Origin: Myxococcales bacterium
GTDB lineage: Bacteria; Myxococcota; Myxococcia; Myxococcales; Myxococcaceae
Reading direction: 5' to 3'
Assembly: GCA_016191815.1 (NCBI GenBank)
Contig: JACPVI010000039.1
Location: 1 to 64,000 of the forward strand
Length of the DNA: 64,000 nt
The notes beneath the pieces were generated by a model that was given only the letters and a program-made list of their open reading frames with translations, searched no databases and was not told the origin of the DNA. Both the position numbers and the translations under genes were made by a program. This document shows, piece by piece, positions 1 to 64,000 of the stretch (positions within the stretch are counted from its first letter, which is position 1; every line of letters begins with the position of its first letter).

Positions 1-141
1 CCACACGGGCGCGAGCTTGTCGATCCCCTCTCGCAACCGATCGATCTCGCCGCGGGTTTCACTCGAATCCGAGCGGGACAGCGCCGTGCCACGCCGCCAG
101 CGCTACTCTGGAGGCTCGCCCAATTTCCGGGCAAGCTCTAA

Positions 142-810
142 TTACCCCTCCGAGTTTGGGTTCTTCGTCCACTTGTCCACGTTGCCGTCGCCGTCGAGGT
201 CCTCGCCCACCCGGTCGACCTGGTCGCCTTCCCAGTACTCCCAGTAGTCGATCTTCCCGTCCGAGTTGGTGTCGCGCTCCTTCCGGACGATCTTCCCCTT
301 CTCGTAGAAGATCCACAGGTCGGTCTTCAGGTTGTAGTCGAGGTCGCGCTCCTTCCGGACGATCACGTTCTTCTCGTAGAAGTTGATCTGGTCGACCTTC
401 CCGTCGAAGTCGAGGTCGAGCTTCTCCTGCTCGAGCTGCTCCTTCTCCCCGTAGACCTTGGTGATGTCGACCCGGCCGTCCCAGTTGATGTCCAGCTCCT
501 TGCGGACGACCCGGTTGTACTCCTTGCCGTCCTCGCCCTTGGTGGGGACGGTGAAGCTCCAGACGTCGGGCTTCTTGTCGTGGTTGATGTCCAGCTCGGT
601 GACGGTCTCCTCGCCTCTTCGGGCCTGACTGATGTTCTCGGCCAGCCGCTCGGGGTCGCCCGACTCGTCCCGGGCTTCCTCCTTGGTGGCCTGCCGCCCG
701 CCCGAGCAAGCCAGGAGAGCGAGCGCGGCGCCCGCTCCCAAGAAGGCGGCGCCAGCCGAGCGTGCCCGGCCAAGGAGCCTAGAACCGCGAGCGTTTTTGA
801 CCATCCACAT
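142..810 (-). CDS. Calcium-repeat lipoprotein
   Basis: This is a predicted lipoprotein with a hydrophobic N-terminus and a lipobox ending LLAC. After a charged linker it carries about six acidic repeats of the form D-x-D-x-D-G-K-x-D (for example DINWDGRVD, DLDFDGKVD, DTNSDGKID, DLDGDGNVD). These resemble EF-hand or thrombospondin type-3 calcium loops, so calcium binding at the cell surface is likely, but the role is unknown. Three starts are possible (GTG at 828, ATG at 810, ATG at 804); none has a clear Shine-Dalgarno, and ATG 810 is a compromise. It diverges from the small regulator at 837, sharing a 26-bp control region. Confidence 0.8.
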   Translation of the reverse strand: MWMVKNARGSRLLGRARSAGAAFLGAGAALALLACSGGRQATKEEARDESGDPERLAENISQARRGEETVTELDINHDKKPDVWSFTVPTKGEDGKEYNRVVRKELDINWDGRVDITKVYGEKEQLEQEKLDLDFDGKVDQINFYEKNVIVRKERDLDYNLKTDLWIFYEKGKIVRKERDTNSDGKIDYWEYWEGDQVDRVGEDLDGDGNVDKWTKNPNSEG

Positions 811-831
811 ATGTCGATATACCGTCACATA
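797..831 (+). promoter_or_regulatory. Candidate promoter and operator of the 59-aa RHH gene
   Basis: TTGACC at 797-802 and a weak -10 near 820 (TACCGT, spacing 17) precede the ATG at 837. Two direct copies of CACATA start at 806 and 826, exactly 20 bp apart, so they lie on the same DNA face and bracket the -10 region. Ribbon-helix-helix proteins often bind such tandem short sites, so autoregulation is inferred. Confidence 0.35.
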
Positions 832-836
832 CGGCG

Positions 837-1016
837 ATGGGGCGCAAGAAGATCAGCACGACGATCTACATCACTCCGGAGCAGAACGAGCTGTTGAAGA
901 CCTTGAACCAGAAGACGAAGGTCCCGGTGGCCGAGTACATTCGCCAGGGGATCGACCTGGTGCTGCAGAAGTACAAGGGGCAATTGCCGGGGCAGGCGAC
1001 CTTCGACGAGTTGTGA
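837..1016 (+). CDS. Small ribbon-helix-helix DNA-binding protein (59 aa)
   Basis: This is a short gene of 59 codons running from ATG 837 to TGA 1014-1016. The product begins MGRKKISTTIYITPEQNELL and continues with a KTKVPVAEYIRQGIDLVL helix pair. That is the Arc/MetJ-type fold: a short beta strand (ISTTIYI), a first helix (PEQNELLKTLNQKT), a turn (KVPVAEY) and a second helix (IRQGIDLVLQKY). Such proteins dimerise and insert the beta strand into the major groove. It stands alone, diverging from the calcium-repeat lipoprotein, and is not next to a toxin gene, so it is more likely a transcription factor than an antitoxin. Its targets are unknown; its own promoter carries paired CACATA sites. Confidence 0.85.
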   Translation: MGRKKISTTIYITPEQNELLKTLNQKTKVPVAEYIRQGIDLVLQKYKGQLPGQATFDEL

Positions 1017-1044
1017 GGCAGCTCCAGCTTGGGCGAGGGGTGCG

Positions 1045-1073
1045 TTGCCACGGGGCACCTTCGCGACTATAGG
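1045..1073 (+). promoter_or_regulatory. Promoter giving a probable leaderless mRNA
   Basis: TTGCCA (1045-1050), a 17-bp spacer and TATAGG (1068-1073) make a good housekeeping-sigma promoter. The -10 box ends 8 nt before the GTG at 1082, so transcription should start at or within 2 nt of that codon. Confidence 0.5.
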
Positions 1074-1081
1074 GCCCCGAC

Positions 1082-2056
1082 GTGAATTCGGTGAAAGGGA
1101 AACGGGTGGCGGTCTTGGGCGGGGCCGGCTTCGTCGGCTCTCACCTGTGCGAGCGCCTGCTCGCCGTAGGGGCCGAGGCGGTGATCTCGGTGGACAGCCT
1201 GATCACCGGCGCCGCCGAGAACCTCTCCGGGCTTTGGGGCGAGCCTCGCTTCACGGCGTTGACGCGGGACATCGTCGATGGGCTGGAGGTGGATGGGCCG
1301 CTGGACATCGTCTTCAACCTGGCCTCTCCGGCTTCGCCGATCGACTACGCCAAGCTGTGGCTCGAGACGATGCGCACCGGCTCGATCGGGACGGAGCACG
1401 CGCTTGGGCTGGCCGAGCGCAAGCGCGCCGTCTTCGTGCAGGCGTCGACCTCGGAGATCTACGGCGACCCCTTGATCCACCCGCAAGCAGAAGCCTACTT
1501 CGGCAACGTCGACCCCACTGGCCCGCGGGCGGTGTACGACGAGGCGAAGCGCTATGCCGAGGCGCTGGTGAGCGCGTTCCGGCGGAACCGGGGCGTCTCC
1601 ACCCGCATCGCCCGCATCTTCAACACCTATGGCCCCAGGATGCGGCTGGACGACGGCAGGGTGGTGCCGACCTTCGTCGCCCAGGCCTTGCGGGGAGAGG
1701 ACTTCACCGTCTTCGGCGACGGCTCCCAGACGCGCTCCTTCTGCTACGTGAGCGATCTGGTGGATGGGCTCATGCGACTCGCGCTCACCGAGGTGTCCGA
1801 CCCGGTGAATCTGGGCAATCCCGACGAGATGAAGGTGCGCGACTTCGCCGAGGCGGTGCGCCGGGCGGTCGGGGGCGGAGGGAAGCTGGTGTTCAAACCG
1901 CTGCCGCAAGGGGATCCCAAGCAGCGCCGGCCGGACGTCGCGCGGGCCAGAGAGCTGCTCGGTTGGCAGCCCAGGGTTCCTCTGGAGCAAGGGCTCCGCG
2001 AGACGATTGCGTTCTTCCGGCAGGTGGGGCATTCGCGCGGGGGAGCGCGGGCATGA
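1082..2056 (+). CDS. NAD-dependent SDR epimerase/dehydratase, UDP-glucuronate decarboxylase-like
   Basis: This is a 324-residue extended short-chain dehydrogenase. It has the NAD-binding glycine motif GGAGFVGSH near residue 13, a catalytic YDEAK (YxxxK) and a serine in the QASTSEIYG segment. The stretch GNVDPTGPRAVYDEAKRYAE is very like that of bacterial UDP-glucuronate decarboxylases (UDP-xylose synthases), and the length fits. The likely role is making a nucleotide sugar for surface polysaccharide, but the exact substrate cannot be fixed from sequence. It overlaps the next epimerase by ATGA, so the two are coupled. The GTG start follows a promoter so closely that the message may be leaderless. 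Confidence 0.85.
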   Translation: MNSVKGKRVAVLGGAGFVGSHLCERLLAVGAEAVISVDSLITGAAENLSGLWGEPRFTALTRDIVDGLEVDGPLDIVFNLASPASPIDYAKLWLETMRTGSIGTEHALGLAERKRAVFVQASTSEIYGDPLIHPQAEAYFGNVDPTGPRAVYDEAKRYAEALVSAFRRNRGVSTRIARIFNTYGPRMRLDDGRVVPTFVAQALRGEDFTVFGDGSQTRSFCYVSDLVDGLMRLALTEVSDPVNLGNPDEMKVRDFAEAVRRAVGGGGKLVFKPLPQGDPKQRRPDVARARELLGWQPRVPLEQGLRETIAFFRQVGHSRGGARA

Positions 2057-3003
2057 AGGTGCTGGTGACGGGCGGAGCCGGGTTCATCGGCTCGCACGTG
2101 TGCGACGCCTTCCTGGCCGCAGGGCACGAGGTCGTGGCGCTGGACGATCTCTCCAGCGGGCGGAGGGAGAACCTGGATCCGCGGGTGCGGCTGGTGGAGC
2201 TGGACATCCGCAGCCCGGAGGCGGCGCGACTTTTGGAGCGGGAGAAGCCCGGCGCCATCTGCCATCTGGCGGCCCAGATGGACGTCCGCCGCTCGGTGGA
2301 GGATCCGCGCTTCGACGCCGACTGCAACATCCTCGGGCTGCTCAACATGCTCGAGGCGGCCCGGAAGGCGAAGGTGAGGAAGTTCCTCTTCAGCTCGACG
2401 GGCGGCGCCATCTACGGCGAGCAGGAGGTCTTCCCGGCGCCCGAGGGCCACCCCACCCGCCCGGTGTCTCCTTACGGCGTGTCGAAGGCCGCCGGGGAGT
2501 TGTACCTCGGCTACTTCCGAGCGCAGTACGGGCTCCCGTACGTCGCGCTGCGGTACGCCAACGTCTACGGGCCCAGGCAGAACCCCCACGGCGAGGCGGG
2601 GGTGGTGGCGATCTTCGGCGAGCAGCTCGTCTCCGGAAAGCGATGCACCATCTTCGGCACCGGGAGGCAGACCCGCGACTTCGTCTTCGGGCCGGACGTG
2701 GCGCGGGCCAACCATCTCGCCTTCGAGCGCGACTTCGTGGGGGCGGTGAACATCGGCACCGGGATCGAGACCGACGTGAATAATCTGTACCGGATGCTGG
2801 CCGAGGCGGCCGGCTCGAAGGCGGAAGCGGTGCACGCCGAGGCCAAGCCCGGGGAGCAGATGCGATCTTCGATCGACAGCGCCCTGGCGAAGAAGGTGCT
2901 CGGCTGGGAGCCGGCGGTAGCGCTCGCCGACGGGCTCCGGCGGACGGTGGAGTACTTCCGGCGGTCCCACCCCGAGGCGGAGGGAAGCCTCCCTCCCGTG
3001 TGA
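2053..3003 (+). CDS. NAD-dependent epimerase, UDP-glucose 4-epimerase-like
   Basis: This 316-residue SDR enzyme starts MKVLVTGGAGFIGSHVCDAF, the classic NAD-binding Rossmann motif. It has the catalytic pair in SPYGVSKAAGEL (YxxxK) and the GalE-like segments FSSTGGAIYG and LRYANVYGPRQNPHGEAGVV. It probably epimerises a UDP-sugar. The ATG overlaps the stop of the preceding SDR gene by 4 nt, so translation is coupled and the two enzymes probably act in one polysaccharide precursor pathway. Substrate preference (UDP-glucose, UDP-GlcNAc or UDP-glucuronate) is not decidable here. Confidence 0.87.
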   Translation: MKVLVTGGAGFIGSHVCDAFLAAGHEVVALDDLSSGRRENLDPRVRLVELDIRSPEAARLLEREKPGAICHLAAQMDVRRSVEDPRFDADCNILGLLNMLEAARKAKVRKFLFSSTGGAIYGEQEVFPAPEGHPTRPVSPYGVSKAAGELYLGYFRAQYGLPYVALRYANVYGPRQNPHGEAGVVAIFGEQLVSGKRCTIFGTGRQTRDFVFGPDVARANHLAFERDFVGAVNIGTGIETDVNNLYRMLAEAAGSKAEAVHAEAKPGEQMRSSIDSALAKKVLGWEPAVALADGLRRTVEYFRRSHPEAEGSLPPV

Positions 3004-3157
3004 CGGTCGGGCCGGTACCCGCCCTCGCTCGACCGGCAATGCCGATCGCGGGGGCCACGACCAGGTGCTGACCCGCGAGAGGCATTCACTGCACTCCCCG
3101 GCCCTCGCGTGGGCGGAGTGGCCCCATCTCGCCAGCCGAGGTCGCGGGTCCGGGCCG

Positions 3158-3203
3158 CTTTTTTTCATCGTGAACGTGAATTCACGTTCACGATGAAAAA
3201 AAG
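3158..3203. promoter_or_regulatory. 46-bp perfect palindrome, candidate TetR operator
   Basis: Two 23-nt arms match perfectly around a centre at 3180/3181. The inner part is TGAACGTGAATTCACGTTCA and the outer ends are seven T and seven A. It ends 12 nt before the TetR-family start at 3216. TetR proteins usually bind their own upstream palindrome, so this is the expected autoregulatory operator. The T/A tails mean the transcribed form could also act as a terminator hairpin. Confidence 0.75.
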
Positions 3204-3215
3204 GTAGGGGAGGGC

Positions 3216-3962
3216 ATGGGGAGGCTTCGGTTGGAGCTAGGGGAGGACGAGTTGGCGAGGGCAGTGGCGGAGGAAGTCGCGAAGGGGGGCCTGGACTCGG
3301 TGTCGGTGGCGGGGGTTGCGGCGAGGCTTCGGGTATCGGTGGGGTTCCTCTACAAGCTCTTCCGTGGCAAACAGGAGATTCTCACCTTCGCCCGCTTGGG
3401 GCTGCGTGGGGAGTTGGACAGGGCGTTGGATCTGCCCCCGACGGGGGAGGAGCCGCGCGAGTACTTCGACCGCGTATGGGGTGCACTGGAGAGCTTCTTC
3501 TTCGACACGCCGATGGGCGCAGCCCTGCTCGAGCTGGAGCGAGTGAACATGGTTCGAGTCTTCGCGCGGTCCGTTGGGCACGATTCGGAGCTGGACTCGC
3601 TCATCCGATGCGTCGAGGTCCTTCAGCGGACGGGGGCGTTGAAACCGCGCCCGCCGGAGCTCCTCGCGCGGGTGCTGTGGGGCGTGATGAGAGGAATCGC
3701 TCAGGGCGGATTCGGTGCGGAGGACAGCCGCCCGCTTCTCGTCGCCGCGCGCGAGTGCTGCTGGGATGCGATCAGGTTGGGCGCCGGGGGGTCGGCGGCG
3801 ACGGTCGAGCAGAGTGCCGCTCAACCGCCTCCGCATCGAGGCCTGCCCCAGGGTGATGCGCAGGGTCCGGATTTCGCTGCCAGCTTTGCGAGCGAGGGGC
3901 TTCGACCTGCTCGGCCCGAAAGGAGTCGCCCGCATGAACCGCTTGACCGCGAAGCCTTCTAG
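3216..3962 (+). CDS. TetR-family transcriptional regulator
   Basis: The protein (248 aa) has a TetR-type N-terminus: helix-turn-helix in GLDSVSVAGVAARLRVSVGF followed by the diagnostic LYKLFRGKQEIL. The central region is the helical ligand and dimer domain. The ATG follows a strong AGGGGAGGG ribosome site. Typical family members are about 200 residues; this one has about 55 extra C-terminal residues, rich in Pro, Ala and Arg, with no visible domain, which may be recent read-through coding. It sits alone behind a 46-bp perfect palindrome, so self-repression is likely. No obvious target such as an efflux pump lies next to it; the upstream SDR pair is the nearest candidate. Confidence 0.88.
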   Translation: MGRLRLELGEDELARAVAEEVAKGGLDSVSVAGVAARLRVSVGFLYKLFRGKQEILTFARLGLRGELDRALDLPPTGEEPREYFDRVWGALESFFFDTPMGAALLELERVNMVRVFARSVGHDSELDSLIRCVEVLQRTGALKPRPPELLARVLWGVMRGIAQGGFGAEDSRPLLVAARECCWDAIRLGAGGSAATVEQSAAQPPPHRGLPQGDAQGPDFAASFASEGLRPARPERSRPHEPLDREAF

Positions 3963-3974
3963 CTGACCCTGGCC

Positions 3975-4478
3975 TCAGTCGAGCACCGCCAAGGCGACCT
4001 TGGCGAGCTCCTTCGCCGCATCGCCGCTGCCGCGGGTGACTTTGATCTCCCACTTGCCGGCCTTGGAAAGCGGCGAGGCGCGGTAGGTCCGGCTGCGCAG
4101 CGAGCTTGCCAGCTTGACGTCCATCGTGGAGCGCACCTGGCCTTCGTGAACGAACTGGATGGCCACGTCCTCGTAGGTGCCTCCGTCCGGGACGAGCCAA
4201 AGAGTCCAGCCGTGGACGTTGGTGCCCTTCTTCACCGGTCCGTTGACCACCTCGAGGCACTCGTTCTTGGTCGGGCTGTCCTTGCCAGTGTCGAGCTTGG
4301 TGCAGGCCTTCAGCTCGACCAGGACGGGGCCTTGTTCCTTCCCCTTGTAGTAGTACTCGATGACCTTCTTGGCCTCTTCGGCTGAGGGTGCGGATGGCGC
4401 GGCTTGGGCCGGAGCCGGCTCCTGCGCCAGGGCGGCCGAGGCGAGGGCAAAAGCAAGCCAACAGACGTGTCGAGTCAT
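3975..4478 (-). CDS. Secreted protein of unknown function
   Basis: This is a 167-residue protein with a clear signal peptide (MTRHVCWLAFALASAALAQ) and a short Ala/Pro linker. The mature part contains a KVIEYYYKGKEQGPVLVELK segment, two cysteines (KACTKLD and NECLEVV) that could pair, and a beta-rich C-terminus with GWTLWLVPDGGTYEDVAIQF. I do not recognise the family. The start was chosen for the signal peptide and the GGGGGGAA ribosome site; an upstream in-frame ATG would destroy the signal. It is divergent from the secreted protein at 4573 and convergent with the TetR gene. Confidence 0.75.
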   Translation of the reverse strand: MTRHVCWLAFALASAALAQEPAPAQAAPSAPSAEEAKKVIEYYYKGKEQGPVLVELKACTKLDTGKDSPTKNECLEVVNGPVKKGTNVHGWTLWLVPDGGTYEDVAIQFVHEGQVRSTMDVKLASSLRSRTYRASPLSKAGKWEIKVTRGSGDAAKELAKVALAVLD

Positions 4479-4572
4479 GGGTGTTCCCCCCGATGGGTTT
4501 TCTGGTTTCGCCGGAATGTACCGGCCGTAGGCCGCCTTGCCAACGCGTTCGCCGTCGAGGATCCTCGGGGCC

Positions 4573-4965
4573 ATGAAAAAACTCCTCTTGGTTCTGCTGG
4601 CGATGGCGCCCGCGGCTCAGGCGCAGGTGAAGGTGGAAATCGCGTTGCCCTCCATCCGGTTCGAGGCACCGCCGCCGCTGGTGCTGGTGTCTCCCGGCGT
4701 CCAGGTCGTCGAGGACTACGACGACGAGGTGTTTTTCGTGGGCGGCTGGTACTGGTGCCGCCGCGATGGGCACTGGTTCCGGACTCGCGATCACCACGGC
4801 GGTTGGTTGGTGGTGGAGCATCACGTGGTGCCGGCGACGATCGTGAAGATCCCTCCGGGAAAGTACCGCCGGCACAAGGTGATGAAGAACACCACGGTGG
4901 TGACGCCGGGGGGCACGGTCACCAAGGTGAAGGTGAAGCACCACCACGGCAAGGGGAAGCACTGA
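4573..4965 (+). CDS. Small secreted Tyr/Trp- and His-rich protein
   Basis: This 130-residue product starts with a good signal peptide (MKKLLLVLLAMAPAAQAQ). The mature protein has an aromatic segment GGWYWCRRDGHWFRTRD followed by HHGGWLVVEHHV, and ends in a basic His-rich tail (KVKVKHHHGKGKH). The aromatic stretch resembles the Y-x-W-x-x-G-H-W repeats found in many small secreted proteins; the His-rich end suggests metal or polyanion binding. The function is unknown. The in-frame ATG at 4537 was rejected because only the ATG at 4573 gives a signal peptide. Confidence 0.72.
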   Translation: MKKLLLVLLAMAPAAQAQVKVEIALPSIRFEAPPPLVLVSPGVQVVEDYDDEVFFVGGWYWCRRDGHWFRTRDHHGGWLVVEHHVVPATIVKIPPGKYRRHKVMKNTTVVTPGGTVTKVKVKHHHGKGKH

Positions 4966-5126
4966 GGCGCTCGCCGCGGCCGCGACAGCCAGCAAGGTCG
5001 CCGGCGCTCGTGCCACTGCTCGCCCCCTTTCCAGGCTCGCTGTAGGAGCTTTGGAGGCCCTAAGTGTAGCCCGGCCGCGCGGCGGGATCGTCCGTGGATT
5101 TCGCACCGCGTAGGTGCTACCAACCA

Positions 5127-5164
5127 CCCTCACCCTAACCCTCCCCCGCGCGCGGGAGAGGGGA
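5127..5164 (+). repeat. Dispersed CCCTCACCC palindromic element, copy A
   Basis: CCCTCACCCTAACCC is followed by a GC-rich inverted repeat (CTCCCCCGCG / CGCGGGAGAG). The distal arm, ending GAGAGGGGA, is the only plausible Shine-Dalgarno for lepA (ATG at 5174). Related copies lie near 48464-48500 and 51274-51322. Confidence 0.7.
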
Positions 5165-5173
5165 CTTCCCCCG

Positions 5174-6985
5174 ATGTCCCAGGCGAACGCGCATATCCGG
5201 AACTTCTCGATCATCGCCCACATCGATCACGGCAAGTCCACGCTCGCCGACCGGCTCCTCGAGCGGACGGGCACCGTCAGCGCCCGCGAGGCCCAGGAGC
5301 AGTTCCTCGACAACATGGAGCTGGAGCGGGAGCGCGGCATCACCATCAAGGCCCAGACCGTGCGGATGCCGTACACCGCCCGCGACGGGCAGAAGTTCGT
5401 CCTCAACCTCATCGACACCCCCGGCCACGTCGACTTCGCCTACGAGGTCAGCCGCTCGCTGGCCGCCTGCGACGGAGCGCTCTTGGTGGTGGACGCCACC
5501 CAAGGCGTCGAGGCCCAGACCCTCGCCAACGTCTACATGGCGCTGGACCACGACCTCGAGGTCATCCCGGTCATCAACAAGATCGATCTCCCCTCCGCCG
5601 ACGTGGAGGGCACCCGGTCCGAGATCGAGGACGTGATCGGCCTCGACGCCAAGAACGCCGTCCCCGTCTCGGCCAAGGAAGGGGTGGGCATCGACGAGCT
5701 CCTCGAGGCGATCGTCCAGCGCATCCCTCCGCCCAAGGGCGATCCCACCGCCCCGCTCAAGGCGCTGGTCTTCGACAGCTGGTACGACAACTACCGCGGG
5801 GTGGTGATGCTGGTCCGCCTGCTGGAGGGGACCCTCTCGGTCAAGCAGAAGATCCTCCTCTTCAGCAACAAGAAGCGCTTCGAGGTGCAAGAGCTGGGCG
5901 TGTTCAGCCCCTTCAGCACCCCGGTCCCCCAGCTCATCGCAGGCGAGGTGGGGGTCCTGGTCGCCAACATCAAGGAACTGGCCGACGCCAAGGTGGGCGA
6001 CACCGTCAGCGAGGAGGCCCGCCCCACCGCGGTGCCGTTCCCCGGCTTCAAGGAAGTCAAGCCGATGGTTTTCTCCGGCGTCTTCCCGGTGGAGTCCTCG
6101 GAGTACGAAAACCTCCGCGACGCGCTGTTGAAGCTCCGCCTCAACGACTCGGCGTTCACCTACGAGCCGGAGACCTCCTCCGCCCTCGGCTTCGGCTTCC
6201 GCTGCGGCTACCTGGGTCTGCTCCACATGGAGATCGTCCAGGAGCGGCTGGAGCGGGAATACAACCTCGCCCTCATCACCACCGCGCCCTCGGTGGTCTA
6301 CAAGGTCGTCACCCTTTCGGGTGAGACGCTCCACATCGAGAACCCCGCCAAGCTGCCCGCGCAGCAACACATCGAGCGCCTGGAGGAGCCGATCCTCCTC
6401 TGCCACGTGCACGTCCCCAGCGACTACCTGGGCGCGGTGCTCAAGCTCTGCCAGGACCGGCGCGGCTCGCAGAAGGACATCCGCTACCTGGGCAGTACCG
6501 GCAAGCGGGTGCAGGTCACCTACGAGCTTCCTCTGGCGGAGGTCGTCTTCGACTTCTTCGACAAGCTCAAGACGGTGAGCCGCGGCTATGCCTCGCTCGA
6601 CTACGAGCTGGCCGGCTACGCGCCGTCGGACCTGGTGAAGCTCGACATCCTCATCAACGGAGAGCCGGTGGACGCGCTCTCGGTGATCGTCCACCGCGAC
6701 CGCTCCTACCAGCGGGGCAGGGACGTCTGCTCGAAGCTCAGGGAAGTCATCCCCCGGCAGATGTTCGAGGTCGCCATCCAAGCCGCCATCGGCTCGCGGG
6801 TGATCGCCCGGGAGACCGTCTCCGCGATGAGGAAGAACGTCCTCGCCAAGTGCTACGGCGGCGACATCACCCGGAAGCGGAAGCTCCTCGAGAAGCAGAA
6901 GGAGGGGAAGAAGCGGATGAAGCAGGTCGGCCAGGTGGAGATCCCGCAAGAGGCCTTCCTCGCGGTGCTCAAGACGGAGAGCTAG
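5174..6985 (+). CDS. lepA: Elongation factor 4 (back-translocating GTPase)
   Basis: This 603-residue translational GTPase is close to the usual 599. It has AHIDHGKST (G1, residues 15-23), [12 protein letters not shown] (switch I/G2), DTPGHVDF (G3) and NKIDLP (G4), then the EF-G-like domains and the LepA-specific C-terminal domain ([20 protein letters not shown]). LepA promotes back-translocation or rescue of stalled ribosomes under ionic stress, in the cytoplasm and at the membrane. The start ATG 5174 gives [20 protein letters not shown]; an upstream ATG at 5114 lies in a repeat and is unlikely. It overlaps lepB by one base, as lepA-lepB pairs often do. Confidence 0.97.
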
Positions 6986-8292
6986 TGGAGCCCGCTCCGG
7001 CAGGCCCGCCCGCCGGCGCCGAGGGAGGCGCCGCGCTCGAGAGCCGCAGGCGCAAGAGCTTCGCGCGGGAGGTCCGCGCCCGCCTCTCGCCGGAGCAGCG
7101 CCGCCGGCTATCGCGGCTCGCCTGGCTGGACCGGCTCACCAGCCTGTGGACGCCGGTCGTCGTCTACCTGCTCGCCTTTGCCTCGTACCTGTTCGCGGTC
7201 GAGCTGTCGACCTGCAGCCACCTTTTCCTCCGGCCTGCCTTCGAGGCGCTCTCGGGCGCGGTGGCGATCGCCTTCTTCGGGCTCGCCGCCGCCCGCCTGG
7301 CGCTCCGCCGCTTTGCACGCGCGCGCGGGAGGCGCACCGCCGCCCTGGAGCTGGTCCAGGAGGTCGCCCAACTCTCGGATCGCCACCGCGAGCGCCTGGG
7401 GGCGGAGTACGAAGGCCTGCTGGAGGCGGCCCAAAGGACCATCGCCGCCGCCGCCGAGCGCGACCGGCAGCCCCTGGAGGATGCCGGGAAGGCCCTCTCC
7501 GACGCGGCCGATCGCCAGCTGGCGGCGTGGAGGCGCAGCTCGGCGGTGGACTTCGTCTCCGGCCTGTTCAAGGCGCTCCTCTTGGCGCTGGCGATCCGCA
7601 CGGTGCTGGTCGAGCCGTTCGAGATCCCCTCGGTGTCGATGGCCCCCACCCTGGAGATCGGCGATCGCCTCTTCGTCAACAAGTTCGTCTACGGAGTGCG
7701 GGTGCCGTGGACGAACTGGGTGCCCTTCGTGATCGTCCGAGAGCCGGCGCGGGGCGACGTGATCGTCTTCAACAACCCCGTCGATCCCGAGAAGGACTTC
7801 ATCAAGCGGGTGGCGGGCGTGCCGGGCGACCGGGTGGAGATCATCCAGAAGGTGGTCCACGTGAACGGCGTGCCCCAGCCCATGGAAGTCCTCGAGGAGG
7901 CGTACTGGTACATGGACCGGGTGGACTCGTCTTGGCAGCGGAGACAGGCCACGTTCCTGCGCGAGACGGTGGACGGGGAGCCGCACTTCGCCCTTCGGTC
8001 CACCGCCGACCCGGAGGCGGAGGAGGAGGACCTCCGCCTGCGCGGCCCGTTCGTGGTTCCGCCGGGGCACGTCTTCGTGCTCGGAGACAACCGGGACGAC
8101 AGCATGGACAGCCGGCAGGGGTTCGGCCAGCCCCACCTCGGAGTGCAGTACGTGCCCTTCGGGCGGATCAAGGGGAAGGCGATGCTGGTGTGGCTCTCGA
8201 TCTCCCACGGGGGGTTGGGCTTGAGGTACTTCGGGGGCTGGGGCCTGAGGACCGACCGGATGTTCCTCCCGGTCCGGGTGTGCTCCCGCTAG
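6985..8292 (+). CDS. lepB: Signal peptidase I
   Basis: This membrane peptidase of 435 residues removes signal peptides from exported proteins. The GTG start overlaps the lepA stop by one base. The N-terminal half is unusual: a charged lead, two hydrophobic segments (about residues 55-72 and 86-105), then about 80 residues of coiled-coil-like helix before the membrane segment at about 190-205. The catalytic domain follows, with Ser218 in PSVSMAPT, Lys274 in DFIKRVAGVPGD and the box E motif GDNRDDSMDSR. E. coli LepB is 324 residues, so the long helical N-terminus is a family variation. Confidence 0.95.
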   Translation: MEPAPAGPPAGAEGGAALESRRRKSFAREVRARLSPEQRRRLSRLAWLDRLTSLWTPVVVYLLAFASYLFAVELSTCSHLFLRPAFEALSGAVAIAFFGLAAARLALRRFARARGRRTAALELVQEVAQLSDRHRERLGAEYEGLLEAAQRTIAAAAERDRQPLEDAGKALSDAADRQLAAWRRSSAVDFVSGLFKALLLALAIRTVLVEPFEIPSVSMAPTLEIGDRLFVNKFVYGVRVPWTNWVPFVIVREPARGDVIVFNNPVDPEKDFIKRVAGVPGDRVEIIQKVVHVNGVPQPMEVLEEAYWYMDRVDSSWQRRQATFLRETVDGEPHFALRSTADPEAEEEDLRLRGPFVVPPGHVFVLGDNRDDSMDSRQGFGQPHLGVQYVPFGRIKGKAMLVWLSISHGGLGLRYFGGWGLRTDRMFLPVRVCSR

Positions 8293-8299
8293 CTCGTCC

Positions 8300-8329
8300 T
8301 TGACGCGGCGCGGAGCCCGCTGGTATCGG
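8300..8329 (+). promoter_or_regulatory. Promoter of the small membrane protein, probably leaderless
   Basis: TTGACG (8300-8305), an 18-bp spacer and TATCGG (8324-8329) preceded by TGG form a good promoter. The -10 ends 8 nt before the GTG at 8338. It could also drive the downstream pyrB-pyrC-carA genes. Confidence 0.5.
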
Positions 8330-8337
8330 AGTCGCCC

Positions 8338-8763
8338 GTGCGGCCCACCGGCAAGGTCAACTACGTCACCCTCGCGCTGATCGTCGCGGCGCTGGGCGGC
8401 ATCTACTGGGTGATTTTTTTCGCCCCGGTCTACCTCGACAACATGGACGTCAAGGAGGCCATCGAGGCCGCCTACAACCAGTCTTCGCAGCTCGGGGACG
8501 ACCCCTTGCGGAAGTTCGTCCTCGACCGGGTCAACTCCAGCCAGCTGGGCAACCACAGGGAAGACGACGGCTACGGCAACGTGAAGGTGGTGGGCGGCCT
8601 GGGCATCAAGCCGGAGCAGATCACCATCGAGCGCAACGAGGTGACCCGGCGCATCAGGATTCAAGTGGAGTACGCGCGTGAGGTGGTGCTCAAGCCCACC
8701 AGCCGCGTCCGCACGGTGAGGTTCCGCCCGCAGAAGGAAGCTCCATTCCCGGCGACCAAGTGA
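8338..8763 (+). CDS. Single-pass membrane protein of unknown function between lepB and pyrB
   Basis: This is a 141-residue protein with one N-terminal transmembrane segment (YVTLALIVAALGGIYWVIFF) and a soluble domain with a helix (MDVKEAIEAAYNQ) and strands (ITIERNEVTRRIRIQVEYAREVVL). In layout it resembles the DUF4845-type proteins that follow lepB in many Proteobacteria, but I cannot confirm homology. It has no Shine-Dalgarno; a promoter ends 8 nt upstream. Its stop overlaps the pyrB GTG by 3 nt. Confidence 0.75.
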   Translation: MRPTGKVNYVTLALIVAALGGIYWVIFFAPVYLDNMDVKEAIEAAYNQSSQLGDDPLRKFVLDRVNSSQLGNHREDDGYGNVKVVGGLGIKPEQITIERNEVTRRIRIQVEYAREVVLKPTSRVRTVRFRPQKEAPFPATK

Positions 8764-9665
8764 GCTCCCAGCGCCACTTCCTCGGCATCGAAGGCATGGT
8801 CCGCGCCGACCTGGAGGCGCTGCTTTCCCGAGCCAGGGAGCACAAGCGCTCGATCGAAGCGGGCTTTCGGAAGACGCCTCTGGCCGGCCGGGTGGTGGCC
8901 AACCTCTTCTTCGAGGATTCCACCCGCACCCGCTCCTCCTTCGAGATCGCCGCGAAGATGCTCGGGGCAGAGGTGCTGAACTGGAGCACCCGCGGCTCCT
9001 CGGTCTCCAAGGGCGAAACCTTGCTCGACACGGTGCGGAACATCGAGGCCATGGGGCCTTTGGCGATCGTCATCCGCCACACCTCCTCGGGAGCGCCCGC
9101 CCTGTGCGCCCGGCACGTGCGGTGCGCGGTGGTGAATGCCGGCGACGGGATGCACGAGCACCCCTCGCAGGCGCTGCTCGACGCGCTCACGTTGATGGAA
9201 AAGCTGGGCGGCCTGGACGGCCGAAAGGTGGCCATCGTGGGCGACGTGCTCCACAGCCGGGTCGCGCGGTCGAACCTCCACTGCCTGATCAAGCTCGGCG
9301 CGCAGGTGGTGCTGTGCGGTCCGCCCACCTTGATGCCTTCCGGGATCGAGGCGCTCGGGGCGCGCGTCACCTACGATCTCACCGCGGCGCTCGAGGGAGC
9401 GGACGCGGTGATGCTCCTGCGCATCCAGCTCGAGCGGCAGGGCGAGTCGATGTTCCCGAGCGCCCGCGAATACGCCCGGTCGTACGGGCTGGACGCGGCG
9501 CGAGCGGCGCGGCTCGAGGAGGGCGCGGTGGTGATGCACCCCGGGCCGATCAACCGCGGGGTCGAGCTGGCTCCCGACGTCGCCGACGGCCCCAAGAGCG
9601 TCATCCTCTACCAGGTCACCAACGGCGTGGCGGTGCGCATGGCGATCCTCGAGGCCTGCGCGTGA
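8760..9665 (+). CDS. pyrB: Aspartate carbamoyltransferase catalytic subunit
   Basis: PyrB (301 aa) joins carbamoyl phosphate and aspartate to carbamoyl-aspartate, the committed step of pyrimidine synthesis. The carbamoyl-phosphate motif STRTRSSF is at residues 54-61, and the family motifs [11 protein letters not shown] and [11 protein letters not shown] are intact. The length matches catalytic subunits. The GTG start overlaps the previous stop, and the stop overlaps the pyrC GTG, so three genes are translationally coupled. No pyrI regulatory subunit is visible; the enzyme may be unregulated or may complex with the adjacent dihydroorotase, as in some bacteria. Confidence 0.96.
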
Positions 9666-10966
9666 GCGCGAACGTGCTCATCCGCCGCGGCCGGCTGATC
9701 GATCCGCGGAACCGGGTGAATGGCGTCCGGGACGTCCTCATCCGCGATGGGAAGGTGGCGGAGGTCTCCGAGCGGCCGCTCCCAGCTCCCGGCCCGGGAG
9801 GGGAGTGGACTCCCATCGACGCCTCGGGTCTTTGGGTGCTTCCTGGCTTCATCGATCTGCACGTGCACCTTCGCGAGCCGGGCGAAGAGGGGAAGGAAAC
9901 CGTCCTCACCGGCTCTCGCGCCGCGGTGGCCGGGGGCTTCACCGGGGTGGTGGCGATGCCCAACACCCGGCCGCCCAACGATTCGCCGCTGGTGACCCGG
10001 TTCGTCCTCGACCGGGCGAGGGAGGCGGGCCTCTGCCGCGTCTACCCCGCGGGGACCATCTCCAAGGGGCTCGAGGGGAAGGAGCTCTCGGAGATGGGCC
10101 TGCTCGTCGAGGCCGGCTGCGTGTGCTTCACCGACGATGGGCGGCCGGTGATGAGCGCGGGGCTGATGCGGCGGGCGCTCCAGTACTCGTCGCGCTTCGA
10201 GGTGCCGGTGTCGGTGCACGCCGAGGACTTGACGCTCTCCGCTTCGGGCTGTGCGACCGAGGGAGAGCGCGCGACTCGCCTGGGGCTGGGGCCCATCCCT
10301 GCGTCGGCCGAGGCGGCGATGGTGGCGAGGGACCTCGTGCTCGCCGAGGAGGTGGGCACGCGCCTGCACGTGGCGCACGTCTCCTGCGAAGCGAGCGTCC
10401 GGCTGATCCGAGAAGCCAAGCGGCGCGGGGTGAGGGTGACCGCCGAGGCCACTCCACATCACCTCACGCTCACCGACGAGGCGATCGACGGCTACGACAC
10501 CCACGCGAAGATGAGCCCACCGCTCCGCTCCGAGCGGGACGTGCAGGCCGTCAGGCAAGGCCTGGCCGACGGCACCATCGACGCGGTGGCGACCGATCAC
10601 GCTCCCCACGGCATCCTGGACAAACAGTGCGAGTTCGACCGGGCGGCGAACGGGGTGGTAGGGCTGGAGACGGCCCTCCCGCTGGCGCTGGCGCTGGTGA
10701 GGGCCGGAGTGCTCACCCCCGAGCGGCTGGCAGCGGTGCTCTCCTTTGGACCGGCGGAGGCCTTCCGGCTGCCGGGCGGCCACCTCGGCGTGGGAGCGCC
10801 CGGGGACGTTTCCTTGGTGGATCCCGAGGCGGAGTGGCGAGTGGACCCGGGCCGTTTCCTGTCCAAGGGCCGCAACACGCCCATCGAGGGCCGGGTGGTG
10901 AAAGGCCGGGTGGAGCGCACGCTGGTCGGCGGCCGGGTGGTGTACGAGGCCGGAGCGATCCGATGA
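9662..10966 (+). CDS. pyrC: Dihydroorotase
   Basis: PyrC (434 aa) cyclises carbamoyl-aspartate to dihydroorotate. The metal motif [10 protein letters not shown] (His67 and His69), a later VHAEDL histidine, the HVAHVSC segment and the catalytic aspartate in ATDHAPH are present, as in class I dihydroorotases of the amidohydrolase superfamily. The GTG start overlaps the pyrB stop by 3 nt and the gene's stop overlaps the carA ATG. This places the second and third steps of pyrimidine synthesis directly before the enzyme that makes carbamoyl phosphate. Confidence 0.96.
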
Positions 10967-12051
10967 AGAAGGCGGTGCTGGCGCTGGCCGACGGGACGGT
11001 CTTCGAGGGCCGGGGCTTCGGGGCTGCGGGCGAGGTGCTCGGGGAGGTGGTCTTCAACACCTCGATCTTCGGCTACCAGGAGATCCTCACCGATCCGTCC
11101 TACGTCGGCCAGATCGTCACCATGGCTTACCCGGAGATGGGGAACGTGGGAGCCAACCGGGAAGACGAGGAGTCGGCCAGGCCGCACGCGGTGGGGATGG
11201 TGGTGCGCGAGCTACGCGGGGCTTCGAGCTGGCGCGCCCAGGAGGGCCTCGACCAATACCTGGAGCGGCACGGGCTCTTGGGCATCGAGGGCATCGACAC
11301 GCGGAAGCTGGTGAGGCACCTGCGCAACCGTGGCTCTCAGATGGGCGTTTTGTCCACCTTTGGGACGCGGCCGGCGGCGCTGGCGGAGAAGGCGGCCCGG
11401 GCGCACGGGATGGAGGGCTTGGACCTGGCCACGCCGATCTCCACCAAGGCGTCGTACGAGTGGACGACCCCGAGCCAATCGCCTCGGGAGCTGCGGTTTC
11501 GAGTGGTGGCCTACGACTACGGGCTCAAGCGCTCGATGCTCCAATTCCTGGTGGACGTGGGCTGCCGGGTGACGGTGGTGCCGGCGGGCACGCCCGCGCA
11601 GGAGGTGTTGGCGGCCAAGCCCGACGGAGTGTTCCTCACCAACGGGCCGGGGGATCCCGCGGCGGTAAGGGGAGCGGACCGTACGGTGGCGGCGCTGCTC
11701 GGGAAGGTGCCGGTGTTCGGGATCTGCCTGGGACACCAGATCCTCGCGCTGGCGATCGGGGGGAAGACGTACAAGATGAAGTTCGGCCACCGGGGGGCGA
11801 ACCAGCCGGTGAAGGATCTCTCGACCGGGAAAGTGGAGATCACCTCCCAGAACCACGGCTTCGCGGTGGACGAGGCGAGCGTGAAGGGAAGGGCGGTGGT
11901 GACGCACTTGAACCTGAACGATCGGACCGTGGAGGGCCTAGCGGTGCCGGACGCCCGGGCTTTCAGCGTGCAGTACCACCCGGAGGCTTCGCCGGGGCCG
12001 CACGACGCGCGCTACCTGTTCCGGCGCTTCGCCGAGCTCTTGGCGCGGTAG
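10963..12051 (+). CDS. carA: Carbamoyl-phosphate synthase small (glutaminase) subunit
   Basis: CarA (362 aa) supplies ammonia from glutamine to CarB for carbamoyl phosphate. The N-terminal CPSase domain ([17 protein letters not shown]) is followed by a class I glutamine amidotransferase domain with nucleophile Cys255 in GICLGHQ and the partner His in [10 protein letters not shown]. The ATG overlaps the pyrC stop by 4 nt. The large subunit carB is not in the window, so it must be encoded elsewhere. The product serves both arginine and pyrimidine pathways; its position here ties it to pyrimidines. Confidence 0.96.
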
Positions 12052-12057
12052 TATCGC
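12028..12057 (+). promoter_or_regulatory. Possible promoter at the carA 3' end
   Basis: TATCGC (12052-12057) overlaps the carA stop region and ends 7 nt before the ATG at 12065. The -35 is weak (TTCGCC at 12028-12033, spacing 18). If used, the mRNA of the next gene would be leaderless. Confidence 0.3.
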
Positions 12058-12064
12058 GAGCGGC

Positions 12065-12730
12065 ATGGCCGACTCCGAGACCCCGCTGGCGTACCAGCCC
12101 TACCTCGACGAGCTGACCGCCTTCGCCACCGTGGAGGGGAAGAAGGCCGACCTCCTGGAGGCCAAGGCCGAGTACTGGCGGCTCACCGGGGAGACGTTCG
12201 AGGACGACAAGCAGTTCGAGATGAGGATGGCCTGCTTCCTCGACTTCTACTTGTTCGATCGGGCTTCGCCGCCGGCCAACAAGTCGCCCGCCCAGGCCTA
12301 CTACGAGGAGCAGTTGAGGCGGGGGCCCCCGGAGCAGGCCAACGCGTTCCGGAGCTTCACCGAGACGTTGCACGGCCTGTTCGAGGTCCGGAAGCTCGGG
12401 CGGGGAATGGTGCGGTTGCGCGAGCTTTTCTCCGCCAAGGACCACGAGGTGACCGAGCGGCGGCAGCTCGCCGGACTGGAGAAGGGCGACATCCTGGAGG
12501 CGCGGCTGATTCCCTTCGGAGGGCACCTGCTCTTCTCGGTTGCCTTCTGCTGCCACCCGAAAGCGGCCTACAAGGCCATCCGCGCCGAGGTGAAGCGCCG
12601 CAAGAAGGCCGAGCCCAACCGCATGCCCAAGGAGCTGGTCTGGGATTGCGCCAAGCGGGCCCTCAAGACCGAGCGGTACCGGCAGATCGCCGTGGAGAAG
12701 ATCTATGACTTCGAGAACAAGACCATCTGA
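12065..12730 (+). CDS. Conserved hypothetical protein, helical, soluble
   Basis: This 221-residue protein has no signal peptide or membrane segment. It is rich in charged helices (for example EGKKADLLEAKAEYWRLTGE and VKRRKKAEPN). One acidic-aromatic stretch, MRMACFLDFYLFDR, and a KGDILEARLIPFGGHLLFSV beta segment are distinctive. I do not recognise the family. It lies 13 nt after carA but probably has its own start signal rather than a Shine-Dalgarno. It is followed at once by a heptameric GTCGAG repeat array. Confidence 0.72.
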   Translation: MADSETPLAYQPYLDELTAFATVEGKKADLLEAKAEYWRLTGETFEDDKQFEMRMACFLDFYLFDRASPPANKSPAQAYYEEQLRRGPPEQANAFRSFTETLHGLFEVRKLGRGMVRLRELFSAKDHEVTERRQLAGLEKGDILEARLIPFGGHLLFSVAFCCHPKAAYKAIRAEVKRRKKAEPNRMPKELVWDCAKRALKTERYRQIAVEKIYDFENKTI

Positions 12731-12732
12731 TG

Positions 12733-12760
12733 GTCGAGTGTCGAGGGTCCAGCGTCGAGT
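12733..12760 (+). repeat. GTCGAGN heptamer array, locus 1
   Basis: Four consecutive 7-mers read GTCGAGT, GTCGAGG, GTCCAGC and GTCGAGT, starting 3 nt after the stop of the gene at 12065. Further GTCGAG or TCGAC units follow to about 12820. The array lies between convergent genes. Confidence 0.7.
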
Positions 12761-12824
12761 GGGCGGTTGAGCGCGAGGTCGAGCGCCAGCGGCGGCGGCC
12801 GTCGAGGTTGGCCGTCGACCGGCG

Positions 12825-13055
12825 TCACTTCTTCTTCTTCGCGGGCTTGAACGGCTTGAGATCCTTCTCGTAGGCCTCGAGATCGCCTGTCTCGCGGAAG
12901 TCGGCGATCGAGATGTAGTGCTCCACCGCGCAGGTGCGGCAGCCCTTGCCCATCAGCCGCTCGTCCGGCTTGTCGCACCGATACCACTCGTGCTCCAGGT
13001 GCGGCCCGAGCGCCTTCGCGAAGTCCGCTGCCGTCTTCAAGGTCTCCGTCTGCAT
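12825..13055 (-). CDS. Small soluble protein with paired cysteines (76 aa)
   Basis: The product is 76 residues, acidic in the middle (ISIADFRETGDLEAYEKDL) and ending in lysines (KPAKKKK). Three cysteines, in YRCDKPDE and KGCRTCAVEHY, plus nearby histidines could hold a metal ion. I do not recognise the family. The ATG has only a weak G-run upstream; instead a promoter ends 6 nt before it, so the transcript may be leaderless. It converges on the gene at 12065 across the heptamer repeat. Confidence 0.68.
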   Translation of the reverse strand: MQTETLKTAADFAKALGPHLEHEWYRCDKPDERLMGKGCRTCAVEHYISIADFRETGDLEAYEKDLKPFKPAKKKK

Positions 13056-13061
13056 GCCCCC

Positions 13062-13090
13062 AACCTAGCCGCGCGACTTTCCGCCCTCAA
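13062..13090 (-). promoter_or_regulatory. Promoter of the 76-aa gene, leaderless geometry
   Basis: On the minus strand TTGAGG (13090-13085), a 17-bp spacer and TAGGTT (13067-13062) precede the ATG at 13055 by 6 nt, which places the predicted transcription start on the A of the start codon. Confidence 0.45.
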
Positions 13091-13094
13091 CTCT

Positions 13095-13970
13095 TCACTC
13101 GAGCAACCCGCGCAGGTCGTTCCGGATCACCAGCGCCATCAGCCCCGCGAAGGCGAGCAGGAGCCCGCCCGAAACCGCCAGCCCTCCCGCCGCCGCCTTC
13201 CACCCGCTCGTCCGATGCAGGGCGCGGTACGCGAGCACCTTGAGCACCAGCCCCCAGAGCGGGAAGACGTAGCAGCCACACAGCGGGATGAGCCCGAGCA
13301 CCATCGGCGCGCTCGAGAGGGCCACCGCCCGGAGCGTGACCGGGAAGCCCCCGGGCTTTGCCCCGACTGCCCGAAGCACCAGGTGATCCAGGCCGCCCAG
13401 CACGAACATCGCTGCCAAGCCGATCCCCGGCGCGAGCACCAGGTACGAGACCGCCCCGACCAGCATCATCAGCGCCTCCTCGCGGGCGCCGCCGGCCGCA
13501 TCCGAGCGGAATTGCGCTACCACCGCCATCAGGACGTACAGCGCGCAGGTGGTCGCCACGGACGCCACGTTGGCCAGCACCGCGAAGAGCACCGAGCTGG
13601 AGATGGGTGCGGCCCTCGGCGCCGCCCTCAAAGAACGCGACGGCGCCTTGAGCAGCAACCAGCAGGTGCGGAAGAAGGCCTTGAGGTGACCCACCTCGCC
13701 GCGGAGGTCCCACGGCAAGGGGACGTCGGGGCTCCGCTCATGGCACGCTGCGCAGAGCCACTCGTCCAGCGCCGAGCGCACCAGGCACTCCCCGCAGGCG
13801 AACGTCCCGCAGCGGGGGCAGGGCCGGATCGCCTTCAGCTCCGGGTGAACCGCGCACCGTACCTCCTCCCCCTTCGCGCGCTCGACGAGCCGCGCGCCAC
13901 AAAAGGAGCAATAGACCGATTCCGGCTCCAGCGCCGCGCCGCACGCGCCGCAGCAAGGAGCAGCGGTCAT
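13095..13970 (-). CDS. Zinc-ribbon, multi-pass membrane protein (Yip1-like layout)
   Basis: This 291-residue protein opens with a zinc ribbon (CCGACG ... CSFCGARL) and a second cysteine/histidine cluster (CAVHP, CPRCGTFACGECL, CAACHE) that resembles a B-box-like module. About five hydrophobic segments follow between residues 120 and 285 (for example LMMLVGAVSYLVLAPGIGLA and MVLGLIPLCGCYVFPLWGLV). Zinc ribbon plus a Yip1-type membrane domain is a common myxobacterial arrangement of unknown function. The ATG overlaps the stop of the PilZ gene (ATGA), so the two are coupled. Confidence 0.8.
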   Translation of the reverse strand: MTAAPCCGACGAALEPESVYCSFCGARLVERAKGEEVRCAVHPELKAIRPCPRCGTFACGECLVRSALDEWLCAACHERSPDVPLPWDLRGEVGHLKAFFRTCWLLLKAPSRSLRAAPRAAPISSSVLFAVLANVASVATTCALYVLMAVVAQFRSDAAGGAREEALMMLVGAVSYLVLAPGIGLAAMFVLGGLDHLVLRAVGAKPGGFPVTLRAVALSSAPMVLGLIPLCGCYVFPLWGLVLKVLAYRALHRTSGWKAAAGGLAVSGGLLLAFAGLMALVIRNDLRGLLE

Positions 13971-14323
13971 CTCTCGTCCAACAGCTCGAGGAATCCTCTC
14001 AGCCTCTCCAGGTCCTCCTCGTTCATCCCGACGAACTGTAGCCCTACCCCCGGCCGTGCCACGGTCACGTTCTCCACCCGCGGGTGCCTCACCTCGCGGT
14101 GAGACGTCCCCAGCCGCACTACCGACACGCTCGCCGCCCATGGCTCGCCGCCGGGCAACGCCAGCTCCAGCTTGCCAGCCTCCTCGTAGTCCAACTCCAC
14201 GACCGTCTCCACGAACGCGCCCGTCTCGGAGAGGTCGAGGATGCGAACCGGGTGGTTACTCCCACCCACCGAGAGCTTCGCCCCGAGATCACATCGGTGC
14301 CGTGTGGGCCGGTCCAGCGCCAC
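13967..14323 (-). CDS. PilZ-domain protein
   Basis: This 118-residue protein matches a PilZ fold: an N-terminal basic RxxR-like stretch (RPTRHRCD), the strand ILDLSETGAFVET (the D/NxSxxG motif) and a C-terminal GLQFVGMNEEDLERL. PilZ domains bind cyclic di-GMP and often act in motility or surface control; myxobacterial members do not always bind it. The GTG at 14323 follows TAGGAGGACTC; that segment also contains TATAGG, so it could be read as a -10 box. It is co-transcribed with the zinc-ribbon membrane protein and may be its partner. Confidence 0.82.
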   Translation of the reverse strand: MALDRPTRHRCDLGAKLSVGGSNHPVRILDLSETGAFVETVVELDYEEAGKLELALPGGEPWAASVSVVRLGTSHREVRHPRVENVTVARPGVGLQFVGMNEEDLERLRGFLELLDER

Positions 14324-14331
14324 GAGTCCTC

Positions 14332-15732
14332 CTATACCCGATGGATGGACATCATGTTCGTCTTCCCCGGCTTCCCCAAGGGCGAACCGGACACGATCAC
14401 GATCGGCTCGCCTCTCTTCGCCCGCCGCTCCTCGAGGCACATCCTCCGCACCTGCCCTACCATCGCGTCGGTCGACGTGAGCCGGCGCACCTTTCGCCCC
14501 TCCACGCCCCAGTACAGCGCCATCCGCCGAACCACCGCTTCGTTCGGCGTCAGGGCCAGGATCTTCGCCTTGGGTCTGAACTCGGAGATGAGCCGCGCGG
14601 TGGTGCCGCTCTCGGTGTAGGCCACCAGGAGCTGGACGCCGAGCTGCGCCGCCGCCGCCACCGCCGCCGCCGCCACGCCGGTCGAGAGGTCCCGCGAGCG
14701 GCCGAAGGGCGCCTCGAATTGCGCCGGCCGCTGCTCCGCCGCCTCCACGATGCGCGCCATCGTCTCCACCACCCGCACCGGGTGCTTCCCCGCAGCGGTT
14801 TCACCCGAGAGCATCACCGCGTCCGCCCCGTCGAGGATCGCGTTCGCCACGTCCGAAACCTCCGCGCGGGTGGGACGGACGTTGTGGATCATGCTCTCCA
14901 GCATCTCGGTCGCCACGATCACCAGCCCGCCCAGCCGGTTCACCGTCTGCACCGCGTCCTTCTGGATGTTCGGCAACAGCTCGAGGGGCATCTCCACCCC
15001 GAGGTCCCCTCGGGCGATCATCACGCCGTTGGCCTCGCGGGCGATCTCCTCCAGCGCCTCCACCGCCTGCGGCTTCTCGATCTTCGCCACCAGCGGTGTG
15101 CCCGTGGCCACCTGGCGGCGCGCCGCGCGCACGTCCGCCGCGCTGCGCACGAACGAGAGGGCCACGTAGTCCACGCCCACCCGGCGGCCGAACGCCAGAT
15201 CCGCCACGTCCTTCTCGGTGACGGTCGGCACCGAGAGCGGCGAGCCAGGCAGGTTCAACCCCTTGTGGTCCCTGAGAACGCCGCCGGAAGAGACCCGGCA
15301 GTGCACCTCGCGCCCCCTCACCGCCAAGACCTCCAGCCGCACCCGGCCGTCGTCGAGGAGGATCGGATCGCCGGCCCGGACGTCGCGAGGCAGCGTGGCC
15401 ACCGGAGTGGGAATGAGCGAGCCGACCCCGAGCACCGGCCGGGTGGTGAGCGTGACGCGCTGGCCGTCCCGCACCTCGAGCTGTCCGCCCCGGAACTCCC
15501 CCAGGCGGATCTTCGGCCCCTGCACGTCCTGCAGGATCGCCACCGGCCGCCCGAGCCTTCGCGAGAGTCTCCGCACCCTCTGGATTCGGCGGAGATGGTC
15601 CGCGTGGCTGCCGTGGGAGAAGTTCAGCCGTGCCACGTCCATGCCGGCCCGGATCATCCCTTCGAGCACCCCGGGCGAGTCGGAGGCCGGGCCCAGGGTG
15701 CAGACCAACTTGGCCTTGCGCATCTTGCGCAT
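14332..15732 (-). CDS. pyk: Pyruvate kinase
   Basis: This 466-residue glycolytic enzyme makes ATP and pyruvate from phosphoenolpyruvate. Family motifs are intact: KLVCTLGPAS, MDVARLNFSHG, the catalytic lysine region VAKIEKPQA and the metal-binding MIARGDLGVEMP, followed by SGETAAGKHP and the C-terminal allosteric domain. The ATG at 15732 is chosen (MRKMRKAKLVCTLG); a second ATG at 15723 is equally possible. A strong AGGAGG lies about 18 nt upstream, further than ideal. The PilZ gene starts 8 nt after its stop, so the three minus-strand genes may be one transcript. Confidence 0.95.
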   Translation of the reverse strand: MRKMRKAKLVCTLGPASDSPGVLEGMIRAGMDVARLNFSHGSHADHLRRIQRVRRLSRRLGRPVAILQDVQGPKIRLGEFRGGQLEVRDGQRVTLTTRPVLGVGSLIPTPVATLPRDVRAGDPILLDDGRVRLEVLAVRGREVHCRVSSGGVLRDHKGLNLPGSPLSVPTVTEKDVADLAFGRRVGVDYVALSFVRSAADVRAARRQVATGTPLVAKIEKPQAVEALEEIAREANGVMIARGDLGVEMPLELLPNIQKDAVQTVNRLGGLVIVATEMLESMIHNVRPTRAEVSDVANAILDGADAVMLSGETAAGKHPVRVVETMARIVEAAEQRPAQFEAPFGRSRDLSTGVAAAAVAAAAQLGVQLLVAYTESGTTARLISEFRPKAKILALTPNEAVVRRMALYWGVEGRKVRRLTSTDAMVGQVRRMCLEERRAKRGEPIVIVSGSPLGKPGKTNMMSIHRV

Positions 15733-15866
15733 AGTAGCCGGCTCGGGGAGGACCTCCTGGAAAACTCGTGTGACAAGAGGGCCGCTCGTCTTGACAGGAT
15801 CCGCGCGCCTAAGTACGTACACGGCTCCTCGGCAGCTGACCGTCCGGCGCACTTCCAGGAGTTCGT

Positions 15867-16232
15867 ATGACGCCAGAGCAGGGCTCGCAGTCGATCAAGC
15901 AAGTCACCGGGCCCACCGAGACGATCCGCGAAAGCGACAAGATCCAGCTGGTCCTGGCCTACCTCGGCATCCTCGCGCTCATCCCGCTCCTCACGGTGAA
16001 GGATTCGCCGTACGTGCAGTGGCACGCGAAGAATGGCCTGGTCCTGGGAGTGGGCGGGGGCATCGCGCTCTCCATCGTCACCACGATCCTCGGCTTCATT
16101 CCCTTTATCGGCCTCCTGGGGTGCCTGTTGTGGCCCGCCTTCATCGCCCTCAACTTCTTCGCCATGTACAAGGCCCTGAAGGGGGAACGCTGGCGGGTCC
16201 CGGGCGTCACCGACATCGCCGAGAAACTCTGA
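15867..16232 (+). CDS. DUF4870/Tic20-like small membrane protein
   Basis: This is a 121-residue protein with about three membrane segments: LVLAYLGILALIPLLTV, GLVLGVGGGIALSIVTTIL and FIPFIGLLGCLLWPAFIALNFF. The motif SPYVQWHAKNGLVL is typical of DUF4870 proteins, a family with a Tic20-like fold and no settled function. The start has AGGAGTTCGT before the ATG. It is divergent from pyruvate kinase and ends at a clear terminator. Confidence 0.82.
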   Translation: MTPEQGSQSIKQVTGPTETIRESDKIQLVLAYLGILALIPLLTVKDSPYVQWHAKNGLVLGVGGGIALSIVTTILGFIPFIGLLGCLLWPAFIALNFFAMYKALKGERWRVPGVTDIAEKL

Positions 16233-16247
16233 GCAGCACGTCCTTGC

Positions 16248-16295
16248 GTCGAAAGCCCGGCTTCCCTGGGAGGGGGGGTCGGGCTTTCGACTTTC
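16248..16295 (+). terminator. Rho-independent-like terminator
   Basis: GTCGAAAGCCCG (16248-16259) pairs perfectly with CGGGCTTTCGAC (16280-16291) and is followed by TTTCTA. It closes the DUF4870 gene and lies 3 nt from the stop of the convergent nuclease-family gene. Confidence 0.75.
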
Positions 16296-16894
16296 TAGAG
16301 GCTGAACTCCGAGCCTCCCGGCGGAGGAGGGGGTGGATCCTCGGGCTTTCCCGAGCCGCCCACGCCCAGGCGGGACTTGAGGTCCTCGATCTCCTTGCGG
16401 GTGATGCCCACCTGCTCCACCAGCGCGGCCTTGGCGAAGATCTTCGCGCCGCTGGTGAGCGCGAGCGCGATCGAGTCCGAGGGCCGGGCGGCGAGCTGGA
16501 GCGTCTTGCCCCCATGGCGGATGTCGATGGTGCAGAGGTCGAGGTGGTTCTGCACTGCCCCGATCCGCACCCGCGTCACCTTGCCGCCCATCTCGTCCAC
16601 CACCCTGGCGAGGAGATCCTCGACCATCGCGTGAGGCGGAGGCCGGTGGGCGAGCCGGAAGGCGATTGCCACTGCCGCCGCCTCGTCGACGAAGACCGGG
16701 AGCACGGTGCCCTCTTTCGAGACCAGGATGACCGCGTGCGCGCTCTCGTCGTCGAGCGGCACGACGTCCTTCACCTCCATCTCGACCAGCGCCTCGGCAG
16801 GGGGCTTGGTCGCCGCGGTCACTCCGAGGGTGGAGGCGATCGCGATCGCCGAGAGCGCCGCGATCGCCAGCAAGGTGCCGTTGCCCCGATTCAC
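16295..16894 (-). CDS. Bifunctional-nuclease (BFN/DUF151) family protein with an export signal
   Basis: This 199-residue protein carries the BFN domain, recognised by MVEDLLARVVDEMGG, VRIGAVQNHLDLCTIDI and the signature ARPSDSIALAL. Plant and bacterial family members have been linked to nuclease activity and stress response. Here an N-terminal hydrophobic segment (TLLAIAALSAIAIASTLGVTAA) suggests export or anchoring, and a Pro-rich tail (EDPPPPPPGGSEF) ends the protein. The start is GTG at 16894 without a strong Shine-Dalgarno. It converges on the DUF4870 gene across a terminator. Confidence 0.83.
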   Translation of the reverse strand: MNRGNGTLLAIAALSAIAIASTLGVTAATKPPAEALVEMEVKDVVPLDDESAHAVILVSKEGTVLPVFVDEAAAVAIAFRLAHRPPPHAMVEDLLARVVDEMGGKVTRVRIGAVQNHLDLCTIDIRHGGKTLQLAARPSDSIALALTSGAKIFAKAALVEQVGITRKEIEDLKSRLGVGGSGKPEDPPPPPPGGSEFSL

Positions 16895-16951
16895 CTGGAG
16901 AACTTACGCACAGGGAGCCGCGGCGCCCCCTGGGGTGGGGCGGCCGCCTGG

Positions 16952-17308
16952 TCAGCGGTCGTCCGTGTCTTCGTCCTCCAGCTCGTCTTCGTCCTCGTCG
17001 CCTTCGTCGTCCTCGTCGAAGTCCAGCTCCTCTTCGCCGTCTTCCTCTTCTCCCTCTTCCTCTTCCTTCGACTCGAACTCCTCCTCGACGTCCTCGGTCT
17101 CGATCGCCAGGTTCACCGCGAACTTCTTGGACAGGTTGGCGACCTGGGCCCGCAGCTCGGAGAGGGCGGAGACGAAGTCCTCCACCATGTTGGCGGGCGC
17201 CTTGGCGTCGCATTGGGGGCAGGCCAGCTTCTCGGTGCCGTCGATCAGGTCCTCGGCGTCGATCTCGAAGCTGGCCTCGCACTTCTGGCAGGTGAAGTCG
17301 ATCGTCAT
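16952..17308 (-). CDS. Zinc-ribbon protein with a very acidic tail
   Basis: The first 40 residues form a zinc ribbon: FTCQKCEASFEI ... LACPQCDAKAP (two CxxC pairs). A helix rich in Leu and Val follows (VEDFVSALSELRAQVANLSKK), then a tail of about 45 residues that is nearly all Glu and Asp. The design suggests a protein that binds a basic partner; it may be an RNA polymerase or ribosome accessory, but this is inference. It is a lone gene. Its promoter (TTGACA, 18 bp, TATCTC) ends 11 nt before the ATG. Confidence 0.78.
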   Translation of the reverse strand: MTIDFTCQKCEASFEIDAEDLIDGTEKLACPQCDAKAPANMVEDFVSALSELRAQVANLSKKFAVNLAIETEDVEEEFESKEEEEGEEEDGEEELDFDEDDEGDEDEDELEDEDTDDR

Positions 17309-17319
17309 AGAGCGGGCGC

Positions 17320-17349
17320 GAGATACAAAGGGGGCCGGTGCGATGTCAA
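17320..17349 (-). promoter_or_regulatory. Promoter of the acidic zinc-ribbon gene
   Basis: On the minus strand, a consensus TTGACA (17349-17344), an 18-bp spacer and TATCTC (17325-17320) lie 11 nt before the ATG at 17308. No Shine-Dalgarno is visible. Confidence 0.5.
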
Positions 17350-17422
17350 TCATCCGGTGAAGGCTCGAGCGGGGTTTGACTTCCCCTGGAAGGCGCGCAA
17401 ATAACCCGCGCCCGGAGGAGCC

Positions 17423-19273
17423 ATGGACATTCCGCGGACGATGTTGCACGCGCTTCACGATCAGGCCGGGAGGCGGGGAGACGCCCCGGCCTTGTGGACC
17501 AAGCGCGGCGGCGCCTATCAGCCGACTTCCTGGCGAGAGTACGCGCGCAGGGTGCGGCACTTCGCGCTCGGGTTGCACCGGCTGGGCTTCGGCCCCGGTC
17601 AGGCGCTGACCATCATCGGCTTCAACCGGGAGGAGTGGCTGGTGGCCTCCTTGGCCGCGATGGCGCTCGGCGGGGTCCCGGTGGGCATCTACGTCACCTC
17701 CAGCCCGGAGCAGATCCGGTACGTCGCCGGCCACTGCGAGTCGCCGATCATGCTCGTGGAGAACGAGGGCACCCTGGCCACCGTGCAGGCGCTCAGACGG
17801 GAGTTGCCGAAGCTCCGGCAGGTGGTGGTGATGGATCCTCCCGCCGCGCTCCAAAGGGAGCAGGGGGTGCTCTCCTACGCCGAGGTGCTGGAGAGCGGCG
17901 CGGGGCAAGACGAGGGGCTCTACTTCGAGCGGGTGAATGGGCTGGAGCCGGCCTCCCTGGCCACGCTCATCTACACCTCGGGGACGACCGGAAACCCCAA
18001 GGGGGTGATGCTGAGCCACCGCAACCTGACCTGGACGGCGGTGCAGCTCTCGAAGCTCGCTGAGCTTGGGGAAGACGAGGTGGTGCTGTCGTACCTGCCG
18101 CTCTCTCACATCGCCGAGCAGATCTGCTCGATCCACGGTCCGCTGGTGTGCGGGGTGCAGGTGCACTTCGCCGAGGCGCTGGAGAAGCTCCCGGAGAACC
18201 TGAAGGAGGTCCGGCCCACCGCCTTCTTCGCCGTCCCCCGGGTGTGGGAGAAGTTCAAGGCCCGGGCGGAGGAGGGGATGCGGGCGCTACCCCCGCACCA
18301 CCGGAGGATCGTCGAGTGGGCGCGCTCCGCGGCGGCGAGGAGGCACGGGCTTTCGCTGGAGCACCGGCGGGTGCCGCCGTGGCTGGAGCTTCAATACCGG
18401 CTCGCGCAGAAGCTGGTCTTCGAGAAGTTGAAGGCGCGCATCGGCTTCGGGCGGACGCACATCTTCGCCACCTCTGCGGCTCCGATCGCGAAGGAGGTTT
18501 TGGAGTTCTTCGCCTCGGTGGACATGGTGGTGCGTGAGGTGTACGGCCAGTCGGAGGTGACGGGGCCGACGTCGGTGAACACCGCGGAGGCGACGCGGCT
18601 CGGGTCTTTGGGGCGGCCGATGCCCGGGGTAGAGGTGCGGATCGCGGAGGACGGGGAGATCCTCGTCCGCGGCGAGAACGTGTGCATGGGCTATTACAAG
18701 GAAGAGGCGGCCACGGCGGAGCTTCTGGAGGGGGGCTGGCTGCACTCGGGCGACGTGGGCGAGTTGGACGCCCAGGGCTACCTGCGCATCACCGGCCGGA
18801 AGAAGGAGATCATCGTCACCTCGGGCGGGAAGAAGACTCCGCCGGCGACGCTGGAGGGGCTGCTCAAGTCGATCGATCCGATCGGCAACGCGCTGGTGGT
18901 GGGGGACCGGCGCCACTTCCTGGTGGCGATCCTCGCGTTGGACCCGGAGAAGCTGCGGTCCTTCTCCAAGGCCAGCGGCTTTCCTTCGGAGCCGGCGCAG
19001 CTGGTGGAGCACGGCCCGTTCCTCGAGCACCTGAAGGCGCGCATCGATGCGGACGTGAACGCGAAGGTGGCAAAGTTCGAGACGATCAAGCGCTTCAAGG
19101 TGTTGCCCAACGACTTCACCATCGAGGGAGGCGAGCTGACCTCGACGCTCAAGGTGCGAAGGAAGGTGTGCGAGGAAAAGTACGGGCGGATGATCGAGGA
19201 GATGTATTCCTCTGCGGTCGAGGGTCGAGGGTCGAGCGTTCAGGGTGACCCGTCCAGCGAGCGTTCAGCGTAG
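17423..19273 (+). CDS. Long-chain acyl-CoA synthetase (AMP-forming)
   Basis: This 616-residue ANL-superfamily enzyme activates fatty acids with ATP and CoA. It has the P-loop-like LIYTSGTTGNPKGVMLSHRN, a VYGQSEVTGP motif, SGDVGELDAQGYLRITGRKKE and a C-terminal domain with LTSTLKVRR, as in FadD15-like ligases. GGAGGAG precedes the ATG. The last 20 residues (SAVEGRGSSVQGDPSSERSA) are encoded by a GTCGAG heptamer array rather than family sequence, so the original stop appears to have been lost and the frame extended through the repeat. It converges on citrate synthase. Confidence 0.93.
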   Translation: MDIPRTMLHALHDQAGRRGDAPALWTKRGGAYQPTSWREYARRVRHFALGLHRLGFGPGQALTIIGFNREEWLVASLAAMALGGVPVGIYVTSSPEQIRYVAGHCESPIMLVENEGTLATVQALRRELPKLRQVVVMDPPAALQREQGVLSYAEVLESGAGQDEGLYFERVNGLEPASLATLIYTSGTTGNPKGVMLSHRNLTWTAVQLSKLAELGEDEVVLSYLPLSHIAEQICSIHGPLVCGVQVHFAEALEKLPENLKEVRPTAFFAVPRVWEKFKARAEEGMRALPPHHRRIVEWARSAAARRHGLSLEHRRVPPWLELQYRLAQKLVFEKLKARIGFGRTHIFATSAAPIAKEVLEFFASVDMVVREVYGQSEVTGPTSVNTAEATRLGSLGRPMPGVEVRIAEDGEILVRGENVCMGYYKEEAATAELLEGGWLHSGDVGELDAQGYLRITGRKKEIIVTSGGKKTPPATLEGLLKSIDPIGNALVVGDRRHFLVAILALDPEKLRSFSKASGFPSEPAQLVEHGPFLEHLKARIDADVNAKVAKFETIKRFKVLPNDFTIEGGELTSTLKVRRKVCEEKYGRMIEEMYSSAVEGRGSSVQGDPSSERSA

Positions 19274-19363
19274 CGGTGTCTCCCGTCCAGGATGGGCGTC
19301 GGGCGGCGGCACGCTCGACGGCACTCGACGGGCTCACTCGACACTCGACTCTAGACGCTCGAC
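19217..19363. repeat. GTCGAGN heptamer arrays, locus 2 (two facing arrays)
   Basis: Plus-strand array 19217-19251 reads GTCGAGG, GTCGAGG, GTCGAGC, GTTCAGG, GTGACCC and lies inside the 3' end of the acyl-CoA synthetase gene. Minus-strand array 19363-19313 reads GTCGAGC, GTCTAGA, GTCGAGT, GTCGAGT and further units, beginning 7 nt after the citrate synthase stop. Each array has the same sense as the gene it follows. Confidence 0.75.
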
Positions 19364-19370
19364 TGCTTTT

Positions 19371-20675
19371 CTAGGTACTCGAGGGCTTTCTCTTCTCCAC
19401 CGCCACGTAGTCTCGCCGCTTGGGGCCCAGGTAGACCTGGCGCGGGCGGGCGATCTTCTGCTCGTCGTCGGTGATCATCTCTTCCCACTGGCTGCACCAG
19501 CCCACCGTGCGCGGGATGGCGAAGAGCACCGGGAACATGTCCACCGGGAACCCCATCGCCTCGTAGATGAGCCCCGAGTAGAAGTCCACGTTGGGGTAGA
19601 GCTTGCGCTTGACGAAGTAGTCGTCCTGTAACGCGATGCGCTCCAGCTCGACCGCGATGTCGATGAGCGGGTTCTTCCCCGTCACCTCGAACACCTGCTC
19701 CGCCATCCGCTTGATCACCTTCGCTCGAGGGTCGTAGCTCTTGTAGACCCGATGGCCGAACCCCATCAGCTTGGGGCCGTCCGCCTCCTTCACCTTCTTC
19801 ATGAACTGCGGCACCTTCGCCACGTGGCCGATCTCCCGCAGCATCCTCAGCACCGCCTCGTTCGCGCCCCCGTGCAAGGGCCCGTACAGCGCCTCGATCC
19901 CCGCCGCCACCGCCGAGAACGGATCCACCTCCGATGAGCCCACCAGCCGCGTCGCCGTGGTGCTGCAGTTCTGCTCGTGATCCGCATGCAGGATGAACAG
20001 CACGTCCAGCGCCCGCTCCAGGACCGGGTTCACCGCGTACTTCGCCTCGCCGATGTTCCTCACCATCGAGAGGAAGTTGCCCACGTAGGAGAGGTCGTTG
20101 TTCGGGTACACGTACGGCAAACCCATGCTGTGCCGGTACGAGAACGCCGCGATGGTCGGCATCTTGGCGATCATCCGCACCATCTGGACACGCCGCGCCC
20201 GAGCGTCCTTCACGTGCTTCGCGTCCGGGTAGAAGCCCGACAGCGCCGCCACCGTCGACGCCAGGATCGACATCGGGTGCGCGTCGTAGCGGAAGCCGTC
20301 CATGAACGTCTTGATGTTCTCGTGCACGTAGGTGTGGTGCATCACCAGGAAGGTGAAGTCGTCGAGCTCCTTCTTGGTCGGCAGCTCGCCGTGCATGATG
20401 AGGTAGGCCACCTCGAGGTAGGTCGAGTGCTCCGCCAGCTGCTCGATCGGATACCCGCGGTACTCGAGGATCCCCTTGTCCCCATCGATGAAGGTGATCC
20501 GGCTGGTGCAGTTCGCCGTGTTGAGGAACGCCGGGTCGTAGCCCATCAGCCCGAAGTCTTCGGGCCCGGTCTTGATCTGCCGCAGGTCGGCGGTGCGGAT
20601 GCACCCGTTCGCGATCGGCAGCTCGTAGGTCTTCCCAGTCCTGTTGTCGGTGACGCTGAGGGTATCCTTGGGCAT
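19371..20675 (-). CDS. gltA: Citrate synthase (type II)
   Basis: This 434-residue enzyme condenses acetyl-CoA and oxaloacetate, the entry step of the TCA cycle. It has the family segments VMHHTYVHENIKTFMDGFRYDAHP, LHGGANEAV, GFGHRVYKSYDPRA and PNVDFYSGLIYEAMG, which carry the catalytic His and Asp residues. It resembles the E. coli-type GltA in length and N-terminal domain. The ATG at 20675 follows a GAGGGG ribosome site. The other TCA genes are about 6 kb further on; it converges on the acyl-CoA synthetase, a source of acetyl-CoA by beta-oxidation. Confidence 0.96.
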   Translation of the reverse strand: MPKDTLSVTDNRTGKTYELPIANGCIRTADLRQIKTGPEDFGLMGYDPAFLNTANCTSRITFIDGDKGILEYRGYPIEQLAEHSTYLEVAYLIMHGELPTKKELDDFTFLVMHHTYVHENIKTFMDGFRYDAHPMSILASTVAALSGFYPDAKHVKDARARRVQMVRMIAKMPTIAAFSYRHSMGLPYVYPNNDLSYVGNFLSMVRNIGEAKYAVNPVLERALDVLFILHADHEQNCSTTATRLVGSSEVDPFSAVAAGIEALYGPLHGGANEAVLRMLREIGHVAKVPQFMKKVKEADGPKLMGFGHRVYKSYDPRAKVIKRMAEQVFEVTGKNPLIDIAVELERIALQDDYFVKRKLYPNVDFYSGLIYEAMGFPVDMFPVLFAIPRTVGWCSQWEEMITDDEQKIARPRQVYLGPKRRDYVAVEKRKPSST

Positions 20676-20762
20676 GGCCCCTCGTTCCCACGGGCGGACG
20701 GGGCTTTTCAACAAAAAAAGAGACGCCGTGGAGCTGTCGGCGAGAAAGTGGTCGGCGTGCCG

Positions 20763-21446
20763 ATGTCAAGCGAGCGATGGCGCTCATTTCTCCGCGTGCT
20801 CGGGGCGCTCCTGCTCGTCGGGGCCGCCGCTCTGGCGGTCCGCTGGGCCCTCTGGGAAGAGCTCGATCCCAAGGCCGCGCTGGCGCTGCTCCGCTCGGTC
20901 CAGCAGCGCTGGTGGGCCGCGCCCGCCTACCTCGCCCTCTACCTGGGCGGGACGTGCCTGTTCCTCCCGGCGGTGCTCTTCCACATGGTGGCGGGAGCAG
21001 CCTGGGGCTTCCCGGTGGCCTCCGCCCTCAATTTCGTCGCGGTGAACGGCGCCGCCAACCTCCAGTTCCTGATCGGGAGGAGGCTCGGGCGGGAGCGCGC
21101 CCAGCGCCTCCTCCGGCAGACCCGCCTCGGCGCCCTAGACGAGCGCGCGGCTCGCCACGGCTTCCGGGCGATGGTGGCGATCCGGCTGCTGCCGCTCCCC
21201 TTCGTCGGGGTGAACGTGGCCGCCGGGGTGTCCGCGATTCGCTGGCGCGACTTCGCCCTCGGCTCGATGGTTGGGAGCTTCCCGGTGATGCTCGTCTACA
21301 CCTATTTCGCGGCCAGCTTGGTAGAGGGCGTCGCCGGCGCCGAGCGGGATGCGATGCTGCACGCGGCCGCCGCCGGTGTGCTGGTGCTGCTCGCCACCTT
21401 CGTGCCCAGGCTCTGGTCCAGGACGCGGTTCGAAACCCGAGTCTGA
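20763..21446 (+). CDS. TVP38/TMEM64 (DedA-like) membrane protein
   Basis: This 227-residue protein has about five hydrophobic segments. It carries the VTT-domain signature: YLGGTCLFLPAVLFHMVAGAAWG, then a polar GRRLGRERAQRLL loop and RAMVAIRLLPLPFVGVNVAAG. The family is membrane-embedded and has been linked to lipid scrambling and membrane homeostasis. The ATG at 20763 lacks a good Shine-Dalgarno; in-frame GTGs at 20748 and 20757 are alternatives. It is divergent from citrate synthase. Confidence 0.82.
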   Translation: MSSERWRSFLRVLGALLLVGAAALAVRWALWEELDPKAALALLRSVQQRWWAAPAYLALYLGGTCLFLPAVLFHMVAGAAWGFPVASALNFVAVNGAANLQFLIGRRLGRERAQRLLRQTRLGALDERAARHGFRAMVAIRLLPLPFVGVNVAAGVSAIRWRDFALGSMVGSFPVMLVYTYFAASLVEGVAGAERDAMLHAAAAGVLVLLATFVPRLWSRTRFETRV

Positions 21447-21519
21447 GCCAGCCGCGCCGGTGCTCGACTCTGGGCGCCCGAACTGGTACCTAGCCCTTCC
21501 ACTCGTCAAGGAGCTCTCG

Positions 21520-22536
21520 ATGCGCAAGGCACTGCTGCTCGTCTCGCTCGCCCTCACCCCGCTCGTGATGATGCGGTGCAGTGCTCCGGCGAAGTGCGAC
21601 GCGAAGACCTGCGCCACCGGCTGCTGCGACAAGGACGGGGTGTGCCAGGCCGGAACCGCGGTGACCGCCTGCGGCAAGGGTGGAGTGGCCTGCGACGACT
21701 GCAGCGCGCGCGGCACCTTCTGCTCGAACGTGCAAGCCTGCTCGCCCGGCTCCGGCGGCGGCGGAGGAGGAGGCGGCGGGGGCGGGGGCGCCGGTGGGGG
21801 AGGTGGCGGGGGAGCCGGAGGTGGCGGGGGAGCCGGAGGTGGCGGCGGCGGGGCCGGTGGCGGAGGAGGAGGCGGCGGAGCCACTGACGCGGGTGTCGAC
21901 GCCGGGAGCTGCGCGCGCATCACCGCCTTTGTCCCCAAGCTCGAGAGCGCCGGGGTCATCGGCACCACCATGGCGCCGCCGTTCGACCACTTCGTCACCG
22001 GCGTGCAGTTCGACGAGGACCCCGCCGGCGCCCCTGACGGAGGCCATAACGAGCTGTGGCTGGAGGTCTGGGCGAGTCCGAGCGGCAACTGGCCGACCCT
22101 CCCGGCGACCAGGAACTTCAGCTCCACCGTCGGCTACCAGGCCTGCGACGTGTGCCTGGGCTACTCCGAGGCCTGCAACTCCTCGAGCCAGTGCGTCCGC
22201 TTCTATTACGCGACCGGCGGCGCGGCGACCGTCACCCAGGCGGACCAGAACCCGGCCGCGGGCACCATCGCCGCCACCGGCAGCACCGTCCGCCTCGAGG
22301 AGTGGAACTTCGACTCGAGCGTGGACAAGGCAGTGCCAGGAGGCAAGTGCATCGAGCTGACCACCCTCGCCATGAACATCTCCTGGTCGACTGACGCCGG
22401 CGCGGACGGCGGGGACACCGACGCAGGCCAGATGGCCGATGGCGGAACCGTGGCCGACGGCGGGAGCATCGACGCCGGCGACGCCGACGGCGGCTCGGGC
22501 GGCGGAGCTGACGGCGGCGCAGTCGATGCGGGGTAG
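21520..22536 (+). CDS. Gly-rich, Cys-rich surface lipoprotein with DAG tail
   Basis: This 338-residue protein has a signal with an unusual lipobox (VMMRC). A Cys-rich module follows (CDAKTCATGCCDKDGVC ... CGKGGVACDDCSARG), then a linker of about 45 nearly pure glycines, a globular domain of about 150 residues with paired cysteines (QACDVCLGYSEACN), and a tail of Asp-Ala-Gly and Asp-Gly-Gly repeats. Such modular surface proteins are typical of myxobacteria; the function is unknown. AAGGAG precedes the ATG. The next lipoprotein begins 4 nt after the stop. Confidence 0.82.
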   Translation: MRKALLLVSLALTPLVMMRCSAPAKCDAKTCATGCCDKDGVCQAGTAVTACGKGGVACDDCSARGTFCSNVQACSPGSGGGGGGGGGGGGAGGGGGGGAGGGGGAGGGGGGAGGGGGGGGATDAGVDAGSCARITAFVPKLESAGVIGTTMAPPFDHFVTGVQFDEDPAGAPDGGHNELWLEVWASPSGNWPTLPATRNFSSTVGYQACDVCLGYSEACNSSSQCVRFYYATGGAATVTQADQNPAAGTIAATGSTVRLEEWNFDSSVDKAVPGGKCIELTTLAMNISWSTDAGADGGDTDAGQMADGGTVADGGSIDAGDADGGSGGGADGGAVDAG

Positions 22537-22540
22537 GTAG

Positions 22541-23488
22541 GTGCGGGCTCGAATAGACGCGGCCCTACCCCCAGCCATCCCCGAGAGGGAAGTCGGCGGC
22601 TCGCACGGTCGATTCAGCCACCTAGTGCTCCGGCGTCCGGCGGCGGGCCTTTGGTGCTTGGCCGCGATCTCCTGCGGCACTCCCCCCGGAGGCTCCGAAG
22701 CCGAAGTGGGCCCGCGCGGCGGCGAGGTGTGCCACTCCGAACGGAGCATCTGCATTTCCATCCCCCACGGGGCGCTCGAGCGCCTCGTCACCGTCTCGAT
22801 TGCCCCCGCCGAGGTGCAGCTTCCGGGCGCGTTCGGAGAGGCCTTCGAGATCGGCCCTTCGGATACCGCCTTCGGCCTCCCGGCCACGGTGACCATGCGC
22901 TACGACGTCTACGACGCGGGGACGAGCCCGCCCCTGCTGCGCGTGTACACGGCGGAGAACGGGGAGTGGGTGCCGCTCGTGAATCCCACCCTGAATCGCG
23001 TGGCGCACACCGTCGGCGGCGATGTCTTCCACCTCTCCCCCTTCGTCCTCCGGCGACTGGACTACGGTGCGGACGCAGGCACTCCCGACGCTGGCCCAAA
23101 GCCGGATTCCGGGACGAAGGACGCCGGAGTCGACGCCGGCCGGCCAGATGCAGGAACACCCGACGCCGGCCGACCAGATTCAGGGACGCCTGATGCCGGC
23201 CGACCGGACGCGGGCCTCAACGACGGCGGAAGTCCGGACGCGGGCAAGCCCGACGCAGGCGCCCCGGACGCAGGGACGCCCGATGCGGGTGCCTCCGACG
23301 GAGGAGCGGCGGACGCGGGCACTCCCGACGCCGGCCAAGATGCCGGCGCCCCGGATGCGGGTCCGGATGCGGGAGCCCTGGACGCTGGGGTCGATGCGGG
23401 CACTGCTGACGCGGGGTTCGACGCGGGGGAAGTCGACGCCGGCTCCCAGGACGCGGGTGACGCCGACGCCGGCGTCGATGCCGGTTGA
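22541..23488 (+). CDS. Lipoprotein with ZU5-like domain and long DAG tail
   Basis: This 315-residue protein has a GTG start and a lipobox ending LAAISC. Residues 55-175 resemble a ZU5-type beta domain (GGEVCHSERSICISIPHGAL, then TVSIAPAEVQLPG). The remaining 140 residues are Asp-Ala-Gly repeats with Thr-Pro, Arg-Pro or Lys-Pro spacers (PDAGTPDAG, PDAGRPDAG), an extended acidic stalk. No function can be assigned; the tail may span the cell surface layer or bind calcium. It is 4 nt from the Gly-rich lipoprotein, so they are probably one operon. Confidence 0.8.
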   Translation: MRARIDAALPPAIPEREVGGSHGRFSHLVLRRPAAGLWCLAAISCGTPPGGSEAEVGPRGGEVCHSERSICISIPHGALERLVTVSIAPAEVQLPGAFGEAFEIGPSDTAFGLPATVTMRYDVYDAGTSPPLLRVYTAENGEWVPLVNPTLNRVAHTVGGDVFHLSPFVLRRLDYGADAGTPDAGPKPDSGTKDAGVDAGRPDAGTPDAGRPDSGTPDAGRPDAGLNDGGSPDAGKPDAGAPDAGTPDAGASDGGAADAGTPDAGQDAGAPDAGPDAGALDAGVDAGTADAGFDAGEVDAGSQDAGDADAGVDAG

Positions 23489-23563
23489 TCCCCCGCGAGG
23501 CTCCGGTGGTCCATTCCCTCGTGCGGCGGCCGCCCGCGAGCGTGCCCGCCCGAGTGGTAGCAT

Positions 23564-24994
23564 GTGCTTCCAATGCGGCGCCCAAGCTGTACTGTGCGAG
23601 ATCCCGGACCGAGCAGGGGGCGCATGTCCGGAAGACATTCGCAGCCCAGGTCGGAGGCGCAGGCAGCGCTAGTCGCGAGGAGAGAGCAGGCTGGTGGGCC
23701 TGTGACCGACGAGCCGCCCCCCAAGGCTCCGGTTGGGGGGCAAGCCCCCCGACGCGATGCGCTGCGAATCGGGCGGCCGGCGACGGGAGGGATCTCGCAC
23801 AGTACAGCTAGGCCAAGAGGCTACAGCTCGGTCTGGCGGTGCCTCGTGCTCGCTGCGTGCTCCGCGGCGACCGCGGAGGCAAGAGAGCTGAAACCGTCGG
23901 CCGCCTTCCTCGGTGTCGCGCTGGCCTCGGAGGTGGCGGCGAACGAGGCGGGGCCGATCTCCCCGGAGGCAATCGGATCGGAGATGGTCGGGGCGGCGCG
24001 GAGGAGCTTCGCCAAGCTCTTGGTCCCCGCCCAGGCGCGCTCGGCGCTGCGCGAAAACTTCGAACTGGCCTCCCGCTGCATTGACTCGGTCTGCCTATCG
24101 GAGCTGGCCGAAACCCTGGGCGTGGACCGGGTCATCACCGCGCAGATCGCCCGCGGGGAAGCTGGCCTGCTCCTGAGAGTGGCCATCTTCATTCGCTACC
24201 AGCGAACCGTCGAGGTGATGGAGGTCCCGGTGCTGGGCAAGGGCGGATTCAGGTCGCGCGCGGCGGCCGCCTACGGCCCCGCTTTCAAGAAGGCATCGGC
24301 CGGGCTGGCTCGTCTTCGGATCAAGACCAACGTGTCCAAGGCCGACGTGGTGCTCGGGAGCTGGCAGCTCGGCAAAGGGTCGAAGGAAGTCCTGGTCCCC
24401 GCGGGGAACTACAGACTCGAGATCGGCGGAGGCTTCTACGCCACCGAGGTGCGGGAAGTGGCGCTCGCACCCGGCGAGGTGGTCGAGGTGGACGCATTCT
24501 TGGTGGTGAAGCCCAGCGACGACGCCGAGCTCGCCTCGCTCGAGCGTCCGGATCCTCCGAGGCAGAAGCCTCCAGTCGAGGGGAAGGCGCCAACACCGGA
24601 GCCTCCGATGGATGCGCCGGTGGTGGAGCGCCCGCCTCCCCCTCCGCCTCGACCGAAGCCGGCGATTGCGGAGCCGGCCATTCCACCGGGGCCGCTGCTT
24701 CCCCCGTCCTTCACGCGCCCAGGGGTATTCGTCGCGCTGGGCGGAGGAGTCCTGGCGGGGGTGGGAATCGCATTCGGGCAGCGCGCGGTGGCGGCCGAGC
24801 GGCAGGCGGCCGACGTGGACGGCGACCAGATCCTCAACATCACCCGGCAACAAGCTCTGGCGGCGAGGAGGGATGCGGCGGCCGCCAACCTCCTCGTGGG
24901 GCTGGGTTTGGCGGCGATCTCGGGAGGCGTCGCCTGGCTGCTGCTGGTGCCCCAGAACGAGGGCAGCGCCCCCGGCGGCGGGACCGGGAGGTGA
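23564..24994 (+). CDS. Exported PEGA-like protein with C-terminal membrane segments
   Basis: The reading frame from GTG 23564 is 476 codons, but a likely signal (VWRCLVLAACSAATAEA) begins only near residue 89, so the real start is uncertain; GTG 23702 is another choice. The mature part has a helical domain with two cysteines (SRCIDSVCLSELAETLGVD) typical of sensors that compute an activity score, then a PEGA-like beta domain (VLVPAGNYRLEIGGGFYATEVREVALAPGE). A Pro-rich linker (VVERPPPPPPRPKP) leads to two C-terminal hydrophobic segments. It overlaps the following gene by 4 nt. Confidence 0.68.
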   Translation: MLPMRRPSCTVRDPGPSRGRMSGRHSQPRSEAQAALVARREQAGGPVTDEPPPKAPVGGQAPRRDALRIGRPATGGISHSTARPRGYSSVWRCLVLAACSAATAEARELKPSAAFLGVALASEVAANEAGPISPEAIGSEMVGAARRSFAKLLVPAQARSALRENFELASRCIDSVCLSELAETLGVDRVITAQIARGEAGLLLRVAIFIRYQRTVEVMEVPVLGKGGFRSRAAAAYGPAFKKASAGLARLRIKTNVSKADVVLGSWQLGKGSKEVLVPAGNYRLEIGGGFYATEVREVALAPGEVVEVDAFLVVKPSDDAELASLERPDPPRQKPPVEGKAPTPEPPMDAPVVERPPPPPPRPKPAIAEPAIPPGPLLPPSFTRPGVFVALGGGVLAGVGIAFGQRAVAAERQAADVDGDQILNITRQQALAARRDAAAANLLVGLGLAAISGGVAWLLLVPQNEGSAPGGGTGR

Positions 24995-26142
24995 GTCCTG
25001 AGGCGATGAGCACGCGAGGGGAAAGGCTCTTGCTTCTCGCCGCGGTCGCCGCGGCGAGCTGCCGCGTGTCGCTGCCGGAGGACGGCCTCTACTCTTGCTC
25101 GACCGACTCGGACTGTGGCGGCGACGGCTACCAATGCATCTTCGGCGCGCGCCCGGCGCCGTTCTGCTGCCGCGAGGAGCCCGAGGTGTGCGACGGGCGC
25201 GACAACGACTGCAACGGCGTGGCCGACGAGATGCCTCCCGAGCGGTGCTACGAGGGCACGCCGGGCACCGAGGGCGTTGGGCCCTGCAAGGCCGGTACGC
25301 GCGCCTGCGTGGACGGCGCGCTCGCCGCGTGCGATGGGCAGGTGCTTCCGAAAGAGGAGGTCTGCGACGCCGTCGACGACAACTGCGACGGCGCCCTGGA
25401 TGACGCGTCGTGTCCCGTGGGGACGGTGTGCCGCAACGGCAAGTGCATCGCCGGAGTGGTGGAGACGGTATGCAACGACAAGAAGGACGACGACAACGAC
25501 TACGCGATCGATTGCGACGATCTCGACTGCGCCAACAAGAGCTGCGGGACCGGATGCCTCTGCAGAGCCCAAGAGCCGGCGGAGGTCGCCTGCTCCGACT
25601 CCCAGGACAACGACGCGGACGGGAAGGTCGATTGCGCCGACCAGGACTGCGACGGCGCGACCTGCGGCGGCGGCTGCGCATGCCGCGGGCTGTCGCGCAC
25701 CGAAGCCAACTGCCGGGACGGAGCGGACAACGACGGCGATGGACCGGTGGACTGCGTCGACCCGGACTGCCTGGACAAGGCCTGCAGGCCCGCCCCGGAG
25801 ACCTTCAGGTGCACGAGCCCCGGGGCTTGCGCATGCGGGGGAGTCACCTCGCCTCCGCCGGAATCGGCATGCGGGAACGCCACTGACGACGACTGCGACG
25901 GGTTCGCCGATTGCGCCGACGCCGAATGCGAAGGCGACTCCTGCGGAGGCGGGTGCCTCTGCAAGAACAAGCAGGCCACCGAGAAGATCGATGCCTGCGG
26001 GGACCTGATCGACAACGACGGAGACACCTTCACCGACTGCGCCGATTCCCTCGATTGCCCCGATAACACCGCCTGCCAGTATCTCGACCAGAACAACCAG
26101 CTTCAGCCCGGCAACTGCAAGCCAAGCAAGAAATGCCAATAG
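24991..26142 (+). CDS. MopE-like Cys/Asp-rich lipoprotein
   Basis: This 383-residue protein has a signal ending AAVAAASC; the GTG at 24991 overlaps the previous stop, and ATG at 25006 is an alternative start. Repeats of the form CDGRDNDCNGVADE and CDAVDDNCDGALDD match the putative metal-binding motif of MopE-type proteins. Later blocks repeat D-N-D-G-D ... DCxDxDC with CGGGCxC caps. It is probably a surface protein that binds calcium or copper, but the ligand is unproven. A GC-rich hairpin without a T-run follows the stop near 26150. Confidence 0.82.
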   Translation: MSPEAMSTRGERLLLLAAVAAASCRVSLPEDGLYSCSTDSDCGGDGYQCIFGARPAPFCCREEPEVCDGRDNDCNGVADEMPPERCYEGTPGTEGVGPCKAGTRACVDGALAACDGQVLPKEEVCDAVDDNCDGALDDASCPVGTVCRNGKCIAGVVETVCNDKKDDDNDYAIDCDDLDCANKSCGTGCLCRAQEPAEVACSDSQDNDADGKVDCADQDCDGATCGGGCACRGLSRTEANCRDGADNDGDGPVDCVDPDCLDKACRPAPETFRCTSPGACACGGVTSPPPESACGNATDDDCDGFADCADAECEGDSCGGGCLCKNKQATEKIDACGDLIDNDGDTFTDCADSLDCPDNTACQYLDQNNQLQPGNCKPSKKCQ

Positions 26143-26258
26143 GCCGGGCGCCGCCCGCTCATCCCGCCTTGGGGAGCGGGCCGGCTCAATCGTGATGATC
26201 TCTCCCGGCGCCGAGCTAGTATCCGCCCGCCCTCGGAGCACCCCATCAAGGAGCGAAC

Positions 26259-27554
<1,296 letters not shown>

Positions 27555-27650
27555 GCGGCTCCGTTCGGCCCCGAGCATTGGGCGTTGAGCGCGCACTTCG
27601 CCGGGAGTAGAGGAGCACTCGGCGTTGGACCCCTTCCTGTCGAGGACACC

Positions 27651-28586
27651 ATGGGCAAGAAGAAGATCGGACTCATCGGCGGCGGGCAGATCGGCGGCAA
27701 CCTGGCGCTGCTCTGCGTGCAGAAGCAGCTCGGCGACGCGGTGCTCTTCGACATCCCCCAGGCCGAGGGGCTGGTGAAGGGCAAGGCGCTGGACATCAAC
27801 CAGCTCTCCGCGGTCGATGGCTACGACTGCCGCGTCACCGGCACCACCGACTGGAAGCAAGTAGCCGGCTCCGACGTGGTGATCATCACCGCCGGGGTGC
27901 CGCGCAAGCCGGGCATGAGCCGCGAGGATCTGCTCGAGGTCAACCTCAAGATCATGAAGGACGTCGCGGCCAACATCCGCACCCACTGCCCGGACGCCTT
28001 CGTGATCAACGTCGCCAACCCGCTCGACGCGATGGTGTACGCGCTGCACAGGATCACCGGCTTCAAGAAGAGCCAGGTGGTCGGCATGGCGGGCGTGCTC
28101 GACACCTCGAGATTCAAGTGCTTCGTGGCCGACGCCTTGGGCTGCTCCATTCGCGACGTGGAGGCCCTGGTGCTCGGCGGGCACGGCGACGACATGGTGC
28201 CGCTCATCCGCCTGGCCTCGGTGGGAGGCGTTCCCCTCACCAAGCTTCTGCCGAAGGAGAAGATCGACGCCATCGTGAAGCGCACCCGCGAGGGCGGCGC
28301 CGAGCTGGTCGCGCTCTACAAGACAGGGTCGGCGTACTTCGCTCCGGCGGCCACCTCGATCGCGATGGCCGAGAGCTACCTGCTCGACCGGAAGCGGGTA
28401 CTCCCTTGCGCCGCGCTGCTCGAGGGCGAGTACGGCATCAAGGGCTGCTTCATGGGCGTGCCGGTGCAGATCGGCGCCGGCGGAGTAGAGAAGGTCTACG
28501 AGCTGGACCTCTCGCCCGAGGAGCGCGCCGAGCTGGAGAAGTCCTTCCAGTCGGTGAAGAAGACCGTCGACTCGGTGAAGCTCTAG
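27651..28586 (+). CDS. mdh: Malate dehydrogenase (LDH-like type)
   Basis: This 311-residue enzyme oxidises malate to oxaloacetate. The NAD motif is KIGLIGGGQIGGN, the substrate-loop arginines lie in AGVPRKPGMSREDL, and the catalytic histidine is in LGGHGDDMVPL. The active-site loop arginine (PRK) favours malate over lactate. It is 97 nt downstream of icd and directly abuts the next lipoprotein (no gap after TAG), so both are probably in one transcript. Confidence 0.95.
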   Translation: MGKKKIGLIGGGQIGGNLALLCVQKQLGDAVLFDIPQAEGLVKGKALDINQLSAVDGYDCRVTGTTDWKQVAGSDVVIITAGVPRKPGMSREDLLEVNLKIMKDVAANIRTHCPDAFVINVANPLDAMVYALHRITGFKKSQVVGMAGVLDTSRFKCFVADALGCSIRDVEALVLGGHGDDMVPLIRLASVGGVPLTKLLPKEKIDAIVKRTREGGAELVALYKTGSAYFAPAATSIAMAESYLLDRKRVLPCAALLEGEYGIKGCFMGVPVQIGAGGVEKVYELDLSPEERAELEKSFQSVKKTVDSVKL

Positions 28587-28874
28587 GTGAGACGGCTCGC
28601 CATCGCCGCGGCGCTGGTCGCCGGAGCCTGCGTGACCCCGCGGGAGCTGTTGCTCCAGCGGGCCGCCTTCGACCTCGAGTGCCCGCAGCCGTCGCTCACC
28701 GTGACCGAGCTGGGGTTCGGGCTCAACGCGCCGCACGGAGTGAGCGGATGCGGAAAGAAGGCGACCTATGTCCGCGACCCGGCGACAGGACAGTGGATCC
28801 TGAACTCGCCGACCACCGTCAGGGAGCGCCCCGAGGAAAGCCCTGAGGCCGCCCGGAGCCCGGCCCAGCTGTAG
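28587..28874 (+). CDS. Small lipoprotein of unknown function
   Basis: This 95-residue lipoprotein has a GTG start immediately after the mdh stop and a lipobox LVAGAC. The core has CPQPSLTVTELGFGLNAPHG and VSGCGKKATYV, with two cysteines that could pair. This ECP ... GVSGCGKKATYV arrangement recurs in small myxobacterial lipoproteins, but no function is known. Translational coupling to malate dehydrogenase is probable. Confidence 0.78.
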   Translation: MRRLAIAAALVAGACVTPRELLLQRAAFDLECPQPSLTVTELGFGLNAPHGVSGCGKKATYVRDPATGQWILNSPTTVRERPEESPEAARSPAQL

Positions 28875-28894
28875 TCGCCGGTGAGGTAGGGCGG

Positions 28895-29473
28895 GTGTAT
28901 GTTCACAGCGTGCTCGACACCAGCCGCATCGCCCCGGAACGTTTCCGCCCAATTCGGCGCTCCGAGTACGACCGCATGGTCGACCTTGGGCTGTTTGATG
29001 GCGAGCGGGTAGAGCTGCTCCAGGGGGTCTTGGTCCAGATGAGCCCGCAGGGGGCCGCACACGCGCACGCCGTACGGCGACTCATGGCGACGCTCGTACC
29101 CGTGCTGGCTGGCCGGGCGATCGTCCAAGCGCAGCTTCCTCTCGCGGCCTCTGAGGAATCGGTGCCCGAGCCCGACCTCGCCGTGGTTCCCCTCGGGGAC
29201 TATTCGCGATCGCACCCCTCCAGCGCGAATTGGGTCATCGAGGTGGCGGATTCCTCGATCCAGAAGGACCGCTACGTGAAGTCGGAGATCTACGCCGCCG
29301 CCGGAGTGCCGGAATACTGGCTGGTGGATCTGATGGAGCGGACCGTGGAGGTTCGCACCGCACCCTCCGGCGGGCGCTACACCCACCTCACCACCCACCG
29401 CGCGGGAGAGACGCTGAGCCCTGCCGCCTTCCCGGACGTGAAGATCGACCTCGGAGAGATTCTGCCCTCCTGA
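28895..29473 (+). CDS. Uma2-family (DUF820) putative endonuclease
   Basis: This 192-residue protein has the PD-(D/E)XK layout of Uma2 proteins: GERVELLQGVLVQMSPQG, VPEPDLAVV (catalytic Asp), VIEVADSS (catalytic Glu) and YAAAGVPEYWLVDL. Despite the nuclease fold, cellular roles of the family are unclear; copies are numerous in cyanobacteria and myxobacteria. The GTG at 28895 is one of two close GTG starts (the other at 28910). It interrupts the TCA block between mdh and sdhC and probably has no metabolic role. Confidence 0.83.
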   Translation: MYVHSVLDTSRIAPERFRPIRRSEYDRMVDLGLFDGERVELLQGVLVQMSPQGAAHAHAVRRLMATLVPVLAGRAIVQAQLPLAASEESVPEPDLAVVPLGDYSRSHPSSANWVIEVADSSIQKDRYVKSEIYAAAGVPEYWLVDLMERTVEVRTAPSGGRYTHLTTHRAGETLSPAAFPDVKIDLGEILPS

Positions 29474-29507
29474 GCGCCGGCCTCGTCCTGTCACCTCAAA
29501 AGATCTC

Positions 29508-29536
29508 TTTTCGGCCACGACTCGCTCGGGTATAGG
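29508..29536 (+). promoter_or_regulatory. Possible sdh promoter
   Basis: A clear -10, TATAGG (29531-29536), lies 29 nt before the sdhC ATG, leaving room for a GAGGTGA ribosome site. The -35 is weak (TTTTCG at 29508-29513, spacing 17). Confidence 0.35.
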
Positions 29537-29565
29537 CGCGACCAACCAGCGAGGTGACCAACCGT

Positions 29566-30303
29566 ATGGCCGAGGCCTTGGCCGCAGAGCAACCGAGTGA
29601 GCACGAACGCTCGTTCCTCTGGAGGCGCCTGCACTCACTCTCGGGCGTCCTGCCGATCGGCGCGTTCCTGCTGTACCACATCTACGAGAACATGACCGCC
29701 CTGCGTGGGCCCGCCGTCTACAACGAGATGGTGAGCCACGTGAACACCATGCTCCCTCGCCCTTACTTCTATGGGCTGGAGCTGGCGGTGATCGTGCTGC
29801 CGATCCTCTTCCACGCTCTCTATGGCATCCACATCGCCGCCACCGGGCGACCCAACGTCGGCCGCTACGGCTACCCCTCGAACTGGGCGTACTGGGCGCA
29901 GCGGGTGAGCGGCTACGTGGCCTTCCTCTACCTCATCGTCCACGTCGGGGTGCTCCGGCTGATCGTCACCTTGGCGGGAGTGCACCTCGCCCCCTACGAG
30001 GGGCCCGCCCACGGCCAGCTCGATCTCGTCACCTACGCCGACGTGGCGGCGCACTTGGGAAACCCGACCCACGCCTTCGTCAGCAGCCCACTGGCCGGCA
30101 ATCACATGTTCGCCATCTACCTGGTGGGCACGGTGCTGACCATCTGGCACTTCACCAACGGCCTCCTCGGCTTCTGCTGGACCTGGGGCCTGTCGGTCGG
30201 CCGGGTGGCGCAGATGCGGGTGCGCTGGCTCTCCTGGCTTCTCTTCTTCGCCCTCTCCGCGGCGACCTTGCACATCCTCTTCGTGATGCGGTTCGGGGAC
30301 TGA
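29566..30303 (+). CDS. sdhC: Succinate dehydrogenase cytochrome b subunit (five-helix type)
   Basis: This 245-residue integral membrane anchor has about five transmembrane helices and candidate heme-ligand histidines in FLLYHIYE, FHALYGIHI, LIVHVGV and TIWHFTNG. One large anchor with two hemes is the class B type seen in Bacillus and Bacteroides, which usually works with menaquinone. The start ATG 29566 follows GAGGTGA; an upstream in-frame GTG at 29554 overlaps that site. The order sdhC-sdhA-sdhB matches Bacillus. Confidence 0.92.
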   Translation: MAEALAAEQPSEHERSFLWRRLHSLSGVLPIGAFLLYHIYENMTALRGPAVYNEMVSHVNTMLPRPYFYGLELAVIVLPILFHALYGIHIAATGRPNVGRYGYPSNWAYWAQRVSGYVAFLYLIVHVGVLRLIVTLAGVHLAPYEGPAHGQLDLVTYADVAAHLGNPTHAFVSSPLAGNHMFAIYLVGTVLTIWHFTNGLLGFCWTWGLSVGRVAQMRVRWLSWLLFFALSAATLHILFVMRFGD

Positions 30304-30306
30304 ACC

Positions 30307-32172
30307 ATGGCAGATGCACGATTCACCGTGGTCGGCGGCGGCCTCGCCGGCCTGATGACGGTCATCAAGCTCGCCGAGGCCGGACAGAAGGTCGACGTCT
30401 TCTCCATCGTCCCGGTGAAGCGCTCCCACTCGGTCTGCGCCCAGGGAGGGATCAACGGGGCGGTCAACACCAAGGGCGAGGGGGACCACCCCGACATCCA
30501 CGTCAAGGACACCTTGCGGGGAGGCGACTTCCTCGCCGAACAGACCTCGGTGAAGGGCATGTGCTACGCCGCGCCGGGGATCATCTACCTGCTCGACCGC
30601 ATGGGGGTCACCTTCAACCGCACCCCCGAGGGGCTCCTGGACTTCCGGCGCTTCGGCGGGACGCTCTACAACCGCACCGCCTTCGCGGGCGCCACCACCG
30701 GCCAGCAGCTCCTCTACGCGCTCGACGAGCAGGTCCGCCGCTACGAGGTGCAGGGCCTGGTGCAGAAGTACGAGTACTGGGAATGGCTGGGCACGGTGCG
30801 CGACGAGGGCGGCCGCTGCGTCGGCTCGGTGGCGATGGACCTCAACACGATGGAGATCCGCGCCTTCCCCGCCGAGGCGGTGATGCTGGCCACCGGGGGC
30901 CCAGGGATCATCTTCGGCCGCTCCACCAACTCGGTGATCAACACCGGCACCGCCGCGGGCCGCGCCTACCTCGAGGGCGCTACTTACGCCAATGGGGAGT
31001 TCGTCCAGGTGCACCCCACCTCCATCCCCGGCGAGGACAAGCTCCGGCTGATGAGCGAGTCCGTCCGCGCCGAGGGCGGGCGCGTGTGGGTGCCGAAGAA
31101 GAAGGGCGACACCCGCGCGCCGAAGGACATTCCCGAGTCCGAGCGCTGGCACTTCCTCGAGGAGAAGTACCCCAAGTACGGAAACCTGGTGCCCCGCGAC
31201 GTGGCGACCCGGGAGATCTTCCACGTCTGCCGCGACCTCGGACTGGGCCTGGGCGGGAAAGACGGCGTCTACCTCGACGTCACCCACATCCCGGCCAAGG
31301 TGCTCGACGCGAAGATCAAGGGAGTGATGGAGATCTACGAGAAGTTCGTCGGCGAGGACCCGCGCGTCACGCCGATGGTGATCTTCCCGGGGATGCACTA
31401 CTCGATGGGCGGGCTGTACGTGCAGTTCCAACCGGGCAAGAACCTGGAGCCGGAGCCCGCCCACCCGAAGAACCAGGCCACCACCGTCCCCGGGCTGTAC
31501 GCCGGAGGCGAGGTCGACCACGCCTACCACGGCGCCAATCGGCTCGGAGCGAACTCGCTGCTCTCCTGCATCTACGCGGGAATGATCGGCGGGCCGGCGA
31601 TGGTGTCCTACTCGAAGTCCAGCGGGCAGAAGGCCGCCGCTCCGAAGCACTTCGAGGCCGCGCGCAAGGTCTGGCAGGAGCGAATCGAACAGCTCCGCAA
31701 GATGGAGGGTCCCGAGAACCCCTACCGCATCGCCCGCGAGCTGGGCGAGCTGATGACCGAGAACGTCACGGTGGTTCGCACCAACGACAAGCTCCGGAAG
31801 ACGATCGAGAAGCTGGCCGAGCTGAAGGACCGGTGGAAGCGGGTGAACGCCCTCGACAGCTCGAACAACGCGAACCGCTCGCTCTCGTTCGTGAACCAGC
31901 TGTGGAACATGCTGGAGCTGGCCCACGTGATCGCCAAAGGCGCGCTCCTGCGCGACGAATCCCGCGGCGCGCACTACAAGCCGGACTTCTCCCTGCCTGA
32001 GCCGAAGACCAACGATCCCCGCGAGGATCCCGAGTGGATGAAGCTCTGGCAGATCCGCCACGAGAAGTGGGCCAAGACCACGCTCGCCTCCTACAAGGAA
32101 GGAGAGCCGCAGATCTCCTACGAGGACATCCCCACCCCGGTGCTCCAGCCGGAGCCTCGCTGGTACGCCTGA
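30307..32172 (+). CDS. sdhA: Succinate dehydrogenase flavoprotein subunit
   Basis: SdhA (621 aa) oxidises succinate to fumarate with covalent FAD. The FAD motif FTVVGGGLAGLMTVIKLAE opens the protein; the FAD-linked histidine lies in KRSHSVCAQGGINGAVN. Catalytic segments include QVHPTSIPGE, HYSMGGLYVQF and the GEVDHAYHGANRLGANSL binding region. It is 4 nt after sdhC and 12 nt before sdhB, an evident operon. Length and motifs match the Bacillus-type enzyme. Confidence 0.96.
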   Translation: MADARFTVVGGGLAGLMTVIKLAEAGQKVDVFSIVPVKRSHSVCAQGGINGAVNTKGEGDHPDIHVKDTLRGGDFLAEQTSVKGMCYAAPGIIYLLDRMGVTFNRTPEGLLDFRRFGGTLYNRTAFAGATTGQQLLYALDEQVRRYEVQGLVQKYEYWEWLGTVRDEGGRCVGSVAMDLNTMEIRAFPAEAVMLATGGPGIIFGRSTNSVINTGTAAGRAYLEGATYANGEFVQVHPTSIPGEDKLRLMSESVRAEGGRVWVPKKKGDTRAPKDIPESERWHFLEEKYPKYGNLVPRDVATREIFHVCRDLGLGLGGKDGVYLDVTHIPAKVLDAKIKGVMEIYEKFVGEDPRVTPMVIFPGMHYSMGGLYVQFQPGKNLEPEPAHPKNQATTVPGLYAGGEVDHAYHGANRLGANSLLSCIYAGMIGGPAMVSYSKSSGQKAAAPKHFEAARKVWQERIEQLRKMEGPENPYRIARELGELMTENVTVVRTNDKLRKTIEKLAELKDRWKRVNALDSSNNANRSLSFVNQLWNMLELAHVIAKGALLRDESRGAHYKPDFSLPEPKTNDPREDPEWMKLWQIRHEKWAKTTLASYKEGEPQISYEDIPTPVLQPEPRWYA

Positions 32173-32184
32173 GAGCCAAAGGCC

Positions 32185-32988
32185 ATGGAAACAAGAACCG
32201 CAGGCGGAAGGACCCACGTCCACTTCAAGATCTGGCGGCAGGAGACGACCGATCACGAAGGCCGATTCGAGGAATTCAAGGTGCCCTACGCCAAGGGCGC
32301 GAACGTGATCTCCTGCCTGATGGAGATCCAGCGGAACCCGGTGACCGCGGAGGGCAAGCGCACCACCCCGGTGGTGTGGGACTCGAACTGCCTGGAGGAG
32401 GTCTGCGGCAGCTGCACCGTGAACATCAACGGCCGGGTCCGGATGGCGTGCTCCAGCCTGGTGGACCACCTCGCCGAGCCGATCGTGCTCGAGCCTTTGC
32501 AGAAGTTCCCCCTGGTGCGGGACCTCGCGGTTGACCGCTCGCGGATGTTCGACGCCTTGAAGCAGGTGACGGCGTGGCTGAACATCGACGGCACGCACGA
32601 TCTCGGGCCCGGCCCGCGCCAGTCCCAGGGCGACCAGGCGGTGATGTACGTGCTCTCCACTTGCATGACCTGCGCGTGCTGCCTGGAAGCCTGCCCCCAG
32701 GTGCAACTCGGAAACGCCTTCATGGGCGCAGCCGCCATCAGCCAGGCGCGGCTGTTCAACATGAACCCCAGCGGGAAGATGAACGCCGACGACCGCCTGT
32801 CGGGCCTGATGGAGCGCGGCGGCGTCCAGGACTGCGGCAAGGCCCAGAACTGCGTAGAGGTCTGCCCCAAGGAGATTCCTCTCACCACCTCGATCGCGGC
32901 GATGAACCGCGAGGTGACGAAGCTCCTCTTCCGGCGGATTCTCTCGCTGGACTTGCCCTCCGCGCGCGCCGCCGCCGGCCCCGGCTAG
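32185..32988 (+). CDS. sdhB: Succinate dehydrogenase iron-sulfur subunit
   Basis: SdhB (267 aa) carries electrons from FAD to quinone. The 2Fe-2S ligands are in NCLEEVCGSCTVNINGRVRMAC, the 4Fe-4S cluster in STCMTCACCLEACPQ and the 3Fe-4S cluster in CGKAQNCVEVCPKEI. The ligand set is complete. The short Ala/Pro tail is not conserved. It completes the sdhCAB operon. Confidence 0.96.
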   Translation: METRTAGGRTHVHFKIWRQETTDHEGRFEEFKVPYAKGANVISCLMEIQRNPVTAEGKRTTPVVWDSNCLEEVCGSCTVNINGRVRMACSSLVDHLAEPIVLEPLQKFPLVRDLAVDRSRMFDALKQVTAWLNIDGTHDLGPGPRQSQGDQAVMYVLSTCMTCACCLEACPQVQLGNAFMGAAAISQARLFNMNPSGKMNADDRLSGLMERGGVQDCGKAQNCVEVCPKEIPLTTSIAAMNREVTKLLFRRILSLDLPSARAAAGPG

Positions 32989-33069
32989 CTGCCCGGCGGT
33001 ACGGAAAACGCCGCGACAAGGCCGCCCGGTCGCGGTAAGAGAACTGGCTGCACCTCGCCAAGGGACACC

Positions 33070-34236
33070 ATGAAAATCCACGAGTACCAGGCGAAGGAGA
33101 TCCTGAAGAAGTATGGGGTCCCGGTGCCGCGCGGCGCCCTGGCCCGGACGCCGGAGGAGGCCGAGCGGGCGGCCTCGTCGCTCATGACGAAGGTGGTGGT
33201 GGTGAAGGCCCAGATCCACGCCGGCGGACGCGGCAAGGGCGGGGGGGTGAAGCTCGCCCGGAGCCCGGCCGAGGCGAAGGAGCTCGCCTCGAAGATGCTG
33301 GGGATGATGCTGAAGACGCACCAGACCGGCCCAGAGGGAAAGAAGGTGCGCAAGCTGTACATCGAGGAGGGGCTGGAGATCGCGCGGGAGCTCTACCTGG
33401 GCGTCACGCTCGACCGCGCCTCCTCGCGCGTCACCTTCATGGCATCCTCCGAGGGAGGGGTGGAGATCGAGGAGGTGGCCGCCAAGCACCCGGAGAAGAT
33501 CCTCAAGGAGGCGGTCGACCCCGCGGTGGGCTTTTTGGACTTCCAGGGACGGAAGCTCGGGTTCGGCCTCGGGCTCGCTCCCGAGGCGGCGGGGAAGCTG
33601 GCCGGCTTCTGCAAGGCGCTCTACCGCGCCTACCTGGAGACCGACGCCTCGCTGGCGGAGATCAACCCGCTGGTGGTGCTCAAGGACGGCTCGGTGCTGG
33701 CGCTGGACGCGAAGATGAGCTTCGACGACAACGCGCTCTTCCGCCACCCGGAGCTCGTCGAGCTGCGCGACGTCGACGAGGAGGATCCGCGCGAGGCGGA
33801 GGCCAAGGAGCACGACCTCGCCTACATCGCGCTGGACGGCGACATCGGCTGCATGGTGAACGGGGCCGGGCTGGCGATGGCGACCATGGACACCATCAAG
33901 CTGGTGGGCGGCGAGCCGGCCAACTTCCTGGACGTGGGCGGAGGCGCCTCGCGCGAGAAGGTCACCGAGGCCTTCAAGCTCATCCTGGCGGACCCGAAGG
34001 TAAAGGCGGTGCTGATCAACATCTTCGGCGGGATCATGAAGTGCGACGTGATCGCCGAGGGAGTCGTCGAGGCGGCCAAGGTGGTGAACCTCCGTGTGCC
34101 GCTGGTGGTGAGGCTCGAAGGCACCAACGTGGAAAAGGGCAACGCGCTCCTCAAGGCGTCGGGGCTCCCGATCATCCCGGCGGAGAATCTGAGGCAGGCC
34201 GCGGAGAAGGCGGTGGCCGCCGCCCGGAAGGGCTAG
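33070..34236 (+). CDS. sucC: Succinyl-CoA synthetase beta subunit
   Basis: SucC (388 aa) makes ATP or GTP from succinyl-CoA together with SucD. It starts [20 protein letters not shown] and has ATP-grasp motifs ([29 protein letters not shown]) and the C-terminal [16 protein letters not shown]. The length is standard. The GTG or ATG choice is clear, with ATG 33070. Unusually, a small lipoprotein gene starts directly after its stop and separates it from sucD. Confidence 0.96.
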
Positions 34237-34854
34237 ATGGGCGTCCCGGAAACCGGCACGGCTTGCTCACGGACCTCCGGCGAGGTCCGGGCGCAAGCCC
34301 GAGGTCGGCCCTTTCGATCGCTGGGCCTGATTGCCGCGCTGCCGCTCGCGGCTTCTTGCGGGGGCCCGCCGCACCGCAAGGACGAGGCGCGCCTGTCGTA
34401 TCGCGCCGCCTTCACCGCCGAGCCCGGAGTCAACGCGAAGGTGATCTTCCCGTTCCCGAACGACGGGGCACAGCTCTCGGTGGAGCAGGGGCTCTCGGTG
34501 AGCGACGGCGGCACCGCGCGGCTGGAGAGCACTCCCGAGGGGATGGGTCTGGCTGTGGAAGGCAAGGGACAGGTGGAGGCGGCCTTCGCCCAGGAGCGGG
34601 TGAAGGGACTGCCGGCGGGCGAGGGCGTGCCGGAGGCGTCCGTGTCGAGGCCGGTGCCGGACGGGGGGACGGGCGACCGCTATTTCCGGGTGAACAAGGG
34701 TGGCTCGGCGTCGATCCAGGTCGACTTCGAGTATTCCGCCACGCGGGAGTGCGGGCCGATGTGCGGGGGCAAGCGCTCTTGGACCTACCGGGGCCCCGTC
34801 GGGCTGTCGCTGCAAGAGGTGCAGACGAGCTTCACCGAGGAGCGAGGACGATGA
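34237..34854 (+). CDS. Lipoprotein inserted between sucC and sucD
   Basis: This 205-residue product has a lipobox (LPLAASC) after an unusually long, Arg-rich leader of about 40 residues, so the true start may be internal. The mature protein is beta-rich, Gly/Val/Glu-rich, with two cysteines in [12 protein letters not shown] near the end. It abuts the sucC stop with no gap and overlaps sucD by ATGA, so it is fully embedded in the operon. I do not recognise the family. Confidence 0.75.
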
Positions 34855-35750
34855 GCATTCTGGTCAATCAAGACACCAAGGTCCTCTGTCAGGGAATCAC
34901 CGGCTCGGCGGGCTCCTTCCACGCCCGGCAGATGCTGGAGTACGGGACGAGGCTGGTGGCGGGAGTGGTGCCCGGGAAGGGCGGACAGTCCTTCGAGGGA
35001 AAGGTGCCGCTGTTCAACACCGTGGCCGAGGCGGTGAAGCAGACGGCCGCCAACGTCTCGGTCATCTTCGTGCCGCCGGCCCATGCGGCGGACGCCATCA
35101 TGGAGGCGGCGGACGCAAAGGTGGCGCTGATCGTCGCCATCACCGAGGGCATCCCGGTGAGCGACATGGTGAAGGTGAAGCGGTATCTCGCGGACAAGCC
35201 GGCGCGGCTGTTGGGCCCAAACTGCCCGGGTGTGATCACCCCGGGGGCGCGGTGCAAGATCGGGATCATGCCCGGCCACATCCACCGGCCGGGGCGGGTG
35301 GGAGTCGTCTCCCGCTCGGGCACCTTGACCTACGAGGCGGTGCACCAGTTGACCCAGCTCGGGCTCGGGCAATCCACCGCGGTCGGCATCGGCGGCGATC
35401 CGGTGAACGGCACCGACTTCGTCGATTGCCTCGAGCTGTTCAACGCCGACCCAGAGACGGACGCGGTGATCCTCATCGGGGAGATCGGTGGCAGCGCCGA
35501 GGAGCGCGCCGCGGAGTACATCGCGCGGAAGCTCCGCAAGCCGGTGGTGGCCTTCATCGCCGGGCAGAGCGCTCCGCCCGGCAAGCGGATGGGGCACGCG
35601 GGCGCGATCATCGCAGGCGGAAAGGGCACGGCGGCGGAGAAGATCCGGGCCTTGCAGGCGGCGGGCGTGGTGATCGCGCCTTCCCCGGCGGAGCTCGGGT
35701 CGACGCTGGAAGCGACGCTCAAGCGCGGGGCGGCGGCAAGCGCTCGCTGA
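34851..35750 (+). CDS. sucD: Succinyl-CoA synthetase alpha subunit
   Basis: SucD (299 aa) binds CoA and carries the phosphohistidine. The CoA motif [16 protein letters not shown] is near the start and the active-site histidine lies in [30 protein letters not shown] and [17 protein letters not shown] are intact. The ATG overlaps the stop of the lipoprotein gene. ndk follows 27 nt later; both enzymes handle nucleoside phosphates. Confidence 0.96.
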
Positions 35751-35777
35751 TCCGCTCACTCAAAGAGGGGAACCAGC

Positions 35778-36215
35778 ATGGGAATCGAGAGGACGCTGTC
35801 GATCATCAAGCCCGACGGGCTGCAGAAGGGGATCATCGGGAAGATCATCTCCCGGTTCGAAAAGGAGGGGCTCAAGCCGGTAGCCGCGCGGATGGCGTGG
35901 CTGTCGCAGAAGGAGGCCGAGGGGTTCTACGCGGTCCACCGCGAACGGCCCTTCTTCAAGGACCTGGTGGCCTTCATGACCTCGGGGCCGGCGCTGCTGA
36001 TGGTTTTGGAGGGCGAGAACGCCATCGCGAAGAACCGCGAGGTGATGGGAGCGACCGACCCGGCGAAGGCGGCCGCGGGCACCATCCGCAAGGACTTCGC
36101 CACCAGCGTTGAGAAGAACACCGTCCACGGCTCGGACAGCCCCGAGACCGCCAAGGGTGAGATCGCCTACTTCTTCCGGGACACGGAGATCTTCCCGTAC
36201 GCCTGGGCGCGTTAG
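35778..36215 (+). CDS. ndk: Nucleoside diphosphate kinase
   Basis: Ndk (145 aa) moves the terminal phosphate between NTPs and NDPs through a phosphohistidine, here in [12 protein letters not shown]. The N-terminal [13 protein letters not shown] and [14 protein letters not shown] are typical. AGAGGGGAACCAGC precedes the ATG. Being next to sucCD fits regeneration of GTP or ATP from substrate-level phosphorylation. Confidence 0.96.
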
Positions 36216-36234
36216 GGCGATCTCGGTTCGCCGC

Positions 36235-36585
36235 TCATGGAGGATCGAGCCTCAAGAACCAGCGCAAGCCCTCCTCGACCCTGCTCATGACATCGCGTGG
36301 GAGTACACCCACGCGCTCTACGAGGTCGGCCTTGTTCAGGGTTGCGACTTGCGAGGCGTTGGCGACTGTGGCTCGCGGCAGTCGCGTCGCCTTGCGGGAC
36401 AACAGCATGTTTCCCGGCGCGCTCGCGAGGTGCCGGTTGCTCGTCAGCGCGCAGACGACCACGGTGCTTAGCGCGCTGGCGTTGACCTCGTCACGCTGCA
36501 GCACCAGCGCCGGGTGTCGATAGCCGGGCTCGGACCCCTTCGGCTCCCCGAAGTCCGCCCACCAGATCTCGCCTCGACGGATCAC
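36235..36585 (-). CDS. mazF: MazF/PemK-family endoribonuclease toxin
   Basis: This 116-residue protein starts VIRRGEIWWADFGEPKGSE, with the family GEIWWADF motif and the conserved RHPALVLQ strand. VVVCALTSN supplies the catalytic Thr region. MazF toxins cut mRNA at short motifs and stop growth unless neutralised by MazE. The GTG start overlaps the antitoxin stop by 3 nt, as usual for such pairs. It is convergent with ndk, 19 nt away. Confidence 0.88.
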   Translation of the reverse strand: MIRRGEIWWADFGEPKGSEPGYRHPALVLQRDEVNASALSTVVVCALTSNRHLASAPGNMLLSRKATRLPRATVANASQVATLNKADLVERVGVLPRDVMSRVEEGLRWFLRLDPP

Positions 36586-36830
36586 TGGCGTCCCCGGAGG
36601 ATCGCCTTGGTCCGACCACGCATCGCCGCGGCGGTCGGATCGTCGGCGGGTTGGCCCCCGCGAGCGATGGCATCGTTCCATGCCCTCGTGGCGTCCTGGG
36701 GCTCCCGATGTGCGGCCACGAACTGCCGCGCCGCGAGCGCCAGGAGGCGGCTGCGCGAAAGGTGCATGCGCCGCGCGCAGTCCTCGATCGCGTCGAACAG
36801 GTCGTCGGGCAGGGAGATCGCCGTCTTCAT
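36582..36830 (-). CDS. mazE: Ribbon-helix-helix antitoxin of the MazEF pair
   Basis: This 82-residue protein has an N-terminal RHH domain (MKTAISLPDDLFDAIEDCAR, then MHLSRSRLLALAARQFV) and a disordered C-terminal part (DDPTAAAMRGRTKAILRGRQ) that would wrap the toxin. The ATG follows GGAGAT. A perfect 13-bp palindrome lies just upstream and is the likely autorepression site. The domain is RHH rather than the AbrB fold of classical E. coli MazE, as in many MazE-type antitoxins. Confidence 0.85.
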   Translation of the reverse strand: MKTAISLPDDLFDAIEDCARRMHLSRSRLLALAARQFVAAHREPQDATRAWNDAIARGGQPADDPTAAAMRGRTKAILRGRQ

Positions 36831-36846
36831 ATCTCCGACGGTATAA

Positions 36847-36859
36847 CTGGTATTACCAG
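36847..36859. promoter_or_regulatory. Palindromic operator of the MazEF operon
   Basis: CTGGTATTACCAG is a perfect 13-bp palindrome 16 nt upstream of the antitoxin ATG. On the minus strand it is followed by TTATAC, a possible -10 box, so binding would block transcription. An RHH dimer on such a palindrome is typical. Confidence 0.6.
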
Positions 36860-37031
36860 CTCGCAACTGCCCCGCTGAGCCCGTCAGGAGACCCCCGAGT
36901 CGTCAGGAGGCCAAGGGCCCAAACGTATGTGGGAGACTATGCGGACGAACGGCGGCGGAGTCAGACTCGGGTTTCGCCCTTTTCCGCCTGCTGCGGCCGG
37001 TCTCTCCGGGGCCGGGCATCGGTGCTCGGCT

Positions 37032-37075
37032 CATTTCGGTCTCGACGTACGTCCAGTACGCCGTCGACCGAAATG
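37032..37075. repeat. Hairpin in the mazE-lipoprotein gap
   Basis: CATTTCGGTC (37032-37041) pairs with GACCGAAATG (37066-37075), with partly matching inner arms around CGTAC/GTACG. No gene is apparent in 36867-37148; this hairpin is the most structured part of that gap. Confidence 0.45.
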
Positions 37076-37148
37076 GCCGGCGCGCCTGGCCTGCGGCGCG
37101 GAGATCCACGGCCGTGACGGGCCGCCCGCGGCGTGGTGAATTGGAGTC

Positions 37149-37640
37149 ATGCGGCTCGGCGCCATCCTCGCCATCCTCGCGGTGGGCTGCGGGGCGCCAA
37201 CCCGGCGGCCGCAGAACTCGCCGCCGCGCTTCGACGATTCCGCGACGTCGCCCGCGTCTCCGTTCACCATCGGCAACGGCCCCCGCTGCGCCGTCACTTT
37301 CTCCGCCCGCGCGGAGGACCCGGATCTCGGCGACGTCCTCTACGGCCTGTGGTTCATCGATGACTTCAACCGCAACGCCGCGCCCATCGCCCAGGCGGAG
37401 CTACCCCCGAGCGGCGCCAAGGAGCGCCCTCCGCTGGAGTTGGCCGAGTCGGTCGGGGCGGCCACGAGCGCTCTTCACGCCTCCGGCCAGCATCTGGTCG
37501 AGCTGATCGTCTCCGATGGAGTCCTGGAGGGACGCGAACCCCTCCCCCGCGAGCGGCTCGGTGACGGCGCCAAGATAGAGACCTTCGCCGCCACTCTCCG
37601 GTGGGAGCTGGAGGTGCAGCAGGGCGTCGACTGCCCCTGA
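37149..37640 (+). CDS. Lipoprotein of unknown function
   Basis: This 163-residue protein starts MRLGAILAILAVGCGAP, a clear lipobox, after GGAG 7 nt upstream. The mature part is beta-rich with two cysteines (GPRCAVTF and the final VDCP) and a segment PRFDDSATSPASPF. It may be an immunoglobulin-like fold. The gene precedes rlmN by about 40 nt; no functional link is evident. Confidence 0.74.
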   Translation: MRLGAILAILAVGCGAPTRRPQNSPPRFDDSATSPASPFTIGNGPRCAVTFSARAEDPDLGDVLYGLWFIDDFNRNAAPIAQAELPPSGAKERPPLELAESVGAATSALHASGQHLVELIVSDGVLEGREPLPRERLGDGAKIETFAATLRWELEVQQGVDCP

Positions 37641-37681
37641 CGCTTTGACTCTCCGGCCAATGGTGTGGGAAGGCTCGCGAC

Positions 37682-38785
37682 GTGCCCCAGGTTCCCCCCT
37701 CGATGGACTCCTTGCCGGTCGATCTCGGCGCTCTCACGCTCGAAGACCTCTCGGAGGTCGTCGGAAAGCTGGGCGAGCGCCCCTATCGCGCCAGGCAGCT
37801 CTTCCGCTGGATCCACCAGCGAGGAGCCGAGTCGTTCGACGAGATGACCGACCTTCCGCGCGAGCTGCGGCAGAGGCTCTCCGAGCAGGCCGCCGTCCGC
37901 ACCCTCGATCGGGACGCGGCGCAGCGCTCGTTGGACGGAACCGTCAAGGTCCGCTTCCGCACGCGCGACGGGAAGCTCATCGAGTCGGTGTACATGCCGT
38001 CGGCGGACCGGCGAACGCTCTGCGTCTCCACCCAGGCAGGCTGCGCCATGGGCTGTATTTTTTGTCTCACCGCCACCTTGGGCCTCGAGCGCAACCTCAC
38101 CCCCGGGGAGATCGTCGGCCAGGTGAACGCCGTCAACCGCGAGGTGCGGCGAGACGAAGGGCATGAGGGCTGGCGCCCGCTCACCAACCTGGTGTTCATG
38201 GGCATGGGCGAGCCATTGAACAACTTCGAGAACCTGAAAGCCGCGCTCGCCATCCTCCGCTCCGAGGACGGGCACAACTTCTCCCAGCGCCACATCACCG
38301 TCTCCACCGTGGGGCTGGTGCCGATGATCGACCGCTTCGCCGCGGAGACCGACGTCAAGCTCGCCATCTCGCTCAACGCCACCACCGACGAGCAGCGGTC
38401 CCGCATCATGCCCGTCAACCGCAAATGGAACCTGGAGGCGCTGCTTGAGGCCTGCCGGCGCTTTCCCTTGCGCCAGGGCCGGCGGATCACCTTCGAGTAC
38501 GTGCTGATGCGCGGCTTCAACGACTCCGATGAGGACGCACGACGCCTCGCCGAGCTGCTCCGCGGCATCCCGGCCAAGGTGAACCTCATTCCCTACAATG
38601 AAGCGCCCGAGCTGTCGTTCCGCTCCGTCGCCTTTGAGAGAGCCGAGGCCTTCCGCGAGCTGCTCTCAGGGCTGCACCTCGCCGCGTTCGTGCGGAAGAA
38701 CCGCGGGCGCGACATCGCGGCGGCTTGCGGCCAGCTCGCCAACCGCCAAGGCTCCGGCCCTGCCGCGCAAGCCGCTGTTCCTTGA
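37682..38785 (+). CDS. rlmN: 23S rRNA (adenine-2503-C2) methyltransferase
   Basis: RlmN (367 aa) is a radical-SAM enzyme that methylates 23S rRNA A2503 and some tRNAs. The cluster motif is CAMGCIFC (CxxxCxxC), and FMGMGEPLNN, VSTVGLVP and the C-terminal cysteine in AAACGQL fit the family; the other catalytic cysteine lies in the Cys motif region. GGAAGG 8 nt upstream supports the GTG at 37682 over the ATG at 37703. It heads the translation block. Confidence 0.95.
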   Translation: MPQVPPSMDSLPVDLGALTLEDLSEVVGKLGERPYRARQLFRWIHQRGAESFDEMTDLPRELRQRLSEQAAVRTLDRDAAQRSLDGTVKVRFRTRDGKLIESVYMPSADRRTLCVSTQAGCAMGCIFCLTATLGLERNLTPGEIVGQVNAVNREVRRDEGHEGWRPLTNLVFMGMGEPLNNFENLKAALAILRSEDGHNFSQRHITVSTVGLVPMIDRFAAETDVKLAISLNATTDEQRSRIMPVNRKWNLEALLEACRRFPLRQGRRITFEYVLMRGFNDSDEDARRLAELLRGIPAKVNLIPYNEAPELSFRSVAFERAEAFRELLSGLHLAAFVRKNRGRDIAAACGQLANRQGSGPAAQAAVP

Positions 38786-38837
38786 TTTCGGCCCCCGTTT
38801 CCAGTAATAGCCCCCGCTCGATCCGGGAGCACCGCAA

Positions 38838-39089
38838 ATGGCCGTCGTTCTTCGTCTTTCCCGCGCGGGCGCCAAGAAGGTGCCCTACTACCACCTGGTC
38901 GCCGCCGACTCGCGAAGCCGGCGGGACGGCCGCTTCATCGAGGCCATTGGCGCCTACGACCCCAACCTGGACCCTCCCAAGTTCGAGGTGAACGAGGAGC
39001 GGCTCAAGCACTGGCTCGAGGTCGGCGCCAAGCCCTCCGAGACGGTGGCGGGGTTGCTCCGGCGGGCCAAGAAGGCCGCGAAGGCATAG
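38838..39089 (+). CDS. rpsP: 30S ribosomal protein S16
   Basis: S16 (83 aa) is an early 30S assembly protein. MAVVLRLSRAGAKKVPYYHL and the DPPKFEVNEERLKHWL C-terminal segment are characteristic. It begins the rpsP-khpA-rimM-trmD-rplS order shared across bacteria. A short AT-rich segment (CAGTAATAG) lies about 30 nt upstream and may belong to a promoter. Confidence 0.97.
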   Translation: MAVVLRLSRAGAKKVPYYHLVAADSRSRRDGRFIEAIGAYDPNLDPPKFEVNEERLKHWLEVGAKPSETVAGLLRRAKKAAKA

Positions 39090-39100
39090 TCGTCCGAGCC

Positions 39101-39385
39101 GTGACCGAGCTGATCACCTACATCGCCCGCGCCCTGGTGGACAAGCCGGAGCAGGTCGAGCTGCGCGAGACGGCCGCCGAGGCGGGGAAGGTCTACGAGC
39201 TCAAGGTCGCCGCCGAGGACATCGGCAAGGTGATCGGCCGCGACGGGCGCACCGTCAATGCCATGCGCACGCTCCTGGCCGCGGCGGCCCAGCGAAAGGG
39301 AGAGCGCGCCCGGCTCGAGATCCTCGATGACCGCCGAGGCGAGAGGCAGGCCCCGCAGCCGCCTCCGCCCAACGCGGCCGGCTGA
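39101..39385 (+). CDS. khpA: KH-domain RNA-binding protein
   Basis: This 94-residue KhpA (YlqC) protein has a single KH domain with the GxxG loop in DIGKVIGRDGRTVNAMRTLL. It binds RNA with KhpB in other bacteria and affects cell-wall and division control. The GTG start is 11 nt after rpsP. A Pro-rich tail (QAPQPPPPNAAG) is not part of the domain. Its position between rpsP and rimM is conserved. Confidence 0.93.
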   Translation: MTELITYIARALVDKPEQVELRETAAEAGKVYELKVAAEDIGKVIGRDGRTVNAMRTLLAAAAQRKGERARLEILDDRRGERQAPQPPPPNAAG

Positions 39386-39389
39386 CGCG

Positions 39390-39893
39390 TTGCCGAGGCG
39401 AGCGCACCTCGAGGTGGGCTACGTCGCCCGCGCGCACGGCATCCGGGGAGAGCTTGCGGTGAGGACTGGCGATCCCTCGTCGCGGGCGCTGCTCGATGTG
39501 TCCAGGCTGCTCCTGGAGGCCGAAGGCCATCGGGAGGAGCTGGAGATCTCCAAGGCTCGACGCGCCGCCAGGGAGGTGCTCGTCTCCTTGCGTGGCATCC
39601 ATGATCGCCAGGCCGCCGAGGGGAGGGTGGGCGCCAAGGTGTTCGTGTTCCGAGAGGACCTGGGCGAGCCGGGGCCCGGAGAATACTACCAGGGGGATTT
39701 GATCGGCCTCACCGCCGTAGACGAGGAAGGAAGGGTGCTCGGAGAGGTGGCCGACATTCTCGAGACCGGGGCGGTTCCGGACCTGATCATCCGTGGTACC
39801 GGGGCGGAGCTGTTGATCCCCTTCGCAGACGAGTTCATCCCAGTGGTGGACCTCCAAGCCGGCAGGCTGGTGGTTCGCCCGCCGGAGTGCTGA
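39390..39893 (+). CDS. rimM: Ribosome maturation factor RimM
   Basis: RimM (167 aa) binds S19 and helps 30S head maturation. It has the family start [18 protein letters not shown], a [22 protein letters not shown] segment and the C-terminal PRC-barrel with [22 protein letters not shown]. The start is uncertain: TTG 39390 gives a normal length 4 nt after khpA; ATG 39327 would overlap khpA by 59 nt. I favour TTG. Confidence 0.9.
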
Positions 39894-39903
39894 GGAACGA
39901 GAC

Positions 39904-40668
39904 GTGGCTTTCGCTTTCGAAGTCCTGACGCTGTTTCCGGGGATGATCACCTCCTACGTCTCGGAGAGCGTCCTCGGGAAGGCCCAGGAGCGGGGGTTGA
40001 TCGAGGTCCGCGCCACCGACATCCGCGACTTCGCCCAAGGGAGGCACCGCGTCACCGACGACACGCCGTACGGGGGCGGGGCCGGGATGGTGATGAAGGT
40101 CGAACCGCTGGTGGCGGCGATCGAGGCGGCAAAGGGACGGTCGCCCTCGGCGAGGGTGCTCCTGATGAGTCCCCGCGGACGAGTCTTCGACCAGGCGGCG
40201 GCCCGCGAGCTTTCACGCTTGGAGGGAGGGCTGGTGCTCGCCTGCGGCCGCTACGAGGGCGTCGACGAGCGGGTCGTGGCATTCGTGGACGGGGAGCTGT
40301 CGGTCGGGGACTTCGTGCTCACCGGCGGGGAGCTGGCGGCCCTGTGCGTGCTGGACGCGGTGGCGCGCCTGGTTCCTGGGGTCTTGGGGAACGTCGCCTC
40401 GCCCGGCGCGGAGAGCTTCGAGGAGGGACTGCTCGAATACCCCCAGTACACGAGGCCGGCGGCGTTCCGAGGCATGGAGGTGCCCGCGGTGCTGCAATCG
40501 GGAGATCACGCCCGCATCGCCAGGTGGAGGCGCTGGCACTCCCTGCGCGTCACGGCCGAGCGGAGGCCGGAGCTTTTGGCGCGCCGCGAGCTCTCGGAGA
40601 CGGACCGGGTCCTGATCGCGACGGACGAGGAGCCGGACGGAGCGGCGGCGAAGAAGGGCAACGGCTGA
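39904..40668 (+). CDS. trmD: tRNA (guanine-37-N1) methyltransferase
   Basis: TrmD (254 aa) makes m1G37 in tRNAs that read CNN codons and prevents frameshifting. The SPOUT knot is visible in [29 protein letters not shown] in outline, with the [13 protein letters not shown] loop and [21 protein letters not shown] precedes the GTG. It follows rimM by 10 nt. Confidence 0.95.
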
Positions 40669-40720
40669 CCTCCTTCCCGGGCGGCGGCCGGCCCTCCATT
40701 CGAGCTTGCGTCTGCCGCCC

Positions 40721-40750
40721 TTGATGCGTGCGGGCCACCTCTGCTAGTTA
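40721..40750 (+). promoter_or_regulatory. Possible rplS promoter
   Basis: TTGATG (40721-40726), an 18-bp spacer and TAGTTA (40745-40750) lie about 40 nt before the rplS ATG. This would let L19 be made independently of the upstream genes. Confidence 0.35.
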
Positions 40751-40789
40751 GCGCCGCTCTCAGACCCAGGCCGTCAGCGGAGTCAAGCC

Positions 40790-41290
40790 ATGCCTTCGAG
40801 TGCCCTCGAGTTCATCCAGTCCCGCAACATGCGCAAGGACCTCACCGACTTCAGGACCGGCGACACCGTCCGCGTGCACTGGAAGGTCAAGGAGGGCGAC
40901 AAGGAGCGCGTCCAGCCCTTCGAGGGGATCGTCATTCGCAAGACCAAGGGGAAGAACACCGCCACCTTCACGGTGCGGAAGGTCTCCTACGGCGTGGGAG
41001 TGGAGCGGATTTTCCCTCTGCACAGCCCGCGGTACGAGAAGATCGAAGTCATCAGCAAGGGCAGCGTGAGCCGCAACCGGCTCTTCTACCTGCGCAACCT
41101 GCGCGGCAAGGCCTCGCGCGTGGAAACGCAGGAGGAGGGCGAGGGAGCCGGGCCAGAGGCCCAGAGCGCGCCCGCCTCCGAGGCCCAGGCGGCAGCGGCC
41201 CAGCCAGCCGCCGAGGCGGCTGCTGCGGAGAAGCCCGCTGCGGAGAAGCCTGCGGGCGAGAAGCCGGCGAAGAAGGCCAAGAAGAAGTAG
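40790..41290 (+). CDS. rplS: 50S ribosomal protein L19 with C-terminal extension
   Basis: L19 lies at the 30S-50S interface. The first 115 residues match the family ([42 protein letters not shown]). A further 50 residues of Ala, Glu, Lys and Pro repeats (for example [20 protein letters not shown]) are extra to the usual fold and would extend from the ribosome. Total length is 166 residues. Confidence 0.95.
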
Positions 41291-41372
41291 GCCGTAGCTC
41301 GCGCGGGTCGTCGAGGCGTCGGAGAGCTGGCTGCGCCGGGGCAATCGCGCCGTCAGGGTTTTTCGCAAAGCG

Positions 41373-41402
41373 TTGGCCTGCGCTCGGGCGGGCGCCTACA
41401 CT
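41373..41402 (+). promoter_or_regulatory. Promoter of the SMC-like gene, near-leaderless geometry
   Basis: TTGGCC (41373-41378), an 18-bp spacer and TACACT (41397-41402) end 9 nt before the ATG at 41412. No Shine-Dalgarno is visible between them. Confidence 0.4.
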
Positions 41403-41411
41403 CCGGCCGCC

Positions 41412-43292
41412 ATGTACCTCCTCGAGCTTGCGGTGCAAGGGGTTCGGGGCTTCTCGCCCACCTCGCGGATACCGCTCAAGCCAGGCTACACGGCGCTGCT
41501 GCCGCCCGGGAAGGGGGAGCTTCCTCCGCTCTGCGGCATGGTGGTGAGCATGTTCTTCTCCGATGGGCGAGGAGGGGACATCGTCTACATGGCGCAGGGG
41601 CAGAAGGTGGCCCGCGCCGGCATCACGGTGTTTGGAGACGATCAATCCACCTACCGGCTGGTGCGGGAGCTGGGGACCGCCGGGGTGCTCCACCGGCTCA
41701 ACCGAGGGAGCAAGCAGTTCGAGATCCTGAGCCAGGACCTGACGGAGATCGGTCAATTCCTGAGGAGTCAGGTAGGGGCGCCGACCAAGACGGCGCTGGA
41801 GCAGCTCTTCTGCTTCACCGCGGCCCAGCTGCCCACCCGGCGGCCCAAGACGAAGGCATCGGTGACCTCCAAGCCCTCGCTGGCGCCGGTGCAGCTACCG
41901 CAGGCCGAGCCGGTGAGCGGAGATCTGCCCACCCTCAAGACCAGGCTTTCAGAGCTGGAGAGGGAGCACGCGCTTTCCAAGGAGGTCGATGAGCTGCAGT
42001 TCAAGCAGGACGGCATCGCCTCGCAGCTTTTCGAGCTGGAGGGCAAGCTCAAGGGCTCCGATGGGCTCAAGGCGGCGGTGAAGGAAGCGGAGGCGGCCGC
42101 GGCGGCCGCGCCCACCGCGGAGTCGCTGAAGGTCCCCAAGGACATCGTCGCCCGGGCGGAGCGCTACCCGATGCTCCAGCAGAAGCGGGACGAGGCTTTG
42201 GCGCGGCTCGACCGTGAGCGCGAGCAAGGCGCCGAGCAGGCGGAGCCGAGCTACGTGGAACCGCTGTACCGGAACGCATCCTTCTGGGCGAGCGTGGCGG
42301 CCGGGCTGGTGCTCCTGGTGCTGGGGAGCCAGCTGTCGGGCTACCTGCGTTACGTGGCGCTTTTGGACATACCGGCCTTCGGTTTCGCGGCGCTCTTGGC
42401 GCTGAGGTACCTGGAGGAGTTGCAGGCCGGCAGCAAGGTGAGCCACCGGGGCGGTTTCCTGGCCGCGCGGGAGAAGCGGATCCGCGAGGACTTCGAGGGC
42501 GAGGTGGCCGAGGTGCGAGCCGCGATGACGGTGGCTGGAGTCGAAACGGTGCAGGAGCTGATCGAGGGGCTCTCCCGCCGGGGGCTCCTGTTGGAGAAGG
42601 CGGCCGAGTTGAGGCGTCAGCTCGAGGCGCTGGAGAAAGAGCCGGACTACGCGAGCGCCGCCTCTCGCTATCAGCAGCTCAAGGCAGAGCAGGATCAGAT
42701 CAACGCCCGGCTCCTGGAGAAGGGCGGCTACGTGCGGGACGTGCGCGAGGTGGAGAGGGAGATCGCCCGGACGAAGGAGGCGATCGCCAAGCTCAGATCT
42801 CCCCAGCCGGCGGCGCCGGTTGCCGGGCCTGCCCCGAGCGGTTCCTCGCCGCTGCAGGAGGATCCCTCACCGCAGTTGCTCTCGCTGGCGGCGGAGTTGT
42901 TCGGCTGCGACCTGCCCGCGGCGGCGCAGCTCGCCACTGACCGGTGCGGCCAGTATCTGGTGGCGCTGACCGATCGCCGTTACCAAGCGGTGGAGCTGGA
43001 CGGGGGTGGGAACGCGTGCGTGGTGGCTTCGGGGCGGAAGCTCGCGGCGGGGGAGCTGCCCGGAAAGGACCTGGATCTGCTTTACCTGTCGCTGCGGCTG
43101 GCGCTGGTGGAGAAGTTCTCGGCGCGGCAGAAGGTCCCGATGTTGATCGAGGATGGGCTGGTCTGCGTGGAGGAATCCAAGCATTCGCTCCTGGGCCGGA
43201 TGCTCAAGCACCTTGGGACGCTGACGCAGGTGCTGCATCTGGCGCCCGGGCGTGGGGCGGCGGAGTCGGCGGACTCGGTGGTGAATGTCTGA
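41412..43292 (+). CDS. Degenerate SMC/YhaN-like coiled-coil membrane protein
   Basis: This 626-residue protein follows the plan of SMC-like ATPases: an N-terminal strand-turn (MYLLELAVQGVRGF ... KPGYTALLPPGKGELPPL), long coiled coils with many Glu, Arg and Lys, two membrane segments at about 291-335 and a C-terminal half-domain (GKDLDLLYLSLRLALVEKF, VPMLIEDGLV, LGTLTQVLHLA). In active members these positions hold GxxGxGKS, LSGG and a DDPF Walker B; here the P-loop and signature are lost and only part of Walker B remains. It is probably a non-hydrolysing structural relative. Its neighbours are ribosomal and DNA genes. Confidence 0.7.
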   Translation: MYLLELAVQGVRGFSPTSRIPLKPGYTALLPPGKGELPPLCGMVVSMFFSDGRGGDIVYMAQGQKVARAGITVFGDDQSTYRLVRELGTAGVLHRLNRGSKQFEILSQDLTEIGQFLRSQVGAPTKTALEQLFCFTAAQLPTRRPKTKASVTSKPSLAPVQLPQAEPVSGDLPTLKTRLSELEREHALSKEVDELQFKQDGIASQLFELEGKLKGSDGLKAAVKEAEAAAAAAPTAESLKVPKDIVARAERYPMLQQKRDEALARLDREREQGAEQAEPSYVEPLYRNASFWASVAAGLVLLVLGSQLSGYLRYVALLDIPAFGFAALLALRYLEELQAGSKVSHRGGFLAAREKRIREDFEGEVAEVRAAMTVAGVETVQELIEGLSRRGLLLEKAAELRRQLEALEKEPDYASAASRYQQLKAEQDQINARLLEKGGYVRDVREVEREIARTKEAIAKLRSPQPAAPVAGPAPSGSSPLQEDPSPQLLSLAAELFGCDLPAAAQLATDRCGQYLVALTDRRYQAVELDGGGNACVVASGRKLAAGELPGKDLDLLYLSLRLALVEKFSARQKVPMLIEDGLVCVEESKHSLLGRMLKHLGTLTQVLHLAPGRGAAESADSVVNV

Positions 43293-43324
43293 CCCGCCGG
43301 CTAGAACGCTCGGCGGAGGTGGAC

Positions 43325-43699
43325 GTGGCGGAGCCAGGGTTGAGGCGGGCATTCGGCGGGGAGGCGGAGGACGCGGCGGTCTCGCACCTGGAGCGCAAGG
43401 GCTATCGGGTTCGGGCGCGGAACTTCGTTTGCCCGTACGGCGAGCTGGACGTGGTGGCCGAGGACGGCGAGGTGGTGGCCTTCGTGGAGGTACGGATGCG
43501 CTCCAACGCCGCCTGGGGAGACCCCTCGCAAACGGTGAGTGGGAAGAAGCAGCGGCGAATCGTGAAGGCGGCGCTCCACTACCTTTACCGTCACGGGCCG
43601 CTGGGCAAGATGGTGCGGTTCGACGTGGTTTCGGTGGTGGGCCGGGGTGAGAAGGCGCAAGTCGAGCACATCCCTGACGCCTTCGATGCGGGGATGTGA
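43325..43699 (+). CDS. YraN-family (UPF0102) putative nuclease
   Basis: This 124-residue protein has the restriction-endonuclease-like YraN core: GGEAEDAAVSHLERKGYRV, then YGELDVVAEDGEVVAFVEVRMRS (the E/D ... VEV active site) and KKQRRIVKAALHYL. YraN proteins have a nuclease fold related to Holliday-junction resolvases but an unclear function. GGAGG 5 nt upstream of the GTG at 43325 supports this start. It overlaps rsmI by 3 nt, a pairing (yraN-rsmI) common in bacteria. Confidence 0.88.
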   Translation: MAEPGLRRAFGGEAEDAAVSHLERKGYRVRARNFVCPYGELDVVAEDGEVVAFVEVRMRSNAAWGDPSQTVSGKKQRRIVKAALHYLYRHGPLGKMVRFDVVSVVGRGEKAQVEHIPDAFDAGM

Positions 43700-44535
43700 G
43701 GTTGGGCGGGACGCTCTATCTGGTGGCCACGCCGATCGGGAACCTGGCGGACATCACCCACCGAGGCGTTTCCACGTTGCGGTCGGTCTCGTTCGTGGCA
43801 GCCGAGGACACGCGCCACTCCCGCAAGCTGCTCGAGGCGTATGGCATCTCGAAGGAGCTGGTGAGCCTTCCGGCGTTTGCGGAGCGGGAGCGGGCGGGGG
43901 CGATCCTGGAGCGAGTGGAGCGCGGCGAAGACTGCGCGGTGGTGACGGACGCGGGGAGCCCGGGGATCAGCGACCCGGGTGAGAAGCTGGTAGGGGAGGC
44001 GATCGCTCGGGGGATCCGGGTGGTGCCGGTGCCTGGGCCTTCGGCGCTGGTGGCGGCGCTCTCGGCCTCGGGGCTACCGGCGGGGCGGTTCCACTTCCTG
44101 GGCTTCCTGCCGCGCAAGGGGCCGGAGCGGCGAGCGCTGATGGAAGAGGCCGGTGCGCTCTCGGCGACCTTGGTCATCTACGAGTCGCCGCGCAGGCTCG
44201 GGGAGACGCTGGAAGACCTGCTGGAGGAGCTCGGCGACCGGCGGGCGTGTGTGGCGCGGGAGCTGACGAAGGTGCACGAGGAGCTCGTGCGTGGCCGCCT
44301 GAGCGATCTTGCCGGGCGCTACCGTGGAGCCGAAGTGTTGGGTGAGGTGGTTCTGCTGCTCGAGGGGCGGGCAGGAAAGGCGCGGTGGTCGGAGGAGGAG
44401 GTCCGCGGCGCGTTGGAGAAGGGGCTCGGCGCAGGGGAAAGGCTCAAACCCCTCTCGACCGAGATCGCCAAGCGAGCTGGCTGGACGTCGGGCGAGGTCT
44501 ACAAGCTCGGCACGCAGCTGGCCCGGAGGCGCTGA
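43696..44535 (+). CDS. rsmI: 16S rRNA (cytidine-1402-2'-O) methyltransferase
   Basis: RsmI (279 aa) methylates C1402 in the 16S decoding centre. The tetrapyrrole-methylase fold is shown by LYLVATPIGNLADITHRG, AAEDTRHSRKLL, VVTDAGSPGISDPGEKL and YESPRRLGETL. The C-terminal domain has helix KPLSTEIAKRAGWTSGEVYKL. The GTG start overlaps yraN. The stop is followed directly by a heptamer repeat and a convergent gene. Confidence 0.95.
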   Translation: MRLGGTLYLVATPIGNLADITHRGVSTLRSVSFVAAEDTRHSRKLLEAYGISKELVSLPAFAERERAGAILERVERGEDCAVVTDAGSPGISDPGEKLVGEAIARGIRVVPVPGPSALVAALSASGLPAGRFHFLGFLPRKGPERRALMEEAGALSATLVIYESPRRLGETLEDLLEELGDRRACVARELTKVHEELVRGRLSDLAGRYRGAEVLGEVVLLLEGRAGKARWSEEEVRGALEKGLGAGERLKPLSTEIAKRAGWTSGEVYKLGTQLARRR

Positions 44536-44580
44536 ACGGCCGCTCGATCGCCGCTCGACGCTGAACCCTCGACCCTCGAC
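44536..44580 (-). repeat. GTCGAGN heptamer array, locus 3
   Basis: Read on the minus strand, directly after the stop codon of the outer-membrane protein gene: GTCGAGG, GTCGAGG, GTTCAGC, GTCGAGC and more units. It fills the gap between convergent genes rsmI and 44582. Confidence 0.72.
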
Positions 44581-44581
44581 T

Positions 44582-45862
44582 CTAGAAATTGAACACCCCG
44601 ACGACATCGATCCTGAAGATCGACGTCTCGGTGGCCCGGAAGCGGCGCGACACCATGTCGGTGCGCCAGTCGAAGTTGGGGTTGATCTCCTTGGGGTTGG
44701 CGCTGATGTCGACGGTGCCGTTGCCGTCGAGGTCCTTGCCGATCGACTCGTCGGTGAGGGTGTGCTCGGTGTTGTAGAGGAGCGAGGCGGTCGCCTTGAG
44801 GTGGACGTACTCCGCGGCGTGAGCCACCAAGCCGAAGCTGCCGCCGAGCTGGAGGTAGTCCTGGGTGTAGTGGAGCTTCTGGAAGACGTCGCTCAGCTCG
44901 TTGAAGTAGCGTCCCTCGGAGACGTAGGTGACGTACCCGCGGATGTCCATCGCCACCTTCTGGTGCATCGCCGGCTCTTCGTAGGCGTTGAACTCCGAGC
45001 CGATGATGAAGCCCCCCACGTGCGGCGGCCGGATGCCCGTGTCGGAGCGGGTCCACTGGTCGGTGCCGCAGTTCTCCGGCCGGCCCATGGTGCGCGGATC
45101 CGGGTGGTCGCAGTTCGAATACCAGCCCGGGCCCCGGTAGGGCAGCGTGTAGTGGATCTGGAAATACGGGTCGACCACCCCCACTCGGCGCGAGAGCGAG
45201 GTGTAGAACTTGTAGCGGTGGATGCGGTCGCCGATCCGCCCCTGCGAGCTCGCGGAGGTCGGCAGCGTGGGGTCGATGCCCTCCGCGGTCGGCGCGGTGT
45301 AGTCCACCCCCAACAGCCACATCGGCTTGGAGGGGTCTTTCTTCTGGTTGAAGATCGCGTAGGCCATCCCGAAGGTCATGTCTCCCAGCCCGCCGCGGAA
45401 GACGTCCTGCTGATCCCCTTCCCTGACCGTGAACAGCTCGCGCTCCCCCGCCTGCGACACCGGGCAGTTGGGATCGAGCAGCTGCCCGTCGGCCTGCAGG
45501 CAATTGTTGTAGATGGTGGAGTTCTCGGCGCTGGTCCCATTGGCGAACCGCCACCTCTGGGTCCGGGAGAAGACGAGCGGGAGGCCGTAGTGGAACTCCA
45601 AGTCCTCCCACAGGCCCATCCTCAGGTCCATGTTCAGCCGAGTGTCGATGCCGACAAACCTCAGCTCGCTCACGTCCTGCACGTCGTCGTTCTGGTGGTG
45701 CTCCCGGGTGAGCTTGAAGCGGTGCTGGGTGCGCTGGAAGCCGATGTCGATGAACATCCCGAAGGGATCCTTCTCCTCGAACGAGGAGGCGATCCGGGTC
45801 AGCTCCGCGGCTTTCGCGGACTGCGCCGCAAGCAACAGCAAGGCAGCTCCAAGGCGTCTCAT
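44582..45862 (-). CDS. Predicted outer-membrane beta-barrel protein
   Basis: This 426-residue protein has a signal peptide (RRLGAALLLLAAQSAKA) and alternating polar/hydrophobic strands with aromatic ends, including a C-terminal strand ending VVGVFNF, the classic terminal Phe of outer-membrane barrels. Loops contain a calcium-like DLDGNGTVD and two pairs of cysteines (NNCLQADGQLLDPNC, SNCDHPDP ... ENCG). I cannot name the family. GGGAGGTCG precedes the ATG. A heptamer repeat follows its stop. Confidence 0.8.
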   Translation of the reverse strand: MRRLGAALLLLAAQSAKAAELTRIASSFEEKDPFGMFIDIGFQRTQHRFKLTREHHQNDDVQDVSELRFVGIDTRLNMDLRMGLWEDLEFHYGLPLVFSRTQRWRFANGTSAENSTIYNNCLQADGQLLDPNCPVSQAGERELFTVREGDQQDVFRGGLGDMTFGMAYAIFNQKKDPSKPMWLLGVDYTAPTAEGIDPTLPTSASSQGRIGDRIHRYKFYTSLSRRVGVVDPYFQIHYTLPYRGPGWYSNCDHPDPRTMGRPENCGTDQWTRSDTGIRPPHVGGFIIGSEFNAYEEPAMHQKVAMDIRGYVTYVSEGRYFNELSDVFQKLHYTQDYLQLGGSFGLVAHAAEYVHLKATASLLYNTEHTLTDESIGKDLDGNGTVDISANPKEINPNFDWRTDMVSRRFRATETSIFRIDVVGVFNF

Positions 45863-45931
45863 TCGACCTCCCGGAAGGCGCGCGCCCGCCGGTGTAAACC
45901 CTCGCAAAGACAGCGAGATGACGCGGTGACG

Positions 45932-46989
45932 CTATCCGCCGTGAGGGGGTGGGTCAAGAACTGGGGAGAGGAGGGCAGTAAGGCGGCGGACCTCGGCCTC
46001 GAAAGAGGCCTTTTCGCTCGCGGCCAGCGCTCGGCGGAAGGTGCGGTGCTCATCGAACGGATCCAGCACGCGGCCGGAGGAGCCCACTAGCTGGTAGTGC
46101 AGGTGTGGCGCGAAGGACCGGCCGGTGTTCCCCGAGGCGGCGATCACCTCTCCTGTTGAAACGCGCTGGCCGACCTTGAGCGAGCGCGGCACCTCGGAGA
46201 GATGGAGGAAGAGCGCCTTCCGTCGGGCGCCGCCCGACTCGGCCACCTCGAGGCAGTTGCCGTTCCGCCGGAAGGCCCAGTTCTTCCGGGCGACGACGCC
46301 GTCGAAGGTGGCCTTGACCGGCGAGCCCAGAGGGGCCTTGAAGTCGACGCCCTTGTGGCGGCGCCCGTCGCGCAGGAGCGAGGTGACTTGCTCGTAGGCA
46401 TCGAGCGGACCGTCCACCAGCCGCTCTTCCAGCTCCTCCCCGGTGGGGAGAAAGAATCGGGCGAAGGGCTCCTCCTTGGGCTTGAAGCGAAAAGCCTGGA
46501 AGGTCTTCCCGTGCTTGCCGCTGTGGAAGCGCAGCGCGTGCAGCAAGGGCTCCTCTCCTGCGCGCTCCTCGAAGAGCGCGGAGAGCTGGTCCCCCTTGCG
46601 GAGATCGGCCGGCACCGAGACCCACCAGACCAGCAGGCGGGTCACCACCTGGGTGAGCGGCGCGCCGAGCGGCCGGCCGAGCTGGGCGAGGAGGGAGGAC
46701 TCCAGTGGGCCGTCCACCGTGATGGCGACGCGGCGCAGCCCTGCCTCCGCGAGGGGATCTTTCGGGGCCGGCGCTGCCGCCGCAGGGGCAACCCCTGCGT
46801 CGGAGGCCGCCGCCGGGCTGGGCGCCGCCATCGAGGAGGGCGTACGAGGGGGAGAGGCGGACTCCTCCGGAGGGCGGCGTAGGAAGAAGTACGCCCCACC
46901 TGCGGCCAATCCTGCCGCGAGGGCGACGCAAGCGATCAGCGCCCAGGGGGTCTTCTTCGGCTGGGTCCCCAGCGAGGGAAGCTCGGTCA

Positions 46990-46990
<1 letters not shown>
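45932..46990 (-). CDS. M23 (LytM) endopeptidase-like protein, membrane-anchored
   Basis: This 352-residue protein has one N-terminal membrane segment (WALIACVALAAGLAAGGAYFF) and a Pro/Ala linker. The M23 domain has the zinc ligands in RRHKGVDFKAPLG (HxxxD) and PHLHYQL (HxH), so catalysis is possible on peptidoglycan cross-links. An N-terminal domain with AITVDGPLESSLLAQ resembles the regulatory part of LytM-like proteins. The ATG overlaps the stop of the NtrC-type regulator gene by one base (TGATG), so expression is coupled. Confidence 0.88.
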
Positions 46991-48399
<1,409 letters not shown>

Positions 48400-48463
48400 G
48401 GGCGGAGGACATTACCAGCCGCCGCCCCGGGCGGGCGCGCCGTTTCTCCCTCCGAGGGAGTCA

Positions 48464-48500
48464 TTCCCTCTCCCTCCGGGAAAGGGTCAGGGTGAGGGGC
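48464..48500 (-). repeat. Dispersed CCCTCACCC palindromic element, copy B
   Basis: On the minus strand GGCCCCTCACCCTGACCC is followed by a GGGAGAGGG arm. The element overlaps the last codons of encapsulin and supplies its stop codon (TGA of CCCTGACCC). Confidence 0.7.
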
Positions 48501-49338
48501 CTTCGAGCGTGCAGATCGCGTCGGGGTGCTTGATGCGGAGGATCAAGCTCTCCAGCACCCGGAACGGGTAATTCATGCTGGTGGCGCCCAGGTAGGCGGT
48601 CACCATGTCCAGCGCCAGCGCGAGGTCCATGTTCTCCCGGCCGGTGGACACCACCACCCCCGAGTCCCCGCGCAGGCGGTTGGACTGGTGGACCCCATCG
48701 GAGGCGAGCTGGCGCAAGGTTTCGATCTCCAGAACGCCGGTCTTCTCGTAGATGCGGTGGAGCAGCGAGTACAGCCTGGGCGAGAGGACCACCGCGTAAG
48801 GCCCGTAGTGCCCTTGCTCGGTGAGCTTCCGAGTGGCCTCCACCACCACCTGGTAGCCGCGGCCTGGCTCGCCGAAGTCGCCCAGCGAGGCGCTGAGCCG
48901 ACCGGTGGCGTTCATCAGCCCTTCGTGGCCGAGCTTCGAGTCGCCGTAGAAGACCAGCTCGTCCTCCTGCTGGGCGCAGAGGGCGGCGGCGCCGGCGGCG
49001 GCGGAGACGTCGAGCGGCATGTGGTGGACTCGCGCCGCCTCGATGTCACGCCAGTGGAGCAGGAAGTCCTTGTAGATGATGGGGATGGTCTTGAACCTGC
49101 GACGGTCGGCGAAGACGGTGGCGGTGGGCTGCTCTCCGACGATGTCCACCGCTCCGGGAGAGACGCCGGTGTACTCGTCGTGGGGAACGGTCTGCACGCC
49201 CGGGCCGAGCGGTCCGTAGAGATCGAGGAGCCGGCGGCCCACCAGGGAGCGGCGGGCCACCTCGGTGACGGTCTGGTTGAGGCGCGCCCACTCCTCGGCG
49301 CGAAGCGGGTTCTCGGCGTGGCCCAGAAAATCCGGCAT
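48487..49338 (-). CDS. encA: Encapsulin shell protein
   Basis: This 283-residue HK97-fold protein self-assembles into an icosahedral protein shell that houses iron-storage cargo in Myxococcus. It begins MPDFLGHAENPLRAEEWARL and has the encapsulin segments RSLVGRRLLDLYGPLG, KTIPIIYKDFLLHWRDIE and ASDGVHQSNRLRG, very like EncA. The ATG at 49338 follows AGGAGGCGGCC. The final residues (EGPSP) and stop come from a dispersed repeat, so the C-terminus differs from the usual end. No cargo gene (ferritin-like, rubrerythrin or DyP) or targeting-tail neighbour was found nearby. Confidence 0.95.
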   Translation of the reverse strand: MPDFLGHAENPLRAEEWARLNQTVTEVARRSLVGRRLLDLYGPLGPGVQTVPHDEYTGVSPGAVDIVGEQPTATVFADRRRFKTIPIIYKDFLLHWRDIEAARVHHMPLDVSAAAGAAALCAQQEDELVFYGDSKLGHEGLMNATGRLSASLGDFGEPGRGYQVVVEATRKLTEQGHYGPYAVVLSPRLYSLLHRIYEKTGVLEIETLRQLASDGVHQSNRLRGDSGVVVSTGRENMDLALALDMVTAYLGATSMNYPFRVLESLILRIKHPDAICTLEGPSP

Positions 49339-49425
49339 GGCCGCCTCCTTGGGATCCGAGCCACGAAAATGGCGGAGCGCTCGAGGGTCAAGCCGGGGCG
49401 CGAGCGGACTGGCGCTCAAAGTGCA

Positions 49426-49453
49426 TTGCCGAACGGGTGACACCCCGTAGAGT
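49426..49453 (+). promoter_or_regulatory. Possible murJ promoter
   Basis: TTGCCG (49426-49431), a 16-bp spacer and TAGAGT (49448-49453) lie 11 nt before the murJ ATG. The intervening sequence has no strong Shine-Dalgarno. Confidence 0.35.
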
Positions 49454-49464
49454 CGCGGGAACGC

Positions 49465-51192
49465 ATGGAGGACCACACTTCACCTCCGGCCTCTTCCGCC
49501 GCGGCGCCGCTGCCGCAGGCCGCGGCCGTGGAGCCGCCGCTGCCCGAGTCCGGAGCTGGGGCGGGCGCGCACGCCGCGCGAGGCGCCTTCCTGGTGGCGG
49601 CGGGCATCTTCCTCTCCCGACTGATGGGGCTGATCCGCCACCGGGTATTCGCCCACTACTTCGGCAGCTCGATGGCGGCCGCGGCGTTCATGGCGGCGTT
49701 GAGGATTCCCAACTTCCTGCAGAACCTCTTCGGAGAAGGGGCGATGTCCGCCTCGTTCATCCCGGTCTACGCGCAGCTTTTGGGCAAGCGCGAGAGAGAG
49801 GAGGCGGACAAGGTTGCGGGCGCGGTCTTCGGAGTGCTCTCGCTGGCGACCTCGCTGCTGGTGGCCGCCGGCGTCTGGGGCACTCCCTACTTCATCGACG
49901 CGCTCGCTCCGGGGCTCCAAGGGAGGACCCGGGAGTTGACGGTGACCTTGGTCCGCATCCTCTTCCCGGGGATCGGCCTGTTGGTCGTCTCCGCCTGGTG
50001 CCTGGGCATCCTGAACAGCCACCGGAAATTCTTCCTCTCCTACGCGGCGCCGGTGGTGTGGAACGGGGCGATCATCGCCACCCTGCTCGCCTTCGGCGGC
50101 CGTCTCGATGAGGAGCGCCTGGCGGTCTACGTGGCCTGGGGCACCGTGGCCGGGAGCGTGCTCCAGTTCGGCGTCCAGCTTCCGTCGGTGCTGGCGCTGC
50201 TCGGGCGCTTCCGGCCCTCGCTGAACGTGCGGCTCCCCTCGATGCAAAAGGTGCTGCGGGGTTTTGGGCCGGCGGTGGTCGGGCGGGGAGTGGTGCAGAT
50301 CAGCGCCTTCCTCGACCTTGCCTATGCCTCGCTGGTGACCGACCGCGCGATCGCGGTCCTCTCCTTCGCCCAGACGCTCTACCTCCTGCCGGTGAGCCTG
50401 TTCGGGATGTCCATCTCGGCGGCGGAGCTGCCGGCGATGTCGCAGGCGACCGGCACCAGCGAGGAGGTGGCCCAAAAGCTCCGCGAGCGGCTGGAGCAGG
50501 GGCTAGTGAGGCTGGCGTTCTTCGTGGTGCCCTCGGCGGCGGCGTTTCTCTTGCTCGGGGACGTCGCCAGCAGCGCCCTGTACCAGACCGGACGCTTCTC
50601 GGGCGCGGACGCGCGGTTCGCATGGTACATCCTGATGGGCTCGGGAGTCGGGCTGCTCGCCGCGACGATGGGGCGGCTGTACTCCTCGGCGTTCTACGCG
50701 CTCCACGACACCAAGACCCCGCTCAAGTTTGCCGTGGCGCGGGTGGCGGTCGGCGCGGCGCTGGCGCTCTACGCGGTGCGGGTGCTCCCGGGGCAGCTCG
50801 GCGTTCCCGTCGAGCTGGGCGCGATCGGCATCACCGCCGCGAGCGGAATTGCGGCTTGGATCGAATACCAGCTCCTCCGCCGGACGCTGGCCCGGCGGAT
50901 CGGGGACGTGGGGCTCGGGCTGCGCCGCTACGCAGCGCTGTGGGGCGGAGCGCTGCTTGGAGCTGCCGCGGCGCTCTTGGTGAAGTGGGGGCTCGCGCGA
51001 GGCTTCGGGCCGGACTCCACCGCGCGCGCCGAGTGGGGCGGCTGGCTCCTGCCGATGCCGGCGCTCAACCCGGTGCTCACCGCGGCAGTCGTCCTGGGCG
51101 TGTACGGCTCCGTGTATTTCGCCGTGACGCACTTCTTGGGCGTCCCGCAGGCCGGAGCGGTGGTGCGCAAGCTGCTCCGGCGTAGGCAGTAA
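49465..51192 (+). CDS. murJ: Lipid II flippase MurJ
   Basis: MurJ (575 aa) flips lipid II across the inner membrane for peptidoglycan synthesis. After a Pro/Ala-rich lead of about 40 residues it has about 14 membrane segments, with the family motifs LSRLMGLIRHRVFAHYFG, RIPNFLQNLFGEGAMSASFIPVY and FFVVPSAAAFLLLG. The extra N-terminus is not part of the fold. It diverges from encapsulin across a 126-bp gap. Confidence 0.95.
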   Translation: MEDHTSPPASSAAAPLPQAAAVEPPLPESGAGAGAHAARGAFLVAAGIFLSRLMGLIRHRVFAHYFGSSMAAAAFMAALRIPNFLQNLFGEGAMSASFIPVYAQLLGKREREEADKVAGAVFGVLSLATSLLVAAGVWGTPYFIDALAPGLQGRTRELTVTLVRILFPGIGLLVVSAWCLGILNSHRKFFLSYAAPVVWNGAIIATLLAFGGRLDEERLAVYVAWGTVAGSVLQFGVQLPSVLALLGRFRPSLNVRLPSMQKVLRGFGPAVVGRGVVQISAFLDLAYASLVTDRAIAVLSFAQTLYLLPVSLFGMSISAAELPAMSQATGTSEEVAQKLRERLEQGLVRLAFFVVPSAAAFLLLGDVASSALYQTGRFSGADARFAWYILMGSGVGLLAATMGRLYSSAFYALHDTKTPLKFAVARVAVGAALALYAVRVLPGQLGVPVELGAIGITAASGIAAWIEYQLLRRTLARRIGDVGLGLRRYAALWGGALLGAAAALLVKWGLARGFGPDSTARAEWGGWLLPMPALNPVLTAAVVLGVYGSVYFAVTHFLGVPQAGAVVRKLLRRRQ

Positions 51193-51273
51193 GGGCCTGA
51201 CTCCCCATTGCGCGACCAAAGATCGTTGCCGAGGCGCCCGGCGCGCGAGGCGGGCGAGAGGGGACGTACCCCG

Positions 51274-51322
51274 GTCCTGACCCTCCCCCCCGGAACGGGG
51301 GCCGCCCTCGCGGGAGAGGGAG
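51274..51322 (+). repeat. Dispersed CCCTCACCC-type palindromic element, copy C
   Basis: GGTCCTGACCCTCCC, a short CCCCCGGAACGGGGG hairpin and a distal GGGAGAGGG arm match copies A and B. It lies in the 202-bp gap between murJ and the porin gene. Confidence 0.6.
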
Positions 51323-51394
51323 CCGCGCATCGCCGGGCCGCAACCCCGACGCGCCCGGAGATGATAAAGGGACGCTCATGAGGGAGGGGCACCG

Positions 51395-52546
51395 ATGACA
51401 AGGATTTCGTTCGCGGCCGCGCTGCTGGCGGCCACCACCTCGCTCGCGCAGGGCGCGCCGGGGAACGAGCCGGCCACGCCGGAGCTCAAGGGCGAGGCGA
51501 CCGCGCCCGAGGCGCCGCCTCCACCGCGGCTCGGCCTCGAACGCATTCACCTCGAGGGCTACGCCAAGCTCGGCTACTTCTGGACCGGCCCCGCGCCGGG
51601 CGACGCCCTCATCGGCTCGCACAACGGCTTCCGCCTGGCCAACGTGCGCTTCGGCCTGGCCCTCGCGCTCACCGAGAAGCTCGAGGTGGTGGCCTCGATC
51701 GACGGCTCGGTGGCGAAGCGCCGGGAGACCGATCCGCTGGAGGGCAGCCGGGTGGTGGATCTCAAGGACGGCTACATCTCCTGGTCCCTGCACCGGCTGG
51801 CCAGGCTCCGGGCCGGCCAGTTCAAAGCGCCCTACAACGCCGAGACGTTGCTCGGAGACGGGGCGCTCCCGTTCATCAGCCGCTCGGTGATCAGCGACGG
51901 CATCGTTCCCCCAGAGGGCTTCACCCGCCCGGGCCTCACGCTGGATCGGCAGATCGGGGTGGAGGTCAGCTCCGACCGGCTGGGCTCGGAGCGTGCTGGA
52001 GTCCGCTACGCGGTGGCGGCGGTGAACGGAAACGGCGCCAACGTGCTCAACAACGACAACAACTCGGTCGCGCCGGTGGCGCGGGTGACCTTCGAGATGG
52101 GAGACATGTTCACCTTCGGCCTCAACGGCTATTTCAACCAGGAGTCGGAAGGCATCCGCCCGTTCCGCTTGACGAGCAATCGGATTGGGTCAGGTGCAGA
52201 CGTCTCCGCGAGCGTCGCCGGCGTGAATGCGCTCGCGGTGGCGCTCTTCCGGCAGACCACCCACCCTGGCACCGCGCTTCCGGCGGAGAACGCCCTGGGC
52301 CTGATGGGCTCGGTGGCCTATCTCCACCAGCGGACCGGACTCGAGGGCGGAGTCCGCTTTGCCTTCTACGAGCCGAGCAGTGTGGAGCCCGACGACAACC
52401 TCACCGAGCTTTCGCTGATGCTTGGCTTCCGCTGCCGTAAGGCGCCGATCAGGTTCCTGGTCCAGTACACCCTCCGCGGCGAGGAGCCGGCGGTGGCCAT
52501 CGGCTACAACAACAGCATCGACGCGATGGCGCAGGTAAGCTGGTAG
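51395..52546 (+). CDS. Outer-membrane porin (phosphate-selective porin O/P-like)
   Basis: This 383-residue protein has a signal peptide (MTRISFAAALLAATTSLAQ), a Pro/Ala linker and a barrel with strands such as GYAKLGYFWTG, GFRLANVRFGLALAL and RLRAGQFKAPYNAETLLG. The segment AGQFKAPY and conserved strand pattern are typical of the OprP/OprO superfamily. It ends with a terminal aromatic strand (AMAQVSW). The substrate is unknown. GAGGGGCACCG precedes the ATG. Confidence 0.82.
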   Translation: MTRISFAAALLAATTSLAQGAPGNEPATPELKGEATAPEAPPPPRLGLERIHLEGYAKLGYFWTGPAPGDALIGSHNGFRLANVRFGLALALTEKLEVVASIDGSVAKRRETDPLEGSRVVDLKDGYISWSLHRLARLRAGQFKAPYNAETLLGDGALPFISRSVISDGIVPPEGFTRPGLTLDRQIGVEVSSDRLGSERAGVRYAVAAVNGNGANVLNNDNNSVAPVARVTFEMGDMFTFGLNGYFNQESEGIRPFRLTSNRIGSGADVSASVAGVNALAVALFRQTTHPGTALPAENALGLMGSVAYLHQRTGLEGGVRFAFYEPSSVEPDDNLTELSLMLGFRCRKAPIRFLVQYTLRGEEPAVAIGYNNSIDAMAQVSW

Positions 52547-52568
52547 CGCCCTTTCACGAGGTCTTCCC

Positions 52569-55500
52569 ATGAAGATGCTCTCTTGCGCGCGGCCTTTGTT
52601 GCTCGCCGTCCTCGCCGCCGTCCTCGCCGCCGTCACCGCCTGCTCGTCCAAACCGCCTCCGGCCTCGGCCTTCCGGATCGAGAGCCGGGATCAGCTCGTC
52701 GGCGGCCGCCGCGCGCTCGGCGAGGTGGGCGACTTCAAGCTCTCCAACGGCGTCGTCCAGGCGGTGGTGCAGGACGTGGGGCACTCCCGCGGGTTCGGCG
52801 CCTTCGGTGGCTCGCTGATCGACGTGGATCTGGTGCGCGGGGGCAAGCGCAGCTCCGCGGTCGGCCCGGTCGGCAACGACTACTTCACCGAGATGTTCCC
52901 CGCGTTCTTCCTCGAGGCGATCGAGCCGGAGAAGGTGGAGATCGCGGACGATGGGCGCGGCGGCGCCGCGCGGATCCGCGTCTTTGGGAAGGGCGGCGAC
53001 TTCCTCTCGCTCACCAAGAGCGTCAACGACATCGTGCTCCCAGCGCCGTTCGACTACCAGGTGGATTACATCCTCGAGCCGGGCAAGCAGTACTTGAAGA
53101 TCGTCACCACCATCGCCAACCCGGACAAGACGAAGGCCGCCGGCTTCCCGCTGGCCATCCCCTTCGGCTTCATCACCCTGATGGGCGAAGGGCAGCGGCT
53201 GTTCGTTCCGGGCAAGGCGGGCTTCGACATGCGCTTCCGCCTCGACGAGGTGTACAGGCAGCCCTCGGCGCTGACCGCCTTCCCGGGCGAGGTGGCGCCT
53301 TGGGTGGCCACCGAGGGCGACGGCGTCTCCTACGGGGTGGCGGCGAGCCCGAAGGGCGCCGGCTACTTGAACAACCCCACCTACTACCCCACCGCCAAGT
53401 CCGACTGGCTCCTGGTCCCGATGGCCTCGGGCTCCTTCCTGGCCACCTTCTGGGGCAAGCCGCCTGCCGAGCTGGCTCCGGGGAAGAGCTACTCCTTCAC
53501 CGGGTTCCTCGCGGTCGGCACCGGCGATGTGGCCTCGGTGCAGAAGGTGATCTACGCCATCGACGAGGAGCGGACGCCCACCAAGACCGGCACCGTCTCC
53601 GGACGGGTGCGCGAGGCGGGCACCGGCGTTGCGCTCGAGCACGTCAACGTGGTGTTGCAGGACGAGCAGGGGAGCTACGTCTCGTCCGCGCGGACGCTCA
53701 AGGACGGCGTGTACTCGGCGCCGGTGCCGCCGGGGAAGTATCGCGCTCACGCGGTGGACTCGGTGCGCACGCCGGCAAGCTCCGAGGACTTGGTGGAGGT
53801 CGCGGCCGATGGGCTCGCCCGCATCGACCTCTGGCTGGCCCGCCCGGCCTACCTCAGCGTCAGCGTCCGCGACGAGAAGGGGAGGGCGCTCCCGGCCAAG
53901 GTGTCGGTGGAGGCCACCTACGAGCAGGTGGGCACCGCCCCGCCGCGCACCTTCCTCTACAACCTCAAGATCGGCGAGCGGCTGCGGACCTCGGACCTCG
54001 ATCCTGACACCTCCGATGCGAGCACCCGCCGCTACCTCGAGCGCGTCTTCTTCGCACCGAGCGGCACCGCGGGACGGGCCATCCGCCCGGGCAAGTACAC
54101 GGTCTACGCCTCGCGCGGCATCGAGTACGACTTGGGCATCGCGGAGGTCGAGCTGCGCGCGGGAGAGAACCGCGAGCTGCCGCTGGTGCTTCGCCAGGTG
54201 ATGGAGACGCCCGGCTGGGCGAGCGCAGACTTCCACGTGCACTCGGCGCACTCGGTGGACTCCGACATGGCGCTCCCCGAGCGGGTGGCGAGCTACGCGG
54301 TGGAGGGCGTCGACTATCTCTCCTCGACCGATCACAACTTCGTCTCCGACTTCAAGCCGACCGTCGAGGCGCTGAAGCTCCAGCAGTGGCTGCGCACCAC
54401 CGTGGGCCTCGAGCTGACCACTTTGGAGATGGGGCACTTCAACGCCTTCCCGGTGGTGCTGGAGCCGGGGCCGGTCACCCACGGCTCGTTCGCCTGGTTC
54501 CGCCGGCCGCCCTCCGAGCTGTTCAGCCAGCTCGCCCTCCCCAAGTCCGCGGAGTGCCAAAGCTGCATCGGCAGCCCGGGAGGGAAGACGCTCATCCAGG
54601 TCAACCACCCGCGGGATTCGATCATGGGCTACTTCAGCGCGTTCAGCCTGGGCGCCTACTCGGGGAACACGATCCCCAACACGAGCGCCTTCAAGCTGGA
54701 CCAGACGCCCCTGCCAGACGGCACGCCCTCGCCGTACGCGCCGGAGAACTTCACGCTCGACTTCGATCTCCTCGAGGTCTTCAACGGCAAGCACCTGGAG
54801 CAGGTGCACCACTACCGCATCCCCGCGGTCCCGCCGGAAGGGGCCGACCCCACCGTGCCGGCGTGCAGCGCGACGCTCACCGCGGATTGCATTCCCGCCG
54901 CGGGGGTGATCCTCGAGCAGAAGGTCGCCGCGCCGGACCCGCAGAAGCCGGGAAGCACCATCGATCTGCTCCAGCCGGTCTACCCCGGCGCGCTGGAGGA
55001 CTGGTACACGCTGGCCGCCAGGCGGCGGATCACCGCGGTGGGCAACAGCGACTCGCACGGGGCCTCGGCCGAGGCCGGGCTCCCGCGCACCTACATCTAC
55101 GTCGGCAAGAGCGCCGACGGCTCGATGCTCGCGCTCGATGAGGATGCGATGCTCGACGGGCTCAAGGAGCAACGTGTCCTGGTGACCAACGGCCCCTTCG
55201 TGGAGCTGACCGTCGACGGACAGCCGGTGGGAGGGGAGGTGGTCGCGCCGGACGGGAAGGTGAGCGTGCAGGTCCAGGTGCGGGCGGCGCCGTGGGTCGA
55301 CGTGAGCCGGGTGCTCATCCGCCGGGGAGGGAAGGACGTGGCCAAGGTGCCGCAGACGCTGGCGGACATCGCGGTGCCGCCTTCTACGGACTTGGTCCGC
55401 CTGGAGCGGACGCTCTCCTTCGAGGGCATCCCCGACGACTCCTTCATCGTGGCCGAGGTGAGCGGAGAGCGATCGATGTGGCCGGTGTACACCCCGTACG

Positions 55501-55769
55501 AGGTGGAGTCGATCCTCATCAACGAGGCGGTGGGCGCGGTCGGGGCGGCGTTCGGGTTCGGGAACAAGTACGGGAAGTACCGACCGGTGCGGGTGAGGCA
55601 GGTGACTCCGTTCGCCTTCACCAACCCGATCCGGGTCACGCGGTCCGTCAAGCAGGGGCTTTTCACTCCCAAGCGGGTGCCGCTCCCGATCGCGGAGCGG
55701 GCGTTCAGCCCTGGGCGGCTGCCGGACCTGCGGAGGCTGTTCGGGTCGCTCCACTCCGATGTCGAGTAG
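52569..55769 (+). CDS. CehA/McbA-type PHP-domain metallohydrolase lipoprotein
   Basis: This 1066-residue lipoprotein (lipobox AAVTAC) has an N-terminal beta domain, a carboxypeptidase-regulatory-like beta module (VSGRVREAGTGVALEHVNVV) near 345-430 and a PHP phosphoesterase-like domain from about 555 (SADFHVHSAHSVDSDMALPE, STDHNFV and later AVGNSDSHGAS). That domain holds histidine and aspartate metal ligands. CehA/McbA proteins are membrane hydrolases of unclear substrate. GAGG precedes the ATG. It is 22 nt after the porin, so uptake and hydrolysis may be linked. Confidence 0.85.
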   Translation: MKMLSCARPLLLAVLAAVLAAVTACSSKPPPASAFRIESRDQLVGGRRALGEVGDFKLSNGVVQAVVQDVGHSRGFGAFGGSLIDVDLVRGGKRSSAVGPVGNDYFTEMFPAFFLEAIEPEKVEIADDGRGGAARIRVFGKGGDFLSLTKSVNDIVLPAPFDYQVDYILEPGKQYLKIVTTIANPDKTKAAGFPLAIPFGFITLMGEGQRLFVPGKAGFDMRFRLDEVYRQPSALTAFPGEVAPWVATEGDGVSYGVAASPKGAGYLNNPTYYPTAKSDWLLVPMASGSFLATFWGKPPAELAPGKSYSFTGFLAVGTGDVASVQKVIYAIDEERTPTKTGTVSGRVREAGTGVALEHVNVVLQDEQGSYVSSARTLKDGVYSAPVPPGKYRAHAVDSVRTPASSEDLVEVAADGLARIDLWLARPAYLSVSVRDEKGRALPAKVSVEATYEQVGTAPPRTFLYNLKIGERLRTSDLDPDTSDASTRRYLERVFFAPSGTAGRAIRPGKYTVYASRGIEYDLGIAEVELRAGENRELPLVLRQVMETPGWASADFHVHSAHSVDSDMALPERVASYAVEGVDYLSSTDHNFVSDFKPTVEALKLQQWLRTTVGLELTTLEMGHFNAFPVVLEPGPVTHGSFAWFRRPPSELFSQLALPKSAECQSCIGSPGGKTLIQVNHPRDSIMGYFSAFSLGAYSGNTIPNTSAFKLDQTPLPDGTPSPYAPENFTLDFDLLEVFNGKHLEQVHHYRIPAVPPEGADPTVPACSATLTADCIPAAGVILEQKVAAPDPQKPGSTIDLLQPVYPGALEDWYTLAARRRITAVGNSDSHGASAEAGLPRTYIYVGKSADGSMLALDEDAMLDGLKEQRVLVTNGPFVELTVDGQPVGGEVVAPDGKVSVQVQVRAAPWVDVSRVLIRRGGKDVAKVPQTLADIAVPPSTDLVRLERTLSFEGIPDDSFIVAEVSGERSMWPVYTPYEVESILINEAVGAVGAAFGFGNKYGKYRPVRVRQVTPFAFTNPIRVTRSVKQGLFTPKRVPLPIAERAFSPGRLPDLRRLFGSLHSDVE

Positions 55770-56328
55770 GGTCGCGGCGATCATCCTCTTTGCCCCGCTG
55801 GCGTCGCTCGGCCACCCGCGCGGATTCCACAAGCGGACGGTGGTGTCGGTGAGCGCCAGGCAGGTGGACGTGCTGGTGACGATGGACGTGGACGAGGGCA
55901 AGCGAAGCGGGCTTTTGCGCGCGGGCGCCGATGCGGACCGCGACGGAAGCCTCTCCGATGCGGAGGCGGCCGAGCTGCGGCGGAAGCTGTCGGAGCTGGC
56001 GGTCCGGCCGCTGAAGGTGGAGATCTCGGGCTACGCCGTCCGGCTGGAGGAGCGTGAAGCCAAGCTCAGCCTTCGCGGCGAGCGGCGCGCCACCGAGGAG
56101 GGGATGTCCGTGGCGGTGCTCGCGACGGCCAAGCTGCCGAGCGAGGTGACGCCGGGGATGTCGCTGGGCGTGGAGGACGCTTCCCCGGACCGCTCCCACG
56201 TCGAGGTGCAGGTGTACCAGGCGGCCGGGCAAGACGCGGGCGCGAGCGCGCCGGTGCGCAAGGTGCTCTTGCCCGGGCAGCGGCTGGAGGTTCGACTGGG
56301 GCGATTGTCTGATGCCAATCCGGAGTGA
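55759..56328 (+). CDS. Exported protein with one EF-hand-like loop
   Basis: This 189-residue protein has a short hydrophobic N-terminus (RVAAIILFAPLASLGHPRGF), a segment DADRDGSLSDAE that reads as an EF-hand loop, and a beta-rich domain. It overlaps the end of the PHP gene by 11 nt in another frame. I do not recognise the family; it may be an accessory of the PHP enzyme. Confidence 0.72.
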   Translation: MSSRVAAIILFAPLASLGHPRGFHKRTVVSVSARQVDVLVTMDVDEGKRSGLLRAGADADRDGSLSDAEAAELRRKLSELAVRPLKVEISGYAVRLEEREAKLSLRGERRATEEGMSVAVLATAKLPSEVTPGMSLGVEDASPDRSHVEVQVYQAAGQDAGASAPVRKVLLPGQRLEVRLGRLSDANPE

Positions 56329-56350
56329 CTTTCTCGCTGGGCGCCCGTTG

Positions 56351-56356
56351 TATAGA
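56351..56356 (+). promoter_or_regulatory. Possible -10 box before the S1-domain gene
   Basis: TATAGA lies 33 nt before the GTG at 56389 in TTGTATAGAGTGC. No convincing -35 is seen. An AGGCAGGTAG ribosome site follows. Confidence 0.3.
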
Positions 56357-56388
56357 GTGCGCGGCTTTCGAAGGGCAGGCAGGTAGAA

Positions 56389-58449
56389 GTGAGCGACGAG
56401 AAGCGAGGCGGTGGTTTTGGCGGTGACCGCGGCGGTTTCGGCCCCAGGCGGCCGCGCGCCACTTTTGGAGACGTGATGCTGGGGATTCCCGCCGGCCGGG
56501 GCGGCCGCGATGCGGGTCCCGAGGACCGGCGGCGCGACCGGGGGAAGGACCGGGGGCGCGACGAGCGGAGGCCGCAAGGCGAGCCCCGCACCGAAGCCCA
56601 GCGGACCGGGGCGGGGGTGAAAGACCGCGAGAGTGCGCCGAGGCCGGCGGAGCCTTCTCTCGCCGAGGCGCCGGCGCAGGAGCGTGCCAAGGAGCCGGCG
56701 GCCGCGCAGGGGCAGGATCGCCACAAGGGCAAGCGGGAGAGGGAGCGGCGGAGGGAGAAGGAGCGTAAGCCGCAAGGGCCGCTGGTGGTGGTGAAGCGGG
56801 CGAGTGGCGCGGTGGAGACGCGTCCATTGGATGCGGCGCCTGCTCCGGTTTCGACTCCGGCTCCGGCTCCGGAGGCGCCCCCGCTAGGGCAGAGCGCCGA
56901 GGCGGCCGTTGGAACGGCGGAGAGTCAGGCGACTCCGCAGGAGGAGGCGAAGTCACCGGCGGAGATCTCCGCGCTTTGCGAGGAGGTGCCGGAGGCGCAG
57001 AGCTTCGCGGAGATGCTGGAGCAGTCGGTGAAGCAGGACGGGCCGGCGCGGAGGCATTTCCGGGTCGGCGAGCGGGTGACGGGGAAGATTTTCCAGCTCG
57101 GGGCGGAGACGGCGTTCGTGTCGCTGGGGAAGAGCGAGGCGATGATCGACCTCGGAGAGCTGAAGGATGAGGAGGGGATTCTCCGCTATGGGGTGGGGGA
57201 TGCAGTCGACGCGTACGTAGCGGAGGCGGGTGCGAAGGGCGTGGTGCTCTCGAAGAAGGTGTCCTCGAGCGCGGCGTCGTTGTCGATGCTGTCGGAGGCG
57301 CGGGCGACGGGGATTCCGGTGGAGGGGTTGGTGTTGTCGGTGAACAAGGGTGGGCTGGAGGTGGCGGTGGGGGAGGTGAGGGCGTTCTGTCCGGCGAGCC
57401 AGGTGGACGTGCGTTTCCAGGGGAAGCTGGATCAGTTCGTGGGGGAGAAGCACCTGTTCAGGGTGATGGAGGTGCGGGAGCGGAAGGTGGTGCTCTCCAG
57501 GCGAGCGGTGCTGGAGGAGGAGCAGCGGGCGCTCGCAGCCCAGACGCGCAAGCAGCTCGGGGAGGGGAAGGTCCTCAAGGGGAAGGTGACTGGAGTTCGG
57601 GAGTTCGGCGCGTTCGTGGATCTGGGAGGGATCGAGGGGTTGATCCCGGTCTCGGAGCTATCGCACTCGAGGGTGGGGCATCCGAACGAGGTGGTGAAGG
57701 TGGGCGACGAGGTGGAGGTGGAGGTGTTGAAGATCGAGCCGCCGAATCCCGCCTCGTCGGACAAGGCGAAGCACAAGGAGCGGATCACGCTCTCGATGCG
57801 GGCGCGGCAGGAGGACCCGTGGAAGGCGGTGTTGGAGGAGGTGAAGGAGGGGGTGCGGGTGAAGGGGAAGGTGGTGAGGCTGCAGCCGTTCGGGGCGTTC
57901 GTGGAGTTGAGGCCTGGGGTGGACGGGTTGATCCACGTCTCGGCGCTCTCGTCGCGGAGGGTGGCGCATCCGAAGGACGTGGTGCAGGTGGGGCCGGAGG
58001 TGACGGTGCAGGTGGAGAAGGTGGACGCGGCGGAGCGGAGGATCGGGCTGCGGCTGGTGGCGGATGGGGAGGCGGCTGTGGTGGCCGAGGTTCCGAAGGA
58101 GCGGAAGGAGGCCCGGCCGAGGGTGGGGCAGGTGGTGACGGGGACGATCGATCGGATTGAGCCCTACGGGGTATTCGTGGCGTTCCCGGGAGGGAAGGGG
58201 TTGGTGCCGGCGAGCGAGACGGGGATGGAGCGGGGGACGGACATGAAGCGGGCGTATGCGCTGGGGCAGGAGTTGACGGCACAGATCGTGGAGATCGACG
58301 GGTCGGGGAAGATCCGGCTGTCGGTGACCTCGGCGCAGCGGGAGGCGGAGCGGGTGGAGATGGACGCTTGGCAGCGGAGCCAGCCGAAGGGCGGCGGGGG
58401 CAAGGGATTCGGGACGTTGGGCGACCTGCTAAAGGGAAGAAAGCAGTAG
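56389..58449 (+). CDS. Multi-S1-domain RNA-binding protein with disordered N-terminus
   Basis: This 686-residue protein has a disordered Arg/Gly/Pro-rich first third (FGGDRGGFGPRRPR; KGKRERERRREKERK) and then about five S1 domains, at roughly 222, 308, 395, 485 and 580. Domains 3 and 4 have the canonical GxFVD/EL cores (FGAFVDLGGIEGLIPVSELS; FGAFVELRPGVDGLIHVSALS). It is not the standard 30S RpsA and may act in RNA turnover or translation control. Both ends differ from S1 of E. coli. The initiator tRNA gene follows 74 nt later. Confidence 0.82.
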   Translation: MSDEKRGGGFGGDRGGFGPRRPRATFGDVMLGIPAGRGGRDAGPEDRRRDRGKDRGRDERRPQGEPRTEAQRTGAGVKDRESAPRPAEPSLAEAPAQERAKEPAAAQGQDRHKGKRERERRREKERKPQGPLVVVKRASGAVETRPLDAAPAPVSTPAPAPEAPPLGQSAEAAVGTAESQATPQEEAKSPAEISALCEEVPEAQSFAEMLEQSVKQDGPARRHFRVGERVTGKIFQLGAETAFVSLGKSEAMIDLGELKDEEGILRYGVGDAVDAYVAEAGAKGVVLSKKVSSSAASLSMLSEARATGIPVEGLVLSVNKGGLEVAVGEVRAFCPASQVDVRFQGKLDQFVGEKHLFRVMEVRERKVVLSRRAVLEEEQRALAAQTRKQLGEGKVLKGKVTGVREFGAFVDLGGIEGLIPVSELSHSRVGHPNEVVKVGDEVEVEVLKIEPPNPASSDKAKHKERITLSMRARQEDPWKAVLEEVKEGVRVKGKVVRLQPFGAFVELRPGVDGLIHVSALSSRRVAHPKDVVQVGPEVTVQVEKVDAAERRIGLRLVADGEAAVVAEVPKERKEARPRVGQVVTGTIDRIEPYGVFVAFPGGKGLVPASETGMERGTDMKRAYALGQELTAQIVEIDGSGKIRLSVTSAQREAERVEMDAWQRSQPKGGGGKGFGTLGDLLKGRKQ

Positions 58450-58523
58450 AGGGGGCAAGGGGCTGGCGCCGGCCAATTTGCTTGACGGTGGGGGCGGCCA
58501 GCCGTATGTACCCTCCACTTCGC

Positions 58524-58598
<75 letters not shown>

Positions 58599-58600
58599 TA

Positions 58601-58646
58601 GAAAATCCGCGGAGTTGGCCTCACGGCTGGCTCCGCGGTTTTCTTT
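58601..58646 (+). terminator. Terminator after tRNA-fMet
   Basis: GAAAATCCGCGGAG (58601-58614) pairs with CTCCGCGGTTTTC (58631-58643) apart from one bulged T, followed by TTT. It ends the tRNA transcript. Confidence 0.65.
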
Positions 58647-58724
58647 CCAGGCCATTTCCAGGCCAGAGGGCCTGTGACCCGCCGCCGTTCACCCCGAGCT
58701 TGTCGAGGGGCCTGGGCTGGCGCG

Positions 58725-58751
58725 CTGCAACTGGACCGGGCGGAGTTGCAG
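58725..58751. repeat. Inverted repeat before the integrase
   Basis: CTGCAACT (58725-58732) and AGTTGCAG (58744-58751) form an 8-bp inverted repeat with an 11-nt loop, 35 nt upstream of the integrase ATG. The second arm begins a GTTGCAGG word also found at 61968 and 62947. Confidence 0.5.
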
Positions 58752-58786
58752 GTTCCTGCGCTGCGGGCGGGCGGTAGGACCGAGCC

Positions 58787-59899
58787 ATGGCCCGCCCGGT
58801 CAAGCAGCTTGGGAAATGGCGCATCCGCTGGGTCGACGCGGATGGGCACCGGTGCTCCGAGGTCTACGACGAGTTCGCCGACGCGGCGTTCAAGCTGCGC
58901 CAGCACCAGCTCGAGGTGGAGCAGGTCCGGCGCGGGCTGCGGGCTGCGCAGCCGCCGGACAAGACCTTCAACCAGCTCTGCGACTACTGGCTCGAGAAGC
59001 GGGCGGTCAGGAAGCGGAGCCAGAAGGACGACGAGAGCATCATCCGCCGGCACCTCCGGCCCTCGTTCGGGCCGCTGAAGCTGCGCGAGCTTGGCGTCGC
59101 CCAGGTGGACGACTTCGTCCTCGCCCGCGCGCAGCTCGACAAGAAGACCATCGCCAACCACCTCACCCTGCTCATCTCCATGATGAACGTGGCGGTGGAT
59201 CTCGGCTGGCTGGCCAAGGTGCCGAAGATCAAGAAGCCGCGGGTGCCTCTCTTCACTCGGGATTTCCACTACCTCCGGACCGACGACGAGATCCGGCGCT
59301 TCCTCGAAGCCGCCTTCGGCGAGGGCGAGGTGGTGGGGGCGCTCTACTCCGCCGCGGTCTACACCGGCATGCGCGAGGGTGAGCTCGCCGGGCTGCGCTG
59401 GGACGACATCGACCTCGAGCGCCGGCTGATCACGGTGCAGCGAAGCTTCGACGGCCCGACCAAGGCCGAAGACGTCCGCTACGTGCCGATCCTCGACCCG
59501 CTACTGCCGGTCCTGAAGGCCTGGCGCCTGCGCTGTCCGGGCGCGGTGGTCTTCCCGAACCGCGACGGAGGCATGCACCAGTCGGCCGCGCGGATCTTCC
59601 AGGAGGTCCTCCATCGCGTGCTCGACACTGCCGGTTTCAAGCCTGTCCAGCGCAGCAACGGGAAGAAGCGGCCCTACGTCACATTTCACGGGCTGAGGCA
59701 CAGCTTCGCCTCCCATTGGGTGATGCGCGGCGGCGACATGTTCAGGCTGCAGAAGATCCTCGGGCACAAGTCGATCCAGATGACCCAGCGCTACGCGCAC
59801 CTCGCGCCTGAGGCTTTCGCCGGCGACTACGGGCGGCTCGGGAGCCGGGCGCCGAGCGAGGCGGCCGATGTGATCGCGATCGCGCCCGCGCCTTCGTAG
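58787..59899 (+). CDS. Tyrosine recombinase (site-specific integrase)
   Basis: This 370-residue integrase has an N-terminal arm-binding domain, a SAM-like core-binding domain and a catalytic domain with the full set: Arg196 (TGMREGEL), Lys226, His301 and Arg304 (HGLRHSF), His327 (LGHKS) and Tyr336 (TQRYAHL). It inserts the element, probably at the neighbouring tRNA. A weak GGTAGGA lies upstream of the ATG. It is the best-supported evidence for a mobile element here. Confidence 0.94.
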   Translation: MARPVKQLGKWRIRWVDADGHRCSEVYDEFADAAFKLRQHQLEVEQVRRGLRAAQPPDKTFNQLCDYWLEKRAVRKRSQKDDESIIRRHLRPSFGPLKLRELGVAQVDDFVLARAQLDKKTIANHLTLLISMMNVAVDLGWLAKVPKIKKPRVPLFTRDFHYLRTDDEIRRFLEAAFGEGEVVGALYSAAVYTGMREGELAGLRWDDIDLERRLITVQRSFDGPTKAEDVRYVPILDPLLPVLKAWRLRCPGAVVFPNRDGGMHQSAARIFQEVLHRVLDTAGFKPVQRSNGKKRPYVTFHGLRHSFASHWVMRGGDMFRLQKILGHKSIQMTQRYAHLAPEAFAGDYGRLGSRAPSEAADVIAIAPAPS

Positions 59900-60127
59900 A
59901 CCCTGCTGCCACCCATGGTGCCATTCTCCAGGTTGCTTCCGCCGTCCCGAAACTCGCGGTGGTCCCATGCCAGGGCTAGGCGTCAGGCTCCCAGGCGATG
60001 ATCCGTCAGTCGGCGAACTCGGAGGAAGTCGGGGCTCGTCGGCTGCGAGGATGCGATCGAAGCGAAACGCAGACGGGGCTATTGTTGGTGTGCCCTCGAA
60101 TTTCAACCTGAACCGGCTGGCGGAACG

Positions 60128-60964
60128 ATGTCGTTAGAGAACGCGATCACCGACGACGATGGCGTGCCCCTGGACCTGGATGAGTACGGTTACTTGGTGC
60201 CCGCGACGATGGAGTGGGCTCGACCGCTGTTTCATCTCGGCTCGAAGCTCCTCGACTTGTACGACCAGGTAACGCGGCGCTGGAGGGAGACGTGCTCCCC
60301 CGAGCAGAAAACGACCGCAAATGGCGTACTCCTGGGACTTGGTGATCGAGGCCGTGAGGCGCTCAGGTCGAGCCAGCTTCTCTCGGGTCACAGCCTGTTC
60401 AGGGATGCGGTCCAGGTTGTCCGCCCGATGGTGGAGGCGGCGGTGTACGCCAGGTTCATCTGCAAGGATGGGCCCGATGAGATGACCAAGAGGGCCGAGA
60501 GATTCGTCGCCTTCCAGGCGGTCGAGCGTCAAAGAACGCTCGAAGCCATTCGCGGTATCGGCCGCCTCCAGGATTTGAAGGTGGACGTCCGAACGGAGAT
60601 CGAGCGCAACTACGCTGACGTCGAGGACGACTACGAGGGGAGGCTTTTCCGGAAGACACCGTTCGGTTGCACGTTTTGGGATCTCACGCAGGCGGCGGGA
60701 ATGGAATGGCTGTATCGCACGGCCTACAACCACGCTTCCGCATTCTCGCACGTGACGGTTGGGTCGCTCGCTGAGCTCGGTCGCGAGCATCACGACCTCG
60801 GTCTGGGCCTCGCGGTCTGCACGTTTCCGGTTGTCTTTCGCATCCTCGATGGCGCCCTGGAGCTCCGAGCAGATCCCCTGCTCGAAACGTTGGAACGAGA
60901 AGCCAGCGATGTATGCGGGAAGCTGGTGAAGGGCGACGGAGAGACCCCACGCGGACCGCGCTGA
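60128..60964 (+). CDS. Helical accessory protein with an Rx4H motif (DUF5677-like layout)
   Basis: This 278-residue protein is mostly helical with aromatic-rich segments (FHLGSKLLDLYDQVTRRWRE; SGHSLFRDAVQVVRPMVEAA). The region EWLYRTAYNHASAFSHVTVG includes R197-x4-H202, the HEPN signature spacing. Layout and the 'RPMVEAAVYARF' helix resemble DUF5677 proteins. Function is unknown; the family often sits in genomic islands. Third codon positions look less G/C-biased than in chromosomal genes. Confidence 0.72.
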   Translation: MSLENAITDDDGVPLDLDEYGYLVPATMEWARPLFHLGSKLLDLYDQVTRRWRETCSPEQKTTANGVLLGLGDRGREALRSSQLLSGHSLFRDAVQVVRPMVEAAVYARFICKDGPDEMTKRAERFVAFQAVERQRTLEAIRGIGRLQDLKVDVRTEIERNYADVEDDYEGRLFRKTPFGCTFWDLTQAAGMEWLYRTAYNHASAFSHVTVGSLAELGREHHDLGLGLAVCTFPVVFRILDGALELRADPLLETLEREASDVCGKLVKGDGETPRGPR

Positions 60965-61024
60965 ATGGGGCCGTCGCGGTCGCCGCTCCGGGAACGATCG
61001 ACGAGAGCATAGGAGGCACCACAG

Positions 61025-61957
61025 ATGGCAGCGACGAGCCGACTCCCGAAGGACAAGTTTACTCGCCTCAGGCTTGCCAAGGATCTCGGTGTTCACGGCG
61101 AGGCGCTCTGCGACGAGATGCGGCCTGACGCGGAGGCCGTCCAGGGCATGGTGCTCTTGGCCATGGCTCTTGAAATCGCGATCTCGGTTGCCCTAGACGC
61201 CAAGCGGCTTCATCGGTCCGGTCGGTACTTTCGAAACCTAATCGGAGATCTGCCAGAACTCGCCTCGCTCATGGCTCAGCTCGAGGACTTTGGTGAGATT
61301 CGAAACAACGCTCAGCACCGTGGCATACCGCCGCCGCCGGAGATCCGATCGGGGCGACGGTTGGTCGCCATGGAGGCGTTGCGAATCACGTTCGGCGCTG
61401 CTGGGAGCAACTACGATCGGCTTTCATCGGTAGAGCAGGTCAGGACCGGGATCTTTCGAGACGCTCTTGAGCGTGCTGTCTCGATCGCCGGAAGCCGTCC
61501 GGCCGATGCTGCTGCCCTCGCATCACTCGCGCTCCGGCGGATTCGCGGTTGGGCTGCGCAGATGACTGGCGAAGCGGTGCTTCCGAAGGAGATGTGGGTC
61601 TTCGGAACCCCGCTCTGGGAGGATCTGAGGATGTCGGTGGCCTGCCTCGACAACCGACAGGAGTTCATCGAGGCGATGCTGATGATCGCCGGCGGGCAAG
61701 CGTTAGGGCTCAGCATGGCGTCCCAGCTTCGCCTCGAGATTCTGGGGCGTGGGCACTCGGTCTCCAACCAACTCGAAGGCCCCGAGTTCCTGCACGCCGG
61801 TGACGCCCACCCGGTGGCCGTCGAGGAAGCCGAATGGATGATAGAGGCCGTGGCGCGGGTCGCCGTGAAGCTCGAAGACGAGTGGCCCGGCTTCCTGATC
61901 GAGGATGGCGAGGCGAAGAAGGAGGTCGATGCCAACGATTCGCCCCGTGCTCCGTGA
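61025..61957 (+). CDS. Helical protein with HEPN-like Rx4H motif
   Basis: This 310-residue protein starts MAATSRLPKDKFTRLRLAKD after AGGAGG. It is predicted helical, and FGEIRNNAQHRG holds R93-x4-H98, the HEPN ribonuclease spacing, in a helix that follows LEIAISVALDAK. The second half has AAQMTGEAVLPKEMW and other helices. An Rx4H motif alone does not prove RNase activity. It follows the other Rx4H gene by 60 nt in the same direction, so the two may be a unit. Confidence 0.7.
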   Translation: MAATSRLPKDKFTRLRLAKDLGVHGEALCDEMRPDAEAVQGMVLLAMALEIAISVALDAKRLHRSGRYFRNLIGDLPELASLMAQLEDFGEIRNNAQHRGIPPPPEIRSGRRLVAMEALRITFGAAGSNYDRLSSVEQVRTGIFRDALERAVSIAGSRPADAAALASLALRRIRGWAAQMTGEAVLPKEMWVFGTPLWEDLRMSVACLDNRQEFIEAMLMIAGGQALGLSMASQLRLEILGRGHSVSNQLEGPEFLHAGDAHPVAVEEAEWMIEAVARVAVKLEDEWPGFLIEDGEAKKEVDANDSPRAP

Positions 61958-61967
61958 CAGAGAGGCT

Positions 61968-61977
61968 GTTGCAGGAT
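61968..61977 (+). repeat. GTTGCAGGAT word, copy 2 of 3
   Basis: GTTGCAGG(A/T)T occurs at 58745-58754 (upstream of integrase), here in the gap between convergent genes, and at 62947-62956 upstream of the HTH gene. Near-matches to it lie in the tRNA T-arm (GTCGCAGGTT). The three copies may be recombination arm sites. Confidence 0.35.
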
Positions 61978-61997
61978 CGAGAGGCAGTTGGTTCGAG

Positions 61998-62066
61998 CGA
62001 ATTCCTTGTCACCCCGATCGGACGGCGTAGGCCCTCTTGAATGCCGGTTGCACGACAAGGAATTCG
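61998..62066. repeat. 13-bp inverted repeat at a convergent gene end
   Basis: CGAATTCCTTGTC (61998-62010) and GACAAGGAATTCG (62054-62066) are perfect inverted arms 43 nt apart. The second arm lies inside the 3' end of the minus-strand gene at 62009. It may form a terminator-like stem, but there is no T-run. Confidence 0.55.
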
Positions 62067-62926
62067 GGTCGCTGCCTGAATCCATCCCGGATGATCGGAA
62101 CGAAGATCCCCTTGTCGACGGCTTCCTCGACGCCGTCTCGCACCTCGTAGCCGACAAATGCCCCATATGCAGCATCCGGCCAGACCTTCGGTGGGGACCC
62201 TCGGACGAATCTAAGAAGGCGCTCTTTGAAGGTCGCTTGGAGTTCGGCTGCCTCCCTGACCGTGGTCGAGTATCCGATTGAGACGATTCGCGCCGAGCCA
62301 TCGTCCGGCAGCCCTTCGCTGGCCTCGATGAGCTTGTCCTTGAAGAAGCGATCCGCCTTCGAGCCATCGAACGTCTGAAAGAACGCCCGGTCCTTCCGCT
62401 CGATGCTCGCGTGTCCCCCTCCCACGGGCATCCAAAGCATGTCGCGGCCCTTGGTTTCACGCCCGAAGATCTTGATTGATCCGCCCGCCGACTGAAGTAG
62501 CCGGGCAGCTTGGTAGAGCGTTCCGGTGCCCGACGGCATTGGGAGATCGGTGGCGGAGTTGTCCGCTTCGAGCAGGTCCTCGATGACGCTGGAAGCGATC
62601 GTGGCCTCGTGCCTCGATGCATGGAGTACGGCGATGCTCCACGCCAGCTTCACCGCCTCGCGGAAGTCGTACAGCCCGACGCGCTGGAGTTGCGCCGCGT
62701 TCGGCGGTGGTGGGGCTCTCGGCCCCGACGGCGGGTCCTGCGGCGGCGCAGCCATCGTGGCGTACCAACGACCAAATGCCGTCTGTGGCGGGATGCTGGT
62801 CTTGCCGGTGTACCGCTCAATGGTCCAGCGCAGCACTTCGGCCACCTGGGCCGGCGTGTACGTGGAAATGCGCGGCAGGCGATCGCCAGCCGGTGGCGGC
62901 GAGAATGGAAAAGGAGTGGTGGCCAT
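62009..62926 (-). CDS. Hypothetical accessory protein of the integrated element
   Basis: This 305-residue protein starts MATTPFPFSPPPAGDRLPRI after a short G-run. It has a Pro-rich segment (PPQDPPSGPRAPPPPN), an Arg/His-rich helix AVLHASRHEATIASSVIEDL and a C-terminal domain with GFRQRPEFLVVQPAFKR. I do not recognise it. It converges on the Rx4H gene at 61025 and is divergent from the HTH gene at 63026. A GTTGCAGG word lies in that divergent gap. Confidence 0.68.
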   Translation of the reverse strand: MATTPFPFSPPPAGDRLPRISTYTPAQVAEVLRWTIERYTGKTSIPPQTAFGRWYATMAAPPQDPPSGPRAPPPPNAAQLQRVGLYDFREAVKLAWSIAVLHASRHEATIASSVIEDLLEADNSATDLPMPSGTGTLYQAARLLQSAGGSIKIFGRETKGRDMLWMPVGGGHASIERKDRAFFQTFDGSKADRFFKDKLIEASEGLPDDGSARIVSIGYSTTVREAAELQATFKERLLRFVRGSPPKVWPDAAYGAFVGYEVRDGVEEAVDKGIFVPIIRDGFRQRPEFLVVQPAFKRAYAVRSG

Positions 62927-62946
62927 CTGCAAATCCCCGCTCGAGA

Positions 62947-62956
62947 GTTGCAGGAT
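62947..62956 (+). repeat. GTTGCAGGAT word, copy 3 of 3
   Basis: It lies in the 99-bp divergent gap between the minus-strand gene starting at 62926 and the HTH gene at 63026, so it could also be an operator. Confidence 0.35.
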
Positions 62957-63025
62957 ACCGCCCCACAAGCCCGTCGTAGGACTCGACGCTGGAAGGGCCA
63001 GTGAAGCCCTCCAAGGAGGTCCGCG

Positions 63026-63238
63026 ATGGAGATGCTCAACTACGCCGACGCCGCCCGCATGATCGGCGTGCCGGTCGGGACGCTCTACAGCTGGGTCGGC
63101 CGTCAGCAGATCCCGCACGTGCGGCTCGGCCCGCGTCTGGTCCGTTTCCGCCGCGCTGAGATCGACGCCTGGCTTGCGCAGAAGCACGTGCCGCCGATCG
63201 AGGTTCCAGCGTCCAGCACGTCGAGGCCATCGCCGTGA
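63026..63238 (+). CDS. Excisionase-like helix-turn-helix protein
   Basis: This 70-residue protein matches the HTH_17 (MerR-like winged-helix) family: MLNYADAARMIGVPVGTLYSWVGRQQIPH, then a wing strand RLGPRLVRFRRAEIDAWLAQ. Family members act as excisionases or small regulators of integrated elements. Its ATG follows AAGGAGGTCCGCG. It overlaps the next gene by GTGA. Confidence 0.88.
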   Translation: MEMLNYADAARMIGVPVGTLYSWVGRQQIPHVRLGPRLVRFRRAEIDAWLAQKHVPPIEVPASSTSRPSP

Positions 63239-63486
63239 AGGAGCTCGATCTCATTGAGGACGACGACGTCACTGTGCTCGCCGAGGCCATACGCGTCGTG
63301 GCTCGCTTCGGCCCGCGAGGAATCGAGCGGTGCCTCCCGGAGCTGGACAGGGACTTCGCGCTGACGCTCGGAGAATGGGCGAAGTGGATCGGCATCCGAA
63401 TCGGATGGCGTCGAGCCTGGGAGCTGGCCGACCATCTCGAGCAGGGCTCGCGCCTACTTCGCCACTTCCTGCGACTGGACGACTGA
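63235..63486 (+). CDS. Small unknown protein between the HTH and primase genes
   Basis: This 83-residue product has a GTG start overlapping the HTH stop. It is acidic at the start (VKELDLIEDDDVTVLAEAI) and ends in basic helices (RRAWELADHLEQGSRLLRHF). No domain is recognised. It is 6 nt before the primase gene, so all three are probably one transcript. Confidence 0.65.
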   Translation: MKELDLIEDDDVTVLAEAIRVVARFGPRGIERCLPELDRDFALTLGEWAKWIGIRIGWRRAWELADHLEQGSRLLRHFLRLDD

Positions 63487-63492
63487 GGCGTC

Positions 63493-64000
63493 ATGGCAGC
63501 CCATCCCCACGACTTCATCGACGAGGTCAAGGCGCGGACCAACATCGTCGAACTCATCGGCGCCGACATCGCTCTCCGCCCCTGCGGCATCGCGATGAAG
63601 GGCCTCTCGCCATTCAACGCCGAGTCCGATCCGTCGTTCGTCGTCTGGCCCAAGTCGCAGCGGTGGCGCGACTACTCGAAGGGCGGCAGTCGCGGCGGCG
63701 ACGTCATCGACTACGTGATGGAGCGCCAGGGGCTCATCTTCCCCGAGGCGCTCAACCAGCTCGCGCAGCGCGCGGGCCTGCAGCGCCCCGGCCAGGACGA
63801 AAAGGACTTCGCCGCCGAGATGGCGCGGATCGCCGAGCGCCGCGACATCGAGAAGATCCTCACGCAGGCGGCGGCGTACTACCACCGCGTGCTGCCGGCC
63901 AAGATCCGCCGCGAGCTGTACCAGGAGCACTACGGCTTCAACGACGAGACCATCGACCAGCTCCAGCTCGGCTGGGCCGACGGTCACCTCTTCGACCACC
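63493..64000 (+). CDS. DnaG-like primase N-terminus, zinc ligands lost (partial, runs off the window)
   Basis: The open frame from ATG 63493 is still open at the window end (at least 169 codons). It aligns by eye with the DnaG CHC2 zinc-binding N-terminus: DFIDEVKARTNIVELIGADIAL, GGDVIDYVMERQG and FPEALNQLAQRAGL. The zinc-ligand sites of DnaG (CPFH and CFGCG) are SPFN and DYSKGGS here, so the zinc centre is absent. The start of the next domain (EHYGFNDETIDQLQLGWADG) is present. It is probably the element's own replication primase, likely dependent on another way of template binding. Confidence 0.8.
   Translation, partial: MAAHPHDFIDEVKARTNIVELIGADIALRPCGIAMKGLSPFNAESDPSFVVWPKSQRWRDYSKGGSRGGDVIDYVMERQGLIFPEALNQLAQRAGLQRPGQDEKDFAAEMARIAERRDIEKILTQAAAYYHRVLPAKIRRELYQEHYGFNDETIDQLQLGWADGHLFDH

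Follow-up and report, generated by a model that had tools for sequence, protein, structure and literature searches.

The gene at positions 41412–43292 of the window, by which we mean the whole 64,000-nt stretch of Myxococcales DNA analysed here, encodes a 626-aa protein (P0001) that is almost certainly an SMC-fold pseudo-ATPase. Taken as a whole, it is explained best, and with moderate confidence, as an ATP-independent, SMC-like scaffold that would be tethered to the inner membrane and whose ancestor would be a P-loop ATPase with a YhaN-like plan. Its reading frame is uninterrupted on the + strand from the ATG at 41412 to the stop at 43292, and the following parts were delimited.

41412–43292, + strand: gene of the SMC/Rad50-fold protein without Walker A (626 aa; open frame; conserved across the phylum).
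41412–41849, + strand: N-lobe of the head (aa 1–146; AlphaFold model, Rad50 match Z 26.5).
41496–41531, + strand: degenerate Walker A position, LLPPGKGELPPL (aa 29–40; compared with Rad50 GPN-GAGKSS and ortholog GGSGSGKTT).
41829–41846, + strand: LPTRRP motif at the end of the N-lobe (aa 140–145; approximately the Q-loop site of SMC/Rad50 heads, as placed by eye).
41925–42239, + strand: coil arm 1, with the conserved LQFxxDG(L/I) motif (aa 172–276; AlphaFold model, alignment conservation).
42276–42410, + strand: predicted membrane hairpin (aa 289–333; hydropathy, model, conservation).
42417–42797, + strand: coil arm 2 (aa 336–462; AlphaFold model).
42861–43289, + strand: C-lobe of the head (aa 484–626; profile match to the Rad50 C-lobe, E 9.8e-10).
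43056–43070, + strand: signature (LSGG) position, reading LPGKD (aa 549–553; sequence, alignment with Rad50 and orthologs, conservation).
43134–43160, + strand: Walker-B-like VPMLIEDGL (aa 575–583; sequence, Rad50 alignment, conservation).

Searches with the single sequence placed P0001 in no known family. Neither Pfam nor NCBIfam held a family above the cut-off, AAA_27 (PF13514) did not match up to E 10, and phmmer against the PDB returned chance-level matches only, including the Rad50 C-lobe at E 0.87–0.89. The fold was recognized by structure prediction and by a family profile. The AlphaFold model, computed from a 55-row alignment, had a mean pLDDT of 91.7 and comprised a split head in which the N- and C-terminal lobes are joined by an antiparallel coil, the Rad50 alignment spanning aa 1–626. 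The top Foldseek matches of this model were Rad50, SMC-type, Lamassu and JetABC entries, and VIA-align superposed the head on Rad50 with a Z of 26.5 (276 residues, 2.6 A) and on SMC heads with Z values of about 20–23, so structural matches to SMC heads clearly exist. Supportively, a PDB search with the family profile retrieved the Rad50 C-lobe at E 9.8e-10, with LSGGE of Rad50 falling opposite LPAKD, while in a weak N-lobe alignment GPN-GAGKSS of Rad50 fell opposite the degenerate P-loop stretch. These results bear out the SMC-like plan of N-terminal half, coils and C-terminal half that the first-pass annotation had proposed. The middle of the coil is occupied by the hinge in SMC proteins and by the zinc hook in Rad50; the P0001 sequence contains no CXXC zinc hook, and by hydropathy and in the AlphaFold model its mid-coil region contains no globular hinge domain, a hydrophobic hairpin being located there instead.

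The motif readings on which the first-pass annotation had based its claim of a lost ATPase, LLPPGKGELPPL at aa 29–40 and LPGK at aa 549–552, were both found in P0001, and the claim itself was confirmed: Walker A is gone, the signature reads LPGK, and Walker B is partly kept in VPMLIEDGL, its region reading MLIEDG for the consensus hhhhDE. The Walker A pattern GxxxxGK[ST] was missing from P0001 and 82 more family members (83/92), and LSGG[EQ] occurred in none of the 92, the Walker-A-bearing ones included. Since both Walker A and the signature are lost, the established SMC/ABC mechanism leads one to expect neither normal ATP binding by the P0001 head nor an ATP-sandwiched head dimer.

Conservation across the family alignment was concentrated elsewhere. 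Of the N-lobe parts that were scored, the P-loop stretch was conserved least, with a mean of 0.236, a low score to which gaps contribute, versus 0.371 for the whole N-lobe. TM2, LQFxxDG, YRLVR, LYLxLRLxLxE and TQV were among the highest scored (0.41–0.48), and motifs of the C-lobe likewise ranked high. Q606, D555 and R511 of the head are conserved, and the LPTRRP motif has the consensus LPSRRP, with P141 invariant in family alignment A1. At the Walker B site, position 580 is acidic in 85 of the 92 members (E in 43, D in 42), and position 581 is D in 62 and E in 9. Because Walker B acidic residues and strand are kept in many members, a weak or unusual nucleotide contact may still be made, as judged from sequence, and the head could in principle use Walker B and other pocket residues to bind ATP or a different nucleotide and act as a slow switch. 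The partly kept Walker-B-like strand and acidic residues, the conserved Q606, D555 and R511, and the full Walker A of one class would fit such a non-canonical binder, but the P-loop stretch differs freely from family to family in both sequence and length, as a substitute binding loop would not, and we regard this reading as improbable. The ATP-independent scaffold is favoured because it is the coil, the hairpin and non-catalytic positions of the head that are conserved, and because the ATP-binding loop is missing, the protein is probably a scaffold or tether instead of a motor.

The gene is widespread and stands at a fixed site, with the following neighbours in the window.

40790–41290, + strand: rplS (ribosomal protein L19), the fixed upstream neighbour (PF01245 at 5.3e-44).
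43319–43699, + strand: yraN (UPF0102), the usual downstream neighbour, with an approximate start codon (PF02021 at 1.9e-26).
43696–44535, + strand: rsmI, next downstream and a conserved neighbour, named by sequence resemblance.

It was found in 91 of 98 relatives, in 139/145 genomes of the class, and in 77 of the 97 genomes drawn from the Myxococcota phylum. In all loci whose flank was read and in which rplS could be recognized, it lay directly after rplS in the cluster rpsP-(KH)-rimM-trmD-rplS. Close pairs gave dN/dS values of 0.04–0.29, indicating purifying selection, and among the family matches, which come from over 130 genomes, none was reported to contain an internal stop. Because the gene is conserved in relatives, fixed in position and under such constraint, it is not a chance reading frame, and the same evidence upholds the earlier suggestion of a real conserved non-ATPase family. 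Motif loss alone could hint at a decaying gene or an annotation artefact, but the conservation, the fixed locus, the lack of internal stops and the dN/dS values reject this reading, which we consider extremely improbable. A defence-system role was likewise rejected, as the PADLOC match of P0001 was chance-level only and the fixed core synteny also argues against it. Most members are about 580–770 aa long. In two proteins of 684–763 aa (L039 and L057, from genomes G075 and G066), a long Gly-rich insert separates the N-lobe from the coil, and in two of 848–1025 aa (L118 and L123, from G169 and G148 in family f12), a large insert precedes the C-lobe. A literature search found no description of the family.

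The order rplS-gene-yraN-rsmI, present in most loci of the order, together with the tight spacing between the stop of the gene at 43292 and the yraN start at about 43319, would be consistent with an operon pair of an SMC-fold and a nuclease-fold protein, analogous to Rad50-Mre11 or YhaN-YhaO and working without ATP, as YraN presumably has the restriction-endonuclease-like UPF0102 fold. This pairing appears doubtful to us, for rplS-yraN-rsmI also exists without the gene, as in three bacteria of the same bacterial family with small genomes (G019, G033 and G040), where the site is empty, and the class that retains Walker A keeps the gene by rplS while yraN, where found, is either encoded on the opposite strand or separated by kilobases. 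An obligate yraN link as the sole driver of the arrangement was rejected, given that rplS synteny outlasts yraN synteny. Candidate partner genes were limited to rplS and yraN, and both may be neighbours just through the old translation cluster. In some other families that lack the gene, an ORF with an RnhB-like motif, DEAGRGPLAGPV, follows rplS.

Several other features were seen in the window. Positions 44582–45907 (− strand), flanked by rsmI and a gene for an M23 peptidase, encode a protein of 441 aa that may have a signal peptide and has no Pfam match. An encapsulin shell protein (Linocin_M18, E 7.7e-64) is encoded at 48487–49476 (− strand), with no encapsulin cargo gene identified among the ORFs listed around it, and a MurJ-like ORF at 49465–51192 is divergent from it. 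At 36235–36866 (− strand), a PemK/MazF-like toxin (8.1e-26) and an upstream ribbon-helix-helix protein (weak, 0.0036) form what is, by sequence resemblance, an ordinary type II toxin–antitoxin pair.

The loss of the P-loop is not universal in the family. The first-pass annotation had named intact Walker A in orthologs as evidence against its reading; such orthologs occur in one distant class, whereas the other 83 members agree with the reading. In that uncultured Myxococcota class, a GK[ST] P-loop, for example GGSGSGKTT, is kept in nine of nine syntenic orthologs (L101–L105, L107, L108, L110 and L128), which represent all nine genomes examined of the class. These orthologs sit directly after rplS and match SMC_N (best 9.8e-10) and AAA_23 (2.5e-10), with weak AAA_27 matches in two of the nine (best 0.0037); their weak PADLOC matches to LmuB and GajA are mostly P-loop-driven. 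The one that was modelled (pLDDT 84.1) had the same fold and aligned with Rad50 at a Z of 27.7 over 277 residues and 2.5 A. Because nine orthologs at the same locus keep Walker A, the ancestry of the family lies in a P-loop ATPase. In a tree of the heads, built without the P-loop columns and rooted on YhaN proteins, the Walker-A class was nested inside the P-loop-less rows, and forcing the latter into one clade was not rejected (lnL difference 9.1, p-AU 0.204). The ATP site was thus lost one time or several, and the tree permits a single loss. On balance, and with about as much confidence as doubt, we read the family as a phylum-wide SMC/Rad50-fold protein without a nucleotide cycle, whose P-loop was lost, possibly repeatedly, and is kept by one class.

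Two hydrophobic segments at about aa 290–330 reached 1.69 and 1.63 as Kyte-Doolittle means over 19 aa, which are weak values in P0001. In 61 of 64 relatives, one or more segments at the same place scored 1.6 or higher, the other three relatives falling below this cut-off. In the AlphaFold model, a helical hairpin (289–307 and the start of 310–375) lies between the two long coil helices, and its second helix contains the conserved ALLDIPAFG. The two membrane segments that had been proposed to split the coiled coil were therefore recovered as hydropathy peaks and as a mid-coil hairpin in the model; from these predictions, the hairpin would insert into the membrane, and its orientation can likewise be proposed. 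The accompanying idea that membrane segments had been gained did not hold, as a mid-coil hydrophobic helix pair is present in most Walker-A-bearing orthologs, and two mid-coil hydrophobic helices also occur in intact YhaN-type ATPases from the window's bacterial family, that of the window's own genome included. Because proteins bearing an ATP site carry the hairpin, it either arose before the P-loop was lost or has no connection with that loss.

Among known systems, YhaN/SbcE-type ATPases (AAA_27, PF13514) share with the family the split head, the coils and, in several Myxococcota members, the hairpin. They differ in having Walker A (GENEAGKST), an LSxGT signature and a length of about 1060 aa or more, whereas the family is without both motifs, P0001 has no AAA_27 match, and the gene is placed after rplS. 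The adjoining genes are rplS and yraN, and a YhaO (Mre11-like nuclease) neighbour is absent. The window's genome encodes its own YhaN-type protein (PF13514 at 1.4e-29), and YhaN was the second-best match of the family profile in this genome (C-lobe, E 1.9e-12). This match would suit a heterotypic partnership, as would the fact that several of these genomes encode intact proteins of the YhaN type whose mid-coil hairpin is similar. The degenerate head would then join an intact SMC-like one, such as that of the genome's own YhaN, and modulate its ATPase at the membrane. In an ATP sandwich, however, each head supplies the signature to the other, and LSGG is lacking in every family member. Moreover, because many gene-bearing genomes lack a strong, near-full-length AAA_27 match, an obligate pair with YhaN is unlikely, and the heterotypic reading as a whole has a low probability in our view.

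Rad50/SbcC provided the best structural match of the head and the Rad50 profile match, but the family lacks Walker A, the signature and the zinc hook, has the hairpin instead, and has no adjoining Mre11-type nuclease gene. SMC, condensin and cohesin share the head fold, and differ from the family in that its hinge and ATPase motifs are absent, its coils are short and membrane segments are present. Hinge-less actinobacterial SMC variants, compared by description, resemble it in having an SMC-type head and coil without a hinge, and their ATPase domain is kept and transmembrane segments are not mentioned (PMC12153180). The combination of ATP-site loss, membrane hairpin and fixed locus in the ribosomal cluster differs from YhaN, Rad50, SMC and the hinge-less variants alike.

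For the ATP-independent scaffold, the following arrangement is proposed. The N- and C-lobes would close into a single ABC/SMC-type head, which two antiparallel coil arms would hold away from a two-helix hairpin predicted to anchor the protein in the inner membrane. The conserved surfaces of head and coil would hold a cytoplasmic partner near the membrane, so that the protein would serve as a constitutive scaffold working without ATP. We put forward this tethering role only tentatively. The partner would most likely be nucleoid DNA or a DNA-handling protein, a first guess made because the closest structural relatives handle DNA.

SMC and Rad50 proteins are defined by ATP-driven head engagement, and a conserved branch that has the head without the ATP site raises the question of what the head surface does without a motor. 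For the P-loop-less members, the orthologs that retain Walker A at this locus offer a ready comparison. If the proposed history is true, the family would form a natural series from a membrane SMC-like ATPase to a pure scaffold at one unmoved genomic locus. The gene is also an unnamed Myxococcota core gene in the ribosomal cluster, probably also present in laboratory-tractable myxobacteria.
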